Part shown: positions 1 to 64,000 of the stretch, piece after piece | How positions within the stretch are numbered: position 1 is the first letter of the stretch | How the letters are laid out: each line of letters starts with the position of its first letter | NCBI RefSeq assembly: GCF_016428855.1 | Contig: NZ_JAELTN010000001.1 | Location: forward strand, 1-64,000 | DNA from: Pedobacter sp. ASV28 | GTDB taxonomy: Bacteria > Bacteroidota > Bacteroidia > Sphingobacteriales > Sphingobacteriaceae | Length of the DNA stretch: 64,000 nt | Reading direction: 5' to 3' | The notes under the pieces: generated by a model | Told to the model about the DNA's origin: nothing | What the model saw: the letters and a program-made list of their open reading frames with translations, nothing else | The model's database searches: none | Made by a program: the position numbers and the translations under genes

Positions 1-120
1 TGGTCAGGTAAAACCACGAACAACAATTACCTTGAACATTTGCTGCCCATTATATTTTTCACGCAAATGCGTACCGTAATTATTATAGCCTTTTACGCCC
101 CAATCTAATGCAGTTCCCAT
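1..120 (-). pseudogene. 5' end of a TIGR01212/YhcC-like radical SAM gene, stopped by TGA at codon 39
   Basis: Reading leftwards from an ATG at 120 there are 38 codons ending in ...VVRGFT, then TGA at 6-4, then a proline codon. The string resembles the start of TIGR01212 (YhcC-like) radical SAM proteins: a tyrosine-rich lead-in (GYNNYGTHLREKYN), a short strand (QQMFKVIV), then GFT, which in the family is followed by CPNRDG. Here the cysteine codon, normally one of the cluster ligands, is replaced by TGA, and the following proline fits. A perfect -7 box (TATTTTTG, 127-134) lies 6 nt upstream of the ATG, so the 5' end looks like a genuine gene start. The rest lies outside the window. It may be a nonsense-mutated gene, a remnant or a sequencing error. 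The family match is from memory of the motif, so confidence is moderate. Confidence 0.45.
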
Positions 121-126
121 AGGTTG

Positions 127-134
127 CAAAAATA
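127..134 (-). promoter_or_regulatory. -7 box TATTTTTG for the left-edge gene
   Basis: Perfect match to the Bacteroidota -7 consensus TAnnTTTG on the minus strand, ending 6 nt before the ATG at 120. No clear -33 TTTG was seen at the usual spacing. Confidence 0.5.
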
Positions 135-232
135 CAGAAAATAGATTTAAGATTTTAGTCTCAAAACTTTCCGGATACTGTTTTACACTTTTAATTTATT
201 TGAAAAGCAGTGGCAATACTTATATTAAAGGT

Positions 233-297
233 AGCCCGCTAAACGCTTTACTGCGCTTTTGCAATCGCAACGCTACATGTTCGCTTATATCGGGTTT
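233..297. repeat. Dispersed intergenic repeat, copy A
   Basis: The segment starts AGCCCGCTAAACGCTTTACT and ends TTCGCTTATATCGGGTTTA. Both ends recur at 11194-11237 with few differences. Copy A carries about 20 extra central bases (GCGCTTTTGCAATCGCAACG). Both copies lie in gene-free gaps. No coding function is apparent. Confidence 0.55.
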
Positions 298-465
298 AGT
301 TGGCAAGTTCATTGCACAAGTCTAGGTTAACCAAGCCAAATGGCAGGGGATAGCGGTTCAACCACCTGTTTTTATGGCTTTTTGGCATGCTTTAACATTG
401 CAGAGGTATCATCCGGGTAAAGAAAAATGGGTTACCGCAGCCTAGCAACACTGCGTAGCTTTACA

Positions 466-500
466 AAAAAGACGACTGAGCGCCAAGCCAATCGTCTTTA
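466..500 (-). terminator. Terminator after the SteT-like permease gene
   Basis: On the minus strand an AAGACGA arm pairs with TCGTCTT across a roughly 17-nt loop and is followed by a run of T. It lies 25 bp beyond the stop of the permease gene. Confidence 0.65.
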
Positions 501-524
501 AACATTGAGGATACTATACCTACC

Positions 525-1964
525 TTATGCTGTTTTTTTTCTATTAATTAAAAAGTAAATAGGAACTCCAAGTAGAACAATCAAAAGCCCAGGCCAAGTA
601 TATTGCTGTTTATAAATGAGCAACAATATACAAAAAGCTGCCCCAATCAGTAAGTAAACAATAGGCGTAACTGGGTACAACCATGTTTTGTAAGGCCTTT
701 CTAAACCAGGTTTTTTAATCCTTAAATAGATCACGCCAAAAACAGTAATCATATAAAATAGTACAATAACAAAAGAGATCATATCTAAAAGGTTGCCATA
801 CTGGCCACTTAAACATAAAACAGACGCCCAAATCCCCTGCATCCAAAGTGATTTTTCCGGCACTCCATTTTTATTGTTTTGCAACGCGGCTTTAAAAAAC
901 ATACCGTCTTTTGCCATGGTTTGGAAAACCCTAGCACCTGCCAATACAATCCCATTCACACAACCAAAGGTAGAAACCATCACTAACACGGCCATTATAA
1001 TGGTACCAATGCCAGTACCAAAAATCTGTTCAGATGCTACAACCGCAACCCTATCATTAGGGGCAAAGGCAATGCCTTCTCTATTTAAGGTATTGAGATA
1101 TACAAAATTGACCAACAGGTAAAGGATCATTACGGCCGTAGTACCTAATACCATAGAACGCACCACATTTTTTTTAGGATTTTCGATTTCTCCAGAAACA
1201 AAAGTAACGTTCTCCCAAGCTACGCTAGAAAATACCGAACCTACCATTGCAGCTGCAATCCCTCCCATTATAGCCATACCAGAAATGGATTCCCAACCAG
1301 ATTTTAATAAATTACCGCTTGGATCTGTGTTGAGATTTTTGAAAGCTGCCCATCCAAAACTCATATTTTCAGCCCAAAAATTGCTTTTCACCAAGAGAAA
1401 ACCTAAAATAATTAAGCCAATTATAGCAACGATTTTAGATCCTGTAAAGATATTCTGCAATAGTTTACCACCTTCAACACCTTTTGTATTGATATAAGTT
1501 AGCATAAGAATAACACCAATAGCTAAAATCTGTATCCAGGTAATTTTATATCCCCCATTTTGAAAAATTGGAGCGGCGTCATTTAAAGCAGGTATTAAAT
1601 AGGCGGTAAATTTACCAAAGGCAACGGCAACAGCGGCAATAGTACCCGTTTGAATAACGGCAAACAGCCCCCAACCATAGAGAAACCCCATCATTTTACC
1701 AAAAACCTCCTTTAAATAAGTGTATTGTCCACCAGCTTTAGGAAACATGGAAGAAAGTTCTCCATAAGAAATTGCGGCAGCAACCGTCATTACCCCAGTA
1801 ATCACCCAAACCACAATCAACCAGTAGCCCGAACCCAGATTTCTCATAATATCGGCACTCACGATAAAAATACCGCTTCCGATCATTGAACCCATCACTA
1901 GCATTACCCCATCAAAAAGGCTTAATTTTCGCTTAGAAGAACCTTCTTCTTGTTGATTTTTCAT
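525..1964 (-). CDS. APC-superfamily amino acid permease (LAT/SteT-like)
   Basis: A 479-residue inner-membrane protein with about 12 hydrophobic segments. After a short charged N terminus it carries the APC signature in TM1 (VMGSMIGSGIFI, about residues 23-34), where the broken helix binds the substrate carboxylate and amino groups. FPKAGGQYTYLKEVFG follows TM2, and FSSVAWENVTFVSGEIENPKKN lies in the TM6-7 region typical of amino acid exchangers. Closest by pattern to the LAT/SteT group of antiporters and proton symporters, but the substrate cannot be read from the sequence. It is divergent from hppA across a 340-bp gap and ends in its own terminator, so it is probably monocistronic. It is not closely similar to the second permease at 4677. 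Confidence 0.88.
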   Translation of the reverse strand: MKNQQEEGSSKRKLSLFDGVMLVMGSMIGSGIFIVSADIMRNLGSGYWLIVVWVITGVMTVAAAISYGELSSMFPKAGGQYTYLKEVFGKMMGFLYGWGLFAVIQTGTIAAVAVAFGKFTAYLIPALNDAAPIFQNGGYKITWIQILAIGVILMLTYINTKGVEGGKLLQNIFTGSKIVAIIGLIILGFLLVKSNFWAENMSFGWAAFKNLNTDPSGNLLKSGWESISGMAIMGGIAAAMVGSVFSSVAWENVTFVSGEIENPKKNVVRSMVLGTTAVMILYLLVNFVYLNTLNREGIAFAPNDRVAVVASEQIFGTGIGTIIMAVLVMVSTFGCVNGIVLAGARVFQTMAKDGMFFKAALQNNKNGVPEKSLWMQGIWASVLCLSGQYGNLLDMISFVIVLFYMITVFGVIYLRIKKPGLERPYKTWLYPVTPIVYLLIGAAFCILLLIYKQQYTWPGLLIVLLGVPIYFLINRKKTA

Positions 1965-2304
1965 TTGTTTAGTTTAGTTTTTTTGGTTATTTTAAAAGCT
2001 AAGTTAAAAAAAGCAGGTTAATAATTACTTTGCCAACCAGTTTATTTATTAACGTCATAGATACACAATTTTCAATCTTTATCAGGAGTAAGATGATTTA
2101 AACCCTGCCTATTTGTTGCGAACACAAAACAAGATGGTATCTTAAAATTTAGCTGTACATGTGTAGTGAGATTTTAAAATTGGAATCACTTATACTATTG
2201 TTAAAAATTTGTGTCCAAACCGTAAAATATATTGACACTCAATAGTTTTTTTATTTACCTTGTATTTCGATTAATAACTAAACAACTAAATATAAATTTG
2301 AACT
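1965..2304. other. 340-bp divergent intergenic region between permease and hppA
   Basis: No reading frame of note. It should hold promoters for both divergent genes. A candidate hppA promoter is at 2232-2262. I could not pick out a convincing -7 box for the permease. Confidence 0.5.
2232..2262 (+). promoter_or_regulatory. Candidate promoter of hppA
   Basis: TTG at 2232-2234 and TACCTTG at 2256-2262 are 21 nt apart, matching the Bacteroidota TTTG/TAnnTTTG layout with one base missing from the -7 element. The ATG lies 42 nt downstream. Confidence 0.4.
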
Positions 2305-4554
2305 ATGGAGTTTTTACAAAACAACTTAATTTATGCGATCCCTCTACTTGGCTTAGTGGGCATTTTGGTTATGGCGATAAAAAGCGCCTGGGTTAACAAG
2401 CAAGATGCCGGCGATGCGAACATGAAAGAATTGGCCGGCTACATTGCCGATGGTGCGATGGCTTTTTTAAGGGCCGAATGGAAAATCCTTGGTATTTTCG
2501 CCATTTTGGCGGCCGCCTTATTGGCCTACTCCGGTACAATAACCGAAATTAATGGCAAAGCGATCCACTCTAGCTGGATCATTTCTATTGCCTTCATTAT
2601 TGGCGCCGTATTTTCTGCCACCGCAGGATATATAGGCATGAAAGCAGCAACAAAGGCGAATGTAAGAACCACACAGGCCGCCAGAACCAGCTTAAAACAG
2701 GCACTTAAAGTGAGTTTTACCGGTGGTACTGTAATGGGACTGGGCGTAGCAGGACTTGCCGTGTTGGGATTGGGAGGCTTGTTTATTATTTTTTTAAAGC
2801 ATTTTAATGTAATCAGTGCCAATAGCAATGAGATGAGAACAGCTATCGAAGTGCTTACTGGCTTCTCTTTGGGTGCAGAATCTATTGCGCTCTTTGCACG
2901 TGTTGGCGGCGGCATCTATACCAAAGCTGCTGATGTGGGGGCCGACCTGGTAGGTAAAGTAGAGGCCGGCATACCTGAAGACGATGTACGTAATCCTGCA
3001 ACAATTGCCGACAATGTGGGCGACAATGTGGGCGACGTTGCCGGAATGGGCGCAGACTTATTTGGCTCTTATGTGGCCACCATCTTAGCCACCATGGTAT
3101 TGGGTCAGGAAATCTCGGTAGTGGATAATTTCGGCGGCATGTCGCCTATCTTATTACCTATGGTCATTTGCGGACTAGGCATTATATTCTCCATTATAGG
3201 CACTTGGTTTGTCACCATAAAAGATGAAAAATCGAATGTTCAGCATGCTTTAAATTTGGGCAACTGGTCATCCATTATAATTACAGGTGTGGCATCTTTC
3301 TTTTTAGTGAAATGGATGCTGCCAGAAACATTGAACCTACGTGGCTACGAATTCTCTAACACCAATGTATTTTATGCCATTTTGGTAGGCTTGGTTGTGG
3401 GAACCATTATGAGTATCGTCACCGAATATTATACCGCCATGGGCAAGGGTCCAGTAAACTCGATTATCCAACAATCGTCTACTGGGCATGCCACCAATAT
3501 TATTGCAGGTCTTTCTGTGGGAATGAAGTCTACCGTAATCCCAATTCTGGTATTGGCTGGTGGAATTATGGCTTCATACCATTTCGCCGGATTGTATGGC
3601 GTAGCCATTGCCGCTGCAGGAATGATGGCCACCACAGCAATGCAATTGGCCATTGACGCGTTTGGACCTATTGCCGACAATGCAGGTGGTATTGCGGAAA
3701 TGAGCCAACTGCCACCAGAAGTACGTGAGCGTACCGATAATTTGGATGCCGTGGGCAATACCACCGCTGCAACTGGTAAAGGCTTTGCCATTGCCTCGGC
3801 TGCTTTAACCTCATTGGCATTATTTGCCGCATTTGTGGGCATTGCCGGTATTTCTGCCATCGATATCTATAAAGCCCCTGTACTGGCCGGTTTATTTGTA
3901 GGCGGTATGATTCCATTTGTATTTTCTGCACTGTGTATTCAGGCAGTAGGCAAGGCAGCTATGGACATGGTACAGGAAGTCCGTCGCCAATTCCGCGAAA
4001 TTCCTGGAATTATGGAATATAAGGCTAAACCCGAGTACGAAAAATGTGTAGCCATATCCACCCAAGCTTCTATTAGGGAAATGTTAATGCCCGGAGCCAT
4101 CGCTTTAATTACCCCTATTATAGTAGGCTTCTTATTTGGCCCAGAAGTATTGGGAGGATTACTGGCCGGAGTAACCGTTTCTGGTGTTTTAATGGGCATA
4201 TTCCAGTCCAATGCCGGTGGCGCTTGGGACAATGCCAAAAAATCTTTTGAAAAGGGTGTGGAAATAAATGGAGAGATGTACTACAAAAAATCAGAACCGC
4301 ACAAGGCATCTGTAACCGGAGACACCGTTGGAGATCCTTTCAAAGATACCTCTGGTCCATCTATGAACATCTTGATCAAATTAATGTCTATCGTTTCCCT
4401 GGTAATCGCCCCATACATTGCCATAAGTGCCCAAGATCAAAATCTTAGCCAGGAAATAAAGACAGAGTTGAAAATCATCAAAACAGTGGATTCTGCAGGA
4501 AAAGAGCTTACCGATACCTTGATAAACAAAACTGACACACTAATTAGACACTGA
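2305..4554 (+). CDS. hppA: Membrane-bound ion-translocating pyrophosphatase
   Basis: A 749-residue protein with about 16 membrane segments that hydrolyses PPi and pumps H+ and/or Na+. The PPi/Mg site is clear: [18 protein letters not shown] followed by the NVGDNVGD repeat (about residues 211-250), and a second acidic loop [16 protein letters not shown] near 450. The segment [13 protein letters not shown] has Ala where K+-independent enzymes have Lys (GNTTKA), which predicts a K+-dependent enzyme. After DLF comes Gly-Ser rather than Glu-Ser, so the ion specificity (H+, Na+ or both) cannot be assigned. The C-terminal tail after the last helix is hydrophilic and lacks a known domain. The gene stands alone with its own terminator. 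Confidence 0.95.
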
Positions 4555-4566
4555 TATTGTTACGCT

Positions 4567-4598
4567 AAAAAAGGGATTTTGAGTAAAAATCCCTTTTT
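4567..4598 (+). terminator. Terminator of hppA
   Basis: AAAAAAGGGATTTT pairs with AAAATCCCTTTTT around a GAGT loop, starting 13 bp after the hppA stop. A strong intrinsic terminator shape. Confidence 0.8.
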
Positions 4599-4676
4599 CA
4601 TTTTAAATATTTTTATTTAGGTTTACGCCATTATTTTTAAAAAATATTCACTATTGAAACAAACTAAACTAAAACT

Positions 4677-6389
4677 ATGAATTTCAGAAAGTCTATTGAC
4701 TTACTTACAAAGGAGGCACAAGAGAGTGGCGAGGGCACGCTGAAAAGAACTCTTGGACCTGTAAACCTTGTAGCGTTAGGTATCGGTGCCATTATTGGTG
4801 CAGGTTTATTCTCAATTACAGGTTCTGCCGCAGCAAACAATGCAGGCCCCGCCATAACCATTTCATTCATTATTGCAGCTATTGGATGTGCTTTTGCCGG
4901 ATTATGTTATGCAGAATTTGCATCTATGATACCTGTTGCTGGTAGTGCTTATACCTATTCTTATGCCACCATGGGCGAGTTCGTTGCCTGGATCATTGGA
5001 TGGGATTTAGTGCTCGAATATGCCGTTGGCGCAGCAACAGTATCCATTAGCTGGAGTAGGTATCTGGTCAAGTTTCTACAATATTTCGACATTCACCTGC
5101 CAGCCCAGGTCGTTATGTCCCCATTTGATACGGCAACCCTTGCCGATGGTAGTGTGGTTTCGGGAATGTTCAATCTACCTGCCGTATTTATCGTGGTATT
5201 AATGTCCCTAGTATTGATCAAGGGTACAAAAGAATCAGCCTTTATCAATGGTATAATTGTAGCCATTAAGGTAGTTATCGTATTAATCTTCATTTTCTTG
5301 GGATGGAAATATATCAATGCCGACAATTTCCAACCCTATATCCCTAACAATACAGGTAAATTTGGAGAATATGGCATTTCCGGTATCATTAGAGCAGCAG
5401 GTATCGTATTCTTCGCCTATATCGGATTTGATGCAGTTTCTACTGCCGCACAGGAAGCAAAGAACCCTAAGAAAGATATGCCAATAGGGATATTGGTATC
5501 CTTGTTCATCTGTACCATTCTATATATCTTATTTGCCCACGTCATGACCGGTGTTGCCAACTATGAATTATTCAAAGGTCAGGATGGTATTGCACCAGTT
5601 GCCGTAGCCATTGACAATATGGGAGCTAAAAATGCAGCTGGTATCGTTACACCGGCCTATCCTTGGTTAAACAAAGCAATTATCTTAGCTATTTTAGGTG
5701 GTTATGCTTCTGTAATCCTGGTGATGCTTTTGGGACAGTCGAGGGTATTCTTCTCCATGAGTAAAGATGGTTTGCTACCTAAAGTATTCTCAAGTGTACA
5801 CTCTAAATATAGCACACCAGCAAAAAGTAATTTATTGTTCATGGTATTCGTAAGCTTATTTGCAGCATTTGTACCTGCACGCGTAGTAGGTGAAATGACA
5901 AGTATCGGAACCTTATTTGCTTTTATCTTGGTATGTATCGGCATTATGATTTTAAGAAAACGTATGCCCGACTTGCCACGGGCCTTCAAAGTACCTCTAG
6001 TTCCACTTATCCCTATACTTGGTGTATTGGTATGTTTGGGCATGATGGTATTTTTACCTCTTGACACTTGGGTGCGTTTATTGGTTTGGATGATTATCGG
6101 TGTAAATGTTTACCTATTTTATGGAATTAAGAACAGTGCACTATCTGACAATCTTAAGACTACAATGATAAAAAGCAGTAAAACTGTTTCTTATGTTGGG
6201 TTAGCTTTGTCAGCCTTGTTGGTTATAGTTGCCATTTTACACCATCATTTATCCCTAGAAGCCGTGGCCTTAGATTCTAACGTAAATGCAGACTTTGGTC
6301 TATATTATTTCTCTCTTGCTTTTGCTGTATTGCATATTATTATCTATGGATACCGTATCGCTACCGTAAATAACATTGAGCCAAAATAA
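4677..6389 (+). CDS. APC-superfamily amino acid permease (CAT/YfnA-like)
   Basis: A 570-residue inner-membrane transporter with about 14 hydrophobic helices, longer than the 12-helix permease at 525. The N-terminal cytoplasmic part (KRTLGPVNLVALGIGAIIGAG) and the TM1 motif GIGAIIGAGLF match the cationic amino acid transporter group. FFAYIGFDAVSTAAQEAKNPKKDMP (about residues 243-267, the conserved segment from TM6 into the next loop) is diagnostic for that group. Known members carry branched-chain, aromatic or cationic amino acids; the substrate here is open. It follows hppA after a terminator and ends in a strong terminator, so it is transcribed alone. Confidence 0.9.
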   Translation: MNFRKSIDLLTKEAQESGEGTLKRTLGPVNLVALGIGAIIGAGLFSITGSAAANNAGPAITISFIIAAIGCAFAGLCYAEFASMIPVAGSAYTYSYATMGEFVAWIIGWDLVLEYAVGAATVSISWSRYLVKFLQYFDIHLPAQVVMSPFDTATLADGSVVSGMFNLPAVFIVVLMSLVLIKGTKESAFINGIIVAIKVVIVLIFIFLGWKYINADNFQPYIPNNTGKFGEYGISGIIRAAGIVFFAYIGFDAVSTAAQEAKNPKKDMPIGILVSLFICTILYILFAHVMTGVANYELFKGQDGIAPVAVAIDNMGAKNAAGIVTPAYPWLNKAIILAILGGYASVILVMLLGQSRVFFSMSKDGLLPKVFSSVHSKYSTPAKSNLLFMVFVSLFAAFVPARVVGEMTSIGTLFAFILVCIGIMILRKRMPDLPRAFKVPLVPLIPILGVLVCLGMMVFLPLDTWVRLLVWMIIGVNVYLFYGIKNSALSDNLKTTMIKSSKTVSYVGLALSALLVIVAILHHHLSLEAVALDSNVNADFGLYYFSLAFAVLHIIIYGYRIATVNNIEPK

Positions 6390-6406
6390 ATGACATGATA
6401 AATCAC

Positions 6407-6439
6407 AAAAAAAGCCACCCCAAAAGGGTGGTTTTTTTT
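6407..6439 (+). terminator. Terminator after the CAT-like permease
   Basis: AAAAAAAGCCACCC and GGGTGGTTTTTTTT form an uninterrupted stem around a CAAAA loop. It begins 18 bp after the stop codon. Confidence 0.85.
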
Positions 6440-6479
6440 GTTAACCAAAATTTCATCTGTTTTATTGTAATTAAACGTT

Positions 6480-6487
6480 TACTTTTG
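6480..6487 (+). promoter_or_regulatory. -7 box TACTTTTG for the marC-family gene
   Basis: Perfect TAnnTTTG match ending 15 nt before the ATG at 6503. Confidence 0.55.
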
Positions 6488-6502
6488 TAAAAACAAGGTA
6501 TT

Positions 6503-7078
6503 ATGGAACACTTGAAATTCGACTTTAATCAGATCTTATCTACTACAATGGTACTATTTGCCATTATCGATATTTTAGGTTCCATACCTATCATTATTGA
6601 ACTGCGTAAAAAGGCCGGCCATATCCAATCTGAAAAGGCAGCACTAGTAGCCACAACATTAATGATCGTGTTCTTATTTGCAGGCAAAAGCCTATTGAGC
6701 ATTATCGGTGTTGATGTGCAGTCTTTTGCTATTGCGGGCTCATTTGTTATTTTCGCACTGGCCATGGAAATGGTACTCGGGCTGACCATCTTTAAGGAAG
6801 AAGCTCCAGAAACAGTTTCTATTGTGCCATTGGCATTTCCCTTAATTGCAGGTGCTGGTACAATGACCACGCTTCTGTCTTTAAAAACAGAGTATGATAC
6901 ACAGAATATCCTAGTCGGTATTCTATTAAATATGCTCTTTGTATACTTTGTCCTAAAAAACACCAATAAGTTAGAACGACTATTTGGTAAAACAGGATTA
7001 AATATCCTAAGAAAAGCTTTTGGGATTATTTTATTGGCCATTGCCATCAAACTGTTCAGGACCAATACCGGACTGTAA
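6503..7078 (+). CDS. MarC/UPF0056 family integral membrane protein
   Basis: A 191-residue protein with about six membrane helices. The first helix carries FAIIDILGSIPI, matching the family's conserved N-terminal FxxxDPxGxxP-like stretch. PLAFPLIAGAGTMTTLLSL (about residues 111-129) is the conserved mid-protein P-A-G-A-T signature. Members are small inner-membrane proteins once linked to multiple antibiotic resistance, a link since withdrawn; the transported molecule is unknown. It has its own -7 box and may be cotranscribed with the 31-codon frame at 7110. Confidence 0.85.
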   Translation: MEHLKFDFNQILSTTMVLFAIIDILGSIPIIIELRKKAGHIQSEKAALVATTLMIVFLFAGKSLLSIIGVDVQSFAIAGSFVIFALAMEMVLGLTIFKEEAPETVSIVPLAFPLIAGAGTMTTLLSLKTEYDTQNILVGILLNMLFVYFVLKNTNKLERLFGKTGLNILRKAFGIILLAIAIKLFRTNTGL

Positions 7079-7109
7079 CATTTTGATAAGAATGGGGTCT
7101 TATTAATAG

Positions 7110-7205
7110 ATGAACCTATTTGAGCAATTTACTTTATACATTGGAGCTTTGGCCATTCTTTTAGAGGCCATTCAATATTTTCGTGATAAATTAAAAAAAC
7201 GATAA
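7110..7205 (+). CDS. Possible 31-residue single-pass membrane peptide
   Basis: An ATG-initiated frame encodes MNLFEQFTLYIGALAILLEA followed by IQYFRDKLKKR. That is one hydrophobic helix of about 16 residues followed by a basic end, a typical layout for a small membrane protein with a cytoplasmic C terminus. It begins 31 bp after the marC-family stop and its TAA abuts the stop of the convergent methyltransferase gene. No Shine-Dalgarno or promoter of its own is seen. I do not recognise a family. It may be chance, but composition and placement favour a real peptide somewhat. Confidence 0.35.
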   Translation: MNLFEQFTLYIGALAILLEAIQYFRDKLKKR

Positions 7206-8369
7206 CTACTGCTTAATGAGCCTCGCCACAAACATATTATCGGCTTTATTTGCATAACCTATAATCAGTTCCATAGCTTCTAGCTTTAAGCCAAAATTTT
7301 CGACTAGATAATTTACCACTTCCTCATTTTCCTCCTTAAATACAGAACAAGTCATATACACCAATGGCTTACCCGGCTTTAGATATTTCAATACATTGCC
7401 CGCAATGGCCCTTTGTAGTTTTACATAATTGGCAATCTTATATTCTTCAAAAAAATATAACATTTCCGGCGTACGACCCCATGTACCAGAACCTGAGCAA
7501 GGTGCATCAAGTAAGATTCCATCAAATTCATAGTGATGTAATACCTGATCATTATCTTGTAAAAGATCGAGCACCTTTTTATGATATTTCTTAATTCCCG
7601 CTAACTGAAAGCGCTCTTGTAGGTTGCCCAAACTTGTTTCCCTCACATCGCTCACCAACAATTCAATATGGGGCTCTATATCGTGTAGCAATAACGATTT
7701 CCCACCAGAGGCCGCACAGCAATCCCACCAATAATCATATCGATTAGGTTTGAAATAAACGCCCGTTCTCTGAGAAGAATAATCCTGCACCTGATATAAA
7801 CGGGCGTCGGTAATGATTTGCTCCAATTTGGTTCCATTGGGCAAAGCCAAGGTGGTTTCGCCCAGCTCCTCCACAGCTATAGAATTTGCCAGAAACATTT
7901 TCTTTAGGCTTGGCAGGTGGGTTTCCCTAACCCTAATAAACAAATCGGGTTGTACAAATAAAGATTCTAAATGGGCTTGTCGATCCACTCCTTCCGATAG
8001 GGAAGCCTTGAAAGGAAATACTTCATCAAGCTTAAATGTGGGGTATTTATGAATGATCAGCTCAATTTTTTCCTTTAAGGGCAAAGCCATGTTCTCTCCC
8101 AACTCAGGAAGAAATTCGGTTACGATTAGGCTTGGATGATCATTACAAAGAAAATCTGCAATGGCCAAACGTACCAGCTTATTTAATGCTATTAACGCCT
8201 TGCCCAACCTAAAATAACTATAAATATACCTGCTGGCCCATCTCCTATCTGACGAGCCCATTTGTTTGTTTTGCTTAAAATAAACAACCAAATGCCTATG
8301 TAGGGGCAATTTTCCATCGTAGCTTTCTAGCACTTGTTCAAAGGCCCTAATATGGTGGTGTACTTTCAT
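7206..8369 (-). CDS. RsmB/NOP2-family RNA m5C methyltransferase
   Basis: A 387-residue SAM-dependent cytosine-5 RNA methyltransferase. The catalytic half has SAM motif I (WDCCAASGGKSLLL, about residues 213-226), motif IV with a catalytic cysteine (DAPCSGSGTWGRTPE) and motif VI with the second cysteine (MTCSVFKEENE). The N-terminal half, helical and rich in basic residues, resembles the NusB-like or RNA-binding part of RsmB but is not clearly a full NusB domain. The protein is shorter than E. coli RsmB (about 430). The likely target is 16S rRNA, but the position is not inferable. The gene ends back-to-back with the small frame at 7110-7205 and starts 6 bp after the stop of the upstream lipoprotein gene, so it is probably in the guaA transcription unit. 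Confidence 0.85.
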   Translation of the reverse strand: MKVHHHIRAFEQVLESYDGKLPLHRHLVVYFKQNKQMGSSDRRWASRYIYSYFRLGKALIALNKLVRLAIADFLCNDHPSLIVTEFLPELGENMALPLKEKIELIIHKYPTFKLDEVFPFKASLSEGVDRQAHLESLFVQPDLFIRVRETHLPSLKKMFLANSIAVEELGETTLALPNGTKLEQIITDARLYQVQDYSSQRTGVYFKPNRYDYWWDCCAASGGKSLLLHDIEPHIELLVSDVRETSLGNLQERFQLAGIKKYHKKVLDLLQDNDQVLHHYEFDGILLDAPCSGSGTWGRTPEMLYFFEEYKIANYVKLQRAIAGNVLKYLKPGKPLVYMTCSVFKEENEEVVNYLVENFGLKLEAMELIIGYANKADNMFVARLIKQ

Positions 8370-8375
8370 GGTAGC

Positions 8376-9605
8376 TTATTCAATTAAATCAAGGGAAAGG
8401 TTTCTGTATTGCAGCAACATCAGGTGCTTATTGAAATAACCATATTGGGGATCAAATTCAAAGTCAAATGAATTATGCAGCCCCTTATATCCATCCTTCG
8501 TCAAGAAATCAAGATAACGCGCACCATGTTTGGCCAGAAGCTGTCCAAAATATAGGCCTATATCAAAACCCTTAAAGGCATATTCACTCGGTTCAAACTC
8601 ATATTTGGCACGATATGACCTTACAAACTCAATCACGTCCTTTCTTTTGTAGTCTACCCGATAAGAAGTACTGATAATGGTATTTAAGCCCTGCAGCTGA
8701 TCAACATTATAGGCCTGTTTGGCCCAATTGGGATGCCCGAACAATTGAATGTCGTAGCCCGTAGTATTTAAAGTTTTAAGCTTATATAGCTTGCTCAGGC
8801 TGGGTGTGACAAACGGAACATCGGAAGAACATAAAACAACCAGGTATTTCTTCCCTTTCATCATCTTGGTTTCAAACGCATAGGTAGACGTATATTCCTG
8901 AACAATATAGTTGGGGTATTTTTGGGCAAACTGTCTTCTGATAGGCAAGGCAAATTGCTCATCAACCGCTTTTTTCGTATTGATCAGTACAACTATACAG
9001 TTCTCTGCCTTATTATGCTTAGCCATATAATCGGCTATCTTAACCCCATGCTGGTCAATGTCATTAACCACAGAAATCAGGTTGGGATTATCGAATTCCG
9101 ATCGTTTTGAAGCCGCCAAAGGCGATACAATCGGCAAATCGTTGGCAATGGAAAAATTAGTCATGTATTTTAATCCATCGGGAAATACAGGACCAATAAT
9201 CAGGTGACTAGTTTTAACCGTCTCTTTCTTCGTCAAAATAGCCAATTGGCTATTATCGTCCCTGCTGTCAAATACATTTACCTTAAAATTTAACCCTAAA
9301 TTTGCAGCAGAATCAATCCCCAACATCAATCCCTGATAAAAGTCCAAGGCCATATCGGCTTTACCGATCTGCGATTTGGTAACTGTTTTGGAGTTAAATT
9401 GATTGAGCTTAAAAGGTATAAATACACTAATATGGCCTTCCGTAAATTTTGTTGCCGGCTTTTCAGCTATCTTCCCCTCAATCTCCTTTTTTACGGGATT
9501 TGTAGTAATTTTAGGAGAGCAGGCAGCTATTAATCCAACAAGAGCCAATAAGCCAACAAGCTTATTCCCACTCAATAGTTGCCGGAGGTTTCGAACTAAT
9601 ATCAT
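8376..9605 (-). CDS. Periplasmic-binding-fold lipoprotein (LivJ/LpoA-like)
   Basis: A 409-residue lipoprotein. The ATG at 9605 is chosen over a TTG two codons upstream. The signal peptide ends in the lipobox LIAACS, with the acylated Cys near residue 29. The body resembles a type I periplasmic binding protein: an early [12 protein letters not shown] strand, a mid-protein [10 protein letters not shown] segment and PIVSPLAAS, as in branched-chain amino acid receptors and in LpoA, the penicillin-binding-protein activator. No transporter genes lie nearby, so an envelope or peptidoglycan role or a sensing role is as likely as transport. The signal peptide is encoded over the last 44 bp of guaA in another frame, which implies coupled translation. 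An N-terminal LysM domain is absent. Confidence 0.72.
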
Positions 9606-11088
9606 ACACAACTCGGTTAATTCCTTTTACTTTATTAATAATTTCATTAGAAATTTTAGCGAGTACGTTATAAGGCAAATGGCACCAATCTGCAGTCATT
9701 CCATCCAGCGATTCTACTGCCCTTAGGGCAATTACATTCTCATAGGTGCGCTCATCTCCCATTACACCAACCGAACGTACTGGTAAAAAGATAGCACCTG
9801 CCTGCCAAATCTGATCATATAATCCAGCATCTTTTAAATTTTGGATGTAGATATGATCTGCCTCTTGTAATATCGCAATTTTCTCTGCAGTTACCTCTCC
9901 AATAATACGGATGCCTAAACCCGGACCTGGAAAAGGATGTCTACCTAAAATAAACGATTCTAAGCCCAAAGTGTTTCCTACCCGACGCACTTCGTCTTTA
10001 AACAACGTCCTTAGGGGCTCTACCACTTTAAGTTTCATGAAATCTGGCAAACCACCTACGTTATGGTGCGACTTAATAGTTGCCGAAGGTCCTTTTACCG
10101 ACACAGACTCAATAACATCGGGATAAATGGTGCCTTGTGCCAACCATTTCACCTCCTGAATTTGGTGTGCTTCATCATCAAACACTTCAATAAATACACG
10201 TCCAATAATCTTACGTTTCTTCTCCGGATCTTCTACACCTGCCAATTCACTTATAAATCTATCCTTGGCATCTACTCCTTTAATATTTAAACCAAAATCT
10301 TTATACTGCTCTAAAACACTTTCATATTCATTTTTGCGCAATAGGCCATTGTCTACAAATATACAGTGTAAATTCTTGCCAATAGCTTTGTGCAATAGCA
10401 CTGCGGCTACACTCGAATCTACTCCTCCAGAAAGGGCCAACACCACTTTATCATCTCCCAATTGTGCTTTAAGTGAGGCAATGCTGGTTTCTGCAAAAGC
10501 ATCTGAAGTCCAATCCTGGCTGCAATGACAGATCCCTACCAAAAAGTTGCTCAATAATAGCTTACCATCGATACTGTGGGTAACTTCTGGATGAAACTGT
10601 ATGGCATAAGTCTGTTCGCCTTTTACCTGGTAACCTGCAACCTTTACCTCTGGTGTGCTCGCAATAATATCAAAGTGGTCTGGCACTTGTGTAATCGAAT
10701 CACCGTGGCTCATCCAAACTTGTGAATCAACTAAAATGCCTTTAAACAAAGGATTTTCATGATCTACGAAGCTCAAATTAGCCCTACCATATTCTCTAGT
10801 TGCCGATGCTTCTACATTTCCTCCGCTTTGCTGGGCAATAAACTGTGCGCCGTAACAAACCGCTAATAATGGATACGCTTTAAATTGATTCAAATCCACA
10901 AAAGGAGCATCTTCTTGACGAACGGAAAACGGACTACCCGAAAGGATAATTCCTTTTACGGTAGAGTCCAGCTCTGGAATGTGGTTAAATGGATGAATTT
11001 CGCAGTATACATTTAGTTCGCGAACACGACGGGCAATAAGCTGTGTAAATTGCGAACCAAAATCGAGGATAATGATTTTTTCTAGCAT
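9562..11088 (-). CDS. guaA: GMP synthase (glutamine-hydrolysing)
   Basis: A 508-residue enzyme converting XMP, glutamine and ATP to GMP. The N-terminal class I amidotransferase has [19 protein letters not shown], the nucleophile Cys in [10 protein letters not shown] (about residue 80) and the HPE triad end (FHPEVTHS, about 165). The synthetase half starts with the PP-loop [10 protein letters not shown] (about 220), and the dimerisation domain carries [14 protein letters not shown]. It ends PPATIEWE, as guaA products do. The ATG at 11088 is preferred to a TTG six bases upstream because that TTG is the end of a -7 promoter box. The gene is first in a unit with the lipoprotein and the methyltransferase. 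Confidence 0.97.
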
Positions 11089-11091
11089 GCG

Positions 11092-11099
11092 CAAAGGTA
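11092..11099 (-). promoter_or_regulatory. -7 box TACCTTTG of guaA, leaderless layout
   Basis: Perfect TAnnTTTG on the minus strand, ending 3 nt before the guaA ATG. Transcription would begin at or next to the start codon. The final TTG of this box mimics a start codon in frame with guaA. Confidence 0.6.
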
Positions 11100-11193
11100 G
11101 GAATTTGAGATGATATTTAGGTTAATCGTTTCACTGTTTATTTGGTAAATTGATTCCTTTAGAAGCGCAATTTCAGTGCTTACTACTTCCAAA

Positions 11194-11237
11194 AGCCCTG
11201 CTAAACGCTTTACTTCGTGCTCGCTTATATCAGGTCT
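11194..11237. repeat. Dispersed intergenic repeat, copy B
   Basis: AGCCCTGCTAAACGCTTTAC, then TTCGTGCTCGCTTATATCAG, then GTCTA. It matches both ends of copy A at 233-297 but lacks its central 20 or so bases. The surrounding gap (11100-11352) holds no gene that I can see. Confidence 0.55.
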
Positions 11238-11352
11238 ATTTAACCCAAAACACTGCTTTTCATTTTGCCCACACCCAAGACACCTAAGAAAACCTCAGCC
11301 CTTAGCAATACCTTCTTAAAGATCTTTAGCTTTCTTAAATGGTTAAAACAAC

Positions 11353-13410
11353 CTACAAGGGCAATGTAAAACAAAAAATTGTTCCACCCGCTGGATTTTC
11401 CTCGTACCATATTTTACCGCCATGCGCCACTACAATTTGTTTACAAATGGATAAACCCAAACCATAAGACTTCTCTCCTTTGGTACCGAAACGTTTAGAA
11501 GAAGTAAATAACAGGAAAATATCATCTCCATATTTAGCGGGGATGCCAATACCGTTATCCAATACCTTAATCAAGACATCCGTCTTTCTTTTTTCTACTT
11601 CTACCTTAATCTCTTTGCCCACCTCACTAAACTTTATGGCATTGCCAATGAGGTTACTGATTACCCTAGCCACTTTTTGTACGTAGACATGGAGTTCCAA
11701 AACATCCACACTGGCCTTAAAACTAATATGCTGCTGCTTTTCATCAGCCCTATAATTTAATAGTGCAATGGCATTTTTTATAATCTCTATCAGTTCAGCT
11801 TGGATTTTCTTACCCTCGAAATCAAGCTCTTCCTTATTTTCTGCAGCTTCAATAATATCGTCAATCAAGGTAAGTGCATTATTACAGGCACCATCAATCA
11901 AAATGAGCTTATCCGTATTTAAACCTTGCTCATCTTCCAACAACATCAGTTTGGTCAAACTAGAAATCCCCACCACAGGGTTTCTAAGGTCATGGGCTAC
12001 CGCCCTTAAAATGGTATCCTTTTCCTTATCACTGACCCCAAGTTTTGTAAGGGCTTCTTCTAATTTATCTTTCTGTAAGGAAATTTTATTATTCAACTCG
12101 GTAAGTATCTTAATGTTTTTCTTTGATTTTCGCCAATAGCTATAGATCAGTATCACTATGGAAATAACCATAGCAATGAATACGAACGTGATATAAAGAT
12201 AGCGCTGCTGAATTTCAGCTTCCCTTTTTAAGAGGCTGATTTGATTTTCGTTGCTCAGATTCCTGAAGCGCTCATCAATATTGGTAGACCTTATTTTATC
12301 TACTTCCTTTTGTAGGGAATCTGTAAGGCCTATATATCGTTGTAGGTGGGCAAAGGCTTTCTTACTCTCTCCTACTTCACTTAAATACTCGGCATACAAG
12401 AGATGATAGGCCTGTATAAAATCGAGCCTTTTTATTTTTTTGTTATCCTTATCGAGTATTTTAAGATAATTCAATGCTTCACCCATCTTACGGGTTTTCA
12501 AATAAACTTTTATCAGTTTTATTTTAGCGGTAACTACATCAACACTATCAAAACCGGGTTGGTCATTAATGGCTATACTTTCTTTAAGCAGCTGTTCGGC
12601 CTTCCTATATTTCTTTTGCCTTAGCAGCTCACCCCCCATATTACCATAAAGCACCCCCCTGGCCACCTTAAAATACCATTTCTTATCTGGCAAGGTATCA
12701 GTTCTATTGACAAAACTTAAGGCTTCCTGATAAAACAACAGCGCACTATCTATCTTACCTACGTGTGAATAGCATAGGGCAATATTGTTAAATAGTTCCT
12801 GCTGTTTATAGATTTCCTGAAAATTCTGCTTGCAGGTTTTCACCTCGGCCAGGGACTGCCTAAAATAAGCACCTGCTTCCCTGTATTTAGATTGCCGATA
12901 CAAGATCATGGCTATTCGATAGCTATAGTTGCTATTGGCACATTTGTCGCTAATTACAGGAAGTAGTTTCTTGGCAAAGAAATAATTCTTGTAGGCCTCC
13001 TCATATGCCTTCAGTTTAAACAAGGCATCGCCCTTGGCATAATAGGCTCCAGCCAGTTCTTTAATATATTTTTTGGTATTGCCGGTAGCCTTGATGGTAT
13101 ACAGCATGCTATCGGCATAAGGCAGGGCCTTTTCAAACCTACCCTTAAAGAAATGGTGAAAATAAAAACTGTTATAGATATTGTAAACTGATTTAGGCGG
13201 CAGCTTTCTATTGCTGTTTAAGGCATGCTGCAATTTATTTAGCGCCTCTTCTTTATCAAAATCATCATTATAGACCCAAGAGCTATTATTGATCAGGGAA
13301 TCCAATAGCAGGTTGGTGTTATGCTGTTGTTTATCATTGCATGATGCAAAAACAACAAAAAACACGGAAACCAAGCTTAATATATAATTGGATAATTTCT
13401 TAAAAGGCAT
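11353..13410 (-). CDS. TPR-containing lipoprotein sensor histidine kinase
   Basis: A 685-residue membrane kinase. The signal peptide ends VFASC, a lipobox with Cys24. Residues about 40-370 are helical TPR-like repeats (several A-Y-Y-A-K-G-D and Y-x-x-A-x-x-Y patterns), placed in the periplasm. A membrane helix lies at about 405-425 (YITFVFIAMVISIVILIYS), then a coiled coil, then HisKA with the phospho-acceptor His in RAVAHDLRNPV (about 468). The ATPase domain has N-box LIGNAIKFSEV, G1 DNGIGIP and G2 GLGLSI. There is no receiver domain and no adjacent response regulator, so the partner is elsewhere. It lies 26 bp after the dCMP deaminase gene and is likely cotranscribed with it. Confidence 0.88.
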   Translation of the reverse strand: MPFKKLSNYILSLVSVFFVVFASCNDKQQHNTNLLLDSLINNSSWVYNDDFDKEEALNKLQHALNSNRKLPPKSVYNIYNSFYFHHFFKGRFEKALPYADSMLYTIKATGNTKKYIKELAGAYYAKGDALFKLKAYEEAYKNYFFAKKLLPVISDKCANSNYSYRIAMILYRQSKYREAGAYFRQSLAEVKTCKQNFQEIYKQQELFNNIALCYSHVGKIDSALLFYQEALSFVNRTDTLPDKKWYFKVARGVLYGNMGGELLRQKKYRKAEQLLKESIAINDQPGFDSVDVVTAKIKLIKVYLKTRKMGEALNYLKILDKDNKKIKRLDFIQAYHLLYAEYLSEVGESKKAFAHLQRYIGLTDSLQKEVDKIRSTNIDERFRNLSNENQISLLKREAEIQQRYLYITFVFIAMVISIVILIYSYWRKSKKNIKILTELNNKISLQKDKLEEALTKLGVSDKEKDTILRAVAHDLRNPVVGISSLTKLMLLEDEQGLNTDKLILIDGACNNALTLIDDIIEAAENKEELDFEGKKIQAELIEIIKNAIALLNYRADEKQQHISFKASVDVLELHVYVQKVARVISNLIGNAIKFSEVGKEIKVEVEKRKTDVLIKVLDNGIGIPAKYGDDIFLLFTSSKRFGTKGEKSYGLGLSICKQIVVAHGGKIWYEENPAGGTIFCFTLPL

Positions 13411-13436
13411 TATTTACACCAACTAAAATAGTAAAA

Positions 13437-13895
13437 TTAATTACTATTCAAAAGTGTGGTGCTAACCCCAAAGCGGTTTAAAAAATCTACGCCTTCATCG
13501 CTGGCCAAACCTTTATAGGCTGCATAAGAATCACGATAGAAGACCTCTTTAATTCCCGAAGAAAGAATAAGCCTGGCACAAGCAATACAGGGAGAAAGCG
13601 TGGTATATAAGGTTGCGCCTTCTATTTTGGAGCCATTTTTAACAGCATATAGGATGGCATTCTCTTCGGCATGTAGTGCCAATGAACAGCTTCCCTTGCT
13701 ATCTCTGGCACAGCCCGTATCTGGCCACTCTTCATCGCAATTATGGGTGCCGGGAGGCGGGCCGTTGTAGCCAATGGATATAATACGCGTATCTTTAGTG
13801 AGTACAGCCCCTACGTGGGCCCTCACACAATGTGAGCGCCCAGCAAGGTCTGATGCTAAATTCATGTATATTTGATTGAAACTTGGCTTAGGCAT
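13437..13895 (-). CDS. dCMP deaminase (ComEB-like)
   Basis: A 152-residue zinc deaminase that converts dCMP to dUMP, feeding thymidylate synthesis. The zinc site is complete: HAEENAILYA (His and catalytic Glu, about residues 75-84) and TLSPCIACARLI (two Cys). The N terminus DLAGRSHCVRAHVGAVLTKD with RIISIGYNGPPPGTHNCDE is the ComEB/dCMP deaminase family signature, with extra Cys/His residues that bind a second zinc in some homologues. It overlaps the upstream MFS gene by 8 bp, so the two are translationally coupled. An alternative substrate such as a free deoxycytidine derivative cannot be excluded. Confidence 0.9.
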   Translation of the reverse strand: MPKPSFNQIYMNLASDLAGRSHCVRAHVGAVLTKDTRIISIGYNGPPPGTHNCDEEWPDTGCARDSKGSCSLALHAEENAILYAVKNGSKIEGATLYTTLSPCIACARLILSSGIKEVFYRDSYAAYKGLASDEGVDFLNRFGVSTTLLNSN

Positions 13896-15192
13896 TTTTC
13901 AAACCAACTTTATGGCCTTTAATGGCAAAATAAATAATGTACAGATAGGCAGGTAACATGGCGTATAAAAATGCATGTTGAAAGTCAATGTGTAAGCGAT
14001 CTTTCAAATACCCATATACCAAAGGCCAAATTGCCCCTCCAGCTATCCCCATAATCATAATGGCAGATCCTGTTTTGGTAAACCTACCTAAGCCTTTAAT
14101 ACCAAGTGGAAATATGGCAGGCCACATTAACGAATTGGCCAGACCTAACAGCGCAACAGAATAAAATGACACATTTCCCGTAGAAAAGACCGACACTAAA
14201 GTTAAGGTCACCCCTAACAATGCGCAGATACGCAAGGCCATTTGCTGACTTACTATTTTAGGGATGGCAATAATGCCAATAACATAACCTACCAACATAC
14301 AGATCAAAGTAAATGAGGTTGAAAAGCGAACAATATTTGGATTAATGTTCAGCTCTCGGCCATAAGTATTAATGATATCTCCAGCCATTACCTCTACCGC
14401 AACACAAAAGAAAATACAAAGTGCACCTAAAAATAAGTGAGGATATTGAAAAACACTCGTTTTGGCAATTGATTTAAGGCCAGTATCTTCATCAGTCGTT
14501 ACTTCATCCTCTTTGTTCATATCTATTTCAGGGAGATTGGCGAACTTGATTAAAATGGCGAATAACACAAAAACCACGGCCAATGCGATATATGGGGTAT
14601 GAACGCGCTGAAGCAGCTCATCTAAAATGGCATTTTTAGCTACAATATCTGTAGTTGCTTCCAGTTTAGCTGTTACCTGCTGTGAATTTTTTAAGAATAG
14701 CACCCCAAAAATAACCGGTACCAACACGCCGGCAAACTTATTGCATAATCCTGCTATAGAAATACGGGCAGCAGCGCTATCAATGGGTCCAATAATACTT
14801 AGATACGGGTTAACCGCAGTCTGCAATAAGGACATCGCTGATCCTTGAATAAAAATACCAGTTAAAAATAATCCGAAACTTCTGTTATCAGCAGCAGGAA
14901 TAAAGACCAGTGAGCCAATACCCAAAATCACCATACCTACCACCAAACCATTTTTAAATCCTATTTTGTTTAAAATCCATGAGCTTGGTAAAGCCAAGAA
15001 AAAATAAGCTATATATGAGGCGAAGGTTACGAAAAAGGCTTGTAAATCGGTTTCTAAGTTGAGCGCTAATTTTAAAAATGGAATCAACGTGCCATTGGCC
15101 CACGTTACAAATCCAAAAACAAAAAACAGCGCACAACAGATCACCATTGGAAGTAAGGCCGTTTTTTTTTGAGTACCAGATGAATTCATCAT
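13888..15192 (-). CDS. FucP-like sugar MFS transporter
   Basis: A 434-residue, 12-helix major facilitator. The N terminus (ALFFVFGFVTWANGTLIPFLKL) with a Trp-Ala-Asn-Gly turn in TM1 and the FFLALPSSWILNKIGFKNGL loop between TM2 and TM3 are those of the fucose/glucose-galactose permease family (FucP/GluP), proton- or sodium-driven sugar importers. The loop between the two six-helix halves carries acidic residues (KEDEVTTDEDTG, near 225-236). The exact sugar is unknown, since no catabolic genes are adjacent. First gene of a three-gene unit with the deaminase and the histidine kinase, preceded by a 470-bp gap. The second of two tandem ATGs may be the true start. Confidence 0.85.
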   Translation of the reverse strand: MMNSSGTQKKTALLPMVICCALFFVFGFVTWANGTLIPFLKLALNLETDLQAFFVTFASYIAYFFLALPSSWILNKIGFKNGLVVGMVILGIGSLVFIPAADNRSFGLFLTGIFIQGSAMSLLQTAVNPYLSIIGPIDSAAARISIAGLCNKFAGVLVPVIFGVLFLKNSQQVTAKLEATTDIVAKNAILDELLQRVHTPYIALAVVFVLFAILIKFANLPEIDMNKEDEVTTDEDTGLKSIAKTSVFQYPHLFLGALCIFFCVAVEVMAGDIINTYGRELNINPNIVRFSTSFTLICMLVGYVIGIIAIPKIVSQQMALRICALLGVTLTLVSVFSTGNVSFYSVALLGLANSLMWPAIFPLGIKGLGRFTKTGSAIMIMGIAGGAIWPLVYGYLKDRLHIDFQHAFLYAMLPAYLYIIYFAIKGHKVGLKNA

Positions 15193-15663
15193 TTCTTTAA
15201 GTTCATTTAAGTTATATAGTTTAGGTTATTTTTAATTACAGCTTACCTGTACCTTACAGGTTCACCTTAAGGTCTGATATGCAACTTAGCTAAGTGATAA
15301 ATTTAGATCGCAATAAAAGATAAATCGCAAACATTTGCTGTGCGTCATTTGAATAGGAATTTTTCATAGTTTGTTCAGTTGATGGTAAAATTTTCCTCTA
15401 ACATAAACAAAAGTAAACTTATCTCTAGTTTTTTTTCAAAAAACCCTAATAAAACAAATTGTGTACGTTAACATAAATATATAACCCCATAAAAAGCGAG
15501 AAATAAAATATCCAACTATGCACTGTTTATTCTATTCTTCTTCATTTTTTCATATTGGTCTATTATATTATTTTATCCCTTCCTCATCTTTGTAAAAACT
15601 AAATAAAAATTCAACATTTTAGTCTTAAAATTGCATATTAGCATAAATTATGGGGAACAAAAC
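15193..15663. other. Divergent intergenic region of about 470 bp
   Basis: No gene-like frame was found in this AT-rich segment between the MFS gene and the LysE-family gene. It contains a short inverted repeat (ACCTGTA-CCT-TACAGGT near 15247-15263) on the MFS side, which could be an operator or a small hairpin. A near-consensus -7 box CATCTTTG lies at 15585-15592 on the LysE side. Confidence 0.45.
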
Positions 15664-16287
15664 ATGTTTGAAGCTATCATCTTGGGCCTAGGAGCAGGGC
15701 TAATATCCTCATTTTTAACTGGTCCTGTTTTTTTCGCCATGATCAAAACAAGTATTGAAAAAGGCTTCAAGGCAGGATTTTCATTAGCTACAGGTGTGAT
15801 CGTAAGTGATCTGATCCTGATCGGCATTGTTCTTTTCGGCAGTCAGTTTTTCGAATATAAAGAGAGTTTTGACAAGTATGTAGGTATAGTTGGGGGGGTA
15901 TTTATCATGATAATAGGCGTCTACTATCTTTTATCTAAGATGAGGATCAGTTATACGGAAAACGATAACATCAAGATAAGTAAGCGTGGTTATATACTAA
16001 AAGGCTTCCTAATGTGCCTATTGACCCCTTCCACCCTCATGTTTTGGATCGTAGTGAGCGGAATCATCTCTGTAAAGCTTAACAACAGATTTGATGAAAA
16101 GCTATTGTGCTTCTTCATGGCTATTGCCACTCAGCTCTGTATTGATGCCCTTAAAACGTATTATGCCAGCAAATTAAGGTATCGTATTAAGGAAGACACC
16201 CTAAGAAAACTCAATAAAATAGCAGGTATTGTTATTATTGCTTTTGCGGTTTGGCTCATTACCAAAACCTACATTCAATTTTATTAA
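15664..16287 (+). CDS. LysE/RhtB-family exporter
   Basis: A 207-residue inner-membrane protein with about six helices. The start MFEAIILGLGAGLISS is taken at 15664, not at the upstream in-frame ATG, because a purine-rich GGGGAAC sits 8 bp before it. Family features are LTGPVFFAMIKTSIEKGFKAG after TM1 (consensus PGP-x(5)-...-G), the D/L-rich VSDLILIGIVLF helix and LTPSTLMFWIVV in the middle, as in LysE (lysine efflux) and RhtB (homoserine/threonine efflux). The exported compound is unknown. The gene is monocistronic and converges on the purF-like gene across a shared terminator. Confidence 0.82.
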   Translation: MFEAIILGLGAGLISSFLTGPVFFAMIKTSIEKGFKAGFSLATGVIVSDLILIGIVLFGSQFFEYKESFDKYVGIVGGVFIMIIGVYYLLSKMRISYTENDNIKISKRGYILKGFLMCLLTPSTLMFWIVVSGIISVKLNNRFDEKLLCFFMAIATQLCIDALKTYYASKLRYRIKEDTLRKLNKIAGIVIIAFAVWLITKTYIQFY

Positions 16288-16347
16288 GCATAAATACGAT
16301 CATTTCCTTCCTACTTGTATCTACGCTTCAACAGCTGATCATTTTAT

Positions 16348-16381
16348 AAAAAAAGGCTGTCCATAATTAGACAGCCTTTTT
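16348..16381. terminator. Bidirectional terminator between the LysE and purF-like genes
   Basis: AAAAAAAGGCTGTC pairs with GACAGCCTTTTT around a short loop. A-tract and T-tract flank both sides, so it can stop transcription from both convergent genes. Confidence 0.85.
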
Positions 16382-16411
16382 CTCGAAGCAATAGCTTTAT
16401 AAAACAATGAT

Positions 16412-18313
16412 CTAATATGCCCTTTGGTTATTACCTTCTTTCCAGTTTACAAAAGCTTTATTTACCACTTTGTTTCCTCCAGGAGTTGGATAATTCCCCG
16501 AAAAGTACCAATCACCACTATGGTCCGGACAGGCTACATGAAGATTATCTAATGTCTGATAAATGACTTCCACTTCCGCTACGGTGTCTTTAGGCGTAAT
16601 AATTTGTGCTATTTTATCAGATATTTCCTGTTGTTGGAATGGACGATAAATCTCTTTAACATGATTAATAATTTCTTCTTTAGGCAGTAATAATGACGCT
16701 TTACACTTTTGGTAAACTTCTTCAATAATATGCTCCATACCTCTCTCTATCAATAATTGGATGGCCGCATCAAAAGCTACAAACTGTCCCATTTTCGACA
16801 TATCAATGCCATAGCAATCTGGATAACGAATTTGGGGCGCAGAAGAAACAATAATAATCTTTTTAGGATGCAGCCTATCGATGATCTTGATGATACTTTG
16901 TTTCAAGGTTGTTCCACGAACAATCGAATCATCTACGGCCACCAAAGTATCTGTGTGGTTTTTGATTACCCCATAGGTCGTATCATATACATGCGCCACC
17001 ATTTCTCCCCTATCAGCATCCTGTGTAATAAAAGTCCTTAGTTTTACATCTTTAATGGCCAATTTTTCTACCCTAGGTCGCATCGACAGCAACTCATCCA
17101 ATTCGCCATCGCTCAATTTTTCCTTGCGGTTCACCAAGGTATCTTTTTGCACATCCCTAATGTATTCATGCAGTCCATCTACCATACCATAAAAAGAAAC
17201 TTCTGCCGTATTTGGAATAAATGAAAAAACCGTATTCTTAATATCGTAATTTACAGCTTTTAATACCTGTGGGCAAAGCAACTGTCCCAACTTTTTACGT
17301 TCTTTATAGATATCGGCATCGCTACCTCTGGAGAAATAGATCCTTTCAAAGGAACAAGCTCTTTTTTCTGTGGGTTCACGATACATTTCTTGGGTAACGG
17401 TCCCATCTTTTTTGATGATCAGCGCATGCCCTGGCTCAATCTCTTTTACATTCTTGATCTGCACCTTAAAAGCAGTCTGTATGGCTGGTCGTTCCGAAGC
17501 TGCAACGACTACTTCATCATCGGCATAATAAAATGCCGGACGAATGCCTGAAGGGTCACGCAGTACAAAAGCATCTCCATTGCCAACAATACCGGAAATG
17601 GTATAACCACCATCCCAACTTTTGGCCGATCTGCGCAGAATATTGGCCAGATTTAGGTTTTTAGAGATCTTTTGGGTAATCTCTACATTACTTAAACCCT
17701 CTTTTTTATATTCGTCGAATAAGGTTTGGTTCTCGTCATCTAAGAAATGTCCTATTTTTTCGAGCACGGTAACCGTATCCGCTTTTTCCTTGGGGTGCTG
17801 CCCGAGTTCATATAATTGCTCCAGTAGCTCATCCACATTGGTCATATTGAAGTTTCCTGCAATAACCAGGTTTCTGGTCATCCAGTTATTCTGACGTAAG
17901 AAGGGATGGCAGTTCTCGATGCTATTCTTACCATGTGTGCCATAGCGCAAATGCCCCAACAATACCTCTCCAATAAAACTCACATTCTGTTTCAGGAATT
18001 CGGTGTCTTTCATAAGCTCAGGGGTTTCTTCCTGTATGGACACGAATTTATTTTGTACATAGCCAAAAATATCGGCAACAGCATTTTGCGCCATTGAACG
18101 ATAACGGCTAATGTAACGGCTACCTGGTTTCATATCCAGCTTAATGGTAGCTATACCTGCTCCATCCTGCCCACGGTTGTGCTGCTTCTCCATCAACAAG
18201 TATAATTTATTGAGGCCGTAAAGTGCTGTACCGTATTTTTCCTGGTAATATGAGAGAGGTTTTAACAAGCGGATAAAGGCTATACCGCATTCGTGTTTGA
18301 TCTGATCGCTCAT
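16412..18313 (-). CDS. Long PurF-like amidophosphoribosyltransferase
   Basis: A 633-residue protein with an N-terminal class II glutamine amidotransferase and a C-terminal phosphoribosyltransferase fold. Cys9 in KHECGIAFIR would be the N-terminal nucleophile after removal of an 8-residue propeptide. The amidotransferase part has QHNRGQDGAGIA, GHLRYGTHG and NGDAFVLRDPSGIRPAFYY. The transferase part has the PRPP loop VAVDDSIVRGTT (about residues 473-484). It is about 120 residues longer than E. coli PurF, with extra residues in both halves. In many Bacteroidota such a long paralogue exists beside a standard PurF, so first-step purine synthesis is likely but not certain. A -7 box lies 17 nt upstream. 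No other pur gene is adjacent. Confidence 0.82.
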   Translation of the reverse strand: MSDQIKHECGIAFIRLLKPLSYYQEKYGTALYGLNKLYLLMEKQHNRGQDGAGIATIKLDMKPGSRYISRYRSMAQNAVADIFGYVQNKFVSIQEETPELMKDTEFLKQNVSFIGEVLLGHLRYGTHGKNSIENCHPFLRQNNWMTRNLVIAGNFNMTNVDELLEQLYELGQHPKEKADTVTVLEKIGHFLDDENQTLFDEYKKEGLSNVEITQKISKNLNLANILRRSAKSWDGGYTISGIVGNGDAFVLRDPSGIRPAFYYADDEVVVAASERPAIQTAFKVQIKNVKEIEPGHALIIKKDGTVTQEMYREPTEKRACSFERIYFSRGSDADIYKERKKLGQLLCPQVLKAVNYDIKNTVFSFIPNTAEVSFYGMVDGLHEYIRDVQKDTLVNRKEKLSDGELDELLSMRPRVEKLAIKDVKLRTFITQDADRGEMVAHVYDTTYGVIKNHTDTLVAVDDSIVRGTTLKQSIIKIIDRLHPKKIIIVSSAPQIRYPDCYGIDMSKMGQFVAFDAAIQLLIERGMEHIIEEVYQKCKASLLLPKEEIINHVKEIYRPFQQQEISDKIAQIITPKDTVAEVEVIYQTLDNLHVACPDHSGDWYFSGNYPTPGGNKVVNKAFVNWKEGNNQRAY

Positions 18314-18330
18314 TGATTGTGATTGAGCCG

Positions 18331-18338
18331 CAAATTTA
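18331..18338 (-). promoter_or_regulatory. -7 box TAAATTTG of the purF-like gene
   Basis: Perfect TAnnTTTG on the minus strand, 17 nt before the ATG at 18313. A TTTTG lies 14 nt further upstream, shorter than the usual spacing. Confidence 0.5.
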
Positions 18339-18426
18339 CCCTTTTATAATTTCAAAACCTAGCAACAAATTGTCTCATTTAAGATAAACAAATCATTTTT
18401 TTGTTATTTTTTTGAGACAGAATTTG

Positions 18427-19257
18427 TTATATTTTTATTTTAAGGGAAGATATCTCTTCTTCCAGAAAGACAGAGGCGTGTTGGTCAAAGACCGATACCT
18501 CTCCAGAAGTATAAAAAATTCGCTGCCGGGTCTTAGCCAGCTTACCTTCAATTTCTGGATGACGCTGAAGATAATCAGTCAGGCTATTGGCTACAATATC
18601 GCCCTGAGCAATCAAACGTACTTTTTCTGGCAGATAGGTTTCAATTTTTGGCACCAGTAATGGATAATGTGTACAAGCCAATAAAATCGTATCAATATCG
18701 GCCGATTGATGCATGAGCTGGTGAATATATTGCTCTACAAAGTAATCCGCACCAGCATGGAGATGCTCCCCATTTTCTATTAAGGGAACCCACATAGGGC
18801 AGCTTTGCTGGTGAACTTCCACACTTGGAAAAAAGTGATGGATCTCTATGGGGTAAGAGTTGGAATTTACCGTACCTCTGGTACCCATTACCCCAATGTG
18901 TTTGCTTTGGCTAAAATTACCTATTACTTCGGCAGTAGGTCTAATTACCCCCAATACCCTATGGTTGGGGTATTTTTTGGGGAGATCCAACTGCTGTATA
19001 TTTCTTAGGGCCTTTGCCGAAGCCGTATTACAAGCTAAGATTACCAGTGGACAGCCTTGTTGAAACAGCCATTCTACGCATTCTAATGTATATTGATAGA
19101 CCGTTTCGAAAGAATGGTCGCCATATGGCGATCGGGCATTATCGCCCAGATAAATGTAATTATAGTCTGGCAGTTTTTGGGCAATAGACTTAAATACCGT
19201 AAGTCCGCCAAATCCAGAATCGAATATACCTATAGCATTTTGAGGGTTCATAAGCAT
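18427..19257 (-). CDS. murI: Glutamate racemase
   Basis: A 276-residue cofactor-independent racemase that makes D-glutamate for peptidoglycan. Motifs: AIGIFDSGFGGLTVF with the conserved Asp-Ser (residues 8-22), YLGDNARSPYGD, the first catalytic Cys in LACNTASAKAL (about 79) and the second in LLACTHYPLL (about 195), which act as the two-base pair. Length is normal. Two starts are possible (19257 or the in-frame ATG at 19251). The upstream terminator hairpin ends directly at the first ATG, so the second is at least equally likely. It is the last gene of the envelope cluster with bamA and the skp genes. Confidence 0.95.
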   Translation of the reverse strand: MLMNPQNAIGIFDSGFGGLTVFKSIAQKLPDYNYIYLGDNARSPYGDHSFETVYQYTLECVEWLFQQGCPLVILACNTASAKALRNIQQLDLPKKYPNHRVLGVIRPTAEVIGNFSQSKHIGVMGTRGTVNSNSYPIEIHHFFPSVEVHQQSCPMWVPLIENGEHLHAGADYFVEQYIHQLMHQSADIDTILLACTHYPLLVPKIETYLPEKVRLIAQGDIVANSLTDYLQRHPEIEGKLAKTRQRIFYTSGEVSVFDQHASVFLEEEISSLKIKI

Positions 19258-19291
19258 AAAAAAGCGGAATTAAGATTCCTTAATTCCGCTG
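19258..19291 (-). terminator. Hairpin between the second skp gene and murI
   Basis: On the minus strand GCGGAATTAAG pairs with CTTAATTCCGC around GAAT, followed by six T that run into the murI start codon. It could attenuate read-through from the skp genes into murI, or stabilise the upstream mRNA. Confidence 0.7.
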
Positions 19292-19312
19292 TTAAATTCT
19301 TGTTGTTGAAGA

Positions 19313-19912
19313 TTATGGTTTTTTAGCAGGGCCAGTAGCTGGTTTTGTTGCAGCAGGCGCAGCAGTTGCCGAAATACCCAACTTGGTTTTGATTGCAGGA
19401 GTAATATCTTCTCCCCCATCAAAGTAAACCAAGTTATTGAAACCTTGAGATACAGCAGTGTCAAAAACATAAGCAAGACCTTTTTCTTTAGCAATTGAAT
19501 TGATCGCTGCAGCTACTTTTTGTTGTAACGGAGGAAATAACTCATTTTGCTTGTTCTGAATATCTGTTGTCGCTTTGGTACGGGCATCTTCTATTCTCTT
19601 TTGCAAATCCTGTAGTTCATTTTGTGCAACTTGCAATTCTTTTACGACTACATCTTTATTGGCCTCGCTTATCGTTCTTTCTTTTTCCTGAGCAGCTTTG
19701 AACCTAGTTTGATATTCAGTGATCATTTTATCTATTTCTGCTTGTTTATTTTTGGCCAAGTTTTCAATAGTGGTCGAAATGCTTTTGGCTTCTGGTAAAA
19801 CAGCAAAAACCTCATCAGAATTCAGGTGTCCAAATTTTTGTTGTGCATTTGCAACATTAGAAGTAAAGAACAATCCTACTGCTACAAATAATACGTTAAT
19901 TAACTTTCTCAT
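19313..19912 (-). CDS. OmpH/Skp-family periplasmic chaperone, second copy
   Basis: A 199-residue secreted protein. The signal peptide ends VANAQQ. The mature part starts KFGHLNSDEVFAVLPEAKSI, a typical Skp opening strand. It then runs as a long charged coiled coil (about residues 45-115, KNKQAEIDKMITEYQTRF and onward) that forms the tentacle of the trimeric chaperone, and closes with the beta segment LAYVFDTAVSQGFNNLVYF. The C terminus is an Ala/Pro/Lys-rich tail (about 180-199), absent in the first copy. Skp holds unfolded outer-membrane proteins on the way to BamA. It lies 41 bp after its paralogue and is transcribed with bamA. Confidence 0.88.
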   Translation of the reverse strand: MRKLINVLFVAVGLFFTSNVANAQQKFGHLNSDEVFAVLPEAKSISTTIENLAKNKQAEIDKMITEYQTRFKAAQEKERTISEANKDVVVKELQVAQNELQDLQKRIEDARTKATTDIQNKQNELFPPLQQKVAAAINSIAKEKGLAYVFDTAVSQGFNNLVYFDGGEDITPAIKTKLGISATAAPAATKPATGPAKKP

Positions 19913-19953
19913 TTTTCTATTTTACTTAATATTTATTTTCTATTGTGTGTTTA

Positions 19954-20484
19954 TTATTTCACTAATGTGCCCGGTTTATAACCTAGTTTAATGATCACGT
20001 CATTACTGATGTCATAAGTACTGCTCGCATAAATCATCATGGTCGACTCGCTACTCTTATCAAAAACGAAGTCAATGTATTTGTTTTTTGCGATTTCTGC
20101 AATGGTTGAGGCGACTTTTTCTTGAATTGGCTTTAATAATTTGGTACGGGTTTGAAACAAATCTCCTTCAGGACCAAATTTTTGACGCTGTAACTCCTTG
20201 GCTTTCTTCTCTTTCTCTATAATATCATTTTCCCTGCGCCTACGCATATCATCTGTTAACAATACCTGGTCTGCCTGATAAGATTTGTACATTTTATCTA
20301 CTTCTACAAAAACCTCATCAACCTCTTTTTGATATTGCTTGGATAATCCCTCTAACTGTGTAAGGGATGATTTATAATCTGGCAAATGTTTTAAAATGTA
20401 TTCCGTGTCTACATAGGCCATTTTTTGTGCCGAAGCGCCCAAAGTGGCTAGGAATAAAAAGCTTGCTAAAATTACTTTTTTCAT
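19954..20484 (-). CDS. OmpH/Skp-family periplasmic chaperone, first copy
   Basis: A 176-residue secreted protein with signal peptide MKKVILASFLFLATLGASAQ. It has the Skp layout: KMAYVDTEYILKHLPDYKSS at the start, a charged coiled coil from about 40 to 120 with KSYQADQVLLTDDMRRRREN, and a closing strand YIDFVFDKSSESTMMIYAS. It ends without the Ala/Pro tail seen in the neighbour. Tandem skp genes directly after bamA are usual in Bacteroidota, where the two products are thought to serve different or overlapping clients. Eighty-eight bp separate it from bamA. Confidence 0.88.
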   Translation of the reverse strand: MKKVILASFLFLATLGASAQKMAYVDTEYILKHLPDYKSSLTQLEGLSKQYQKEVDEVFVEVDKMYKSYQADQVLLTDDMRRRRENDIIEKEKKAKELQRQKFGPEGDLFQTRTKLLKPIQEKVASTIAEIAKNKYIDFVFDKSSESTMMIYASSTYDISNDVIIKLGYKPGTLVK

Positions 20485-20572
20485 CTATTTATATTTTTTC
20501 AATCGGTACTGAAACGATCATGATTTTTATCTCTATATGTTTAACAAGTTCATGATCGATTCCTATTAATTA

Positions 20573-23116
20573 CTAATTAAATCCTCCCAGTTGTTGTGCT
20601 ATACTGAAGTGGAATTGGCCTTTATTGGCATCGGTTATACCTGGTATCTTATCAAATCCATAACCGTAGTCAATACCCAATAGTCCAAATATCGGTAAAA
20701 ATATTTTAGCACCCACACCAACTGATCTCCTTACATTAAACGGATTAAAGTCCCTAAACTTATCCCAAGTGTTACCGGCCTCACCAAAAACGGTCATAAA
20801 TGCGGTAGCTTGTTGAGAATTGATCACCGGATATCTTAATTCCATTACATATTTCGTGAATATTGGACTACCCGAGCTTTGTGCAATAGTTGGATTAGCC
20901 CCTACTGGTATAACCGAGTTGTTGGAATAACCACGCATAGCGATGATCTCAGAGCCTTGCAAAAAGTCAAAGCCTTGCATACCGTCTCCACCTAATTTAA
21001 AACGCTCGAATGCCGATTGTCCAACAGCACTGTTGTATGAACCTAAGAAACCAAACTGCGCCTGGCCTTTAAATACCAACTTGCCTATCACGGTCTCGAA
21101 CCATTGTGCCTCAAATTTCCATTTGTGGTATTCTGTAAATTTGTAACGGTCCTTGTCAGATGCTGTTGCATAATTTACCTTGTTAAATAAAGAATAAGGC
21201 GGCGTAGCTTGTATGGTAAACCTCAAATATGCACCTCCTGTTGGAAAAATATTATGGTTCCTCGAGTCACGTGCAATCTCTTGGGTCAAGTTTAAGTTAT
21301 AGGAAGTACCTGTACTAAATAAATAACCAGGGTAATTATTTAATACGTATTGATTTAAGTTAATAGAGTGAACCAAAGAGAACCAGTTATCTGGCCATTT
21401 CAGTTTCCTACCCAAACTCACAGAAACCCCATTTAAACGGATGCCATAGTAAGATGAATTGCTTTTGGCCAGACCATTTGATTGTAAAGAGGTAAAAGCA
21501 CTCAAACCAAAGCTCACCGGTTTCTTACCACCAAACCAAGGTTCAGAGAAAGAAAAGCTATAAGACTGGTAATATTTACCGTTGGTTTGACCACGTAAGC
21601 TTAGTCTTTGTCCATCGCCTTTTGGAAGAGGTCTATAGGCTTCTCCCTTAAACAGATTCTTTAACGAAAAGTTATTAAAGGTTAAACCCAAGGTACCAAT
21701 TACCCTACCTCCACCAAAACCACCCGAAAGCTCGATCTGGTCAGAAGGTTTTTCCTCTACATGGTAAACAATATCTACTGTTCCATCTGCCGGGTTTGGC
21801 TTTGGAACCGGATTGGTTTTAGACTCATCAAAATTACCTAATTGGCCAATTTCACGAACACTTCTGATCAATGCCTCTTTAGAGAATTTCTCACCCGGTT
21901 TGGTACGGATTTCCCTGATCACCACCCTATCGTTGGTAATGGTATTTCCTACCACGCTGATTTTATTGTTGGTGTATTGAGGGCCTTCATAAATTCGCAT
22001 CTCAATATCTACAGTATCATTATGGATTTTAGTCTGTACAGGATCAACATTAAATGTCAAATAGCCATCGTTAAGATAAATACTGGAAACATCATCTCCG
22101 TTTGCACTGCCCCTAAGCTTTTTCTCCAATTTTTCTTCACTGAATACTTCTCCCTTTTCTATACCTAAAATCTTTTCCAAGAAATTAGTCTGATACTTAG
22201 CGTTACCTACCCATGAAATATTGCCAAAATAGTATTTAGGACCTTCATAAACATCTATCTTGATACCTACTGTTTTATCGTTGTACTTATACACACTATC
22301 GCTTACAATAACGGCATCGCGATACCCTTTTTCATGTAATTTGGCAACTAGCTTAAGTTTATCTTCTTCGTATTTTTCTTTATTGAACTTACCGCTACCA
22401 AACACCTTATAGAAGGCACGTTGCTTAGTTTTCTTTAGGTATTTTCTAAGTTTAGCCGACTTAAAAGCTTTATTCCCTGTAAAGTTGATTTCCTGAACCT
22501 TAACCCTTCTTCCCTTATCAATCACTACTTGTAGAATGACACTGTTTTCCTGGTTTGGGTCTGGTTTTGTCTTATAATCTACCGTTGTATAGAAAAATCC
22601 TTTCTCATACATATATTTTGTAATGATAGATCGAGTGGTATTGTATAAATTGTCATTGATGATAGATTTACCAGCCTTATCACCAAGTTTCTCGGTAATA
22701 TCAGTTTTTTGAGATTTGCTGATACCGATAAACTCAAAGCTACTTAAACGTGGACGCTCTACTACTTCTATATCAAAATAAACCGTATCGCCATTTATTT
22801 TCGAAACGTTCAATTTTACATCATCAAATAAACCTTGTACCCAAAGATTTTTAATGGCATTTGCCGTAGCCTCTCCTGGAAGCATAACGGTTTCTCCTTT
22901 CGTTAATTTCGAAAGGGTAATGATCACATCCTTATCAAGATATTGGGATCCGGTTAAAGTGGTCCCTCCAATGATATACTCCTTAGGGCTAAAATAATCT
23001 AAACTTAAGCCATTTACTTTTAAAGAAGGTGCTGCTTGTGTTTGTGGGTTACGAATTTGAGCTAACGATGGCAAAGCAATCATTAGCAAAAATATAAGTT
23101 GGTATATTCTTCTCAT
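20573..23116 (-). CDS. bamA: Outer-membrane protein assembly factor BamA
   Basis: An 847-residue Omp85 protein, the core of the beta-barrel assembly machine. The signal peptide ends SLAQIRN. POTRA domains span about residues 40-440: patterns such as NLWVQGLFDDVKLNV, VVERPRLSSFEFIG, KVQEINFTGNKAF and KISVVGNTITNDRVVIREI. The C-terminal 16-strand barrel follows from about 450, including GGFGGGRVIGTLGLTFNNFS and the terminal IDYGYGFDKIPG segment. VRYP/LRYPVINSQ and the FGEAGNTW strand match the barrel end. It ends in FHFSIAQQLGGFN, not the classical aromatic-last residue. It sits between uppS and two skp genes. Confidence 0.95.
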   Translation of the reverse strand: MRRIYQLIFLLMIALPSLAQIRNPQTQAAPSLKVNGLSLDYFSPKEYIIGGTTLTGSQYLDKDVIITLSKLTKGETVMLPGEATANAIKNLWVQGLFDDVKLNVSKINGDTVYFDIEVVERPRLSSFEFIGISKSQKTDITEKLGDKAGKSIINDNLYNTTRSIITKYMYEKGFFYTTVDYKTKPDPNQENSVILQVVIDKGRRVKVQEINFTGNKAFKSAKLRKYLKKTKQRAFYKVFGSGKFNKEKYEEDKLKLVAKLHEKGYRDAVIVSDSVYKYNDKTVGIKIDVYEGPKYYFGNISWVGNAKYQTNFLEKILGIEKGEVFSEEKLEKKLRGSANGDDVSSIYLNDGYLTFNVDPVQTKIHNDTVDIEMRIYEGPQYTNNKISVVGNTITNDRVVIREIRTKPGEKFSKEALIRSVREIGQLGNFDESKTNPVPKPNPADGTVDIVYHVEEKPSDQIELSGGFGGGRVIGTLGLTFNNFSLKNLFKGEAYRPLPKGDGQRLSLRGQTNGKYYQSYSFSFSEPWFGGKKPVSFGLSAFTSLQSNGLAKSNSSYYGIRLNGVSVSLGRKLKWPDNWFSLVHSINLNQYVLNNYPGYLFSTGTSYNLNLTQEIARDSRNHNIFPTGGAYLRFTIQATPPYSLFNKVNYATASDKDRYKFTEYHKWKFEAQWFETVIGKLVFKGQAQFGFLGSYNSAVGQSAFERFKLGGDGMQGFDFLQGSEIIAMRGYSNNSVIPVGANPTIAQSSGSPIFTKYVMELRYPVINSQQATAFMTVFGEAGNTWDKFRDFNPFNVRRSVGVGAKIFLPIFGLLGIDYGYGFDKIPGITDANKGQFHFSIAQQLGGFN

Positions 23117-23179
23117 TTACAATCTAAAAAACGTTGCTAAGTTAATTTAAACTCATGTTAAAAAGTGTTAAAAGAAAAA

Positions 23180-23920
23180 TTAGTTCAATTGTTCACTAAT
23201 TTTGCCAAAGCGACGTTCGCGTTTTTGGTAATCGACAATAGCCTCAAAAAGGTGATCCCTCCTAAAGTCAGGCCATAGTGTTTCTGTAAAATATAATTCG
23301 GTATAAGCCATTTGCCACAAAAGGAAATTACTAACCCTATGCTCTCCACTGGTACGTATCATCAATTCTGGGTCAGGAATATTTGAAGTGGTCAATTTCG
23401 AAGCGAACAGGTGCTCATCAATCTGATCGATATTGATTTCCTTCTGCTCCACTTGTTTGGCTATTTTTTTGGCTGCTTCCACAATCTCCCATTTGGCACT
23501 ATAGCTCAATGCAAGCGTTAATGTACATTTGGTATTTTCCTTGGTCTTTTGCATAGCATTGTCCAAGTCTTCAATACATTTTTTTGGCAAAGAACCCAAA
23601 TCACCTATGGCATTCAGCCTGATGTTATTTTTATTGAGTGTCTCGGCTTCTTGATTAATGGTAGAAATCAGCAATTCCATCAGTGCATTCACCTCTTCTA
23701 CCGGACGGTTCCAGTTCTCTGTTGAAAACGCATATACAGTAAGGTATTTTATGCCTATCTCTACGCAACCTTCCACAATATCTTTTACTGATAATACGCC
23801 ACTTTCATGACCAAAAACCCTAAATTTCCCTTGATTTTTTGCCCATCTTCCATTACCATCCATAATGATGGCAATATGTTCAGGTAAGCGATTAATATCT
23901 ATTTGCTCTTTAAAATCCAT
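23180..23920 (-). CDS. uppS: Undecaprenyl diphosphate synthase (isoprenyl transferase)
   Basis: A 246-residue cis-prenyltransferase that builds the C55 lipid carrier for peptidoglycan and other polymers. Signature regions: HIAIIMDGNGRWAKNQGK with the catalytic Asp and the phosphate-binding GNGRWA (residues about 16-33), FGHESGV, YLTVYAFSTENWNRP (about 60-74) and near the end PDPELMIRTSGEHRVSNFLLWQMAYTEL, which binds the homoallylic substrate. The length is normal for the family. It lies between the porG-like gene and bamA, 25 bp from the former, inside the envelope cluster. Confidence 0.95.
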   Translation of the reverse strand: MDFKEQIDINRLPEHIAIIMDGNGRWAKNQGKFRVFGHESGVLSVKDIVEGCVEIGIKYLTVYAFSTENWNRPVEEVNALMELLISTINQEAETLNKNNIRLNAIGDLGSLPKKCIEDLDNAMQKTKENTKCTLTLALSYSAKWEIVEAAKKIAKQVEQKEINIDQIDEHLFASKLTTSNIPDPELMIRTSGEHRVSNFLLWQMAYTELYFTETLWPDFRRDHLFEAIVDYQKRERRFGKISEQLN

Positions 23921-23945
23921 TTATTGTGTAGAAGACCGTTAAAAG

Positions 23946-24752
23946 TTAAAAGCACTTTTGGCTCACAAAGGTATAAGTTATGCCAATACCTACAAACATA
24001 TATGTATCTCTTTTTCTAAAATCTCCTCTTTGTGTATCTTTGGCCCCTATGTAAACGCCTGTTTTTTCGCCAGACCGATCTGACAAAGCCTTTTGTATTT
24101 GCCCAACACTGCCATTATTGGCAAAATCTGCCGGATCTGGGTAGCTTCCACTTACATCATCCAAATAATCGGTATAGGCATTTCGATAACCGATATTACC
24201 AAGCAGGCTCCACTTTTCACTAAAATTATATTTTACCCCTGCCCCATAAGGAATGACCAGTGCATAGGTTTTATAGCTTTTTTCCTGCCCTTCGGTGGTA
24301 TATAATGCCAACTCATATTCCTTTCCCATATATTTGGTCTTCGGGTTAAATATCACTGTCCCTATTCCTGTATATAAATATGGGGAAAATCGTTTAAAGC
24401 CTCCCCCTGCAAAGTAATCTAAAAAATTAAAATCCACCATAAAGGTAAATTCGTTCAAATTACTATAAAAATTGAGGTTCCTATCCCTAAACTGGGGGTA
24501 TGTTGATTTGGCATCATCTGCTTTGATTTTGCCAAAATTATAATGAAAACCTATTGCCCAATTTGGATCTAGATTGGCCTTGACAAATAAGCTGGCGGCC
24601 AAACCACTAATTTTCAATGGATGGTCTGGGTTCAAATCGCCTATATATCCAGCCCCTCCAACCTGTGCCCCCACTTCCCAAACCTGAGCACGGCCATCAG
24701 CAATAAAAAGAAAACTTACGATAAAAAATAAAATAGTTTTTTTTCGGGCCAT
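23946..24752 (-). CDS. porG: DUF6089 outer-membrane protein, PorG-like T9SS component
   Basis: A 268-residue beta-barrel protein with signal peptide MARKKTILFFIVSFLFIADG ending RAQ. The mature start VWEVGAQVGGAGYIGDLN is the DUF6089 signature. Alternating hydrophobic strands with aromatic ends, such as WAIGFHYNFGKI, FTFMVDFNFLDYF and MFVGIGITYTFVS, fit a small eight-strand barrel. In Porphyromonas gingivalis the DUF6089 protein PorG is part of the type IX secretion outer-membrane ring complex, and its gene lies in the same nadK-uppS-bamA-skp neighbourhood as here. The assignment rests on family and synteny, so the symbol is an inference. It starts one base after the nadK stop. Confidence 0.78.
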   Translation of the reverse strand: MARKKTILFFIVSFLFIADGRAQVWEVGAQVGGAGYIGDLNPDHPLKISGLAASLFVKANLDPNWAIGFHYNFGKIKADDAKSTYPQFRDRNLNFYSNLNEFTFMVDFNFLDYFAGGGFKRFSPYLYTGIGTVIFNPKTKYMGKEYELALYTTEGQEKSYKTYALVIPYGAGVKYNFSEKWSLLGNIGYRNAYTDYLDDVSGSYPDPADFANNGSVGQIQKALSDRSGEKTGVYIGAKDTQRGDFRKRDTYMFVGIGITYTFVSQKCF

Positions 24753-24753
24753 T

Positions 24754-25635
24754 CTAATAATTACGGGTATCTATACCCCAAAGTAATTTATTCCTTAACG
24801 TCGTTAAAAAGGTTTCATTGTTAAGACGAACAAGATTTATATGAAATCGTGCTTTATTGATGCTGATCTTCACAGATCGATCAACCGTTTCCGTCCTTGA
24901 ATCGCAGGTTACCAGAAATTTCGTGCTTCGGGCCTCTACCTGAAAAGTAAGTTCTACATCATCCGGAACAATAACAGGCCTTACATTCAAATTATGAGGT
25001 GCTACCGGGGTAATTACAAAGTTTTGCGAATTTGGCAAAATGATAGGCCCTCCACAACTCAGCGAGTAGGCGGTAGAACCAGTTGGTGTAGCAATGATCA
25101 ATCCATCGGCCCAATAGGAATTGACAAACTCCCCATTCATATAAGCGTGGATAATCATCATCGCCGAATTATCGCGCCTATGAATAGTAATATCGTTTAG
25201 CGCAAAGTTCTCATCGCCAAACAGCGCATGTTGCGATTCAATACTTAGCACACTCCTTTTATCTATACTATATGCTCCTTGAACCAATGCCATTATCGCA
25301 TTATTGATCTCTGCCTTATTGATACTGGCCAAAAAACCCAAACGCCCGAAATTGATGCCGATTACAGGAATTTGCGAATCACGGACAAAGCTTAATGTGT
25401 CTAATAGAGTCCCATCCCCACCTAAACTCAGTAGCACGTCTGCTTTACTAACCAACTCTTTATGATCTGAAAAAGTACCAACATTACGGGGAAGTGTGAC
25501 CTTGTTCTTTACAAAATTGAAAAACTTATGATATACTTCTATCTCAACATGATTAGCGGCTAAAGCGTCAAATACCTCTTGAATGAAAGGTAAAACACTG
25601 TCATTAAAGTCTCTACCGTATATAGCTATTTTCAT
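24754..25635 (-). CDS. nadK: NAD kinase
   Basis: A 293-residue cytoplasmic kinase making NADP from NAD and ATP or polyphosphate. It has the diagnostic GGDG motif in LSLGGDGTLLDTL (about residues 70-82), the IPVIGINFGRLGFLA segment, the NE/D motif in FALNDITIHR (about 142) and TPTGSTAYSLSCGGPI (about 180-195) for nucleotide binding. Only 8 bp separate it from the CBS gene upstream and one base from the DUF6089 gene downstream, so it is firmly in the operon. Confidence 0.95.
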   Translation of the reverse strand: MKIAIYGRDFNDSVLPFIQEVFDALAANHVEIEVYHKFFNFVKNKVTLPRNVGTFSDHKELVSKADVLLSLGGDGTLLDTLSFVRDSQIPVIGINFGRLGFLASINKAEINNAIMALVQGAYSIDKRSVLSIESQHALFGDENFALNDITIHRRDNSAMMIIHAYMNGEFVNSYWADGLIIATPTGSTAYSLSCGGPIILPNSQNFVITPVAPHNLNVRPVIVPDDVELTFQVEARSTKFLVTCDSRTETVDRSVKISINKARFHINLVRLNNETFLTTLRNKLLWGIDTRNY

Positions 25636-25643
25636 GAAGGATA

Positions 25644-26306
25644 TTATACGTTTAAATAGTTCATGAAAGAATTATATCTATCCAATGAGTCATCGTCGTG
25701 ATTGGTATTATTGAAAACTGCTTTGACCTCATAATCATAACGCTCAAAAGAAGCTACAATACTAGAAAGTTCTGTTTTATTAATTTTAAGGGTAACTTCC
25801 AAACGTGTTGATTCTGGGAAAGCACTTACATAGGATGATAGAATCTGGGCATTGTCTGCCTCTACAATCTGAGACATATGCGCCAAAGAATTATTTCTGT
25901 TGCCAATGGAAAGCACAATAATGCCTCCGGGCTCATTTACCGCAAATAAATTAGCGGTATAACTCAACAAGCTATTTATAGATACCAAGCCCAGGTAATT
26001 TTTTTGCTGATCGAGCACTGGTACTATTGATAATTGCAGCTGGTTAAACAACCTAATGACGTCGTATACATGTGAGTTTTCAAACACAAAAGAATTGAGG
26101 ATTTTTAGAGATAAAGATCCGATAGCCGTTTCCTGTTCCCTTATTTCCATTAATTCTTCTTCAGACACAAGCCCAAGGTATTGCTTTTCATTTACTATCG
26201 GCAAATGGTAAAGTTTGAATTCACTCATTCGTTCCAAAGCTTTCCGAACGGTATCGGAAGTCTTTAGTGGTGGTATAGTATTCGATATGAGCTCTGCTGC
26301 AAACAT
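25644..26306 (-). CDS. CBS-domain pair protein
   Basis: A 220-residue cytoplasmic protein. Two CBS repeats span about residues 1-125: TSDTVRKALERMSEFKLYHLP with KQYLGLVSEEEL, then DVIRLFNQLQLSIVPVLDQQ with NYLGLVSINSLL. The last 95 residues resemble an ACT-like sensory fold (LEVTLKINKTELSSIVASFERYDYEV). CBS pairs usually bind adenine nucleotides such as AMP, ATP or SAM. Adjacent to nadK in many Bacteroidota, so a role in sensing nucleotides is possible but unproved. Its ATG shares one base with the stop of the hydrolase gene (TAATG), so the two are coupled. Confidence 0.82.
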   Translation of the reverse strand: MFAAELISNTIPPLKTSDTVRKALERMSEFKLYHLPIVNEKQYLGLVSEEELMEIREQETAIGSLSLKILNSFVFENSHVYDVIRLFNQLQLSIVPVLDQQKNYLGLVSINSLLSYTANLFAVNEPGGIIVLSIGNRNNSLAHMSQIVEADNAQILSSYVSAFPESTRLEVTLKINKTELSSIVASFERYDYEVKAVFNNTNHDDDSLDRYNSFMNYLNV

Positions 26307-27070
26307 TACTTCAGTAAAATTCTGTTTAAAAATTTGTCTAAATAGTCATTAAATATTTCTGGTTGTTCCATCATTGGCGCATGCCCACACTCTTCTACCC
26401 AGTTGAGTTCAGAATTAGGCAAGAGCTCATGAAACTCCTCCGCCACATCGGGTGGCGTAATTTTATCCTGTCTCCCCCATATCAACGATACGGGAATGGT
26501 AATCTTTTTTAGATCTTTAGACATATTATGCCTAATGGCCGACTTGGCCAAGGCTAAAATACGAATTACCCTAGAACGATCATTTACAGTCTTAAACACT
26601 TCGTCAACCAATTCCTTGGTTGCTGTTGCAGGGCTGTAAAATGTAAACTCTACTTTCTCTTTAACAAAATCATAGCTCTCACGCTTGGGGAAAGATCCTC
26701 CAAAAGCATTTTCATATAATCCAGAGCTTCCAGTTAACACCAATGCCTTTACATATTCCTGATGGGCAACCGTAAATACCAAGCCTACATGCCCTCCCAA
26801 AGAATTGCCCACTAATACCGTCTGATCCAGTTTCTTAAATTTTAAAAAACGAAGCAAATATTTCGATAAGCTTTTCACCCCCAATGTAAGGATAGGCAGC
26901 TCATAAATAGGCAGTATGGGCACAATCACTTTATAATTTGCCCTAAACTTGTTAAGGGTGTGCTCCCAATTGCTCAATTCGCCCATTAAACCATGAAGTA
27001 ATACCAAAGGTTCACCTTCGCCAGCCTCTATATACTTAAATCCATCCTGATCAATTACTTCGTAATTCAT
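26306..27070 (-). CDS. Alpha/beta hydrolase
   Basis: A 254-residue cytoplasmic hydrolase with a full triad: the nucleophile Ser in LVGNSLGGHVGL (about residue 94), the acid Asp in IWGRQDKITP (about 200) and the His in EECGHAPMMEQP (about 228). The oxyanion region LLHGLMGELSNWEHTL lies near the N terminus. A cap of helices follows strand 6. It is related to MenH, BioH and proline iminopeptidase-like enzymes; the substrate cannot be assigned. Its stop overlaps the CBS start by one base, making it first in the envelope cluster as I read it. Confidence 0.85.
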   Translation of the reverse strand: MNYEVIDQDGFKYIEAGEGEPLVLLHGLMGELSNWEHTLNKFRANYKVIVPILPIYELPILTLGVKSLSKYLLRFLKFKKLDQTVLVGNSLGGHVGLVFTVAHQEYVKALVLTGSSGLYENAFGGSFPKRESYDFVKEKVEFTFYSPATATKELVDEVFKTVNDRSRVIRILALAKSAIRHNMSKDLKKITIPVSLIWGRQDKITPPDVAEEFHELLPNSELNWVEECGHAPMMEQPEIFNDYLDKFLNRILLK

Positions 27071-27190
27071 AAATTATTATATGTATGTTTTTATGGTATG
27101 TGCTACTAAGTTAATAGAGTAAAAATAAATAACACTATGTAATAGTACATTTTTTTTCAACTAAACAGCAATACCATTCCTATTGTTTTC

Positions 27191-27637
27191 TTATGCCAAT
27201 TGATTCTTCACAATCTCACCAATCAATTTTCCCTCGGCTTTTCCTGCCAGTTCTTTGTTGGCCAAACCCATTACCTTACCCATTTCCTTTATGGAGGAAG
27301 CTCCGGTTTCAGCAATGATCTTGGCAATGATTTTTTCTATCTCTTCCCTTTCTAACTGCTTTGGCAGAAACTGGGAAATTACCTCTATTTCTTCTTGCTC
27401 TACCTGGTAAAGGTCTGCCCTTCCCTGACTCTGGTAAATATCAGCAGATTCTTTTCGCTGTTTTACTAGTTTCTGTAAAATTTTTATTTCAGCATCCTCA
27501 TTTAACTCTTCAGCATGTCCTTTTTCTGTTTTAGCCAATAATATTGCCGCCTTTATGGCCCTAAGTCCTCTTAATTTTACTTGATCTTTTGCCAACATGG
27601 CTTGTTTGATCTCTTGATCTATGTTTGTTGAAATCAT
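27191..27637 (-). CDS. GatB/YqeY domain protein
   Basis: A 148-residue protein. The family begins with a short Met-x-Ser/Thr segment, so the start is placed at the ATG at 27637 (MISTNIDQEIKQAMLAKD) rather than at the upstream in-frame ATG at 27712. The extra 25 residues there are repeat-derived and low in complexity. Helical throughout, with KLRGLRAIKAAILLAKTEKG and the closing SIKEMGKVMGLANKELAGKAEG tail that matches the tRNA-binding domain of GatB. Free-standing YqeY proteins may act with tRNA-dependent amidotransferase, but their function is not settled. It is flanked by gaps of about 100 bp on each side. Confidence 0.85.
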   Translation of the reverse strand: MISTNIDQEIKQAMLAKDQVKLRGLRAIKAAILLAKTEKGHAEELNEDAEIKILQKLVKQRKESADIYQSQGRADLYQVEQEEIEVISQFLPKQLEREEIEKIIAKIIAETGASSIKEMGKVMGLANKELAGKAEGKLIGEIVKNQLA

Positions 27638-27741
27638 CTTTAAATTTTTAATGGTTTTAATTTGGTTAATTCTGGTTAATTGGTTAATGTTTTTCCGGCA
27701 TCGCCTTTTCATAGATCAACCAAATCAACGATTTAACAACC

Positions 27742-28500
27742 TTAGTCTCTCTTTATAATGGTTGCGGTAGCTTGGGCCGTAGGCATAATAAGCATGTCAT
27801 TAATGTTTACGTGAGCTGGCCTGCTTACCACGTACCAAATGGCATCGGCTATATCCTGGGCAATTAGAGGTTCCAATCCATCATATACCTTTTTGGCCCT
27901 GCCTTCATCTCCTTTAAAACGAACAATGGAGAACTCGGTTTCAACCATACCTGGGTTAATGGCCGTTACCTTTATTCCATGTGGCAATAAATCTATTCTC
28001 ATGCCTTTATTTAAGGCATCAACTGCATGTTTGGTAGCGCAATAGACATTTCCATTGGGATAAACTTCCTTTCCAGCAATGGAACCAATATTTATAATAT
28101 GGCCACTTTTTCTACTGACCATCCAACTCGATACCACTTTGGTTACATATAACAGTCCCTTTACATTGGTATCTATCATCGTGTCCCAATCCTCTACATT
28201 TCCCTTGTCTATGGGATCTAGGCCTTGGCTTAAACCCGCATTGTTAACCAATACGTCAACGTTTTTCCATTCTAAAGGTAATGTTTCCAACACATAGTTG
28301 ATGTTTTCCTTGTCTCTAACATCAGCTTGTATCTTTCTAACCTTTACTCCATATTGCTCTTCAATATGAAGTGCCTGTTGCGCTAAAAGTGTTTCTCTTC
28401 TTCCTATTAAAATTAAATGATAACCTTGTACTGCAAAAGTGTTTGCGCAAGCTGCTCCAATACCAGAGGTTGCACCAGTGATTAATGCTATTTTGGCCAT
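27742..28500 (-). CDS. Short-chain dehydrogenase/reductase (YdfG-like)
   Basis: A 252-residue NAD(P)-dependent oxidoreductase. The cofactor loop is ITGATSGIGAACA (residues about 6-18), followed by LIGRRETLL, whose Arg pair favours NADP. NNAG is present at about 88. The catalytic Ser lies in NIGSIAGKE and the Tyr-Lys pair in YCATKHAVDAL (about 153-163). NPGMVETEFS follows. It resembles YdfG (3-hydroxy acid/serine dehydrogenase). A -7 box lies 19 nt upstream, so it has its own promoter. The substrate is not inferable. Confidence 0.88.
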   Translation of the reverse strand: MAKIALITGATSGIGAACANTFAVQGYHLILIGRRETLLAQQALHIEEQYGVKVRKIQADVRDKENINYVLETLPLEWKNVDVLVNNAGLSQGLDPIDKGNVEDWDTMIDTNVKGLLYVTKVVSSWMVSRKSGHIINIGSIAGKEVYPNGNVYCATKHAVDALNKGMRIDLLPHGIKVTAINPGMVETEFSIVRFKGDEGRAKKVYDGLEPLIAQDIADAIWYVVSRPAHVNINDMLIMPTAQATATIIKRD

Positions 28501-28519
28501 TAGTCCTATGATTTTAGCA

Positions 28520-28527
28520 CAAAGGTA
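28520..28527 (-). promoter_or_regulatory. -7 box TACCTTTG of the SDR gene
   Basis: Perfect TAnnTTTG on the minus strand, 19 nt before the ATG at 28500. Confidence 0.55.
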
Positions 28528-28547
28528 ACTTTTTTATCAGAAGCAGA

Positions 28548-29294
28548 TTACTCAAAAAACAAGCTGAAAGTAAAATTTCTCAAAATAGCCTTTTCGATAG
28601 GTGTGGCATAAGGATGGTTTTCATGCTTTAGAACATCTCTAAATGACTGGCTTACTTTTATTTCAGGCGACATCTTAAAATACTCGAAATAAAGGTCAAA
28701 TCCTATACCTGCCTCATAAGAGGCAAAGCCTTTTTTGTTTTTCAACAACTTATCTATCAATGCAAATTCAGCATCTTTAGATTTTTTACCCGAAGCCAAG
28801 TCGATAGAATATTTTGCCCCTAATAAAAAATAGGCCCTAAAATCTTTCCTTCTATCCGATTTTACTTTTATTCCTAATGGAAAATCGACCAATGTGGCCT
28901 GCACCTTCTGCTGTTTTTCTGAAAATGCAGTATTATATATCGCTGGGGTCTCGTATTTATAGTCCACCAGCCTATCACTAAACACCAAGGTCGGTGTACT
29001 TCTCAGGTCAAGGTTATTATTCAAACGATAGTTCAGTACAAAACCAATTCCAAACCCAACAGAGGAAGGAGAAGAAATAGACATTAACCGATCTGTAATG
29101 ATCCGGCCATTTTGTTCATAATCACTGAAAGGGGTTCTCCAATCAGGTTTTTTAACAATTTTATACTCTGAAGAGATGTATTGAAAACTGAAGCCCCAAT
29201 TAAAATCCTGTTCGTCTATGCCTCCGCCCCAATTCTGGGCCTTTGCAATAGTTGTTCCAAGGAAAGTTAATAAGATCAGTATGGTTTTCTTCAT
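28548..29294 (-). CDS. porT: PorT-family outer-membrane protein of type IX secretion
   Basis: A 248-residue barrel protein with signal peptide MKKTILILLTFLGTTIAKAQ. The mature start NWGGGIDEQDFNWGFSFQYI is the PorT/SprT opening. Strand-like segments FGIGFVLNYRLNNNLDLRS, VDFPLGIKVKSDRRKDFRAYF and FASYEAGIGFDLYFEYFKM build an eight-strand barrel. PorT is required for type IX secretion in Porphyromonas and SprT for gliding in Flavobacterium. The gene next to ubiE, overlapping it by 4 bp as here, is the usual arrangement in Bacteroidota, which supports the symbol. Specific strands may differ from the characterised proteins. Confidence 0.82.
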   Translation of the reverse strand: MKKTILILLTFLGTTIAKAQNWGGGIDEQDFNWGFSFQYISSEYKIVKKPDWRTPFSDYEQNGRIITDRLMSISSPSSVGFGIGFVLNYRLNNNLDLRSTPTLVFSDRLVDYKYETPAIYNTAFSEKQQKVQATLVDFPLGIKVKSDRRKDFRAYFLLGAKYSIDLASGKKSKDAEFALIDKLLKNKKGFASYEAGIGFDLYFEYFKMSPEIKVSQSFRDVLKHENHPYATPIEKAILRNFTFSLFFE

Positions 29295-30019
29295 TTAATC
29301 CCTGTGTATATGGCGCTAATTCCAAACGTTAAAGAACGATGTTTGTTATATTTATAGCCAACTTTTTCCATCAAGTTGGTAAAATCCTTACCATCTGGAA
29401 ATGCCTGCACAGATTCCTCAAGATAAGCATAAGCTTTTTTATCTTTAGAAAACAGCCCTCCAAAAAATGGTGTAATGTGTTTGAAATAGAAATTATACAA
29501 TTGCTTAATCGGAAATACACGGGGTTTGGAAAATTCTAAGATCACAATTTTCCCACCAGGTTTGAGCACCCTTAACATATCCGCTAAACCTTTTTCCAAA
29601 TTCTCGTAATTACGTACCCCAAAGGCTACCGTAATGGCATCAAATGTATCATCGTCAAAATGAAGCCCTTCAGAATCTCCCTTTTGTACCGAAAATACCA
29701 CCCCTAAATTTCGTTCTGCAATTTTCTTTTTGGCTACTTCCAGCATTCCTTCAGAGATGTCAACCCCTATAATTTGTTGGGGTTTTAAAATCTTAATGGA
29801 TTCAAAGGCAAAATCTCCAGTACCTGTAGCTACATCCAACATCTTCTGCGGCTTTAGGGACAAGAGTTCTTTGATGGCCTTTTTGCGCCAAATAATATCG
29901 ATACCTAAAGATAAAAAGTGGTTTAAGAAATCGTAGGTGCCCGATATATTGTTGAACATATTGGCCACTTGCTCTTTTTTGGTCTCGGTACCTGAATAGG
30001 GGGTAATTTCTGAATTCAT
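29291..30019 (-). CDS. ubiE: Demethylmenaquinone methyltransferase
   Basis: A 242-residue SAM-dependent C-methyltransferase. SAM motif I is MLDVATGTGDFAFES (about residues 59-73), with IGVDISEGMLEVAKKK, the DAITVAFGVRNYENL stretch and LRVLKPGGKIVILEFSKP in motif III. In Bacteroidota the quinone is menaquinone, so the reaction is demethylmenaquinone to menaquinone (menG activity). It is co-transcribed with porT, the two overlapping in ATGA. The divergent engB and the nearby ubiA-family gene at 30837 make a quinone-linked neighbourhood. A perfect -7 box lies 10 nt upstream. Confidence 0.93.
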   Translation of the reverse strand: MNSEITPYSGTETKKEQVANMFNNISGTYDFLNHFLSLGIDIIWRKKAIKELLSLKPQKMLDVATGTGDFAFESIKILKPQQIIGVDISEGMLEVAKKKIAERNLGVVFSVQKGDSEGLHFDDDTFDAITVAFGVRNYENLEKGLADMLRVLKPGGKIVILEFSKPRVFPIKQLYNFYFKHITPFFGGLFSKDKKAYAYLEESVQAFPDGKDFTNLMEKVGYKYNKHRSLTFGISAIYTGIK

Positions 30020-30029
30020 AATGATGCAA

Positions 30030-30037
30030 CAAAGATA
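30030..30037 (-). promoter_or_regulatory. -7 box TATCTTTG of ubiE-porT
   Basis: Perfect TAnnTTTG on the minus strand, 10 nt before the ubiE ATG. Confidence 0.6.
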
Positions 30038-30145
30038 ACGTTAATTGCCGAATTGTTGGAATGGGTTAATCGGTAAATTGTCATTTGCCAACAACAGTTG
30101 AACAGTTATAAGGATTTGGACAATTAACCATCACAACAAAATCCT

Positions 30146-30153
30146 TACCTTTG
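30146..30153 (+). promoter_or_regulatory. -7 box TACCTTTG of engB, leaderless layout
   Basis: Perfect TAnnTTTG on the plus strand ending 4 nt before the ATG at 30158. The transcript would have almost no 5' leader. Confidence 0.6.
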
Positions 30154-30157
30154 TCCT

Positions 30158-30793
30158 ATGATTATAAAATCTGCAACATTTGTTGTAAGCAACACCAAGG
30201 TTTCGGCCCTGCCCCTGCCAACTATGCCAGAGTATGCCTTTATTGGACGCTCTAATGTAGGCAAATCTTCGTTGATCAATAAGTTGGTCAACCAGCATGG
30301 CTTGGCAAAAACCTCTCAAAGACCAGGAAAAACGCAATTGATCAATCATTTTTTGATCAACGAAAAATGGTTTATTGTCGATTTACCCGGTTATGGCTAT
30401 GCCAAGGTTTCAAAAACAAGTAGAGAAAAATGGGAAAAATTCATTAGGAATTACTTGACAAAAAGAGAAAATCTGCAATGTGTATTTGTTTTAGTAGACA
30501 GTCGTTTGGAACCACAGAAAATAGATCTTGAGTTCTGCTGTTGGTTAGGCGAATGCCAAATCCCATTTGCCATTCTTTACACAAAGGCCGACAAACAATC
30601 TACTGTTAAAACAAATCAAAATGTGGCTAAGTTTAGCAAATCGCTACAAAATTGGTTTGAAGAAGTCCCTCCGTATTTTATTACCTCTTCTACAAGTGGC
30701 CTAGGTAGAGACAAACTACTAGATTTTATACAACAGGTCAATGAAGATTTTATCGCACCGATAATTGCCCCCGAAGCTGCTAGCGACAATTAA
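30158..30793 (+). CDS. engB: Ribosome biogenesis GTPase EngB/YsxC
   Basis: A 211-residue GTPase needed for late 50S ribosomal subunit assembly in other bacteria. G motifs are in order: P-loop GRSNVGKSSLINKL (about residues 31-44), switch KTSQRPGKTQLINHF, G3 DLPGYGYAKVS (about 78-88), G4 YTKADK (about 147) and G5-like TSSTSGLGRDKL. The C terminus is slightly acidic and ends AASDN. It diverges from ubiE and has a -7 box against its ATG. It may continue into the ubiA-family gene 43 bp downstream. Confidence 0.95.
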   Translation: MIIKSATFVVSNTKVSALPLPTMPEYAFIGRSNVGKSSLINKLVNQHGLAKTSQRPGKTQLINHFLINEKWFIVDLPGYGYAKVSKTSREKWEKFIRNYLTKRENLQCVFVLVDSRLEPQKIDLEFCCWLGECQIPFAILYTKADKQSTVKTNQNVAKFSKSLQNWFEEVPPYFITSSTSGLGRDKLLDFIQQVNEDFIAPIIAPEAASDN

Positions 30794-30836
30794 TTAACCA
30801 TCATAAAACGAAAGTCTTCCAAGCATTAAAAACAAT

Positions 30837-31706
30837 ATGATCCTACGAATGAAAAAGTATTTTTCACTGGTTTTATTTGCACATTCAATTTTTGCCATGC
30901 CTTTTGCCTTTATTGGCTTTTTCCTAGGGATTACCACGACCAACCATCCCTTTAACTGGTTTTTATTGGTAGCAGTGGTATTGTGCATGGTTTTTGCCCG
31001 CAATGCCGCTATGGCATTTAACAGGTACTTAGACAGGGATATTGACGCCAAAAATCCGAGAACGGTTACCAGAGATATTCCCGCTGGTAAGATCTCTTCA
31101 AAAGAGGCTTTGACTTTCGTTATTATCAACTGCATCTTATTCATCTCCACCACTTTTTTCATCAACAATCTATGTTTTTATCTGTCGCCAATTGCCATTT
31201 TTGTAGTATTGTTCTATAGCTATACCAAACGCTTTACGGCACTTTGCCATGTGGTCTTGGGTTTAGGCTTAGGATTAGCTCCAATTGGAGCATATATTGC
31301 CGTAACGGGAACATTCCATATCGTTCCTGTATTGTATGCCTTTTCGGTGCTGTTCTGGGTCAGCGGTTTCGATATCATTTATGCCCTACAGGATGAGGAA
31401 TTTGACCGTTCAGAAAAACTACACTCCATTCCCTCGGCAATAGGCAGAAAAAATGCGCTAAGACTTTCTTCATTCCTGCATGTGCTTTCGGCTGCGTGCG
31501 TAATCCTGCCCATTTATTTCATAAACTTTGGCTGGCCGTACTATGTTGGCATTATATTTTTCTGTTGCATGCTTACCTATCAGCACCTCTTGGTCAAACC
31601 TACAGACATCAGTAAGGTAAATAAAGCTTTCGCCACTACCAATGGATATGCCTCTGTCGTTTTTGCAATTTGCTTTTTGGTTGACGCTTATTTGAGGACA
31701 AGCTAA
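30837..31706 (+). CDS. UbiA-family prenyltransferase
   Basis: A 289-residue inner-membrane enzyme with about eight helices. Two Asp-rich, Mg/diphosphate-binding motifs are present: NRYLDRDIDAKNPRT (about residues 62-76) and YALQDEEFDRSEKLHS (about 181-196), as in 4-hydroxybenzoate polyprenyltransferase. Because Bacteroidota normally use menaquinone, this enzyme more likely prenylates a menaquinone precursor, possibly in the futalosine route (MqnP type). That is an inference, as no other mqn or men gene is in the window apart from ubiE. Two ATGs (30837 and 30849) are possible starts. It converges on the kup gene. Confidence 0.82.
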   Translation: MILRMKKYFSLVLFAHSIFAMPFAFIGFFLGITTTNHPFNWFLLVAVVLCMVFARNAAMAFNRYLDRDIDAKNPRTVTRDIPAGKISSKEALTFVIINCILFISTTFFINNLCFYLSPIAIFVVLFYSYTKRFTALCHVVLGLGLGLAPIGAYIAVTGTFHIVPVLYAFSVLFWVSGFDIIYALQDEEFDRSEKLHSIPSAIGRKNALRLSSFLHVLSAACVILPIYFINFGWPYYVGIIFFCCMLTYQHLLVKPTDISKVNKAFATTNGYASVVFAICFLVDAYLRTS

Positions 31707-31781
31707 ATAAGCCCATCTACTCTTTATTGGGGAGTTATTTTATTATTGCGAACTACTTTAGCGGCCATATTTTTCCAACTA

Positions 31782-33746
31782 CTAAACCGGCAACCTATTT
31801 AACTCAATAGCATCAGGGCTAACAAAAATCAAAGGCACTTTTTCTACATCCACATAGCTGGAATCAAGTCCAAAACTTTTCACTTCAGACAAACTCAATC
31901 GTTTAAGAATGAAATAATAGTCCATAATGGTTTGTTCATAAAAGCTCAGGTTGGTAAACTTGCTCAGGTGTTTTTCTAACAGCACAAACCTAAAATCCCC
32001 AGCAATTTTGTGTTTATTTAGAGACGCATATTGGCTCGTGATGTCCACTTCTCCATTCTTCACCAATTCTTCTACTACTTTACGATAAAGCAGGTTCACC
32101 CTTTGCTCAATTCTGAACCCTAGTTTAAAATCTATCCTTATCAATTTACCAGGTATTAAAAATTCTACCTTATAATCCATGGTATAAGGTTCATCCATAA
32201 CATCAACATGCACCAGCCAATAGACGTCTGCACGCTTGGGCTCTTTCTGTATAATGGAATAGATGATCTTGGATTCGATTTCTGTTTTGAAATTTGCACT
32301 GGTCAGATATACCAATTGCGAACAAAATTTGGGTACGGTTTCGTCATTGCTTAGCTCCTTTAAAATCGTATAATAATCTTCTATTTCAACATACTTAACA
32401 AACCTGTTTTTAATCTTTCTTGAATTGTACCAGGTCCACATTACACTTAACAAACCACAACTGATCAATAAAGTCACCCATCCGCCATGTACAAACTTGG
32501 CCATATTCCCCACCAAGAATGAAAGCTCTATAGCGGCGTATATCACTACAAAAATAACGATCAGGTATTTTGGGAATTTCTTCCTCAGCATATATACGGC
32601 AATCAATATGGTGGTCATTAAAAAGGTAAGGTTAATGGCCAGGCCATAGGCCCCCTCCATATCATCAGACCGCTTAAAGATCAATACGATGATGATACAT
32701 CCCACGCAAAGCAACCAGTTGATGGAAGGCACGTACAATTGTCCTTTTTGAACACTGGGATAATTGATTCTCACTTTTGGCCAAAGGTTTAAGCGTACCG
32801 CTTCCGATATCAGCGTATAAGATCCGGATATCATGGCCTGCGAGGCAATAACAGCTGCCGTGGTGGCCAAAACTACCATATATAACACTAAATTCTCAGG
32901 CACCAACTTAAAGAAGGGATTGGTCATTGCATTATGCGGATCATAATTTGCCGCATTTTTCAATACCCAAACACCTTGTCCCAGATAGTTAAAGATCAAC
33001 ATGAGCTTTACAAAAATCCAGCTGATCCTAATGTTGTTCTTTCCACAATGTCCCAGATCGCTATATAAGGCTTCAGCACCCGTGGTACAAAGGAACACCC
33101 CGCCCAAAATTAATAGGGCACTAGGGTTTGTACTCAATAAATGAATGGCATAGTATGGATTTAATGCTTTAAATATGGATGGATCATGAACAATTTGGAA
33201 TAGTCCCGTTACCCCCAGTGCCGCAAACCATAAAAACATAATCGGACCAAATAACTTACCTACTAAATTGGTACCAAATTGCTGTATGATAAAGAGCAAT
33301 GCAATAATGGAAATAACAATCGGCATTACCGAAACGGTAGGAAACTTAAGTTTCAGCCCCTCTATGGCCGAGGTTACCGTAATACTTGGGGTAATCATGC
33401 CATCCGCCAATAGTGCCGCGCCCCCCACAATGGCAGGTATCACCAACCACTTGGCCTTCTTACGCACCAAAGAATAGAGAGAGAAAATCCCGCCTTCCCC
33501 TTTATTATCTGCCCTTAGGGTGATAATGACATACTTTATTGTAGTCTGCAGGGTAAGCGTCCATATCACACACGATAATGCGCCCAATACCAAATCGGAA
33601 TTGATGGTTTGCCCAGACTCTATAACCGCTTTAAAAATAGCTTTAAGGGTATAAAGTGGAGATGTACCTATATCTCCAAATACAATTCCTAAACTGACAA
33701 GAACACCGCCCGCAGTGAGCGCATTAACGTTTTTATGACTAGACAC
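31782..33746 (-). CDS. kup: KUP-family potassium uptake transporter
   Basis: A 654-residue low-affinity K+ transporter, probably a K+/H+ symporter. The GTG at 33746 is chosen because it gives MSSHKNVNALTAGGVLVSLG, the usual KUP start. The TTG seven codons upstream coincides with the end of a -7 box. SLGIVFGDIGTSPLYTLKAIF (about residues 20-40) is the family signature; about 12 helices occupy residues 15-440, including GGIFSLYSLVRKKAKW and the FLCTTGAEALYSDLGHCG region. The cytoplasmic C-terminal part (about 450-654) is soluble. It converges with the ubiA-family gene. Confidence 0.93.
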   Translation of the reverse strand: MSSHKNVNALTAGGVLVSLGIVFGDIGTSPLYTLKAIFKAVIESGQTINSDLVLGALSCVIWTLTLQTTIKYVIITLRADNKGEGGIFSLYSLVRKKAKWLVIPAIVGGAALLADGMITPSITVTSAIEGLKLKFPTVSVMPIVISIIALLFIIQQFGTNLVGKLFGPIMFLWFAALGVTGLFQIVHDPSIFKALNPYYAIHLLSTNPSALLILGGVFLCTTGAEALYSDLGHCGKNNIRISWIFVKLMLIFNYLGQGVWVLKNAANYDPHNAMTNPFFKLVPENLVLYMVVLATTAAVIASQAMISGSYTLISEAVRLNLWPKVRINYPSVQKGQLYVPSINWLLCVGCIIIVLIFKRSDDMEGAYGLAINLTFLMTTILIAVYMLRKKFPKYLIVIFVVIYAAIELSFLVGNMAKFVHGGWVTLLISCGLLSVMWTWYNSRKIKNRFVKYVEIEDYYTILKELSNDETVPKFCSQLVYLTSANFKTEIESKIIYSIIQKEPKRADVYWLVHVDVMDEPYTMDYKVEFLIPGKLIRIDFKLGFRIEQRVNLLYRKVVEELVKNGEVDITSQYASLNKHKIAGDFRFVLLEKHLSKFTNLSFYEQTIMDYYFILKRLSLSEVKSFGLDSSYVDVEKVPLIFVSPDAIELNRLPV

Positions 33747-33764
33747 AGACTTAAAATTTGACGA

Positions 33765-33772
33765 CAAAATTA
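33765..33772 (-). promoter_or_regulatory. -7 box TAATTTTG of kup
   Basis: Perfect TAnnTTTG on the minus strand, 18 nt before the GTG start. Its last three bases form a false TTG start in frame with kup. Confidence 0.55.
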
Positions 33773-33898
33773 ATTAAATAATTATGATTTAGATGATTTA
33801 TCATTAAATGTAAATTCTATGGGCACTTCGCTTTATCATATCATCATTTATTTGATGCTGTTAAATATTGTTAAATAATCTATAATACCCCTTTATTG

Positions 33899-33931
33899 TT
33901 TGATTTGTTTGTTAAATTATTTATATTTTTG
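33899..33931 (+). promoter_or_regulatory. Full TTTG/TATTTTTG promoter of the small T9SS cargo gene
   Basis: TTTG at 33899-33902 and TATTTTTG at 33924-33931 are 21 nt apart, the best full -33/-7 pair in the window. The ATG follows 14 nt after the -7 box. Confidence 0.65.
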
Positions 33932-33945
33932 TCACTATATAATCA

Positions 33946-34455
33946 ATGGGAATAAAAGCAAAAATAGCGCTCAAACAGCATGTCCTCTACCTTACAGGTG
34001 TGCTTCTTCTAAGCTGCATTGGTGTTTTTGCCCAAAAAATTGATACTGGAAAAATAACATTAAAGCCTAAGACCAAAGTTAGCAGCAGAATACCGCAAAT
34101 CAAAGCAAATATCCAACCCTACAAAGTCAATACTTATGGCTATGTCGTCTCTGAAAGTTCGGGCAGCAACCCTAGCAGCCACAAGAGTGGAAAAGGATTA
34201 ATAGTCTTAAAGGTTTACCCCAATCCGGTTGTTGAACAGCTCAATATCAATTTACGCTTAGAAAAAGAAAGCAACCTTTCCATTAAAATCAGTGACCTTC
34301 TAGGCAATGAGATCGTAACCTTGTCCAACGAAAGGGTTGGCCACGGCGAGCAAACCAAAACCTATAACATTCCTTCTAAATTAAATGCGGGCATTTATTT
34401 CCTGAAAATCGTTGCCAACGGCGAACAAGTGATTAAAAAAATATCGGTGCTGTAA
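33946..34455 (+). CDS. Small secreted protein with T9SS type A sorting domain
   Basis: A 169-residue secreted protein. The signal peptide ends GVFAQ (about residues 1-30). A basic, Ser-rich low-complexity stretch (about 31-85) links to the C-terminal sorting domain: VLKVYPNPVVEQLNINL, then ISDLLGNEIVTL, then LNAGIYFLKIVANGEQVIKK. This is the Por-secretion (TIGR04183) pattern with the YPNP start, GIYF strand and basic end. Nearly half of the mature protein is the export signal, leaving no recognisable enzymatic domain. It has its own promoter. It is not clearly linked to the FAH-like gene 30 bp downstream, which carries its own -7 box. Confidence 0.85.
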   Translation: MGIKAKIALKQHVLYLTGVLLLSCIGVFAQKIDTGKITLKPKTKVSSRIPQIKANIQPYKVNTYGYVVSESSGSNPSSHKSGKGLIVLKVYPNPVVEQLNINLRLEKESNLSIKISDLLGNEIVTLSNERVGHGEQTKTYNIPSKLNAGIYFLKIVANGEQVIKKISVL

Positions 34456-34473
34456 TTTGGCTATTTCTTTTGC

Positions 34474-34481
34474 TAATTTTG
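34474..34481 (+). promoter_or_regulatory. -7 box TAATTTTG of the FAH-family gene, leaderless layout
   Basis: Perfect TAnnTTTG ending 4 nt before the ATG at 34486. A TTTG lies 14 nt further upstream. Confidence 0.5.
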
Positions 34482-34485
34482 TGAC

Positions 34486-35097
34486 ATGAAAATTATTGCA
34501 ATCGGCAGAAACTATGCCGCACATGCCATTGAACTGAATAATGCCATTCCAACCAAACCCGTTATTTTCCTAAAACCGGATACCGCGATTTTAAAGGACA
34601 ATAAACCTTTTTACTTGCCCGATTTTTCGTCTGACATCCATTATGAATTAGAGGTTGTCTTAAAAATCTGCAAAGAGGGCAAACATATTGCCGAAAAGTT
34701 TGCCGCCAATTATTATGAAGAAATTGGTCTTGGTGTTGATTTCACCGCAAGGGACATACAGGCAGAACACAAGGAGAAAGGTTTACCCTGGGAGCTGGCA
34801 AAAGCCTTCGACCATTCTGCCGTGATCAGCAACTTTATACCCAAAAGTGAATTTAAAGACCTGTATGATTTAAGATTCGAGCTCCAGAAAAACGGTGAGC
34901 GTAAGCAAAACGGTCATACTGCAAACCTGTTATTTTCGTTTGAAAAGATAATTGCCTTTGTATCGAAATATATTACCCTAAAAAAAGGTGACCTTATTTT
35001 TACGGGAACCCCAGAAGGGGTTGGAAAAGTAGAACACGGCGATCGATTGGAAGCTTGGTTAGAAGGAAGACAATTACTAAACTTCGATATAAAATAA
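34486..35097 (+). CDS. Fumarylacetoacetate hydrolase-family protein
   Basis: A 203-residue enzyme of the FAH superfamily. Conserved parts: MKIIAIGRNYAAHAIELNN at the start, KPVIFLKPDTAI, HYELEVVLKICKEGKHI with the metal-binding Glu residues, LGVDFTARDIQAEHKEKGLPWELAK and DLIFTGTPEGVGKV (about residues 165-178). Members act on beta-diketo acids or decarboxylate oxaloacetate; many short ones of about 200 residues are acylpyruvate hydrolases or oxaloacetate decarboxylases. The substrate here is unknown. It is followed after 6 bp by the M23 peptidase gene. Confidence 0.87.
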   Translation: MKIIAIGRNYAAHAIELNNAIPTKPVIFLKPDTAILKDNKPFYLPDFSSDIHYELEVVLKICKEGKHIAEKFAANYYEEIGLGVDFTARDIQAEHKEKGLPWELAKAFDHSAVISNFIPKSEFKDLYDLRFELQKNGERKQNGHTANLLFSFEKIIAFVSKYITLKKGDLIFTGTPEGVGKVEHGDRLEAWLEGRQLLNFDIK

Positions 35098-35103
35098 TAT
35101 TTG

Positions 35104-36849
35104 ATGTATAATAATCTATCACGTTTAAGCTTTTACAAGCTTGGCCTATTATCCTTTACCCTTTTGTTTTTCTGTAAGGCCAATGCACAACAGATCTTCA
35201 GCAATTACGCTTATCCCTTAACCGACTTCAGGTCCCCGCTGGACATAGAACCTCCAGCATTAGCTGGTTCTTTCGGAGAGTTGAGGGCCAACCATTTTCA
35301 CTCTGGTATTGACTTCAGGACCAATCAAAGAACTGGCTATCCCGTGTATGCACCAGCTGATGGATTTATTTCAAGGCTAAGGGTCCAAAATAGTGGTTTT
35401 GGCCTAGCCTTATATATCAATCATCCAAATGGTTACACCACCGTTTATGGCCACCTTTCCAGATTCAACCCTAAAATTGCACAGATAGCCAAAAACATAC
35501 AGTACAAAAACAAATCTTATGAAATTGATGAATTTCCCTCCTCAGACCTCATACCGGTTAGAAAAGGAGAAGTGATAGCCTATACAGGCAATACCGGAAG
35601 TTCTGGCGGGCCCCATCTACATTTTGAAATCCGTGACAGCAAGACCGAGGCCACCATCAATCCTCAATTACTGGGTATTTCTATTCCTGACAATATTCCT
35701 CCTGTTATCCATGCCATGTACGTATATCGCCTTAATGGCAAGCCTTTTAATGAATATACACCCAAACAATATTTTCAGGTTACCGGTGGTAATGGCACTT
35801 ATAAACTCAACCAGGTTAATACCATACACTTAAATGGCGAAGTTGGTTTTGGCATCGTAACCAATGACAGGCATAATGGCGCTTCGGGAAATAATGGGGT
35901 CTATTCCATCGAACTCCAGGTAGATGGCAATACTGTCTACACTTCCGCGTTAGAGCGTTTTACGTTTGATAACAGTAAAGCGGTCAATTCACATGTTGAT
36001 TATCCTACATTACAACGTACAAAACAAAGTATCCAAAAGAGTTTTGTGGACCCAGGTAATCCCTTGCAGATCTATTTTAACTTAGTCAACAATGGCCACA
36101 TCATTTTCAATGACGACAAATTGCACCCCATAAAATATACCGTTACCGATGCAAAAGGAAATAAAAGCACCTTATCTTTTAATGTATTAGGAGATGCAAA
36201 GGCCATTATCAACACCCCCGAATTACCTGTAGGCACTATTTTTCCCTATAACAAACAGAATGAATTTACCACAGAAGATGTCAAAGTAATTTTACCTAAA
36301 GGCACATTATATAACGATCTAAATTTTGTCTATAAAAAATCTGGGAAACTGCAACAGAATGCCTTTTCAAATGTTCACCACATACAGAATAACCTTAGCC
36401 CCTTACACACAGGATTTGAAATATGGATCAAGCCCGATAGTACCTTAACCAAATTTCAAGACAAGGCACTCATTGTAAATATCAATCGTTCTTCACAAGG
36501 TGGATATTTTGAAAATGGATGGGTAAAGGCAAAGCCAAGAAACTTTGGCAGCTTCTTTATCGCCATTGATACCATTGCCCCCAGTATCACGCCTTTAAAT
36601 ATTGCTAATGGCAAAAACATGGCGGGAATCAGTAAAATGAACTTTAAAATAAGTGACGGCCTATCGGGCATCAAAAGTTTTAACGGTTATATAGACGGAA
36701 AATGGATTTTAATGGAATTTGACACCAAAACTGCGGCCTTATGGCATACTTTTGATGAAAGGACAACTACCGGAAAACATACTTTTGAGTTAGTTGTTGT
36801 TGACATGAAAGATAACGTTAAACGATATGCGATTGAATTTTATAGGTAG
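35104..36849 (+). CDS. M23-family (LytM-type) metallopeptidase
   Basis: A 581-residue secreted protein. The ATG at 35104 is preferred to a TTG one codon upstream. The signal peptide ends CKANAQQ. The LytM zinc peptidase occupies about residues 50-200: HFHSGIDFRTN supplies His and Asp (HxxxD), YTTVYGHLSRF follows, and the GPHLHFEIRDS HxH motif supplies the other ligands. The long C-terminal part (about 210-581) is beta-rich and lacks a known domain, though DGLSGIKSFNGYIDGKWIL resembles an Ig-like fold. It may cut peptidoglycan cross-links or act as an envelope factor. No sorting domain, so probably periplasmic. Confidence 0.87.
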   Translation: MYNNLSRLSFYKLGLLSFTLLFFCKANAQQIFSNYAYPLTDFRSPLDIEPPALAGSFGELRANHFHSGIDFRTNQRTGYPVYAPADGFISRLRVQNSGFGLALYINHPNGYTTVYGHLSRFNPKIAQIAKNIQYKNKSYEIDEFPSSDLIPVRKGEVIAYTGNTGSSGGPHLHFEIRDSKTEATINPQLLGISIPDNIPPVIHAMYVYRLNGKPFNEYTPKQYFQVTGGNGTYKLNQVNTIHLNGEVGFGIVTNDRHNGASGNNGVYSIELQVDGNTVYTSALERFTFDNSKAVNSHVDYPTLQRTKQSIQKSFVDPGNPLQIYFNLVNNGHIIFNDDKLHPIKYTVTDAKGNKSTLSFNVLGDAKAIINTPELPVGTIFPYNKQNEFTTEDVKVILPKGTLYNDLNFVYKKSGKLQQNAFSNVHHIQNNLSPLHTGFEIWIKPDSTLTKFQDKALIVNINRSSQGGYFENGWVKAKPRNFGSFFIAIDTIAPSITPLNIANGKNMAGISKMNFKISDGLSGIKSFNGYIDGKWILMEFDTKTAALWHTFDERTTTGKHTFELVVVDMKDNVKRYAIEFYR

Positions 36850-36917
36850 TTATTATCTATAGGTTTATTCAGCCATATCTTTTCATCATATTATTATTTA
36901 TTTAAATAACAAAAGCA

Positions 36918-37379
36918 ATGAGCGAATTAAAAGAAGGCGACAAAGCTCCATCATTTTCTGCCAAAGACCAAAATGGCAATAACGTTACCCTTGAACAATT
37001 TAAAGGGAAAAAGGTAGTCTTGTATTTCTATCCAAAAGATGACACTCCTGGATGTACGGCCGAAGCATGTGATTTTAGAGACAATTACCAGGGATTATTG
37101 GCCAAAGGTATAGAAGTATTAGGCGTAAGTGTTGACGATGAAAAATCTCACCAAAAATTCATCAATAAGCATAGCCTACCTTTTACCTTACTTGCAGACA
37201 CAGACCAAAAAATTGTAGAAGCCTATGGGGTTTGGGGAGAAAAGAACATGTACGGCAAAAAATATATGGGAACCCAACGTACTACTTTCATTATTGACGA
37301 GCAAGGGAACATCGCCCATATCATCAAAAAAGTAGATACCAAGAATGCTACCGAACAAGTTTTGTCCCTATTGAAATAA
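36918..37379 (+). CDS. bcp: Thioredoxin-dependent peroxiredoxin (Bcp/PrxQ)
   Basis: A 153-residue thiol peroxidase that reduces hydroperoxides. The active site DDTPGCTAEACDFRD (about residues 41-55) holds the peroxidatic Cys and the resolving Cys five residues later, as in atypical two-Cys BCP/PrxQ. KVVLYFYPKD precedes it. The Arg of the catalytic set is in YMGTQRTTFIIDEQG (about 120). It is cytoplasmic, with no signal peptide. It is transcribed alone or with the M23 gene (68-bp gap) and has a terminator after it. Confidence 0.95.
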   Translation: MSELKEGDKAPSFSAKDQNGNNVTLEQFKGKKVVLYFYPKDDTPGCTAEACDFRDNYQGLLAKGIEVLGVSVDDEKSHQKFINKHSLPFTLLADTDQKIVEAYGVWGEKNMYGKKYMGTQRTTFIIDEQGNIAHIIKKVDTKNATEQVLSLLK

Positions 37380-37384
37380 TTCGT

Positions 37385-37430
37385 AGCCCTTTCTGTGTTA
37401 AGCCGAAGGCTTCGCACAGAAAGGGCTTTT
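37385..37430. terminator. Terminator between bcp and the PorE-like gene
   Basis: AGCCCTTTCTGTG pairs perfectly with CACAGAAAGGGCT across a 17-nt loop and is followed by a short T run. It lies between convergent genes and may serve both. Confidence 0.75.
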
Positions 37431-37439
37431 AGGAGAGAA

Positions 37440-39419
37440 CTACTTAGCGGCCACCATGATTTGTTGGCTGGTAAAAGCGGCCAGTACAGGCGTTACCTTA
37501 ACTATTTTAAATTCGGTTCTACGGTTTAATTGATGTTGTGCCTCTGTACATTTAACACCATCAGCGCAAGCATTTAGCAATGCGGTCTCACCCTTGCCAA
37601 TTGCACTGAGCCTATCGGCATTTATGCCTTTATCCAATAAGTATTGCATGGCACTATTTGCTCTTTTATTGGACAATTCCATGTTATAGGCGGCCGTACC
37701 CCTTGAGTCGGTATGGGCAACCAATTCTAATTTCACATTAGGCATGCTCACCATAAACTGGTCTACCTTATTCAAATCACCTACTGCATCCTGTCTAATA
37801 TTCCATTTATTAAAATCATAATAAATATTGTTCAACCTAATGGTATAAGCTTCTTTAGAGCGTTCCAGCTCAAACCTGATATCATAAATAGTAGAAGCAT
37901 TCACACCCTTAGTTGAAATCTGGCCAGATTGACTGGTAAAATATTGTGCTGCATCACCCCTTACCACATAGTCGGTTTCTTTTTCCAGGTTGAAGGCAAA
38001 CTTTCCTTCAGAATCGGAGATCGCTTTTGTTTCACTTCCCTTATCTTTATTGAACAGAACAACTTCTATCCCCGACATTGGAACATTGGTCCCTTTTTCT
38101 ACTACCAAACCACTAACCGCATAAACCCTTTCTTTGGGAGCCGCCTTAATTCCAATAGTAAACCTGTAAATATCATCCAAACCAACACCTCCAACCCTAT
38201 TGCTAGACAGGTAGCCTGTTTTACAGTCTGCATTAAACAAAATGCCAAAGTCATCTTTTGGAGAATTAATTGGCGAACGCAAATTCTCTATATCCTTAAA
38301 GCTACCCTTCTCTCCTGTTGCAGAAAAAATATCCAATCCTCCCATACCAATATGCCCTTTGGAGGCAAAATAGAATTTTCCATCTTTTCTAACCGAAGGG
38401 AAAACCTCATCTTGTGGGGTATTAATCTGACTACCACAATTTTGTGGCTGGGACCAACTGCCATTACTTAATTTCTCGCTGTAATAAAGATCCATGCCCC
38501 CATAACCACCAGGCATATCGGAGGCAAAATATAGAATATTACCTCCAGGAGATAAGGCAGGGTGCAGCACAGAAAATTTACCTTCTGTATTAAAGGGCAA
38601 TTTATCTTTTACAGCCCATTCTCCATTCTTTTTAATGGCCAACAACAGGTATTGCTTGCCAGCTTCATTAGCATGCGATTTCTTGTTTGGCGACATCACC
38701 GCTCTGGTAAAAATCATGGTATCGAGTGTGGCATTTACTGCTGCAGGACCACTATGATATCCCGAATTAATACTGCTGTTCAGCAAGGATATTGCTCTCG
38801 ATGATTTTGAAGCACTGTATATTTTCAAATATGGATTACCTGTCCAACCGTAAACATCCTCTCCCTTTTTGTTCTTCTGCCATCTATCTGATATAAAAAG
38901 AATAGACTCTCCATAATAAGATGGACTAAAATCCGAATTTTCTGAATTCAGGCCTATTTCATTTTCTACCAAAGCACCTACATCTGGGTTTTCTGCCCAT
39001 ACTTTAGCCACTTTGCACATATTCGCCAGTTTCTCGCCTTCTTGAATTTTACCCTGGTTCTTCTCTCCCCAGATCAGAAAGTTAGTAGCAGCCTCCTCAA
39101 ATTTTCCATTTTGCTTAAGGGCCTCTGCCAAATACCTGTAGTTCTCTGACGATGCATTGGGATAAGTCAGCGTCTTCTTATACCAAAGCTCGGCCGCCTC
39201 TGTGTTGTTGATGAACCTATAACAATTGGCTATGCGCTCGGCCACCTCCATACTTGGATTGGACTGCATAATTTTTTCATAAATTTCCAATGCGTATTTA
39301 TAATCGAGCGACTTATACAGCTTGTCGGCATCTTTGATATCATCCGAAAAAAGTACAGATGGCACCAGATAGATAAAAAGGAAAGCAACGATGAACCTGG
39401 AAACTTTTTTAAAAGACAT
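37440..39419 (-). CDS. TPR / WD40-like propeller / CarboxypepD_reg / OmpA protein (PorE-like)
   Basis: A 659-residue secreted envelope protein. The signal peptide is hydrophobic (about residues 1-26) but lacks a lipobox Cys. Domains in order: TPR-like repeats (about 28-130), a PD40/WD40-like propeller (about 150-425; ILYFASDMPGGYGGMDLYYS and repeats such as KFYFASKGHIGMGGLDIFSA), a carboxypeptidase regulatory-like Ig domain (about 432-515) and an OmpA C-terminal peptidoglycan-binding domain (about 530-650; LVAHTDSRGTAAYNMELSNK RA). This is the order of PorE, which anchors the type IX secretion complex to peptidoglycan, but PorE itself is a lipoprotein. Last gene of the four-gene surface cassette, 10 bp after the PorP/SprF gene. 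Confidence 0.82.
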   Translation of the reverse strand: MSFKKVSRFIVAFLFIYLVPSVLFSDDIKDADKLYKSLDYKYALEIYEKIMQSNPSMEVAERIANCYRFINNTEAAELWYKKTLTYPNASSENYRYLAEALKQNGKFEEAATNFLIWGEKNQGKIQEGEKLANMCKVAKVWAENPDVGALVENEIGLNSENSDFSPSYYGESILFISDRWQKNKKGEDVYGWTGNPYLKIYSASKSSRAISLLNSSINSGYHSGPAAVNATLDTMIFTRAVMSPNKKSHANEAGKQYLLLAIKKNGEWAVKDKLPFNTEGKFSVLHPALSPGGNILYFASDMPGGYGGMDLYYSEKLSNGSWSQPQNCGSQINTPQDEVFPSVRKDGKFYFASKGHIGMGGLDIFSATGEKGSFKDIENLRSPINSPKDDFGILFNADCKTGYLSSNRVGGVGLDDIYRFTIGIKAAPKERVYAVSGLVVEKGTNVPMSGIEVVLFNKDKGSETKAISDSEGKFAFNLEKETDYVVRGDAAQYFTSQSGQISTKGVNASTIYDIRFELERSKEAYTIRLNNIYYDFNKWNIRQDAVGDLNKVDQFMVSMPNVKLELVAHTDSRGTAAYNMELSNKRANSAMQYLLDKGINADRLSAIGKGETALLNACADGVKCTEAQHQLNRRTEFKIVKVTPVLAAFTSQQIMVAAK

Positions 39420-39429
39420 AAACCCTGCG

Positions 39430-40407
39430 TTAGAAGTACCGCGGAGTAGTTAAAGCATTGTTTCTGTAATCTTTATTTCCTATGATAAAGCCAAGTGATA
39501 TTTCATGGCCACCACCAGAATACGAATTTAGATCCGATAAGCTATAGTCATAGGCATATCCTATCCTAAACTGCTTCGCAACAAAAACTTCAACTAATCC
39601 AACAAGCGAATTTTGTTGAAAAGTTGCACTTATGTTGGTGTTTTTTTTCCACATATCAACACCCATTCTATACGAAGCCCCGATCCACAATACATCCTTA
39701 AATAAAAAAGAGGCATTTATATCGAAATTTCCCATACTATTAGGGTCGTCACGCAGCATTAGAGAGGGTTTTACCTTCACATCTTCATTCACATCAAATA
39801 TGGCCCCAGTTGTTAAGAAGATGTGAGTAGCCGGTAAAATTACATACCTGGCTTTCGCATTATTTTTATTCAAAGCCGTGGTCAACAAATTATTGGCAGA
39901 CAGTCCTGCATAGAATCTTTCATTGCTAAAATAAATACCCAACCTCGCATCAGGAGAAACATGGGTCAACATTCCTGAAAAATTGGGATCCGTAGGATCG
40001 TTTATGATTGCTTTATCACTGTTTAAGGAAAATTGTACCGCCCCAACTCCCACGCCAAAACTCAACCTAGCTTTCTCTCCAATAGGCAAACGATAGGCGT
40101 AGTTACCCATTATAGCCGTTTGTCCTTGTATACCTACCCGATCGTTAAGGACAGACAAGCCTAGGCCCACATTTTTATTATGGAAAAATGCCCCATCAGC
40201 AATAAGCGATTGTGTATTGGGCGCTCCCTTAATTCCAACCCATTGATTTCTGCTCAGCAAACTGACATTGATATCTTCTTTATAACCAGCATAAGCAGGA
40301 TTAACGAGAAGATTATTAAACATATATTGGCTATAAGTTACTTCGTGCTGGGCAAAAACCAACAATGGAAAAAACGTAAACAGAAACTGAAGTAAAAGCT
40401 TTCTCAT
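39430..40407 (-). CDS. PorP/SprF-family outer-membrane protein
   Basis: A 325-residue protein with signal peptide MRKLLLQFLFTFFPLLVFAQ. The mature part begins HEVTYSQYMFNNLLVNPAYA, the defining PorP/SprF start, and continues with barrel strands such as NVGLGLSVLNDRVGIQGQT and FRIGYAYDYSLSDLNSYSGG, ending GGGHEISLGFIIG. Members are outer-membrane proteins that act with the type IX machine. SprF is required for export of SprB, a cargo with a type B sorting domain, and genomes often pair each type B cargo with its own SprF. Here the type B cargo gene is 4 bp upstream, which supports that pairing. Confidence 0.9.
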   Translation of the reverse strand: MRKLLLQFLFTFFPLLVFAQHEVTYSQYMFNNLLVNPAYAGYKEDINVSLLSRNQWVGIKGAPNTQSLIADGAFFHNKNVGLGLSVLNDRVGIQGQTAIMGNYAYRLPIGEKARLSFGVGVGAVQFSLNSDKAIINDPTDPNFSGMLTHVSPDARLGIYFSNERFYAGLSANNLLTTALNKNNAKARYVILPATHIFLTTGAIFDVNEDVKVKPSLMLRDDPNSMGNFDINASFLFKDVLWIGASYRMGVDMWKKNTNISATFQQNSLVGLVEVFVAKQFRIGYAYDYSLSDLNSYSGGGHEISLGFIIGNKDYRNNALTTPRYF

Positions 40408-40411
40408 ATCT

Positions 40412-41611
40412 TTAGTTTTTAACCATGGTCACTGCGCCTTTATAATATTTATCCACTCCATTTATATTAACCCTTAGTATATAGATATAGGTTCCCGAAG
40501 TTGCATTCTGCCCATCCCAAAAATTGGAGGAATTATAATTGTTCATCTTAAAAATCAGGTTCCCCGACCTATCAAAAATCTTAACGTCATTATTGGGATA
40601 GGAATCAATATTCTTCACTTCCCACTTATCGTTTTTACCATCGCCATCTGGCGAAAAGGCATTATATATTTCTAAAGGTATGGCATCGGTAATTTGCGCA
40701 AAGGCAATGGGTACAGCTTGTGCCAAGGGCAGGTTTGCATTACCATAGTTAAAAGATTTACTTAGCCATCCATTGACCATGACATTATCCGTTACCTTAA
40801 CCGAGCTTAGCTTATCCCAATTTTTATGATCCATCCAACTGGCAAGTCCCGTAAAAACATCACTGGTAACCGTCGAAAATATGGCCTGCACATCACTGCT
40901 TCCCGATAAACGCTTCAGGTTAAAATAATAGCCATCATGAATATTTGACACACTAGCTGTTTTGCTCAATCTGCTGTAGCCATCCAAACTTGGATCTCTG
41001 CCTGTCAGCGAAACAGCAAAAGCATTTGACTTTGCATCATTGGGAATAATATTTACAAACCTTAACATCCCTTTTCCCAAACCTAGGGGAAAAATGTAAT
41101 CTGCAGCAGCCTGTGTATGCCTCACAAAAGCACCATCAGTACCTGTATTAATGAACCCCCCTTTTAATTTTAACGAGGCCGGATCTGCATTCAAGAGCGT
41201 TAATCGATTAGATTGTGTTTGAAGTTCTATACCATAGATATCCAATAACAACCTGGCCTCAATGTTGGTCCGCATCACATACAAACCTGTGTTGTCAAAT
41301 ATCAGTTGGGGAAAAGTGGTGGTGCCTATTCCAGAAAGCTCGCCTGTATTTGCCCTAAAAATTACTTTTCCTGTAGAGGTATTATCAAATACCTTTGCAT
41401 TAGCATTATTATTGGTCCAATTTCCCAGCACAACCATCTCTCCATGGTTAAACACCGTTCCACTGTTATAAATAGCATGGTCACCTACATATAATAATCC
41501 TTTTTGCTCAACAGTAATAATCGCCCCATTGTTAACCAATTGCGCCCATAACTTGGCACAAAAAAGATGTAGCAACACCCACACTAATATATATGTTCGT
41601 TTAAACCTCAT
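40412..41611 (-). CDS. Secreted protein with T9SS type B (gliding-motility-associated) sorting domain
   Basis: A 399-residue secreted protein. The signal peptide ends KLWAQ. The body (about residues 25-310) is beta-rich with no known enzymatic domain; its repeats of the GNWTNNNANAKVF kind look like a right-handed beta-helix or adhesin fold. The C-terminal domain is type B (TIGR04131): NAFSPDGDGKNDKWEV (about 317-332), DVKIFDRSGNLIF and SGTYIYILRVN. Such domains direct export by T9SS together with a PorP/SprF partner and attach the protein to the cell surface. It shares one base (TAATG) with the stop of the collagen-like gene and is coupled to it. Confidence 0.87.
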   Translation of the reverse strand: MRFKRTYILVWVLLHLFCAKLWAQLVNNGAIITVEQKGLLYVGDHAIYNSGTVFNHGEMVVLGNWTNNNANAKVFDNTSTGKVIFRANTGELSGIGTTTFPQLIFDNTGLYVMRTNIEARLLLDIYGIELQTQSNRLTLLNADPASLKLKGGFINTGTDGAFVRHTQAAADYIFPLGLGKGMLRFVNIIPNDAKSNAFAVSLTGRDPSLDGYSRLSKTASVSNIHDGYYFNLKRLSGSSDVQAIFSTVTSDVFTGLASWMDHKNWDKLSSVKVTDNVMVNGWLSKSFNYGNANLPLAQAVPIAFAQITDAIPLEIYNAFSPDGDGKNDKWEVKNIDSYPNNDVKIFDRSGNLIFKMNNYNSSNFWDGQNATSGTYIYILRVNINGVDKYYKGAVTMVKN

Positions 41612-44235
41612 TATTCTACAACGCCAATATAAAATGTAGCCGACGGCAAGTTGATGGCAACCGCCCCTATATTAGTAAATTTCACCTCCACGGTATTAAG
41701 AGCAACTACCCTTGAATAAGCGATGATCAGTCCATCGGGCAGTTCGATACCTGGCGATACCGATACAGTTGCCGTTAAGCCAACTCCATTAATGGTAAAA
41801 TTCTGCTTGATAGATGCCCCAGCGTTCACTACGGGCAGATCCGCTACTACAACAGCCTTGGCCAAATAGGATATGCCCGAACCATTCGTACCAATCCTTA
41901 CCTTTCCATCGGTGAAAACCCTTACTCCTTCCTTACGGTTTGAGGCCAGAATAAGTTCTTTGGCATCTGTAGTGCCTACAAAATCTCCATTCACGCCAGG
42001 ATTGGTCGTTCCACCAATACTACCCTCACCATTTCCTGTCCTCAACCAAGCAGCAGTACTTCCCGATGGTCCTTGTGGACCAGCAGGTCCCTGCTCTCCG
42101 GGATCTCCCTGTGCTCCCTTGAGGCCTTGAGGGCCTATCGAACCCACATCTCCCTTATCACCTTTGTCGCCCTTATCGCCTTTAGCCCCTTGTGCCCCAG
42201 TTAAGCCTATTGGACCTTGGGAACCCGTTGGACCAGCCAAACCTATTGGACCCTGTGGGCCTGTTGCACCTACAGCTCCAGCTATGCCCTGATCTCCTTT
42301 ATCACCTTTGTCGCCTTTGTCGCCCTTTGCTCCCTGTGGACCGGTTAGGCCTATTGGGCCCTGAGGACCAGCTGTACCCGCATCTCCTTTATCGCCTTTT
42401 GCACCTGTCAAACCTATTGGACCCGTAGGGCCTGTTGCCCCTTGCGGACCAGCTGCTCCCGCATCTCCCTTATCACCTTTTGCACCTGTCAAACCTATTG
42501 GACCCGTAGGACCTGTTGCCCCTTGTGGGCCCGCAACTCCCGTATCTCCTTTGTCACCTTTATCGCCCTTTGCCCCCTGTGGACCAGTTAGGCCTATTGC
42601 TCCTTGCAGACCTGTAGCGCCTGCATCTCCTTTATCGCCTTTGTCTCCTTTTGTGCCTTGTGCACCTGTCGCTCCCGTTAACCCAATTGGACCCTGTGGA
42701 CCAGCTGCACCCGCATCCCCTTTATCGCCTTTTACACCTGTCAAACCTATTGGACCTGTAGGACCAGTTGCACCGATATCCCCCTTGTCGCCCTTATCGC
42801 CTTTTGCTCCCTGCGGACCTGTGGCTCCCGTTAGCCCAATTGGACCCTGTGGACCAATTGCACCCGTATCTCCTTTGTCGCCTTTTGCTCCCGTCAAACC
42901 TATTGGACCTGTAGGGCCAACTGCACCGGTATCTCCCTTATCGCCCTTATCCCCTTTATCACCATTTGCCCCCTGTGGGCCAACGGGACCAGTAAGACCA
43001 ATAGGGCCTTGCGGACCTGTGGCTCCCGTCAGTCCTGTAGGGCCTGTAGGACCAGTGGGGCCCTGCAAACCTGTAGGACCCTGTGGGCCTGCCACCCCAG
43101 TATCTCCATGATCACCTTTTAAACCTTGTGGACCTGTTGTGCCAGTATCTCCCTTATCTCCTTTAGCTCCTTGCGGACCTACAACACCCGTAGTTAGGTT
43201 GGCTATGGCAACCCAAGTTCCATCTGCCTGTCTTTTAAAAACATTTCCAGTCGAATTATTTAGATAAAGATCACCTTCCTTAACTCCTGCCGGCTCATTT
43301 GCCGTGTTTAAAGAAGTCAAATTACCATTATACCATTGTGCGCCAGCAGGGCCTACAGGGCCCACAATACCTGTCGTTAAATTTGCCACCTCTTTCCAGG
43401 TACCATTCTCCCTTAAGAATACCTTTCCATTATTGTTATTCAGATAATAATCACCATTTCTCGAGTTTGCTGGCTCCGAAGCTACAACTGGAGGATTCAG
43501 TGCTCCATTATTCCAAATAGCACCATTGTCGCCCTTATCGCCTTGATCTCCTTTGTCCCCTTTATCGCCCTTGTCTCCGTTAGCACCTTTCGCTCCGTTA
43601 GCGCCATTCACCCCACTCTCCCCTTTAGGTCCTTGTGGACCTGTAGCTCCATTTATTCCGTGTACACCATTTGCCCCTGCATCACCTTTATCCCCCTTAT
43701 CACCTTTATCTCCAGCAGCACCTTTATCGCCCTTATCGCCTTTTGCACCTTGTGCACCCATAGCGCCCACTGAGCCAGCCACCCCTTGAGGTCCAGCAGC
43801 ACCTGTATCGCCTTTGTCGCCCTTGTCTCCTTTCGCCCCTTGAATTCCAGCAGCCCCCGTTAAACCAATTGCTCCCTGTGGGCCCGCTAATCCTGTATCA
43901 CCTTTGTCTCCTTTATCGCCCTTGTCTCCTTTATCGCCTTTCACCCCAGATCCGGTAGAGAGTTCTTCCCAATTATTCACATTCCACACATTAAATTTGC
44001 TGGTAGTTGTGTTATACACCAATAGACCATTAATGTTATGGTTGGCTACATTCGGAGACTGCAACTGGTTTCTTTGCGTTTCTGTTAGCCTTGGGATCAA
44101 TAAACCCTTATCTGTAGAGCTGATGTCTAAAATAGACTTAGCATTAGGTGTTTGGGTACCAATTCCCACATTACCATTCTGCCCATAAAGAGCAATAGAA
44201 AACAATAGGAATGTTAATAAAGTAAAAATCCTCAT
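41611..44235 (-). CDS. Collagen-like surface protein with Bacteroidota head and tail domains
   Basis: An 874-residue secreted protein. Signal peptide 1-18 ends ALYGQ. A head segment (about 20-96) has [20 protein letters not shown], a module common in phage-like and fibrous proteins of Bacteroidota. Two G-X-Y stretches follow, at 97-235 and about 350-725, rich in [20 protein letters not shown] units. Between them lie two copies of a 55-residue module (W-x-NG, GD-Y/L-YLNN, TW, ANLTTG). The tail (about 726-874) is a compact beta-domain. No T9SS sorting domain is present, so the export route is unclear. It may assemble as a trimeric fibre. First gene of the cassette; a -7 box lies about 71 nt upstream. 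Confidence 0.85.
42061..43188 (-). repeat. Long collagen-like repeat region in the coding sequence
   Basis: Codes for about 375 residues of continuous Gly-X-Y. The DNA repeats short units (GGTGATAAAGGCGATAAAGG-type segments and GGACCxxxxGGxCCxATxGG-type segments) many times with synonymous drift, so it is prone to slippage and recombination. Confidence 0.8.
43531..43947 (-). repeat. Short collagen-like repeat region in the coding sequence
   Basis: Codes for about 139 residues of Gly-X-Y (residues 97-235), dominated by KGDKGDKGD triplet blocks. Its unit sequence matches the longer stretch at 42061-43188, which suggests shared origin by duplication. Confidence 0.75.
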
Positions 44236-44306
44236 AAATAAAAAGAGCCGTTTGTTGATTTTTGGGTAAATATATACTCAAAATAAAATCATTTTTCTGA
44301 TATAAC

Positions 44307-44314
44307 CAAACTTA
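44307..44314 (-). promoter_or_regulatory. Candidate -7 box TAAGTTTG of the collagen/PorP cassette
   Basis: Perfect TAnnTTTG on the minus strand, leaving about 71 nt of leader before the ATG at 44235. No matching -33 element is evident, so confidence is low. Confidence 0.35.
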
Positions 44315-44423
44315 TCAACATTATTTTACCGAAATCCCATGAAATGTTAATAACCACAACATGCTTTCTGCCAAACATTTGCAAAAAAAACCACTTACAT
44401 ACCCTACGCATCGATAATTAAAT

Positions 44424-44431
44424 TAACTTTG
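44424..44431 (+). promoter_or_regulatory. -7 box TAACTTTG of the transketolase operon
   Basis: Perfect TAnnTTTG on the plus strand, 22 nt before the ATG at 44454. Confidence 0.55.
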
Positions 44432-44453
44432 TTACAATTACAACAATATTTTA

Positions 44454-45299
44454 ATGAAACATACAATCAGCGAATTAGAAGATATCGCTTCACAAGTAAG
44501 AAGAGATGTTTTAAGAATGGTACATGCAGTACAATCCGGGCATCCGGGCGCATCTTTGGGGTGTGCAGATTTTTTCACAGCTTTATATTTCGAAGTGCTT
44601 AACCATAACCCGGAATTCAATATGGACGGAAATGGAGAAGACCTTTTCTTTCTTTCGAACGGACATATTTCGCCGGTATGGTATAGTGTTTTGGCCAGAT
44701 CAGGATATTTCAGCATCAGCGAATTGGCTACCTTCAGAAAACTGGATTCCAGATTACAGGGCCACCCTACTACACATGAAGGCCTTCCAGGTGTACGCAT
44801 CGCCTCTGGCTCATTGGGACAAGGCTTATCTGTTGCCATTGGCGCAGCACTGGCCAAAAAAATAAATGGCGACAAATCTTTAGTATATGCCCTTTTAGGA
44901 GATGGAGAACTACAGGAAGGCCAAAACTGGGAAGCATTCATGTTTGCTCCTTTCAACAAAGTGGACCACTTAATTGCCAGTATAGATTACAATGGCCAAC
45001 AAATTGATGGCCCAACCGAAAAAGTACTTTCTTTAGAAAACCTACAGGCCAAGTTTGAAGCCTTTGGCTGGCATGTGATCACCTCCGACGGAAACGATAT
45101 GCAAGAAATTGTCAAGGCATTACATTACGCAAAATCACTGACCGGAAAAGGTAGGCCCATCTTAAACCTAATGAGTACTCAAATGGGCTATGGCGTTGAC
45201 TTTATGGTCGGTACACATAAATGGCATGGCTCTGCCCCTAACGATGCGCAATTGGAAAGTGCTTTGGGCCAAATAAAGGAAACCATAGGAGATTACTAA
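44454..45299 (+). CDS. Transketolase, N-terminal subunit
   Basis: A 281-residue protein equal to the thiamine-diphosphate-binding half of transketolase. It has RMVHAVQSGHPGASLGCADF near the start (the phosphate-side His and the GHPG turn) and the ThDP motif LLGDGELQEGQNWEAFMFA (about residues 143-161), followed by IDYNGQQIDGPTEKV. The pyrimidine-side domain is missing and is supplied by the next gene. Split transketolases are regular in Bacteroidota and archaea. The active enzyme works in the pentose phosphate pathway. The gap to the second subunit is 150 bp and gene-free. Confidence 0.93.
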   Translation: MKHTISELEDIASQVRRDVLRMVHAVQSGHPGASLGCADFFTALYFEVLNHNPEFNMDGNGEDLFFLSNGHISPVWYSVLARSGYFSISELATFRKLDSRLQGHPTTHEGLPGVRIASGSLGQGLSVAIGAALAKKINGDKSLVYALLGDGELQEGQNWEAFMFAPFNKVDHLIASIDYNGQQIDGPTEKVLSLENLQAKFEAFGWHVITSDGNDMQEIVKALHYAKSLTGKGRPILNLMSTQMGYGVDFMVGTHKWHGSAPNDAQLESALGQIKETIGDY

Positions 45300-45449
45300 A
45301 CCAGATGTAGAGACCCATGCCCTGAAAAGGCTTCGGCACTCCATCTCATACATTTAATAATTAAATAGATTGGGGCAATAGTGCTTAGATTTGAAACCCT
45401 TAAAATGGCCTATCTACTATTTCAACTCCTTTCTACTATCTCATAAAAA

Positions 45450-46409
45450 ATGAAAAAATATACTTATACAGAAAAAAAAGATACACGTTCTGGATTTGGA
45501 GCTGGCCTACATGAAGCCGGCAAACGCAACGAAAATGTTGTTGCCCTTTGTGCCGACCTGGTTGGCTCTCTAAAAATGGATGCCTTCATTAAAGATTTCC
45601 CTGAAAGATTTGTTCAGGTTGGAATTGCCGAGGCCAACATGATGGGTATTGCTGCAGGACTTACCATTGGTGGAAAAATTCCTTTCACCGGAACTTTTGC
45701 CAATTTTTCAACTGGCCGTGTGTATGATCAAATTCGCCAGTCTATAGCCTATTCGGGTAAAAACGTAAAAATTTGCGCCTCGCACGCCGGCCTAACACTG
45801 GGCGAAGATGGTGCAACCCACCAAATATTGGAAGATATAGGTTTAATGAAAATGCTACCTGGCATGGTGGTGATCAACCCATGTGACTATAACCAAACCA
45901 AGGCAGCCACCCTAGCCATTATGGATTATGAAGGCCCCGTATACTTACGTTTCGGACGTCCTGTAATTCCAGTGTTCACCCCTGAAGATCAAAAATTTGA
46001 AATTGGCAAGGCCTGGATGGTAAACGAAGGTACAGATGTAACCATTGTGGCTACAGGGCACATGGTATGGAGAGCCATCCAAGCGGGAGAAATGCTAGAA
46101 GAACTTGGCATAAGTGCAGAAATAATAAATATCCACACCATTAAACCTTTAGACGAAGAAGCCATCTTAAAGTCGGTAAAGAAAACCGGATGCATTGTAA
46201 CCTGCGAAGAGCACAATAAATTTGGTGGCTTAGGAGAAAGCGTTGCCCGCTTTTTAACGACTACTTATTTGGCCCCACAAGAATTTGTTGCCGTAAATGA
46301 TAGTTTCGGAGAAAGTGCCACACCAGACCAATTGATGACTAAATACAAATTAGATCCTTCAGATATCGTAGCTGCTGCACAAAAGGTAATGGCCAGAAAA
46401 GTAAAATAA
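45450..46409 (+). CDS. Transketolase, C-terminal subunit
   Basis: A 319-residue protein with the pyrimidine-binding and C-terminal domains of transketolase. It has RSGFGAGLHEAGKRNENVVALCAD near the start, FVQVGIAEANMMGIAAGLTI with the catalytic Glu that activates ThDP (about residue 57), ICASHAGLTLGEDGATHQ (about 108-126) with substrate-binding His residues, and VYLRFGRP (about 154). The C-terminal domain has TIVATGHMVWRAIQAGEML. It is completed by the N-terminal subunit upstream. The ECF sigma gene begins only 4 bp after its stop, so the two are probably on one transcript. Confidence 0.93.
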   Translation: MKKYTYTEKKDTRSGFGAGLHEAGKRNENVVALCADLVGSLKMDAFIKDFPERFVQVGIAEANMMGIAAGLTIGGKIPFTGTFANFSTGRVYDQIRQSIAYSGKNVKICASHAGLTLGEDGATHQILEDIGLMKMLPGMVVINPCDYNQTKAATLAIMDYEGPVYLRFGRPVIPVFTPEDQKFEIGKAWMVNEGTDVTIVATGHMVWRAIQAGEMLEELGISAEIINIHTIKPLDEEAILKSVKKTGCIVTCEEHNKFGGLGESVARFLTTTYLAPQEFVAVNDSFGESATPDQLMTKYKLDPSDIVAAAQKVMARKVK

Positions 46410-46413
46410 CCCT

Positions 46414-46965
46414 ATGAAGCAGGTTGAAGACGATGAAATACTTTTAAAGTTCAGCGATGAAAAAACTCGCAATACTGCCTTCAACCTGCTTCTAACCAAA
46501 TACCAACAAAAAATATATTGGCACGTTCGCAGACTGGTCATTGACCATGATGATGCCGATGACCTTGTACAAGATACCTTTGTAAAAGTCTGGAAAAACC
46601 TGGGCAGTTTTCGTAACGATTCGCAATTATATACTTGGATATATAGAATCGCAACCAATGAATGCATTACCTTTCTCAACAAGAAAAGGAACAAAAACAA
46701 TGTCTCTCTAGAAGAAATTAATACCGAGCTTTCCGAAACCTTGGCTGCATCAACTTATTTTGACGGAGATAAGATCGAGCGAAAACTACAGCAAGCCATT
46801 CTCACCTTACCGGAAAAACAGCGCATCATCTTTAACATGAAATATTTTGATGATATGAAATATGATGAAATATCTGAGGTTTTGGGCACAAGCGTAGGCG
46901 CACTTAAAGCCTCATTTCATATTGCAGTAAAAAAAATTGAACGTATTTTATCAAATGAAGATTAA
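46414..46965 (+). CDS. ECF RNA polymerase sigma factor
   Basis: A 183-residue sigma-70-family factor. Region 2: FNLLLTKYQQKIYWHVRRL, then DADDLVQDTFVKVWKNLGSF (about residues 48-67), then LYTWIYRIATNECI. Region 4: QQAILTLPEKQRIIFNMKYF, then YDEISEVLGTSVGALKASFHIAVKKI (the DNA-reading helix-turn-helix, about 149-174). No extra domain. Its position right after the transketolase subunit and before a membrane protein of anti-sigma type suggests that the downstream protein is its regulator. The target promoters cannot be read from the window. Confidence 0.92.
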   Translation: MKQVEDDEILLKFSDEKTRNTAFNLLLTKYQQKIYWHVRRLVIDHDDADDLVQDTFVKVWKNLGSFRNDSQLYTWIYRIATNECITFLNKKRNKNNVSLEEINTELSETLAASTYFDGDKIERKLQQAILTLPEKQRIIFNMKYFDDMKYDEISEVLGTSVGALKASFHIAVKKIERILSNED

Positions 46966-47003
46966 ATAATTAAACCTTTTGCGTTAAAACATATCCATAA
47001 TAC

Positions 47004-47633
47004 ATGATGAGTAAAATGGCTGAAAATATAGAATGGGAAAAAGAGGCGCCAGAATTAGCTAAACTGCCAAAGTCAAACCCTTTTAGTGTACCGAATGCTT
47101 ATTTCGATAGTTTAACAGAACGCATTAATCAAACGGTATTTATAAACACTATAAGTGAACATAAACATACGGGCTTTAGCACTCCTCCTGATTACTTTAA
47201 GCACCTGGAAGAACAGCTTGTTTCAAGAATTTACATAGAAAATTTTGAAAACGAGAAAAACAACCAAGGTTTTTCTGTTCCAGAAGACTACTTTAAAAAG
47301 TTACAGTCGACCATTGCCGCAAAAACAGTGGAAATGAAACCTATAACCAAAGTGGTTCGTTTATGGAATACGGATTTCTTTAAATACGCTACAGCTGCCT
47401 GTATTGTTCTGATGTGTGCCTTAGGTTTATACGTCAACCAACAATACCAAGTAAAGCAGTTTGCCCATAATGAACTGACTAAAGAGCAGCTCTTATATGA
47501 TATAGATGAGAGCCTCATCATCGAACATATTAATGAAAGCCAAACAGCCACGGCCGCTAAAATTTCAAATAATGAAATAGAAGATTATATATTGGACAAC
47601 TTTTCAACGGCCGACCTGTCTAACAATTTATAA
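47004..47633 (+). CDS. Putative membrane regulator (anti-sigma-like) with three FSVPxxYFxxL repeats
   Basis: A 209-residue single-pass protein with no signal peptide. The cytoplasmic N-terminal part holds three copies of a short motif: FSVPNAYFDSLTERI (27-41), FSTPPDYFKHLEEQL (58-72) and FSVPEDYFKKLQSTI (90-104). One membrane helix follows at about 127-143, then a polar C-terminal part of 65 residues that would be periplasmic. Such an N-in, single-helix layout right after an ECF sigma gene is typical of an anti-sigma factor, but there is no zinc motif (HxxxCxxC), so the call is an inference from context. I do not recognise a named family. Two later in-frame ATGs are also possible starts. Confidence 0.55.
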   Translation: MMSKMAENIEWEKEAPELAKLPKSNPFSVPNAYFDSLTERINQTVFINTISEHKHTGFSTPPDYFKHLEEQLVSRIYIENFENEKNNQGFSVPEDYFKKLQSTIAAKTVEMKPITKVVRLWNTDFFKYATAACIVLMCALGLYVNQQYQVKQFAHNELTKEQLLYDIDESLIIEHINESQTATAAKISNNEIEDYILDNFSTADLSNNL

Positions 47634-47698
47634 CCTCAAGGAAACAATAGCTAACAGTCGTTTCTTTATTATTGATCGCACAACAAATAACAACATAA

Positions 47699-48148
47699 AT
47701 GAAAAACATATTTTTTGCCCTATTTGTCTTACTGCCCGGTTTGGCCCTAGCCCAAGGACCTAGAATGGGCGGAGAAAAAATGGAAGCCAAAAAAGTGGCT
47801 TGGATAACAACAAAGCTAGATCTTACCACAGATGAAGCTAAGATCTTTTGGCCAATTTATAATGATTATGTACGAGAGCAATCTACCCTAAGAAAAGAGC
47901 GCTTTCAAAAGATGATCAGCTTTAAGAAGATCAAGGAGATCGAAGATTTGGACGACAATGAAATTCAGGCACTGATCATGAACGACTTCAACTTTAGACA
48001 ACGCGATCTGGATATTGAAAAAAAATATTATTACAAGCTTAAATCAAACTTGCCTATCAAACTGGTGGGCAAATTTTATAGGGCACAAGAAGCCTTTAAG
48101 AAAGAATTGCTCAATCAATATAGAAATGATCCTCCAAAGGATAACTAG
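47699..48148 (+). CDS. Secreted Spy/CpxP-like protein, putative sensor of the ECF system
   Basis: A 149-residue protein with signal peptide MKNIFFALFVLLPGLALAQ. The mature part is helical and charged: AWITTKLDLTTDEAKIFWPIYNDYV, then STLRKERFQKMISFKKIKEI, then NDFNFRQRDLDIEKKYYYKLK and KFYRAQEAFKKELL. The LTTDEAKIFWPIYN piece resembles the LTxxQ-type motif of Spy/CpxP and of the proteins commonly listed in Bacteroidota as sensors of ECF-type sigma factors. It lies 65 bp after the putative regulator. A role as a periplasmic stress partner fits, but no partner contact can be shown. Confidence 0.65.
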   Translation: MKNIFFALFVLLPGLALAQGPRMGGEKMEAKKVAWITTKLDLTTDEAKIFWPIYNDYVREQSTLRKERFQKMISFKKIKEIEDLDDNEIQALIMNDFNFRQRDLDIEKKYYYKLKSNLPIKLVGKFYRAQEAFKKELLNQYRNDPPKDN

Positions 48149-48200
48149 TTACCCCATACAAAGGGGTATATAAATAGCTTTCTTCATCCACCCCAACTCT

Positions 48201-48220
48201 CGCCTACCTAGGTAGGGCGG
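48201..48220. repeat. Near-perfect palindrome CGCCTACCTAGGTAGGGCGG
   Basis: The core CCTACCTAGGTAGG (48203-48216) is a perfect 14-bp palindrome in the gap before the aminotransferase gene. It could be a protein-binding site or a small cruciform. Its position, about 55 bp after the stop of the ECF partner gene, also allows a role in transcript ending. Confidence 0.45.
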
Positions 48221-48258
48221 GACGATTAAAGGGTAGTAATAAAATACTGATCTTGGAT

Positions 48259-48320
48259 AATGCCTTAGGGTTTTCGTTTTCATGAAAGTGATAACAGGGC
48301 CTTAGGCATTCTCTTTTTAT
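48259..48320 (+). terminator. Possible terminator after the ECF sigma operon
   Basis: AATGCCTTAGG (48259-48269) pairs with CCTTAGGCATT (48300-48310) with one mismatch across a 30-nt loop, followed by CTCTTTTTATTT. The loop is long, so the efficiency is uncertain. Confidence 0.45.
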
Positions 48321-48356
48321 TTACCTCAAATTTCAGCATAATGCAGCTAAATAAGC

Positions 48357-48364
48357 TACTTTTG
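48357..48364 (+). promoter_or_regulatory. -7 box TACTTTTG of the aminotransferase gene, leaderless layout
   Basis: Perfect TAnnTTTG ending 4 nt before the ATG at 48369. Confidence 0.6.
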
Positions 48365-48368
48365 CATT

Positions 48369-49562
48369 ATGCTTACACAACGACAACTTTTTCTTCAACA
48401 TAATGCCCAAACTTCCGACAGTCCCTTATTATTGGAATTTGTAAAGGCAGAAGGAATTTATCTTTATGATGAAAAAGATCGAAAATACATCGATCTCATT
48501 GCTGGTATTGGCGTAAGCAATATAGGGCATTGCCACCCTAATGTGGTAAATGCCGTACAACAACAGGCTGCAACCTATATGCACCTAATGGTATATGGAG
48601 AGTTTGTTCAAACTCCACAGGTAAATTTTGCCAGTCTTTTGGCAACCGTACTCCCCAAAAACCTACATTGTACCTATTTTGTAAACTCAGGTGCAGAAGC
48701 CGTTGAAGGTGCCATGAAATTGGCCAAAAGATATACCGGAAAGAAAGGTTTTATAGCCTGTAAAAATGCCTACCACGGAAGCACCCAAGGGGCAGAAAGC
48801 TTAATGGAGAGCGATTTCTATTCGGCAGGCTATGGTCCATTTTTACCGCATGTTAGCTTTATAAACCATAACAACATTGCCGATCTAGAGAAAATCACTA
48901 CCGATACCGCCGCAGTTTTCATTGAGCCTATACAGGGTGAAGCTGGTATTAGGCCAGCCAACAATATATATATGAAGGCCTTAAAGGAACGATGCTTGGA
49001 GACTGGCACTTTGCTCATCTTCGACGAGATCCAATCTGGCTTTGGAAGAACCGGAAAAATGTTTGCATTTGAACACTACGAAGTAGTACCTGATGTTTTA
49101 CTCCTGGCCAAAGGAATTGGTGGTGGTATGCCCATTGGAGCCTTCATCAGTTCAACAGAAATCATGTCGGTGCTATCTTATAGCCCAATTTTAGGACATA
49201 TGACCACCTTTGGCGGACACCCTGTATGTTGCGCTGCCGGATTGGCTACCTTAAATACTTTATTAAATGATCATATTATTGACCAGGTAGAAGAAAAAGG
49301 AGCATTATTCAAACAACTTTTACAACATGCTGCCATTAAAGAAATAAGGGGAAAAGGGTTGATGCTTGCCGCAGAATTCGATAGCTTTGAGAAAAACAAG
49401 GCGATTATTGATGGCTGTATAGAAGACGGATTGATTACAGATTGGTTTCTGCATTGCAGCAATTCCATGCGCATAGCCCCACCTTTGATCATTACCGAAG
49501 AACAGATCAGGATCGCTTGCCAAATTATTCTTCAAAATATTGAAAAAGTTTATACCACTTAA
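48369..49562 (+). CDS. Class III PLP-dependent aminotransferase (acetylornithine/GABA type)
   Basis: A 397-residue enzyme of fold-type I, class III. Motifs: YIDLIAGIGVSNIGHCHP (about residues 38-55), FVNSGAEAVEGAMKLAKRYTGK (about 106-127), EPIQGEAGIRPAN (about 183-195), LIFDEIQSGFGRTGKMFAFEHY (about 216-237) with the cofactor Asp, and VLLLAKGIGGGMPIGAF with the Schiff-base Lys (about 248). Similar to ArgD and 4-aminobutyrate aminotransferases. The amino donor is not determined by the sequence, and no arg or gab gene is nearby. It is followed after 13 bp by a response regulator gene, probably by chance. Confidence 0.88.
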   Translation: MLTQRQLFLQHNAQTSDSPLLLEFVKAEGIYLYDEKDRKYIDLIAGIGVSNIGHCHPNVVNAVQQQAATYMHLMVYGEFVQTPQVNFASLLATVLPKNLHCTYFVNSGAEAVEGAMKLAKRYTGKKGFIACKNAYHGSTQGAESLMESDFYSAGYGPFLPHVSFINHNNIADLEKITTDTAAVFIEPIQGEAGIRPANNIYMKALKERCLETGTLLIFDEIQSGFGRTGKMFAFEHYEVVPDVLLLAKGIGGGMPIGAFISSTEIMSVLSYSPILGHMTTFGGHPVCCAAGLATLNTLLNDHIIDQVEEKGALFKQLLQHAAIKEIRGKGLMLAAEFDSFEKNKAIIDGCIEDGLITDWFLHCSNSMRIAPPLIITEEQIRIACQIILQNIEKVYTT

Positions 49563-49575
49563 CCATAGATAGCCG

Positions 49576-50253
49576 ATGAACGTATTGATTGTCGAAGATG
49601 AAAAAAGTCTGGCGCTAGAGATTGATGAATTTCTAAGCAAGGAAGGCTATATTGTAGAACATGCTTGGAAAAAATCCTCAGCAGAAGAAAAAATATTTGT
49701 CAACAACTACGATTTTATACTATTGGATTTGGGATTGCCGGACGGAGATGGTTTTGAAGTATTGCATCAGCTCAAAAAGCTGAAAGACCGCGAAGATGCC
49801 GTCATTATTTTAACTGCACGAAGTGCTGTTGACGACCGGATCAAAGGTCTGGACAGTGGTGCCGACGATTACCTGCCCAAACCCTTTTCCCTAAATGAAC
49901 TACTGGCCAGAATGCATGCCATTACCCGTAGAAAACACAAACTGGAAAAAAATGAGGTAGACATCCATGGTTTCATATTAGACATACAGAACAGGACCGT
50001 TTCTTTTAAACAAGAAAGGATATCCCTCACCAAGAAAGAGTTTGAGATCTTTAACTATCTTGTACTCAACAAAAACAGGGTCGTATCCAGAATGAGTTTA
50101 ACTGAACATGTATGGGGTGATATATTAGAAGTAAATTCCGATTCAAATTTTGTGGATGTACATGTTAAGAACCTGAGAAAAAAACTAACCCAGCACAACA
50201 AGACCAATTGGTTTGAAACGGTAAGAAGCATAGGCTACAGGGTGAATTGTTAA
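49576..50253 (+). CDS. OmpR/PhoB-family response regulator
   Basis: A 225-residue DNA-binding regulator. Receiver domain: acidic pair ED at 7-8 (MNVLIVEDEK), phospho-acceptor Asp51 in ILLDLGLPDGDG, and LTARS (about 84). The Lys is in YLPKPFS (about 100). The winged helix (about 130-225) carries SLTKKEFEIFNYLVLNKNRVVSR, then VDVHVKNLRKKL and the closing ETVRSIGYRVN. The sensor kinase follows at 50308, so it is a standard two-component pair. Confidence 0.95.
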   Translation: MNVLIVEDEKSLALEIDEFLSKEGYIVEHAWKKSSAEEKIFVNNYDFILLDLGLPDGDGFEVLHQLKKLKDREDAVIILTARSAVDDRIKGLDSGADDYLPKPFSLNELLARMHAITRRKHKLEKNEVDIHGFILDIQNRTVSFKQERISLTKKEFEIFNYLVLNKNRVVSRMSLTEHVWGDILEVNSDSNFVDVHVKNLRKKLTQHNKTNWFETVRSIGYRVNC

Positions 50254-50307
50254 TTTTGAGCCCCTAGCTACCAAATAAAATATCGGCAACTAAAAACTTA
50301 AACCATT

Positions 50308-51633
50308 TTGAACTTACAAGCAAAATTTGCCCTTTACAATGCCGCCACCAAAATCGCCATTATCTTGGTGATCGGCTCAATTATTTTGCTTTCCCTTGAC
50401 AAGATCTCCTACAAACACCTAGACAACCGTTTGGCAAAAAAGAGACAAAAGATCATTAAGAATTTAAGTGAAAGAGAAATTGACAGCCTGTTGCACAATC
50501 AATATTCCTTTACCGACTACAATATATTAAAAGAAGAATTTATTATACTAACGGCCATCCCAAAAACCAGCAAGCTTAGTCATTATATTGCTTATATTAC
50601 AGAAAAGAGGGAGATAGAGGGCGACATCGAAATCTACAGGATCTTAAGCGATGAGTTTGAATACCACAACAAACGCTATAAACTGGAGATAGGGGAAAGC
50701 ATGACCGCCATGCAGGCCATAAAAAATACCGTTAGGTTCTACACACTTATTGTACTGGCTCTCGTGCTGCTTATTACGCTCATCACCGATTATGCCTTTG
50801 CCAATTTTATTTTGAAACCCTTTTATAAGATAGTAGACCAGAAACTGAACAAAGTAAACGATCCCAGTCTTTATCCCTATAACAACATTCCCACCACCAC
50901 TACCGATTTTCAATTCTTGGACAATAGCATCAATGGCCTGATGCGAAAGATATCGGACATGTTCAAACTTGAAAAACAGTTCATTGCCAATGTATCACAT
51001 GAATTATTAACCCCTATTTCTGTACTAAACGGTCGTTTGGAAAATATACTGGCCGCAGAAAATATGCCCCAAGAACATGAGCACAAAATCATTGCTTCGT
51101 TAAAAACCTTAAACCGCCTAAAAACCATCATCAACAGTTTGTTGCTGATTTCTAAAATAGAAAATGAGCAGTATAGCAAAAAGGACATGGTCTCTATTTC
51201 GTTAGAACTACAGGATATTTATGAAGATTTAGAGGACAGGATCATTGCCAAGAATCTTTCTTTCAGCAATCGCACTACCATGGCTTTCCATTTTATGGGC
51301 AATCAGGCATTGATACATATCTTGTTGGTAAATATGATTAATAATGCCATCAAGTATAACAAAGAAAGGGGAGCCATTGACATTACCGACAAATTAGAGG
51401 GTTTGCAGTACCACCTTACCATTGCCGATACGGGAAGAGGTATGCCAACAGCTGCCTTAATAAACATTTTTAACAGGTTTGAACGTGGAGATGAAAAAGA
51501 CGAGAGCGGCTTTGGACTTGGACTGGCCATTGTGAACAGTATTGCCAATTTTCATCAAATAAAAATCGAAGTAAGCAGCGAACCCGACAAGGGAACAACA
51601 TTTAATCTTGTTTTTCCCGTACAACATTTATAG
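50308..51633 (+). CDS. Sensor histidine kinase, partner of the preceding regulator
   Basis: A 441-residue kinase. It starts at TTG (50308); an in-frame TAA at 50299-50301 leaves only TTG or ATT as start. TM1 (about residues 12-30) and TM2 (about 145-165) flank a 115-residue periplasmic sensor part. HisKA has the phospho-acceptor His in FIANVSHELLTPIS (about 228). The ATPase domain has N-box LLVNMINNAIKYNKERG, DTGRGMP and GFGLGLAIVNS, ending in GTTFNLVFPV. The Leu in the H-box (ELLTP, not ELRTP) is a common variant in Bacteroidota. The input signal is unknown. Confidence 0.92.
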   Translation: MNLQAKFALYNAATKIAIILVIGSIILLSLDKISYKHLDNRLAKKRQKIIKNLSEREIDSLLHNQYSFTDYNILKEEFIILTAIPKTSKLSHYIAYITEKREIEGDIEIYRILSDEFEYHNKRYKLEIGESMTAMQAIKNTVRFYTLIVLALVLLITLITDYAFANFILKPFYKIVDQKLNKVNDPSLYPYNNIPTTTTDFQFLDNSINGLMRKISDMFKLEKQFIANVSHELLTPISVLNGRLENILAAENMPQEHEHKIIASLKTLNRLKTIINSLLLISKIENEQYSKKDMVSISLELQDIYEDLEDRIIAKNLSFSNRTTMAFHFMGNQALIHILLVNMINNAIKYNKERGAIDITDKLEGLQYHLTIADTGRGMPTAALINIFNRFERGDEKDESGFGLGLAIVNSIANFHQIKIEVSSEPDKGTTFNLVFPVQHL

Positions 51634-51654
51634 TTTAACCATTTAAAATAAATC

Positions 51655-51939
51655 ATGATGGAAATTGTTCAGGAAAACAGTGAGCGAAAAGGCTTCTTCA
51701 AAGCGATAATAGACGGTAAAGAGGCTGGACTAATGACCTATACATGGGCTGGCACGACCAAGTTTATTATAGACCATACCGAAGTGCACGAGAATTTTAA
51801 AGGCAAAAACGTAGGTAAGCAACTGGTATTAAAGGCCGTAGCATTCGCCAGGGAAAATCATTTAAAAATTATGCCATTGTGCCCATTTGCCAAATCGGTT
51901 TTCGACAAAAATGAAGACTTAAAAGATGTCCTTTTTTAG
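51655..51939 (+). CDS. Small GNAT-like N-acetyltransferase (YjdJ/GTN type)
   Basis: A 94-residue protein. It matches the short GNAT-like family: FKAIIDGKEAGLMTYTW near the start, IIDHTEVHENFKGKNVGKQLVLKAVAFARE (about residues 35-65) with the acetyl-CoA-binding G-K-N-V-G-K loop, and a closing KIMPLCPFAKSVFDKN. In known members the Cys of LCPF takes part in acetyl transfer. The acceptor is unknown. Tandem ATGs at 51655 and 51658 both fit. It follows the kinase gene by 21 bp, so read-through is likely. Confidence 0.85.
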   Translation: MMEIVQENSERKGFFKAIIDGKEAGLMTYTWAGTTKFIIDHTEVHENFKGKNVGKQLVLKAVAFARENHLKIMPLCPFAKSVFDKNEDLKDVLF

Positions 51940-52087
51940 ACAGAGGGCATGTTTTATTAAGCTTCTTCATTAAATCTTCATAAATAAGCTTCATTTTTGG
52001 TTTAACAAAACACCAGAAGCGATTTCCGTTTTGTTAATCTAAAAAACTCATCAAAAATAGTTTTTAGTTTTCCGGTTACCTTATCTG

Positions 52088-52119
52088 ACCTTCATGTATT
52101 TCATACATGAAGGTTTTTT
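52088..52119 (+). terminator. Terminator after the GNAT-like gene
   Basis: ACCTTCATGTAT pairs perfectly with ATACATGAAGGT around TTC, followed by six T. It ends the transcription unit that runs through the two-component system. Confidence 0.85.
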
Positions 52120-52176
52120 ATGGGGAAAGAATTTTAAGCAGAAAACAGGGATCACTTGATCGAGCAGCTGCACGCA

Positions 52177-53097
52177 TCAGTTCATTTTTTGTCTTTTTAT
52201 CAAATAAGCTTCCAAGACCTGATTAAAACCTGAATGGATATCTGCATCAACCCTATCGATCTTATATTGGGCACATTTCAATGCAATACGCTTTTGGTAG
52301 CTATCCATTTGTTCTAAATACGCCTGCTTAACTTTGGAAGCATGTGCTTTTAGCACCATACCTGTTTCCATATCTATAAACTCATATGGTCTATTCTCAA
52401 AGTTAAAATCAAGCTCCTTGCTCTTATCGATTACATTGAAGATGATCACCTCATGTTTATTAAATTTCAGGTGCTGTAATGCCGAAAACAAAGCAGACAA
52501 TTTGTCTTCCTGATGTGCCGTTTGTAACATATCGCTAAAAATGACCACCAACGAACGTTTATGGATCAGGTCAGCGATCTGATGTAGTGCCGAGGCCAAA
52601 TTGGTCTTTATGTTCATCTTTGGCGAGGCCAACATCTGCTCCAACTGAGAAAAAAGAAACTTTTGGTGCACATTTGTGGATTTTGCCTGGGTATTTAAAT
52701 GAAGAACATCTGTGAATAAGCTCAAACCAAAGGCATCTCGTTGGCGCTTTAATAAATAAATTAGTGCCGCCGTACTTTGTACGGAAAAAGTTAGCTTATT
52801 GTACTCGTTGTTCGGAAAATACATAGACGAGGAAACATCAATTACAAACTGACAACGTAAATTCGTTTCCTCTTCATAGCGCTTACTGAACAGCTTATCC
52901 GTTTTGGCAAAAAGTTTCCAATCTATGCTTTTAACGCTATCTCCATTATTGTATAGGCGGTGTTCGGCAAATTCTACGGAAAACCCATGAAAGGGACTTT
53001 TATGCAAGCCCGTAATAAAACCTTCTACCACTTGCCGGGCAAGTAATTCCAAACTACTTTCAAATCTTATTTCATCTGGTTTTAAGGGTCTATGCAT
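52177..53097 (-). CDS. DUF58 protein (VWA-like)
   Basis: A 306-residue cytoplasmic protein. The N-terminal DUF58 part has GFHKSPFHGFSVEFAEHRLY-type residues and the conserved SVKSIDWKLFAKTDKLFSKRYEEE (about residues 55-78). The rest is VWA-like, with a MIDAS start FVIDVSSSMYFP (DxSxS, about 89-100) and LVVIFSDMLQ (about 174-183). DUF58 proteins usually act with a MoxR ATPase; no MoxR gene is adjacent here, so its partner would be elsewhere. It diverges from the DUF3078 gene across a 56-bp gap with a shared inverted repeat. Confidence 0.82.
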   Translation of the reverse strand: MHRPLKPDEIRFESSLELLARQVVEGFITGLHKSPFHGFSVEFAEHRLYNNGDSVKSIDWKLFAKTDKLFSKRYEEETNLRCQFVIDVSSSMYFPNNEYNKLTFSVQSTAALIYLLKRQRDAFGLSLFTDVLHLNTQAKSTNVHQKFLFSQLEQMLASPKMNIKTNLASALHQIADLIHKRSLVVIFSDMLQTAHQEDKLSALFSALQHLKFNKHEVIIFNVIDKSKELDFNFENRPYEFIDMETGMVLKAHASKVKQAYLEQMDSYQKRIALKCAQYKIDRVDADIHSGFNQVLEAYLIKRQKMN

Positions 53098-53102
53098 AAC
53101 GT

Positions 53103-53133
53103 AAATCTAATGAAAAGATTTTTTATTAGATTT
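53103..53133. promoter_or_regulatory. Inverted-repeat divergent promoter of the DUF58 and DUF3078 genes
   Basis: AAATCTAAT at 53103-53111 and ATTAGATTT at 53125-53133 form a 9-bp inverted repeat with a 13-nt spacer. The right arm gives the -7 box TAGATTTG (53127-53134), 19 nt before the DUF3078 ATG. The left arm read on the minus strand gives TAGATTTA, one base from consensus, just before the DUF58 ATG. Each arm doubles as a -7 element for one gene. Confidence 0.55.
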
Positions 53134-53153
53134 GACTTCAAAAAAAACTTCGT

Positions 53154-54089
53154 ATGAAAAAAAGTATACTACTGATTGCTAGCACATTGCTCTGCTCCTA
53201 TAGTATGGGACAGCAAGTGCAGGGAGGTAAAGTAAATACCGAGAGCAATAAATTGGTCAACAAGCTAGACACCAACAAAAAGCAAGAAGGATGGACTGTA
53301 AGGGGTACAAACACCTTATTACTTAACCAAGCGGCATTTTCGAACTGGATAGCAGGTGGTATTAATTCAGTAGCCTTAACCGCTAGAGCCGATTATGAAT
53401 TTAACCTAAAAAAAGGCAAAAACCTATGGGAAAACCGTATTTTAATGGCATATGGGCTACGTTCGGAAGAAGGAAATCCTAGCACCAAGGTAGAAGACGT
53501 TATCGACCTTACTTCCAAATATGGTTACCAATTAGGGCAAAGTAACTGGTACAGTGCCGCAGCGCTGAATCTGAAGACCCAATTTGCAAAAGGCTACGAT
53601 TACGGTAATCCAAGCCAGAGCTATATTTCCAACTTCCTCTCACCTGGCTATGTCACTTTGGGCTTTGGTCTAGATTATATACCTAATGATAATTTTCAAT
53701 TAAGCATACATCCATTAACCTCTAGATTTACCATTATTGCCGACAAAGCAGTATTTGATCCCAATCAGGATGGTATCCTGACAGAGGCCTATGGAGCAAA
53801 ACCTACAGAAAGCCTCGTGTACCAGTTGGGTGCTTATGTAGGTGGACGCTATAAAGTCAAACTAATGGAAAACATCTTGCTGGATAACCGTTTTGGCATT
53901 TTCACCAACTACCTTAAAAAACCACAGAACATGGTCTTAGCCTACTCGGCCATTTTAGACCTGAAGGTGAACAGGTTTATCTCTACCCAAATTACGGCCG
54001 ATCTGTTCTATGATGACAATCAAATTGGGAAACTTCAGCTGAAGGAAACTTTAGGTGTTGGCCTTACCTATAAATTTGGTAAATATTAA
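53154..54089 (+). CDS. DUF3078 outer-membrane-type protein
   Basis: A 311-residue secreted protein with a signal peptide ending YSMGQQ. The DUF3078 body starts with GWTVRGTNTLLLNQAAFSNW and AGGINSVALTARADYEFNL, the family signature. Many alternating strands with terminal aromatic residues (VTLGFGLDYIP, YQLGAYVGGRYKVKLM, FISTQITADLFYDD) indicate an outer-membrane beta-barrel. It ends LGVGLTYKFGKY, a typical barrel end. Function unknown; the family is confined to Bacteroidota as far as I know. Monocistronic, with its own terminator. Confidence 0.85.
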   Translation: MKKSILLIASTLLCSYSMGQQVQGGKVNTESNKLVNKLDTNKKQEGWTVRGTNTLLLNQAAFSNWIAGGINSVALTARADYEFNLKKGKNLWENRILMAYGLRSEEGNPSTKVEDVIDLTSKYGYQLGQSNWYSAAALNLKTQFAKGYDYGNPSQSYISNFLSPGYVTLGFGLDYIPNDNFQLSIHPLTSRFTIIADKAVFDPNQDGILTEAYGAKPTESLVYQLGAYVGGRYKVKLMENILLDNRFGIFTNYLKKPQNMVLAYSAILDLKVNRFISTQITADLFYDDNQIGKLQLKETLGVGLTYKFGKY

Positions 54090-54157
54090 AAGTTTCTGGT
54101 CTTCTTCCTGACCATCCCAGGTCCATCGTTTAAAAATATATGGCCAATAAATAGCAC

Positions 54158-54194
54158 AAAAAAACCGAACACTTTGTAGGTGTTCGGTTTTTTT
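54158..54194. terminator. Bidirectional terminator between DUF3078 and trxA
   Basis: AAAAAAACCGAACAC pairs with GTGTTCGGTTTTTTT around a short loop. Tracts on both sides serve the converging genes. Confidence 0.85.
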
Positions 54195-54237
54195 GATCTA
54201 AAAACTTTAAGCTTTTATGCCCAAAATTTTATCTTTC

Positions 54238-54555
54238 TTATAATTGTTTATCTAATTTACCTGCTAATACAGATTTTGGCACAGCTCCAATTTGTTTATC
54301 TACCACTTCACCATTTTTAAAGAACAATAGTGCTGGTATATTACGGATACCGAATTGGGTAGAAATCTGAGGGTTGTTATCTACATTCACCTTACCTATC
54401 AAGGCTTTACCTTCATATTCTTTTGAAATTTCATCTACAACAGGTCCTACCATACGGCATGGTCCGCACCATTCTGCCCAAAAATCTACCAAAACTGGTT
54501 TATCTGATTTTAATACTACTTCCTCGAAGTTAGCATCTGTTATTTCTAAAGCCAT
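54238..54555 (-). CDS. trxA: Thioredoxin
   Basis: A 105-residue disulfide reductase with the thioredoxin active site [14 protein letters not shown] (about residues 25-38; the CGPC pair at about 30-33), buried Asp in VLVDFWAEW and cis-Pro in [14 protein letters not shown] (about 73). It is cytoplasmic. It probably reduces Bcp and ribonucleotide reductase among others. A -7 box at 54581-54588 lies 25 nt upstream. The dnaE gene ends 76 bp upstream and does not overlap. Confidence 0.97.
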
Positions 54556-54580
54556 ATCTTAAAGTTTAATTTACTTATAC

Positions 54581-54588
54581 AAATATAT
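54581..54588 (-). promoter_or_regulatory. -7 box TATATTTG of trxA
   Basis: Perfect TAnnTTTG on the minus strand, 25 nt before the ATG at 54555. Confidence 0.55.
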
Positions 54589-54630
54589 TATCAATTGTGG
54601 TGCCAGCAATAGACTGATGCCAATTTGACA

Positions 54631-57600
54631 TTAATTCAACCTATAATCCACAAAATTAAGTTTCTTCACTCCATTTAGAAACTGATTATTAGGATTTATT
54701 CTCAAGTTCTTAGAAGGCAGATCGAGTTTTAGTCCCTTCTCTCTATCATACACCTCAAAATTCAATTTGCAGTTCAAAGTCTCACTATTTTCGGTATTTT
54801 CCTGTAAGATAGCCTGTATCTGTTGCATGAATTTTTCGTCAATTACTTCTATGGGAAACTGTAGGGTAATGCTCTTGGCCAGTTTATCCCTCAATTCTGA
54901 TAATAGATCTATTGATGTGATTTTAAACTCCCAGTCTCCCTCTTTTCTAAAACGCTCACCTACCCTTCCCTTAATCTGCAGAAAGTAGCCTTCGGTTAGA
55001 AACTGCTTAAACTTTAAGAAGTCATCTCCAAACAAGGCGATCTCGCAACTGTCATCATAATCCTCAAAAACAAAGATGCCAAATGGCTTACCCGTTTTAG
55101 TGATGCGCTGTGTAGCCATTACGACCAGCCCTCCCACTACAAGATCTCTATTTTTAATCCCCTCAAATTCTGCCAATACTTCTTCATTAGTATCTCCAGT
55201 ACGTACTTTGTTTACAATGCTTAGGTGTTTTACAGAATGTAGGCAGAATTTTTCCAGTTCAAAACGGTAATCATCTAACGGATGTCCTGACAAAAATATA
55301 CCAATGGCGTCCTTTTCATATTTTAGCCTATCGATCAAACCCCATTCAGGTGCTACGGCAAAACTGGGCTCCAAGATCAGATCTGCTTTCGAACCTCCAA
55401 AAAGAGAGGCCTGAGAAGAATTTTCATTGTTCTGAAAATCATTCGCATACTTAATCAGTTTTTCTATGCCATTTAGTTTATCATTGGCGCCAATAAAGAA
55501 ATATTGGGCCCTATGGAAACCAAAAGCATCAAAAGCTCCACCATGTACAAAACTTTCGTAGGCTTTTTTATTTACGATACGGGTATTGGAACGTTTGGCA
55601 AACTCAAAAACGGTAGGATAGGGCCCATTGGCCATACGTTCTTCAATAATGCTCTCTACCGCTTTTTCGCCAACACCTTTCACCGCAGAAAGCCCAAAGC
55701 GAACCTCCCCTCTGGCATTTACCGAGAACTTCAGGTCAGACTCGTTTACATCTGGTCCAAGAACGGTTACCCCCATCTGTCTACACTCTTCCATAAAAAA
55801 GGCCACCTGTTTAATATCACTCATATTGTTGGAAAGTACCGCTGCCATGTATTCGGCCGGATAATTAGCCTTCAGGTAAGCCGTTTGATAAGCTATCCAA
55901 GCGTAGCAGGTAGAGTGCGATTTATTAAAGGCATATTCGGCAAATGCTTCCCAGTCTTTCCATATTTTTTCCAGGATTTTAGCATCGTGACCTTTTTCTG
56001 CCGCTTGTTTAATAAACTTGGGCTTCATTTTATCCAATACATCACGTTGCTTTTTACCCATGGCCTTACGCAAAACATCGGCTTCACCTTTGGTAAAATC
56101 GGCCAATTTTTGCGATAAGAGCATTACCTGTTCCTGATAAACCGTAATGCCATACGTTTCTTTCAGCAAATCTTCACAGGCTTCCAAATCGTAGGTAATC
56201 TCTTCATCTCCATTTTTACGACGAACAAAACTGGGAATATAAGCGATTGGACCTGGACGATACAAGGCGTTCATGGCAATTAAATCTCCAAAAACAGTAG
56301 GCTTCAGCTCCTTCATGTATTTTTGCATACCCGGACTCTCGTACTGAAAAATACCAACGGTTTCGCCACGTTGAAAGAGCTCATAGGTTTTTACATCATC
56401 TATCGGAAAATGATCGGGGTCCAGCTCTATGCCATGTCTTTTCTTTACCAACTTAACGGTATCTTTAATCAGGGTTAAAGTTTTTAACCCCAAGAAGTCC
56501 ATCTTTAACAGACCGGCACTCTCTACCACAGAGTTATCGAACTGGGTGACATAGAGGCTGGAATCTTTGGCCGTAGCTACGGGAACAAAATTGGTAATAT
56601 CATCTGGCGTAATAATTACCCCACAGGCATGGATACCTGTATTACGTAGCGATCCTTCCAGTACAATAGCCTGCTCAATGGTTTCTGCACCTAGATTTTT
56701 AGCGGTTGCCAAAGATTTGAGTTCATTGACTCTTTCATATTCATCTGGTCGTAATGCCGACTTTAAAGCCTTTTCTTCTAAATTAAAGATTTTGGCCAGC
56801 TTCATATTGGGAATCAGTTTGGCTATCTTATCAGCTTCATAAAGCGGCAGGTCCAACACACGGGCCGTATCTCTAATAGACGATTTGGCTGCCATGGTAC
56901 CATAGGTAATGATCTGCGCTACTTGGCTGGAACCATATTTATCAATTACATAGTCCATTACCCTACCACGGCCCTCATCGTCAAAATCGATATCAATATC
57001 TGGCATGGATACACGATCTGGATTAAGGAAACGCTCAAAAAGCAGATCATACTTCATTGGATCAATATTGGTAATCCATAAGCAATAGGCCACCACAGAC
57101 CCCGCAGCCGAACCCCTTCCAGGGCCAACAGAAACATCCCGTCTTCTAGCCTCGGCAATAAAATCCTGTACAATTAGAAAGTAACCCGGATAACCCGTTC
57201 TTTCGATGGTCGCCAGCTCGAAATCCAGACGTTCAATTACTTCGGCGGTCAGCTCTCCATACCTAATCTTTGCCCCTTCGTAGGTAAGGTGCCTTAAAAA
57301 TTTATTTTCTCCACGTTTTCCTCCGTCTTCCTGATCTTCTGCCACTACAAATTCTGCAGGGATATCGAATTTTGGCAAAAGGACTTCCCTGGCAAGCTTA
57401 TAGATCTCAATCTTATCTATAATTTCCTGTACGTTGATAATTGCTTCGGGAATATCGGCAAATAAGGATTTCATTTCATCAGATGATTTGAAATAATACT
57501 CTTGGTTAGGCATGCCATACCTAAAACCACGCCCACGTCCAATAGGGGTTGCCAGCTTTTCACCATCTTTCACACACAACAGAATATCGTGTGCATGGGC

Positions 57601-59061
57601 ATCCTTTTTGTTGATGTAATAAGTGTTATTGGTGGCCACCAGCTTCACCTCATGCTTAGCGGCCATCTCTACCAAAGCCGCATTTACGCGATCTTCATTT
57701 TCCTGGCCATGGCGCATGAGTTCAATGTAAAGATCGTCTCCAAACTTTTCCTTCCACCACAACAAAGCCTCCTCGGCTTGTTTTTCACCCATATTCAGCA
57801 ACTTACTGGGCACCTCTCCGTACAAGTTTCCAGTAAGTACAATAAGATCGTCTTTATACTGTTCTACCACTGCCTTATCAATTCTGGGCACATAGTAAAA
57901 ACCCTTGGTATAGGCTATAGACGACATTTTTGCCAAATTATGGTAACCTTTCTTGTTTTTGGCCAAGAACACAATTTGATAGCCGTCGTCCTTACGGGTT
58001 TTATCAGTATGGTTTTCGCAAACAAAAAATTCCACCCCAACAATAGGTTTAATAATTTGTGCAGTTGGGGTTTCTCCTTTTTCCAAAGCTTCGGCAATTT
58101 TCGCTTCTGCTCCTTTATTATGGTTTAAAACGTTATTTACAAAGTGGAAAGCGCCCATCATGTTGGCATGGTCGGTCATGGCAACGGCCGGCATATTTTT
58201 TTCGGCAGCCGCTTTCACCAAATTGGGCACACTAATGGTACTCTGCAATACCGAAAACTGAGTGTGGTTGTGCAAGTGTACAAAGGTGGCTTTGGCCAAC
58301 TCCTCTTTGTCCTCGGCCGAAGTTCGCTTAGGCGTACCTCCCTGCTGGCTGGATTTGCGCTTCCTAATTTCATCGGAAGCGGCCTTTAGGTTAATGTGCT
58401 TTAAGCCTACAGATTCAATCTGAAAAGGATTAGCCTCCTTAAAGCGCAAGAAATAATCGGTATCGACCAGCAACTCCTCTTTCTTGAATACCTCCCTCTT
58501 TATCAGCTCCAAGAAACAACGGGTGGTAGCCTCTACGTCGGCGGTAGCATTGTGGGCTTCGGCAAAAGGTGCATTAAAAAGGTATTGGTGCAATTCTGTA
58601 AGGTTGGGCAACTTAAATCGGCCTCCCCTACCTCCGGGAATTTTTAGCAAATCGGCCGTAACTTCGGTACAGGTATCCAGTACTGGCATATTGGCCAAAG
58701 GACTCTCTATACTAAATCGATGGAACTCACAGCCCATAATGTTTACATCAAAGCCTATGTTTTGGCCCACTATGAATTTTGCCTTGCCCAATGCGGCGTT
58801 GAACTTTTCCAACACCTCCGCAAGGCCTATGCCCTGCTCTGCTGCCAATTCGGTAGAAATACCGTGTATACGTTCCGCATCGTAGGGAATGTTGAAACCT
58901 TCGGGCTTAACAAGATAATCCTGGTGCTCGATCAACTTTCCCATCTCATCATGCAGCTGCCAGGCAATTTGTATACAACGTGGCCAATTATCCGTATCGG
59001 TAATGGGAGCGTTAAAATTACGGGGTAAACCTGTAGTTTCAGTATCAAAAATCAAATACAT
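54631..59061 (-). CDS. dnaE: DNA polymerase III alpha subunit with N-terminal proofreading exonuclease
   Basis: A 1476-residue replicative polymerase. The ATG at 59061 (MYLIFDTETTGLPRN) is preferred to a TTG 24 bp upstream that ends a -7 box. The first 185 or so residues are a DnaQ-type exonuclease: Exo I IFDTETTG, Exo II VGQNIGFDVNIMG and Exo III HNATADVEATTRCF. A basic linker follows, then the PHP domain (from about 265: FVHLHNHTQFS and AMTDHANMM). The polymerase palm has PDIDIDFDDEGRGRV and GPGRGSAAGSVVAYCL. An OB fold lies near 1330. E. coli DnaE is 1160 residues with a separate DnaQ. The C terminus is shorter than in E. coli. Confidence 0.93.
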   Translation of the reverse strand: MYLIFDTETTGLPRNFNAPITDTDNWPRCIQIAWQLHDEMGKLIEHQDYLVKPEGFNIPYDAERIHGISTELAAEQGIGLAEVLEKFNAALGKAKFIVGQNIGFDVNIMGCEFHRFSIESPLANMPVLDTCTEVTADLLKIPGGRGGRFKLPNLTELHQYLFNAPFAEAHNATADVEATTRCFLELIKREVFKKEELLVDTDYFLRFKEANPFQIESVGLKHINLKAASDEIRKRKSSQQGGTPKRTSAEDKEELAKATFVHLHNHTQFSVLQSTISVPNLVKAAAEKNMPAVAMTDHANMMGAFHFVNNVLNHNKGAEAKIAEALEKGETPTAQIIKPIVGVEFFVCENHTDKTRKDDGYQIVFLAKNKKGYHNLAKMSSIAYTKGFYYVPRIDKAVVEQYKDDLIVLTGNLYGEVPSKLLNMGEKQAEEALLWWKEKFGDDLYIELMRHGQENEDRVNAALVEMAAKHEVKLVATNNTYYINKKDAHAHDILLCVKDGEKLATPIGRGRGFRYGMPNQEYYFKSSDEMKSLFADIPEAIINVQEIIDKIEIYKLAREVLLPKFDIPAEFVVAEDQEDGGKRGENKFLRHLTYEGAKIRYGELTAEVIERLDFELATIERTGYPGYFLIVQDFIAEARRRDVSVGPGRGSAAGSVVAYCLWITNIDPMKYDLLFERFLNPDRVSMPDIDIDFDDEGRGRVMDYVIDKYGSSQVAQIITYGTMAAKSSIRDTARVLDLPLYEADKIAKLIPNMKLAKIFNLEEKALKSALRPDEYERVNELKSLATAKNLGAETIEQAIVLEGSLRNTGIHACGVIITPDDITNFVPVATAKDSSLYVTQFDNSVVESAGLLKMDFLGLKTLTLIKDTVKLVKKRHGIELDPDHFPIDDVKTYELFQRGETVGIFQYESPGMQKYMKELKPTVFGDLIAMNALYRPGPIAYIPSFVRRKNGDEEITYDLEACEDLLKETYGITVYQEQVMLLSQKLADFTKGEADVLRKAMGKKQRDVLDKMKPKFIKQAAEKGHDAKILEKIWKDWEAFAEYAFNKSHSTCYAWIAYQTAYLKANYPAEYMAAVLSNNMSDIKQVAFFMEECRQMGVTVLGPDVNESDLKFSVNARGEVRFGLSAVKGVGEKAVESIIEERMANGPYPTVFEFAKRSNTRIVNKKAYESFVHGGAFDAFGFHRAQYFFIGANDKLNGIEKLIKYANDFQNNENSSQASLFGGSKADLILEPSFAVAPEWGLIDRLKYEKDAIGIFLSGHPLDDYRFELEKFCLHSVKHLSIVNKVRTGDTNEEVLAEFEGIKNRDLVVGGLVVMATQRITKTGKPFGIFVFEDYDDSCEIALFGDDFLKFKQFLTEGYFLQIKGRVGERFRKEGDWEFKITSIDLLSELRDKLAKSITLQFPIEVIDEKFMQQIQAILQENTENSETLNCKLNFEVYDREKGLKLDLPSKNLRINPNNQFLNGVKKLNFVDYRLN

Positions 59062-59082
59062 AGGCTGAGCAAATGAGAATAC

Positions 59083-59090
59083 CAAAATTA
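59083..59090 (-). promoter_or_regulatory. -7 box TAATTTTG of dnaE
   Basis: Perfect TAnnTTTG on the minus strand, 21 nt before the ATG at 59061. Its last three bases form a false TTG start in frame with dnaE. Confidence 0.55.
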
Positions 59091-59232
59091 ACTAAAAATC
59101 TGGCCCATTAAGTCAGTTAATTATCAACATTAACTAAATATTAAAACAAAAGCTAAATTCATAGCCCTTTATTCCGATGGTGTCGAAGATAATGCCCTAT
59201 ACATAGGCCTAATCAAAGCAGGGCTAAACAGC

Positions 59233-59261
59233 AAATGCCACCCCAAAATTGGGATGGCATT
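59233..59261 (-). terminator. Weak terminator after the T9SS type A cargo gene
   Basis: AATGCCATCCC pairs with GGGGTGGCATT (one G-T pair) around AATTTT, read on the minus strand. The tail is only moderately T-rich. Confidence 0.5.
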
Positions 59262-59284
59262 CCTTTCTATTATCTATTTTTTAT

Positions 59285-60862
59285 CTATTGAACCAAAAAA
59301 GACTTTGCATAAACCTCCCCGCTTATTTCGTCAACTACCCTAGCATAGTATACCCCTTTTGCCAGATCAGCCACACTTAAAGTAATATCACTACCCTTAA
59401 ATGCCAAGTTTTTTACAATTTTACCAGTCGAAGAAACAACTACCAAGCGATTATTCGCAGCAACAGTATGAAGCTGAACGGTGATCTTATCGGTAGTTGG
59501 ATTAGGGAAAACCACTAGTTCACCCGCACCTGTCTTGGTCGCTATATAGATCACTTTACTATATTCATATGTTCCATCAAGATCTACCGACTTTAACCTG
59601 AAATAGTTTCCACTTCTCACTGTTGTATGTTCATAATATCCACCTGTTGCCTGTTTCTTAGATTCAACCCGGGCAATTTTGCCGAAACTCTTGCCATCAA
59701 TGCTTTCTTCTAACTCGAAGTGGCTGAAATTTTTCTCTTCCGAGGTGGTCCAGCTGAATTTAACTGCCCCATTAATTAATGATTTTCCAGTAAAGGAAGT
59801 TAGTTTTATAGGTAGCGTAGCAGGATTTATAGGCGCAAAATCAATCCCTTTTATCATTGTACCCGCCGCAGCCGTATACAAAGTGACATTGCTGGCGGTA
59901 TTGATATTGATGGCAGCATTGTAACCAGCCAGATCTGTTAGTTTTATAACGCTGTTACCTGTTAATGCTCCTGCTCCAGTAGTTATATAAAGATTTGCCG
60001 TATTTTCTGCAGCTGCTACAGCAAGGCCAAAGCCTGCAAATGTAGTGGCATATGTTCCATTAGCCACCCAAGTACCTGCTACCAACGAGAATTTAGATAT
60101 TGTGCCATCGGTATTGCTACTTCCATTACTATTTGAGAGCACATATAATATATCAAACGTACTCCCATTAGTTCCAGAACTAACCAAATAAAAATCCTGC
60201 ATATTACTAATTGCAGAAAGCCCTGGCAAACCTGTTGCTGTTACGACTGTTATAGGTCCTCCTGTAGTAGGCGTTAGCGCAAGTGTATTGACAAGATTAG
60301 ACGATAGGCTATACGCCACACTTCCAAAAGATTTTACCGATCGGGAATTTGCACTTCCCGTAAACCTGGCCGATGAGTTATTGGTAAACAAACCACGTTG
60401 ATCGGCAATAACCCAGTTGATGTTGTCCAATGTGGTTGCACTTCTAGCTTGGTCACCACTGCTCCCATTTGAATAATTAGTTGCCACTTCATATTCGTGC
60501 TTATAGTTCAGCGTGCCTACCGCACGGGCTAAAACTGTGTTTATATTTGTTGCAGGGGAAACCGGAAGGGCCGTGTGTCCTGTAAAAGTGAGCAAAGTAC
60601 CATCGGCGCTACGAGATAAATATCCTGTAGAAGAGGCACTGCCAGAGAAACGTAGCATCTTGGCTCCTGCACCATCAATAGCTGTTGTTCTTATGGCCAC
60701 CTGACCCGCCGCACCTGGGCTCAACTCTACAATGCTTGCGGTAGTGTTGGAATTCGATTCTGCGGCCACCAGCACCGCCAAATTTCCAGCGGTGAAATTT
60801 TGTGCACTTGCTGTAAAAACAGCCGAAAAAATTATGGTTAAAAATGTAAATGTTTTTTTCAT
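59285..60862 (-). CDS. Secreted beta-propeller-like protein with T9SS type A sorting domain
   Basis: A 525-residue secreted protein. Signal peptide MKKTFTFLTIIFSAVFTASAQ. Residues about 25-345 are Ser/Thr/Asn-rich with WD-like repeated strands (VLARAVGTLNYKHEYEVATN, NINWVIADQRGLFTNNS, TFDILYVLSNSNGSSNTDG), which fit a propeller. A linker with a fibronectin-like segment follows (LTSFTGKSLINGAVKFSWTTSEEKNFSHFELE). The C terminus is a Por-secretion domain: LVVFPNPTTDKITVQL, VVSSTGKIVKNL and LAKGVYYARVV. The propeller could bind a polymer or act as an enzyme, but no catalytic residues stand out. It is last in a unit with the OprO/P-like porin, 26 bp away. Confidence 0.8.
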   Translation of the reverse strand: MKKTFTFLTIIFSAVFTASAQNFTAGNLAVLVAAESNSNTTASIVELSPGAAGQVAIRTTAIDGAGAKMLRFSGSASSTGYLSRSADGTLLTFTGHTALPVSPATNINTVLARAVGTLNYKHEYEVATNYSNGSSGDQARSATTLDNINWVIADQRGLFTNNSSARFTGSANSRSVKSFGSVAYSLSSNLVNTLALTPTTGGPITVVTATGLPGLSAISNMQDFYLVSSGTNGSTFDILYVLSNSNGSSNTDGTISKFSLVAGTWVANGTYATTFAGFGLAVAAAENTANLYITTGAGALTGNSVIKLTDLAGYNAAININTASNVTLYTAAAGTMIKGIDFAPINPATLPIKLTSFTGKSLINGAVKFSWTTSEEKNFSHFELEESIDGKSFGKIARVESKKQATGGYYEHTTVRSGNYFRLKSVDLDGTYEYSKVIYIATKTGAGELVVFPNPTTDKITVQLHTVAANNRLVVVSSTGKIVKNLAFKGSDITLSVADLAKGVYYARVVDEISGEVYAKSFLVQ

Positions 60863-60888
60863 ACTCTATGATTTTCGTTTTTTAAAAA

Positions 60889-62055
60889 TTAATTCAAAGC
60901 CAGTTGCCAGCCTATCCTAAACTGTTCCGTCCACCTTAAGGGGTCTATGCTTTCCTCTTTTAGGATCTTGAAATATTGCGCTTTGATCATGGACCTGGAT
61001 CCATTGAGCTGGTAGGCAACAGCGGCCGATAGTCTTCTGGAATTACCTGGCACCAAATCATTCAGGTCTAACTGCTCATATCTACCCGAAACGATAGTCT
61101 TGGCTGGCTGAATAAAATAATTGGCCTGCGCAATCCAACCTCCCGACTTAAAATAGCCTTTTGTAAGTTCTTTTGGCAGTCCCCTTAGGTTAGGGTCTTT
61201 TACATTGTTGGGCGTGGCTTTCAACTGCTGTGTTTCAAATTGGGCCGAAAACCCTTTATATTGGAAACTCGCATCTATACCAATCCCTAATCTTTTCCCA
61301 TCTATTACTTTAATGCCATAGGGGCCAGCTTCTCCGGTAATGAAGGTTTCTCCCACCGGAAGGTCTCTTTTCGAATACCGTGCATTGGTACCTATGGAAA
61401 TCATTGGCACCGGGCTTACCCTTGTATCTATATCTTGATAGCGGTAACGGCTGGGATAAGAAAAATCAATTCTTCCAATGTACTCAAACGCACCCGAAGG
61501 ATCATTATCGCCCTGCCAAAAGACCTCACCTGTTCCGGTATAAACACCAGCATACACATTAATGCGGTTGTTCCATAAGCTTTGATCAAGTGTTACCCCT
61601 ACATCCCTTCTCGAGAACAAATCTCCCCTCACCACTTCTGCCCTTTGCCAATAGGGCGAATTGGTAAACGCAACCAATGATGCCCTGGAATAGGGAAGTT
61701 TTCCGTACCCTACCGTAATGTTAAATGGTTTAAAACCTTTGTACTTTATATAGGCATCATATAAAGCCGGACTTTCAGGATCTGTTTCCGAAGCGCCAAG
61801 GCTGGAAAGATCGGCCTGTATCTTATATTCGTATTTGTTCTCTATCCTTCCTTCAATAAAAAACCTGGCATCCCTCAGTTTAAACCGGTCTTTATTTTTA
61901 TTTTGATTAGCTGCATCCTCCTTAATTGTCCTAAAATTTAGGTACGTAGAAAAAACACCTCCTATTTCTACCACATGATCTCCAGTTCCAATGGTAACTT
62001 GTGCCTTGGTAGTTATGAATGTAAAGACAAAAACAAAAATGATTAGCTGTTTCAC
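60889..62055 (-). CDS. Phosphate-selective-type porin (OprO/OprP family)
   Basis: A 388-residue outer-membrane barrel. The signal peptide ends ITTKAQ. The body has many alternating strands (FFIEGRIENKYEYKIQADLS, INVYAGVYTGTGEVFWQGD, GFSAQFETQQLK) and ends in LRWTEQFRIGWQLALN, the barrel-closing strand of OprO/P. Conserved pieces such as AALYDAYIKYKGFKPFNITVGYGKLPYSR, with its plug-loop Lys/Arg, match the phosphate-selective porin pattern. The specificity is not proved by the sequence. It lies 9 bp after the SdiA-regulated-like gene and is in its operon. Confidence 0.85.
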   Translation of the reverse strand: MKQLIIFVFVFTFITTKAQVTIGTGDHVVEIGGVFSTYLNFRTIKEDAANQNKNKDRFKLRDARFFIEGRIENKYEYKIQADLSSLGASETDPESPALYDAYIKYKGFKPFNITVGYGKLPYSRASLVAFTNSPYWQRAEVVRGDLFSRRDVGVTLDQSLWNNRINVYAGVYTGTGEVFWQGDNDPSGAFEYIGRIDFSYPSRYRYQDIDTRVSPVPMISIGTNARYSKRDLPVGETFITGEAGPYGIKVIDGKRLGIGIDASFQYKGFSAQFETQQLKATPNNVKDPNLRGLPKELTKGYFKSGGWIAQANYFIQPAKTIVSGRYEQLDLNDLVPGNSRRLSAAVAYQLNGSRSMIKAQYFKILKEESIDPLRWTEQFRIGWQLALN

Positions 62056-62064
62056 TGTTTGGTT

Positions 62065-62784
62065 TTACGGTTTGTTAAAAAAATATAATGTCTTGGTATC
62101 ATCGCCACAAATGATCATCTTCCCATCTTTATCAAAGGCAATTCCTTCCGGATTTACCACATCAATGCTGAAAGTCTCCAGTATTTCAAAAGTAGCGGGG
62201 TCTAGTTTAAACACCTTCCTATCCTCATCGCTCAATAACCACAAGTACCCGTCATGATAGGTTGCTGCAGAAACATCTCTTGCCCCTGTAAACTTTCGCT
62301 GGTTGATTTTGTGGAAACCTTTATCGTACTCGAAAATATAAATCGGATTTTTTTCTGTAATGAGGATAAAGGAACCTGTTGTTTGATTAAAGGTAATGGC
62401 TTCTACGCCTGAATTTCGAGCCCCACTGTACGGTGTTTCATAAACCGCCACCTGTTTTAAATCTTTGGTATCGACCTTAATTACCCTTCTTGCGGTTTCA
62501 TCTACCACATAAACAAAATCCCTATCGGCATATACTCCTTCAAAATCGGTCCCCTCTACTACAGATTTGCGCAAGATTTTCCCCTGCAGGTCTGTTTCAT
62601 ATAAATAGCCCTGGTCGCTGACAATAAAGAGCTTGGTCCCATCTGCCGAAAGACATATATCTGATGGTTCTGGCACCTTAATGCTGATTTTGTTTACATA
62701 GCGTATTTTTTTGGCCCTGGGTGTTGCCGCAATAAAATTTGAAAAAAGCAATGCTATGCACAAGCCTGCCATAATAAACCTCAT
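62065..62784 (-). CDS. SdiA-regulated-like secreted beta-propeller
   Basis: A 239-residue protein with an N-terminal signal peptide ending FIAATPRAK. The body is a six-bladed propeller of the SdiA-regulated (YjiK-like) kind: KVPEPSDICLSADGTKLFIVS, LYETDLQGKILRKSVVEGTDFEGVY, VDETARRVIKVDTKDLKQVAVYET and NPEGIAFDKDGKMIICGDDTKTLY. Such proteins are found with phosphate porins and phytase or phosphatase genes in Bacteroidota; here no phosphatase is seen. The start overlaps the stop of the upstream lipoprotein gene by 4 bp (ATGA). Confidence 0.8.
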   Translation of the reverse strand: MRFIMAGLCIALLFSNFIAATPRAKKIRYVNKISIKVPEPSDICLSADGTKLFIVSDQGYLYETDLQGKILRKSVVEGTDFEGVYADRDFVYVVDETARRVIKVDTKDLKQVAVYETPYSGARNSGVEAITFNQTTGSFILITEKNPIYIFEYDKGFHKINQRKFTGARDVSAATYHDGYLWLLSDEDRKVFKLDPATFEILETFSIDVVNPEGIAFDKDGKMIICGDDTKTLYFFNKP

Positions 62785-63941
62785 AATTTAACTCCTTCTA
62801 TCGCAATGTTATCAAATCTGTTATTTCCAGAAGTTCCGGTACTGCCTTCTGAAAAATCTATTTTTATCTTAAAATTTGGATTATTGTTGATCCCTGTAAT
62901 GGAAGAAAAATCGTAGGTAACCAGGCCGTAATCTGGATCTGTTGCCGGCGTATAAACATTATTGGCAATACCGGTACTTATATAATTAGTGCCATCAAGT
63001 GTATACGTTATCGTATTCTTGGCTGCCCCGCTACTGCTTCGTTGAACGGCCAAAGTCAGTTTTATATTTCTGTATCCGGTGGTGGGAACAGTAAGCGTAA
63101 ATGTTCCTGCTGGGTTTCTAAGCCTTAGGGCATATCCTGCAATACTTCCGTTCCTTGCGTTAATTGTTGTACCTGGCGAGTACTCATCCCATACCGCCGT
63201 ATAGGCCAAAGCTGCACCTCCCTTGGTCAATGTTGGCGTAATCAGCGCATTAAAGCTTGCATTATTGTTAAAGTCCCAGTAGTGTACCATTTCAGGGGCT
63301 CCAAAAAGTGGATCTATTATATTTCCATCAAGTGTGATGTTGTCGTACCTATTGTTTCCTGAAGTGCCGGTATTATTTACTTCAAATTCTATGCGTACCT
63401 TAAAGTTGGGATTGTTGTTTACCGAATTGATATTTGAAAAATCATAGGCAAAAGTTTGCCAGTTGACGTCTACCTGATTCATGGCCGGCTTTAAACCTTC
63501 CGTGATAAAATTTACCCCATCAATGCTATAGGAGATTTTATTTATCTGTGGGCCATTGTCAGACCGTTGCAGGTCAAAGGACAATACAACATCCTTATAA
63601 TTCGTTGTGGGTAGCGATAATATAAATTCGCCGGCAGGATTACGCAATCTGAGGCCATTTCCCTCCATATCTCCATTTCTTGCATTCAGCAAGCTACCGG
63701 GCGAAACGGCGTCATACAAAGCACTGCCGCCTACATAAGAAAGAGACGCTCCTCCAGTAGTTACAGCAGGAGATAATAACGCCGAACCATTAAAATTCCA
63801 ATAATGCACCAAGGTTCTACTTCCAAGCTTTGGCAAGCCAGGTTGTACGTAAATGGTTTCCAGTGGAGGAAAAGACCTATCCTTTACACAGGAAGTAAAA
63901 AAAATAATTGCCAAAAAAACAAAAAAGATATGATTCCTCAT
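62781..63941 (-). CDS. Lipoprotein with two tandem beta-sandwich modules
   Basis: A 386-residue lipoprotein. The ATG at 63941 gives MRNHIFFVFLAIIFFTSCVK, where FTSC is the lipobox; a longer ATG at 63974 would add 11 unlikely residues. A perfect -7 box sits 21 nt upstream of 63941. Two repeats of about 165 residues follow, each with VHYW(N/D)FN, GGASLSY or GGAALAY, SPG, LRLRNPAG, SYSIDG or TYTLDG and FSxIxxxNNNPNFK, ending in GTSGNN(R)xDNI. The module looks like a lectin- or CBM-like sandwich; the family name is unknown to me. It is first in the unit with the propeller and the porin. Confidence 0.72.
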   Translation of the reverse strand: MRNHIFFVFLAIIFFTSCVKDRSFPPLETIYVQPGLPKLGSRTLVHYWNFNGSALLSPAVTTGGASLSYVGGSALYDAVSPGSLLNARNGDMEGNGLRLRNPAGEFILSLPTTNYKDVVLSFDLQRSDNGPQINKISYSIDGVNFITEGLKPAMNQVDVNWQTFAYDFSNINSVNNNPNFKVRIEFEVNNTGTSGNNRYDNITLDGNIIDPLFGAPEMVHYWDFNNNASFNALITPTLTKGGAALAYTAVWDEYSPGTTINARNGSIAGYALRLRNPAGTFTLTVPTTGYRNIKLTLAVQRSSSGAAKNTITYTLDGTNYISTGIANNVYTPATDPDYGLVTYDFSSITGINNNPNFKIKIDFSEGSTGTSGNNRFDNIAIEGVKL

Positions 63942-63962
63942 TAGCCAAATATGATTTGACCA

Positions 63963-63970
63963 CAAAATTA
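63963..63970 (-). promoter_or_regulatory. -7 box TAATTTTG of the lipoprotein-porin operon
   Basis: Perfect TAnnTTTG on the minus strand, 21 nt before the chosen ATG at 63941. A transcript starting after it could not use the ATG at 63974, which supports the shorter protein. Confidence 0.6.
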
Positions 63971-64000
63971 TCATTTAGCCTACCCGGTGCTTAAAACCCT

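Follow-up and report, generated by a model that had tools for sequence, protein, structure and literature searches.

A radical SAM gene cut by a contig end

The stretch of Pedobacter sp. ASV28 DNA that we analysed (64,000 nucleotides; here called the window) starts at base 1 of contig C72, a contig of 198,580 bases in a draft genome of 160 contigs and 5.28 Mb. C72 holds no sequence to the left of window base 1, and the start of a gene on the minus strand is cut by this contig end. The gene belongs by likeness to TIGR01212, a family that NCBIfam names 'tRNA modification radical SAM protein MnmL/YtqA'. The features at the locus are as follows.

1..120, minus strand: first 40 codons of a TIGR01212 (MnmL/YtqA, YhcC-like) radical SAM gene, running into the contig end; the remainder lies on contig C152:3-785 (+)
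4..6, minus strand: TGA in place of Cys (TGC or TGT in 90/90 distinct relatives), with one more codon left before the contig end
1..42, minus strand: suspect end stretch, codons 27-40, with 5/13 invariant columns violated (Q27, M28, V34, R35, stop39)
127..134, minus strand: TATTTTTG, a TAnnTTTG (-7) promoter box that begins 14 nt before the ATG and is conserved in relatives
525..1964, minus strand: upstream neighbour, presumably an APC-type amino acid permease gene

Translation of the minus strand from window 120 to 1 gives MGTALDWGVKGYNNYGTHLREKYNGQQMFKVIVVRGFT*P, with TGA as codon 39 (window 6-4) and a proline codon at window 3-1. An earlier note on this DNA, made from the letters alone, had described a TIGR01212-like start from the ATG at 120 up to GFT, followed by TGA and Pro, and the translation confirms this description. 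The perfect -7 box that the note placed just before the ATG is likewise present at window 134-127. The note had also pointed out that the TGA takes the place of the first cluster Cys and that Arg is atypical before GFT; both remarks hold, as the corresponding codons specify Cys and Gly, respectively, in 90/90 distinct DNA stretches from relatives. A search of window 1-2400 against Rfam gave no match.

Comparison with related loci

The gene was compared with 109 related loci, made up of 29 from genus genomes (57 other genomes matched) and the best 80 of 415 contig matches, all of which were used. Because some loci are duplicates, the set amounts to 90 distinct DNA stretches and 89 distinct proteins. 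No gaps are needed to align the N-terminal 40 codons to the 109 loci, and VDGGFTCPNRDG is read in 109/109 of those examined. Every one of the 109 continues from the Pro of GFTCP with NRDGSKG(Y/F)GGCTYCNVDS, which places 14 residues between GFTCPNRDG and FTPE, and then with FTPE itself. Furthermore, the part of the gene on C152 is matched in 58/60 genus genomes (own included), and the matched part is without a stop. These alignments indicate that the gene is an ordinary and widely conserved one.

The promoter box is conserved together with the gene. TAnnTTTG lies within 50 nt upstream in 87/88 distinct upstream stretches of relatives, against 2.2 expected by shuffling. Among 89 distinct upstream stretches, 68 have an ATG start with TAnnTTTG beginning 12-15 nt upstream, 20 have a TTG start with the box 21-29 nt upstream, and the remaining one has an ATG without a box. 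By the -7 box rule, the ATG-start class is probably transcribed as leaderless mRNA. On the gene tree a single change suffices to explain the rows with TTG starts, and gain of a leader and the switch to TTG may have been one event.

The second part of the gene on contig C152

When the TIGR01212 profile was run over the genome, five matches were obtained, and the only one over the cut-off is located on C152. This match scores 229.3 bits (NCBIfam cut-off 180) and covers profile positions 63-301 of 302. The reading frame on C152 is open from base 3, where it begins FTPEP (FTPEPSRKNPDIKDQL...), and continues for 260 codons without a stop. It resumes in the expected family about 18 residues past the end of C72, and the spacing in the 109 related loci puts the gap between the two contigs at ~52 bases, if there was no indel. 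The two later cluster Cys of the motif GF(T/S)CPNRDG...CxxC fall inside this gap in the assembly, and the cluster-motif pattern TGNCCNAAYMGNGAYGG has 0 matches in the whole assembly. Searched on its own, the 38-residue N-terminal fragment matches nothing in NCBIfam at E<=1, perhaps because it is so short. Since the spacing from motif to FTPE is the same in 109/109 related loci, C72 and C152 carry two parts of a single gene, and ~52 bases between them are missing on the assumption of no indel.

The neighbouring genes point in the same direction. The next ORF on C152 lies downstream of the gene in 94/109 loci, at 79-96% identity. The permease-like ORF (window 525-1964) has a counterpart upstream and on the same strand in 54/109 loci, 39 of them at >=80% identity and 15 at <=55%; the flanks available from relatives were at most 1.5 kb and often contained just part of this ORF. 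Shared neighbours on both sides fit a single locus.

Two further observations concern the surrounding DNA. Window 189-248, upstream of the gene, has a copy of 77% identity in the same genome at C111:18954-19015, and the pair is possibly a short dispersed repeat. On C152, the region downstream of the gene (about 1130-1400 of locus L003) contains a long, strongly T-rich stretch.

Violations of invariant positions are confined to the contig end

In the 90 distinct DNA stretches, codons 27, 28, 34, 35 and 39 specify solely R, V, D, G and C, respectively; in the window they read Q, M, V, R and stop. The four violations besides the TGA all fall within window 16-42. Counted over the 89 distinct proteins, violations occur at 5/13 invariant columns in codons 27-40, at 0/11 in codons 1-26, and at 0/162 in the part on C152. 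This latter part does hold three residues unseen in relatives, all of them at variable columns. The probability of finding all five violations among those 13 columns out of 186 is 7e-7, a value that must be read knowing that the boundary at codon 27 was picked after the data had been seen; when the 40 codons are considered alone, the chance of five in the last 14 is 0.003.

The reading that the earlier note placed first was a nonsense-mutated gene with an intact promoter. If the mutation were real, the strain would have a (pseudo)gene with TGA in place of the first cluster Cys, and no active enzyme would be made. The TGA is indeed in frame in the assembled sequence, and the family search found no further TIGR01212 match over the cut-off, so that no intact second copy was seen to stand in for this gene. 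However, such a mutation would need to be accompanied by four more changed invariant codons within window 16-42, yet the invariant columns of the remainder of the gene are untouched and the gene has been kept across the genus. A decaying gene is not expected to gather its damage in the 42 bases that adjoin a contig end. With all five violations beside that end, we regard a genuine nonsense mutation as unlikely.

Quality of contig ends in the assembly

Adapter sequence and base errors are known artefacts of contig ends in short-read assemblies, and we surveyed ends of this assembly. The 160 contigs have 320 ends, of which 162 were collected (120 starts, 40 ends, and the starts of C72 and C152). 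After 24 with N within 250 bases were left out, 138 readable ends remained, some of them common to two contigs. The Nextera mosaic end, pointing outwards, was found in 67/138 ends with up to 2 errors allowed; in 64 of these 67 it is exact, starting 18-198 bases from the end. Poly-G, presumably also a sequencing artefact, was present in 43/138 ends. In contrast to these figures, 0/138 interior control segments had either Nextera adapter or poly-G.

When outgoing reading frames were translated, peptide tails encoded by the Nextera adapter appeared, and several of these tails ran on into Gly repeats derived from poly-G. In-frame stops near the ends numbered 8, 4, 4, 2 and 4 per 40 bases in a set of 48 outgoing frames, of which 26 were open at the end, a suggestive result that the adapter finding superseded. 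At adapter-bearing ends such as those of L205, L263, L213, L278 and L290, annotated proteins would have false tails such as SLIHISEPTRPA or VSYTHLTLPT.

A scan found neither adapter nor poly-G at the contig end where the window begins or at its mate on C152; at the window edge the best ungapped match to the adapter is 9/12 bases. The lack of adapter at the C72 end is a point in favour of a real nonsense mutation, and it sets this end apart from its siblings with Nextera and poly-G. Both the location of the TGA at a contig end and the restriction of the disagreement with relatives to that end match artefacts of this kind.

Two other adapter-free ends were considered. The C128 end encodes 169 residues of what we take to be a folate-synthase-like protein, matched in 56/60 genus genomes (own included), and in an analysis of 29 relatives' loci none of its 71 invariant columns was violated, including 5 in the last 14 codons. 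The clean C128 end shows that an end can lack adapter without being noisy. The C70 end encodes 249 residues with matches in 13/60 genus genomes (own included), mostly at 27-35% identity.

The many non-genomic contig ends also bear on a second source of the changes, namely that the last ~40 bases of C72 come from another template, either a co-sequenced strain or a chimeric read. A mixed end of this kind would account for scattered substitutions in a cluster as well as for the break in the assembly. It is at odds with the retention of frame and length and with a stretch that still matches the same gene, has no second match in the genome and resembles the adapter no better than stated above. We therefore consider a chimeric or mixed end very unlikely.

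Selenocysteine decoding

The TGA falls exactly at the cluster Cys position, where an exchange between selenocysteine and Cys is conceivable, and recoding of the UGA as selenocysteine or another residue was also weighed. In the genome, selA and selD had no match at E<=0.001. There were 8 matches to selB, 0 of them over the cut-off (best 182.5 vs 242.25 bits), and 6 to tRNA-Sec, again with 0 over the cut-off (best 43.4 vs 47 bits, with 150 of 248 first-look candidates scored). ARAGORN identified the six tRNA-Sec candidates as tRNA-Ser (4) and tRNA-Leu (2). Of the sequence beyond the TGA, where a SECIS-like element would be expected, C72 retains 3 bases, and the assembly lacks the stretch that follows them. 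The recoded stop that the earlier note had raised as its least favoured reading thus finds no support from selenocysteine genes, selB and tRNA-Sec included. Recoding is opposed as well by the uniform use of TGC or TGT in relatives and by the four neighbouring invariant residues that are changed too. We regard a recoded UGA at this position as extremely improbable, and it is barely conceivable that a genuine TGA is translated as selenocysteine, or passed by some other readthrough, at a position where this Pedobacter radical SAM enzyme of tRNA modification ligates its cluster.

Base errors at the contig end as the likely origin of the TGA

We observed a contig end, a split gene, violations clustered beside the break and dirty ends elsewhere in the assembly, and it is highly likely that the TGA arose from base errors at the end of a contig in an ordinary TIGR01212 gene. 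The course of events would be as follows. The draft assembly would have broken within the 4Fe-4S cluster motif of the gene, and the last ~42 bases of C72 would hold base errors, one of which turned the first cluster-Cys codon into TGA. The true gene very probably reads GFTCPNRDG...CTYC, as in relatives, and continues on C152. We infer from the alignments that all five changed codons go back to error rather than mutation, and the mnmL/ytqA-type gene is probably intact in the strain. Base error had been among the readings in the earlier note, and it is this reading that the five broken invariant positions beside the contig end, together with an open remainder on C152, support.

The gene resembles other members of TIGR01212 (MnmL/YtqA) in that its C152 part scores over the cut-off and its N-terminal 40 codons align without gaps, and it differs from them in that its start, as assembled, carries a stop codon and four further changes close to the contig end. 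The TGA is most likely a sequence-quality problem of no biological import, and its use lies in the caution that it teaches. Where a window edge is also a contig end, false residues, stop codons and peptide tails translated from adapter can appear, and reads are needed before nonsense mutation or recoding is claimed some tens of bases or less from such an end.

Additional observations on TIGR01212 genes in relatives

Two of the relatives drew attention for other features. Pedobacter panaciterrae O48 (NZ_LGEL01000011.1) has two TIGR01212 genes on one contig, ~76 kb apart and in opposite orientation, whose N-terminal protein stretches are identical; the pair is either a recent inverted duplication or an assembly artefact. 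On the gene tree, the TIGR01212 gene of 'Flavobacteriaceae bacterium PS02338' (JASCOD010000009.1) sits next to that of Pedobacter xixiisoli (bootstrap 95, SH-aLRT 9). This gene is placed well inside Pedobacter, and the name of the organism may be wrong.
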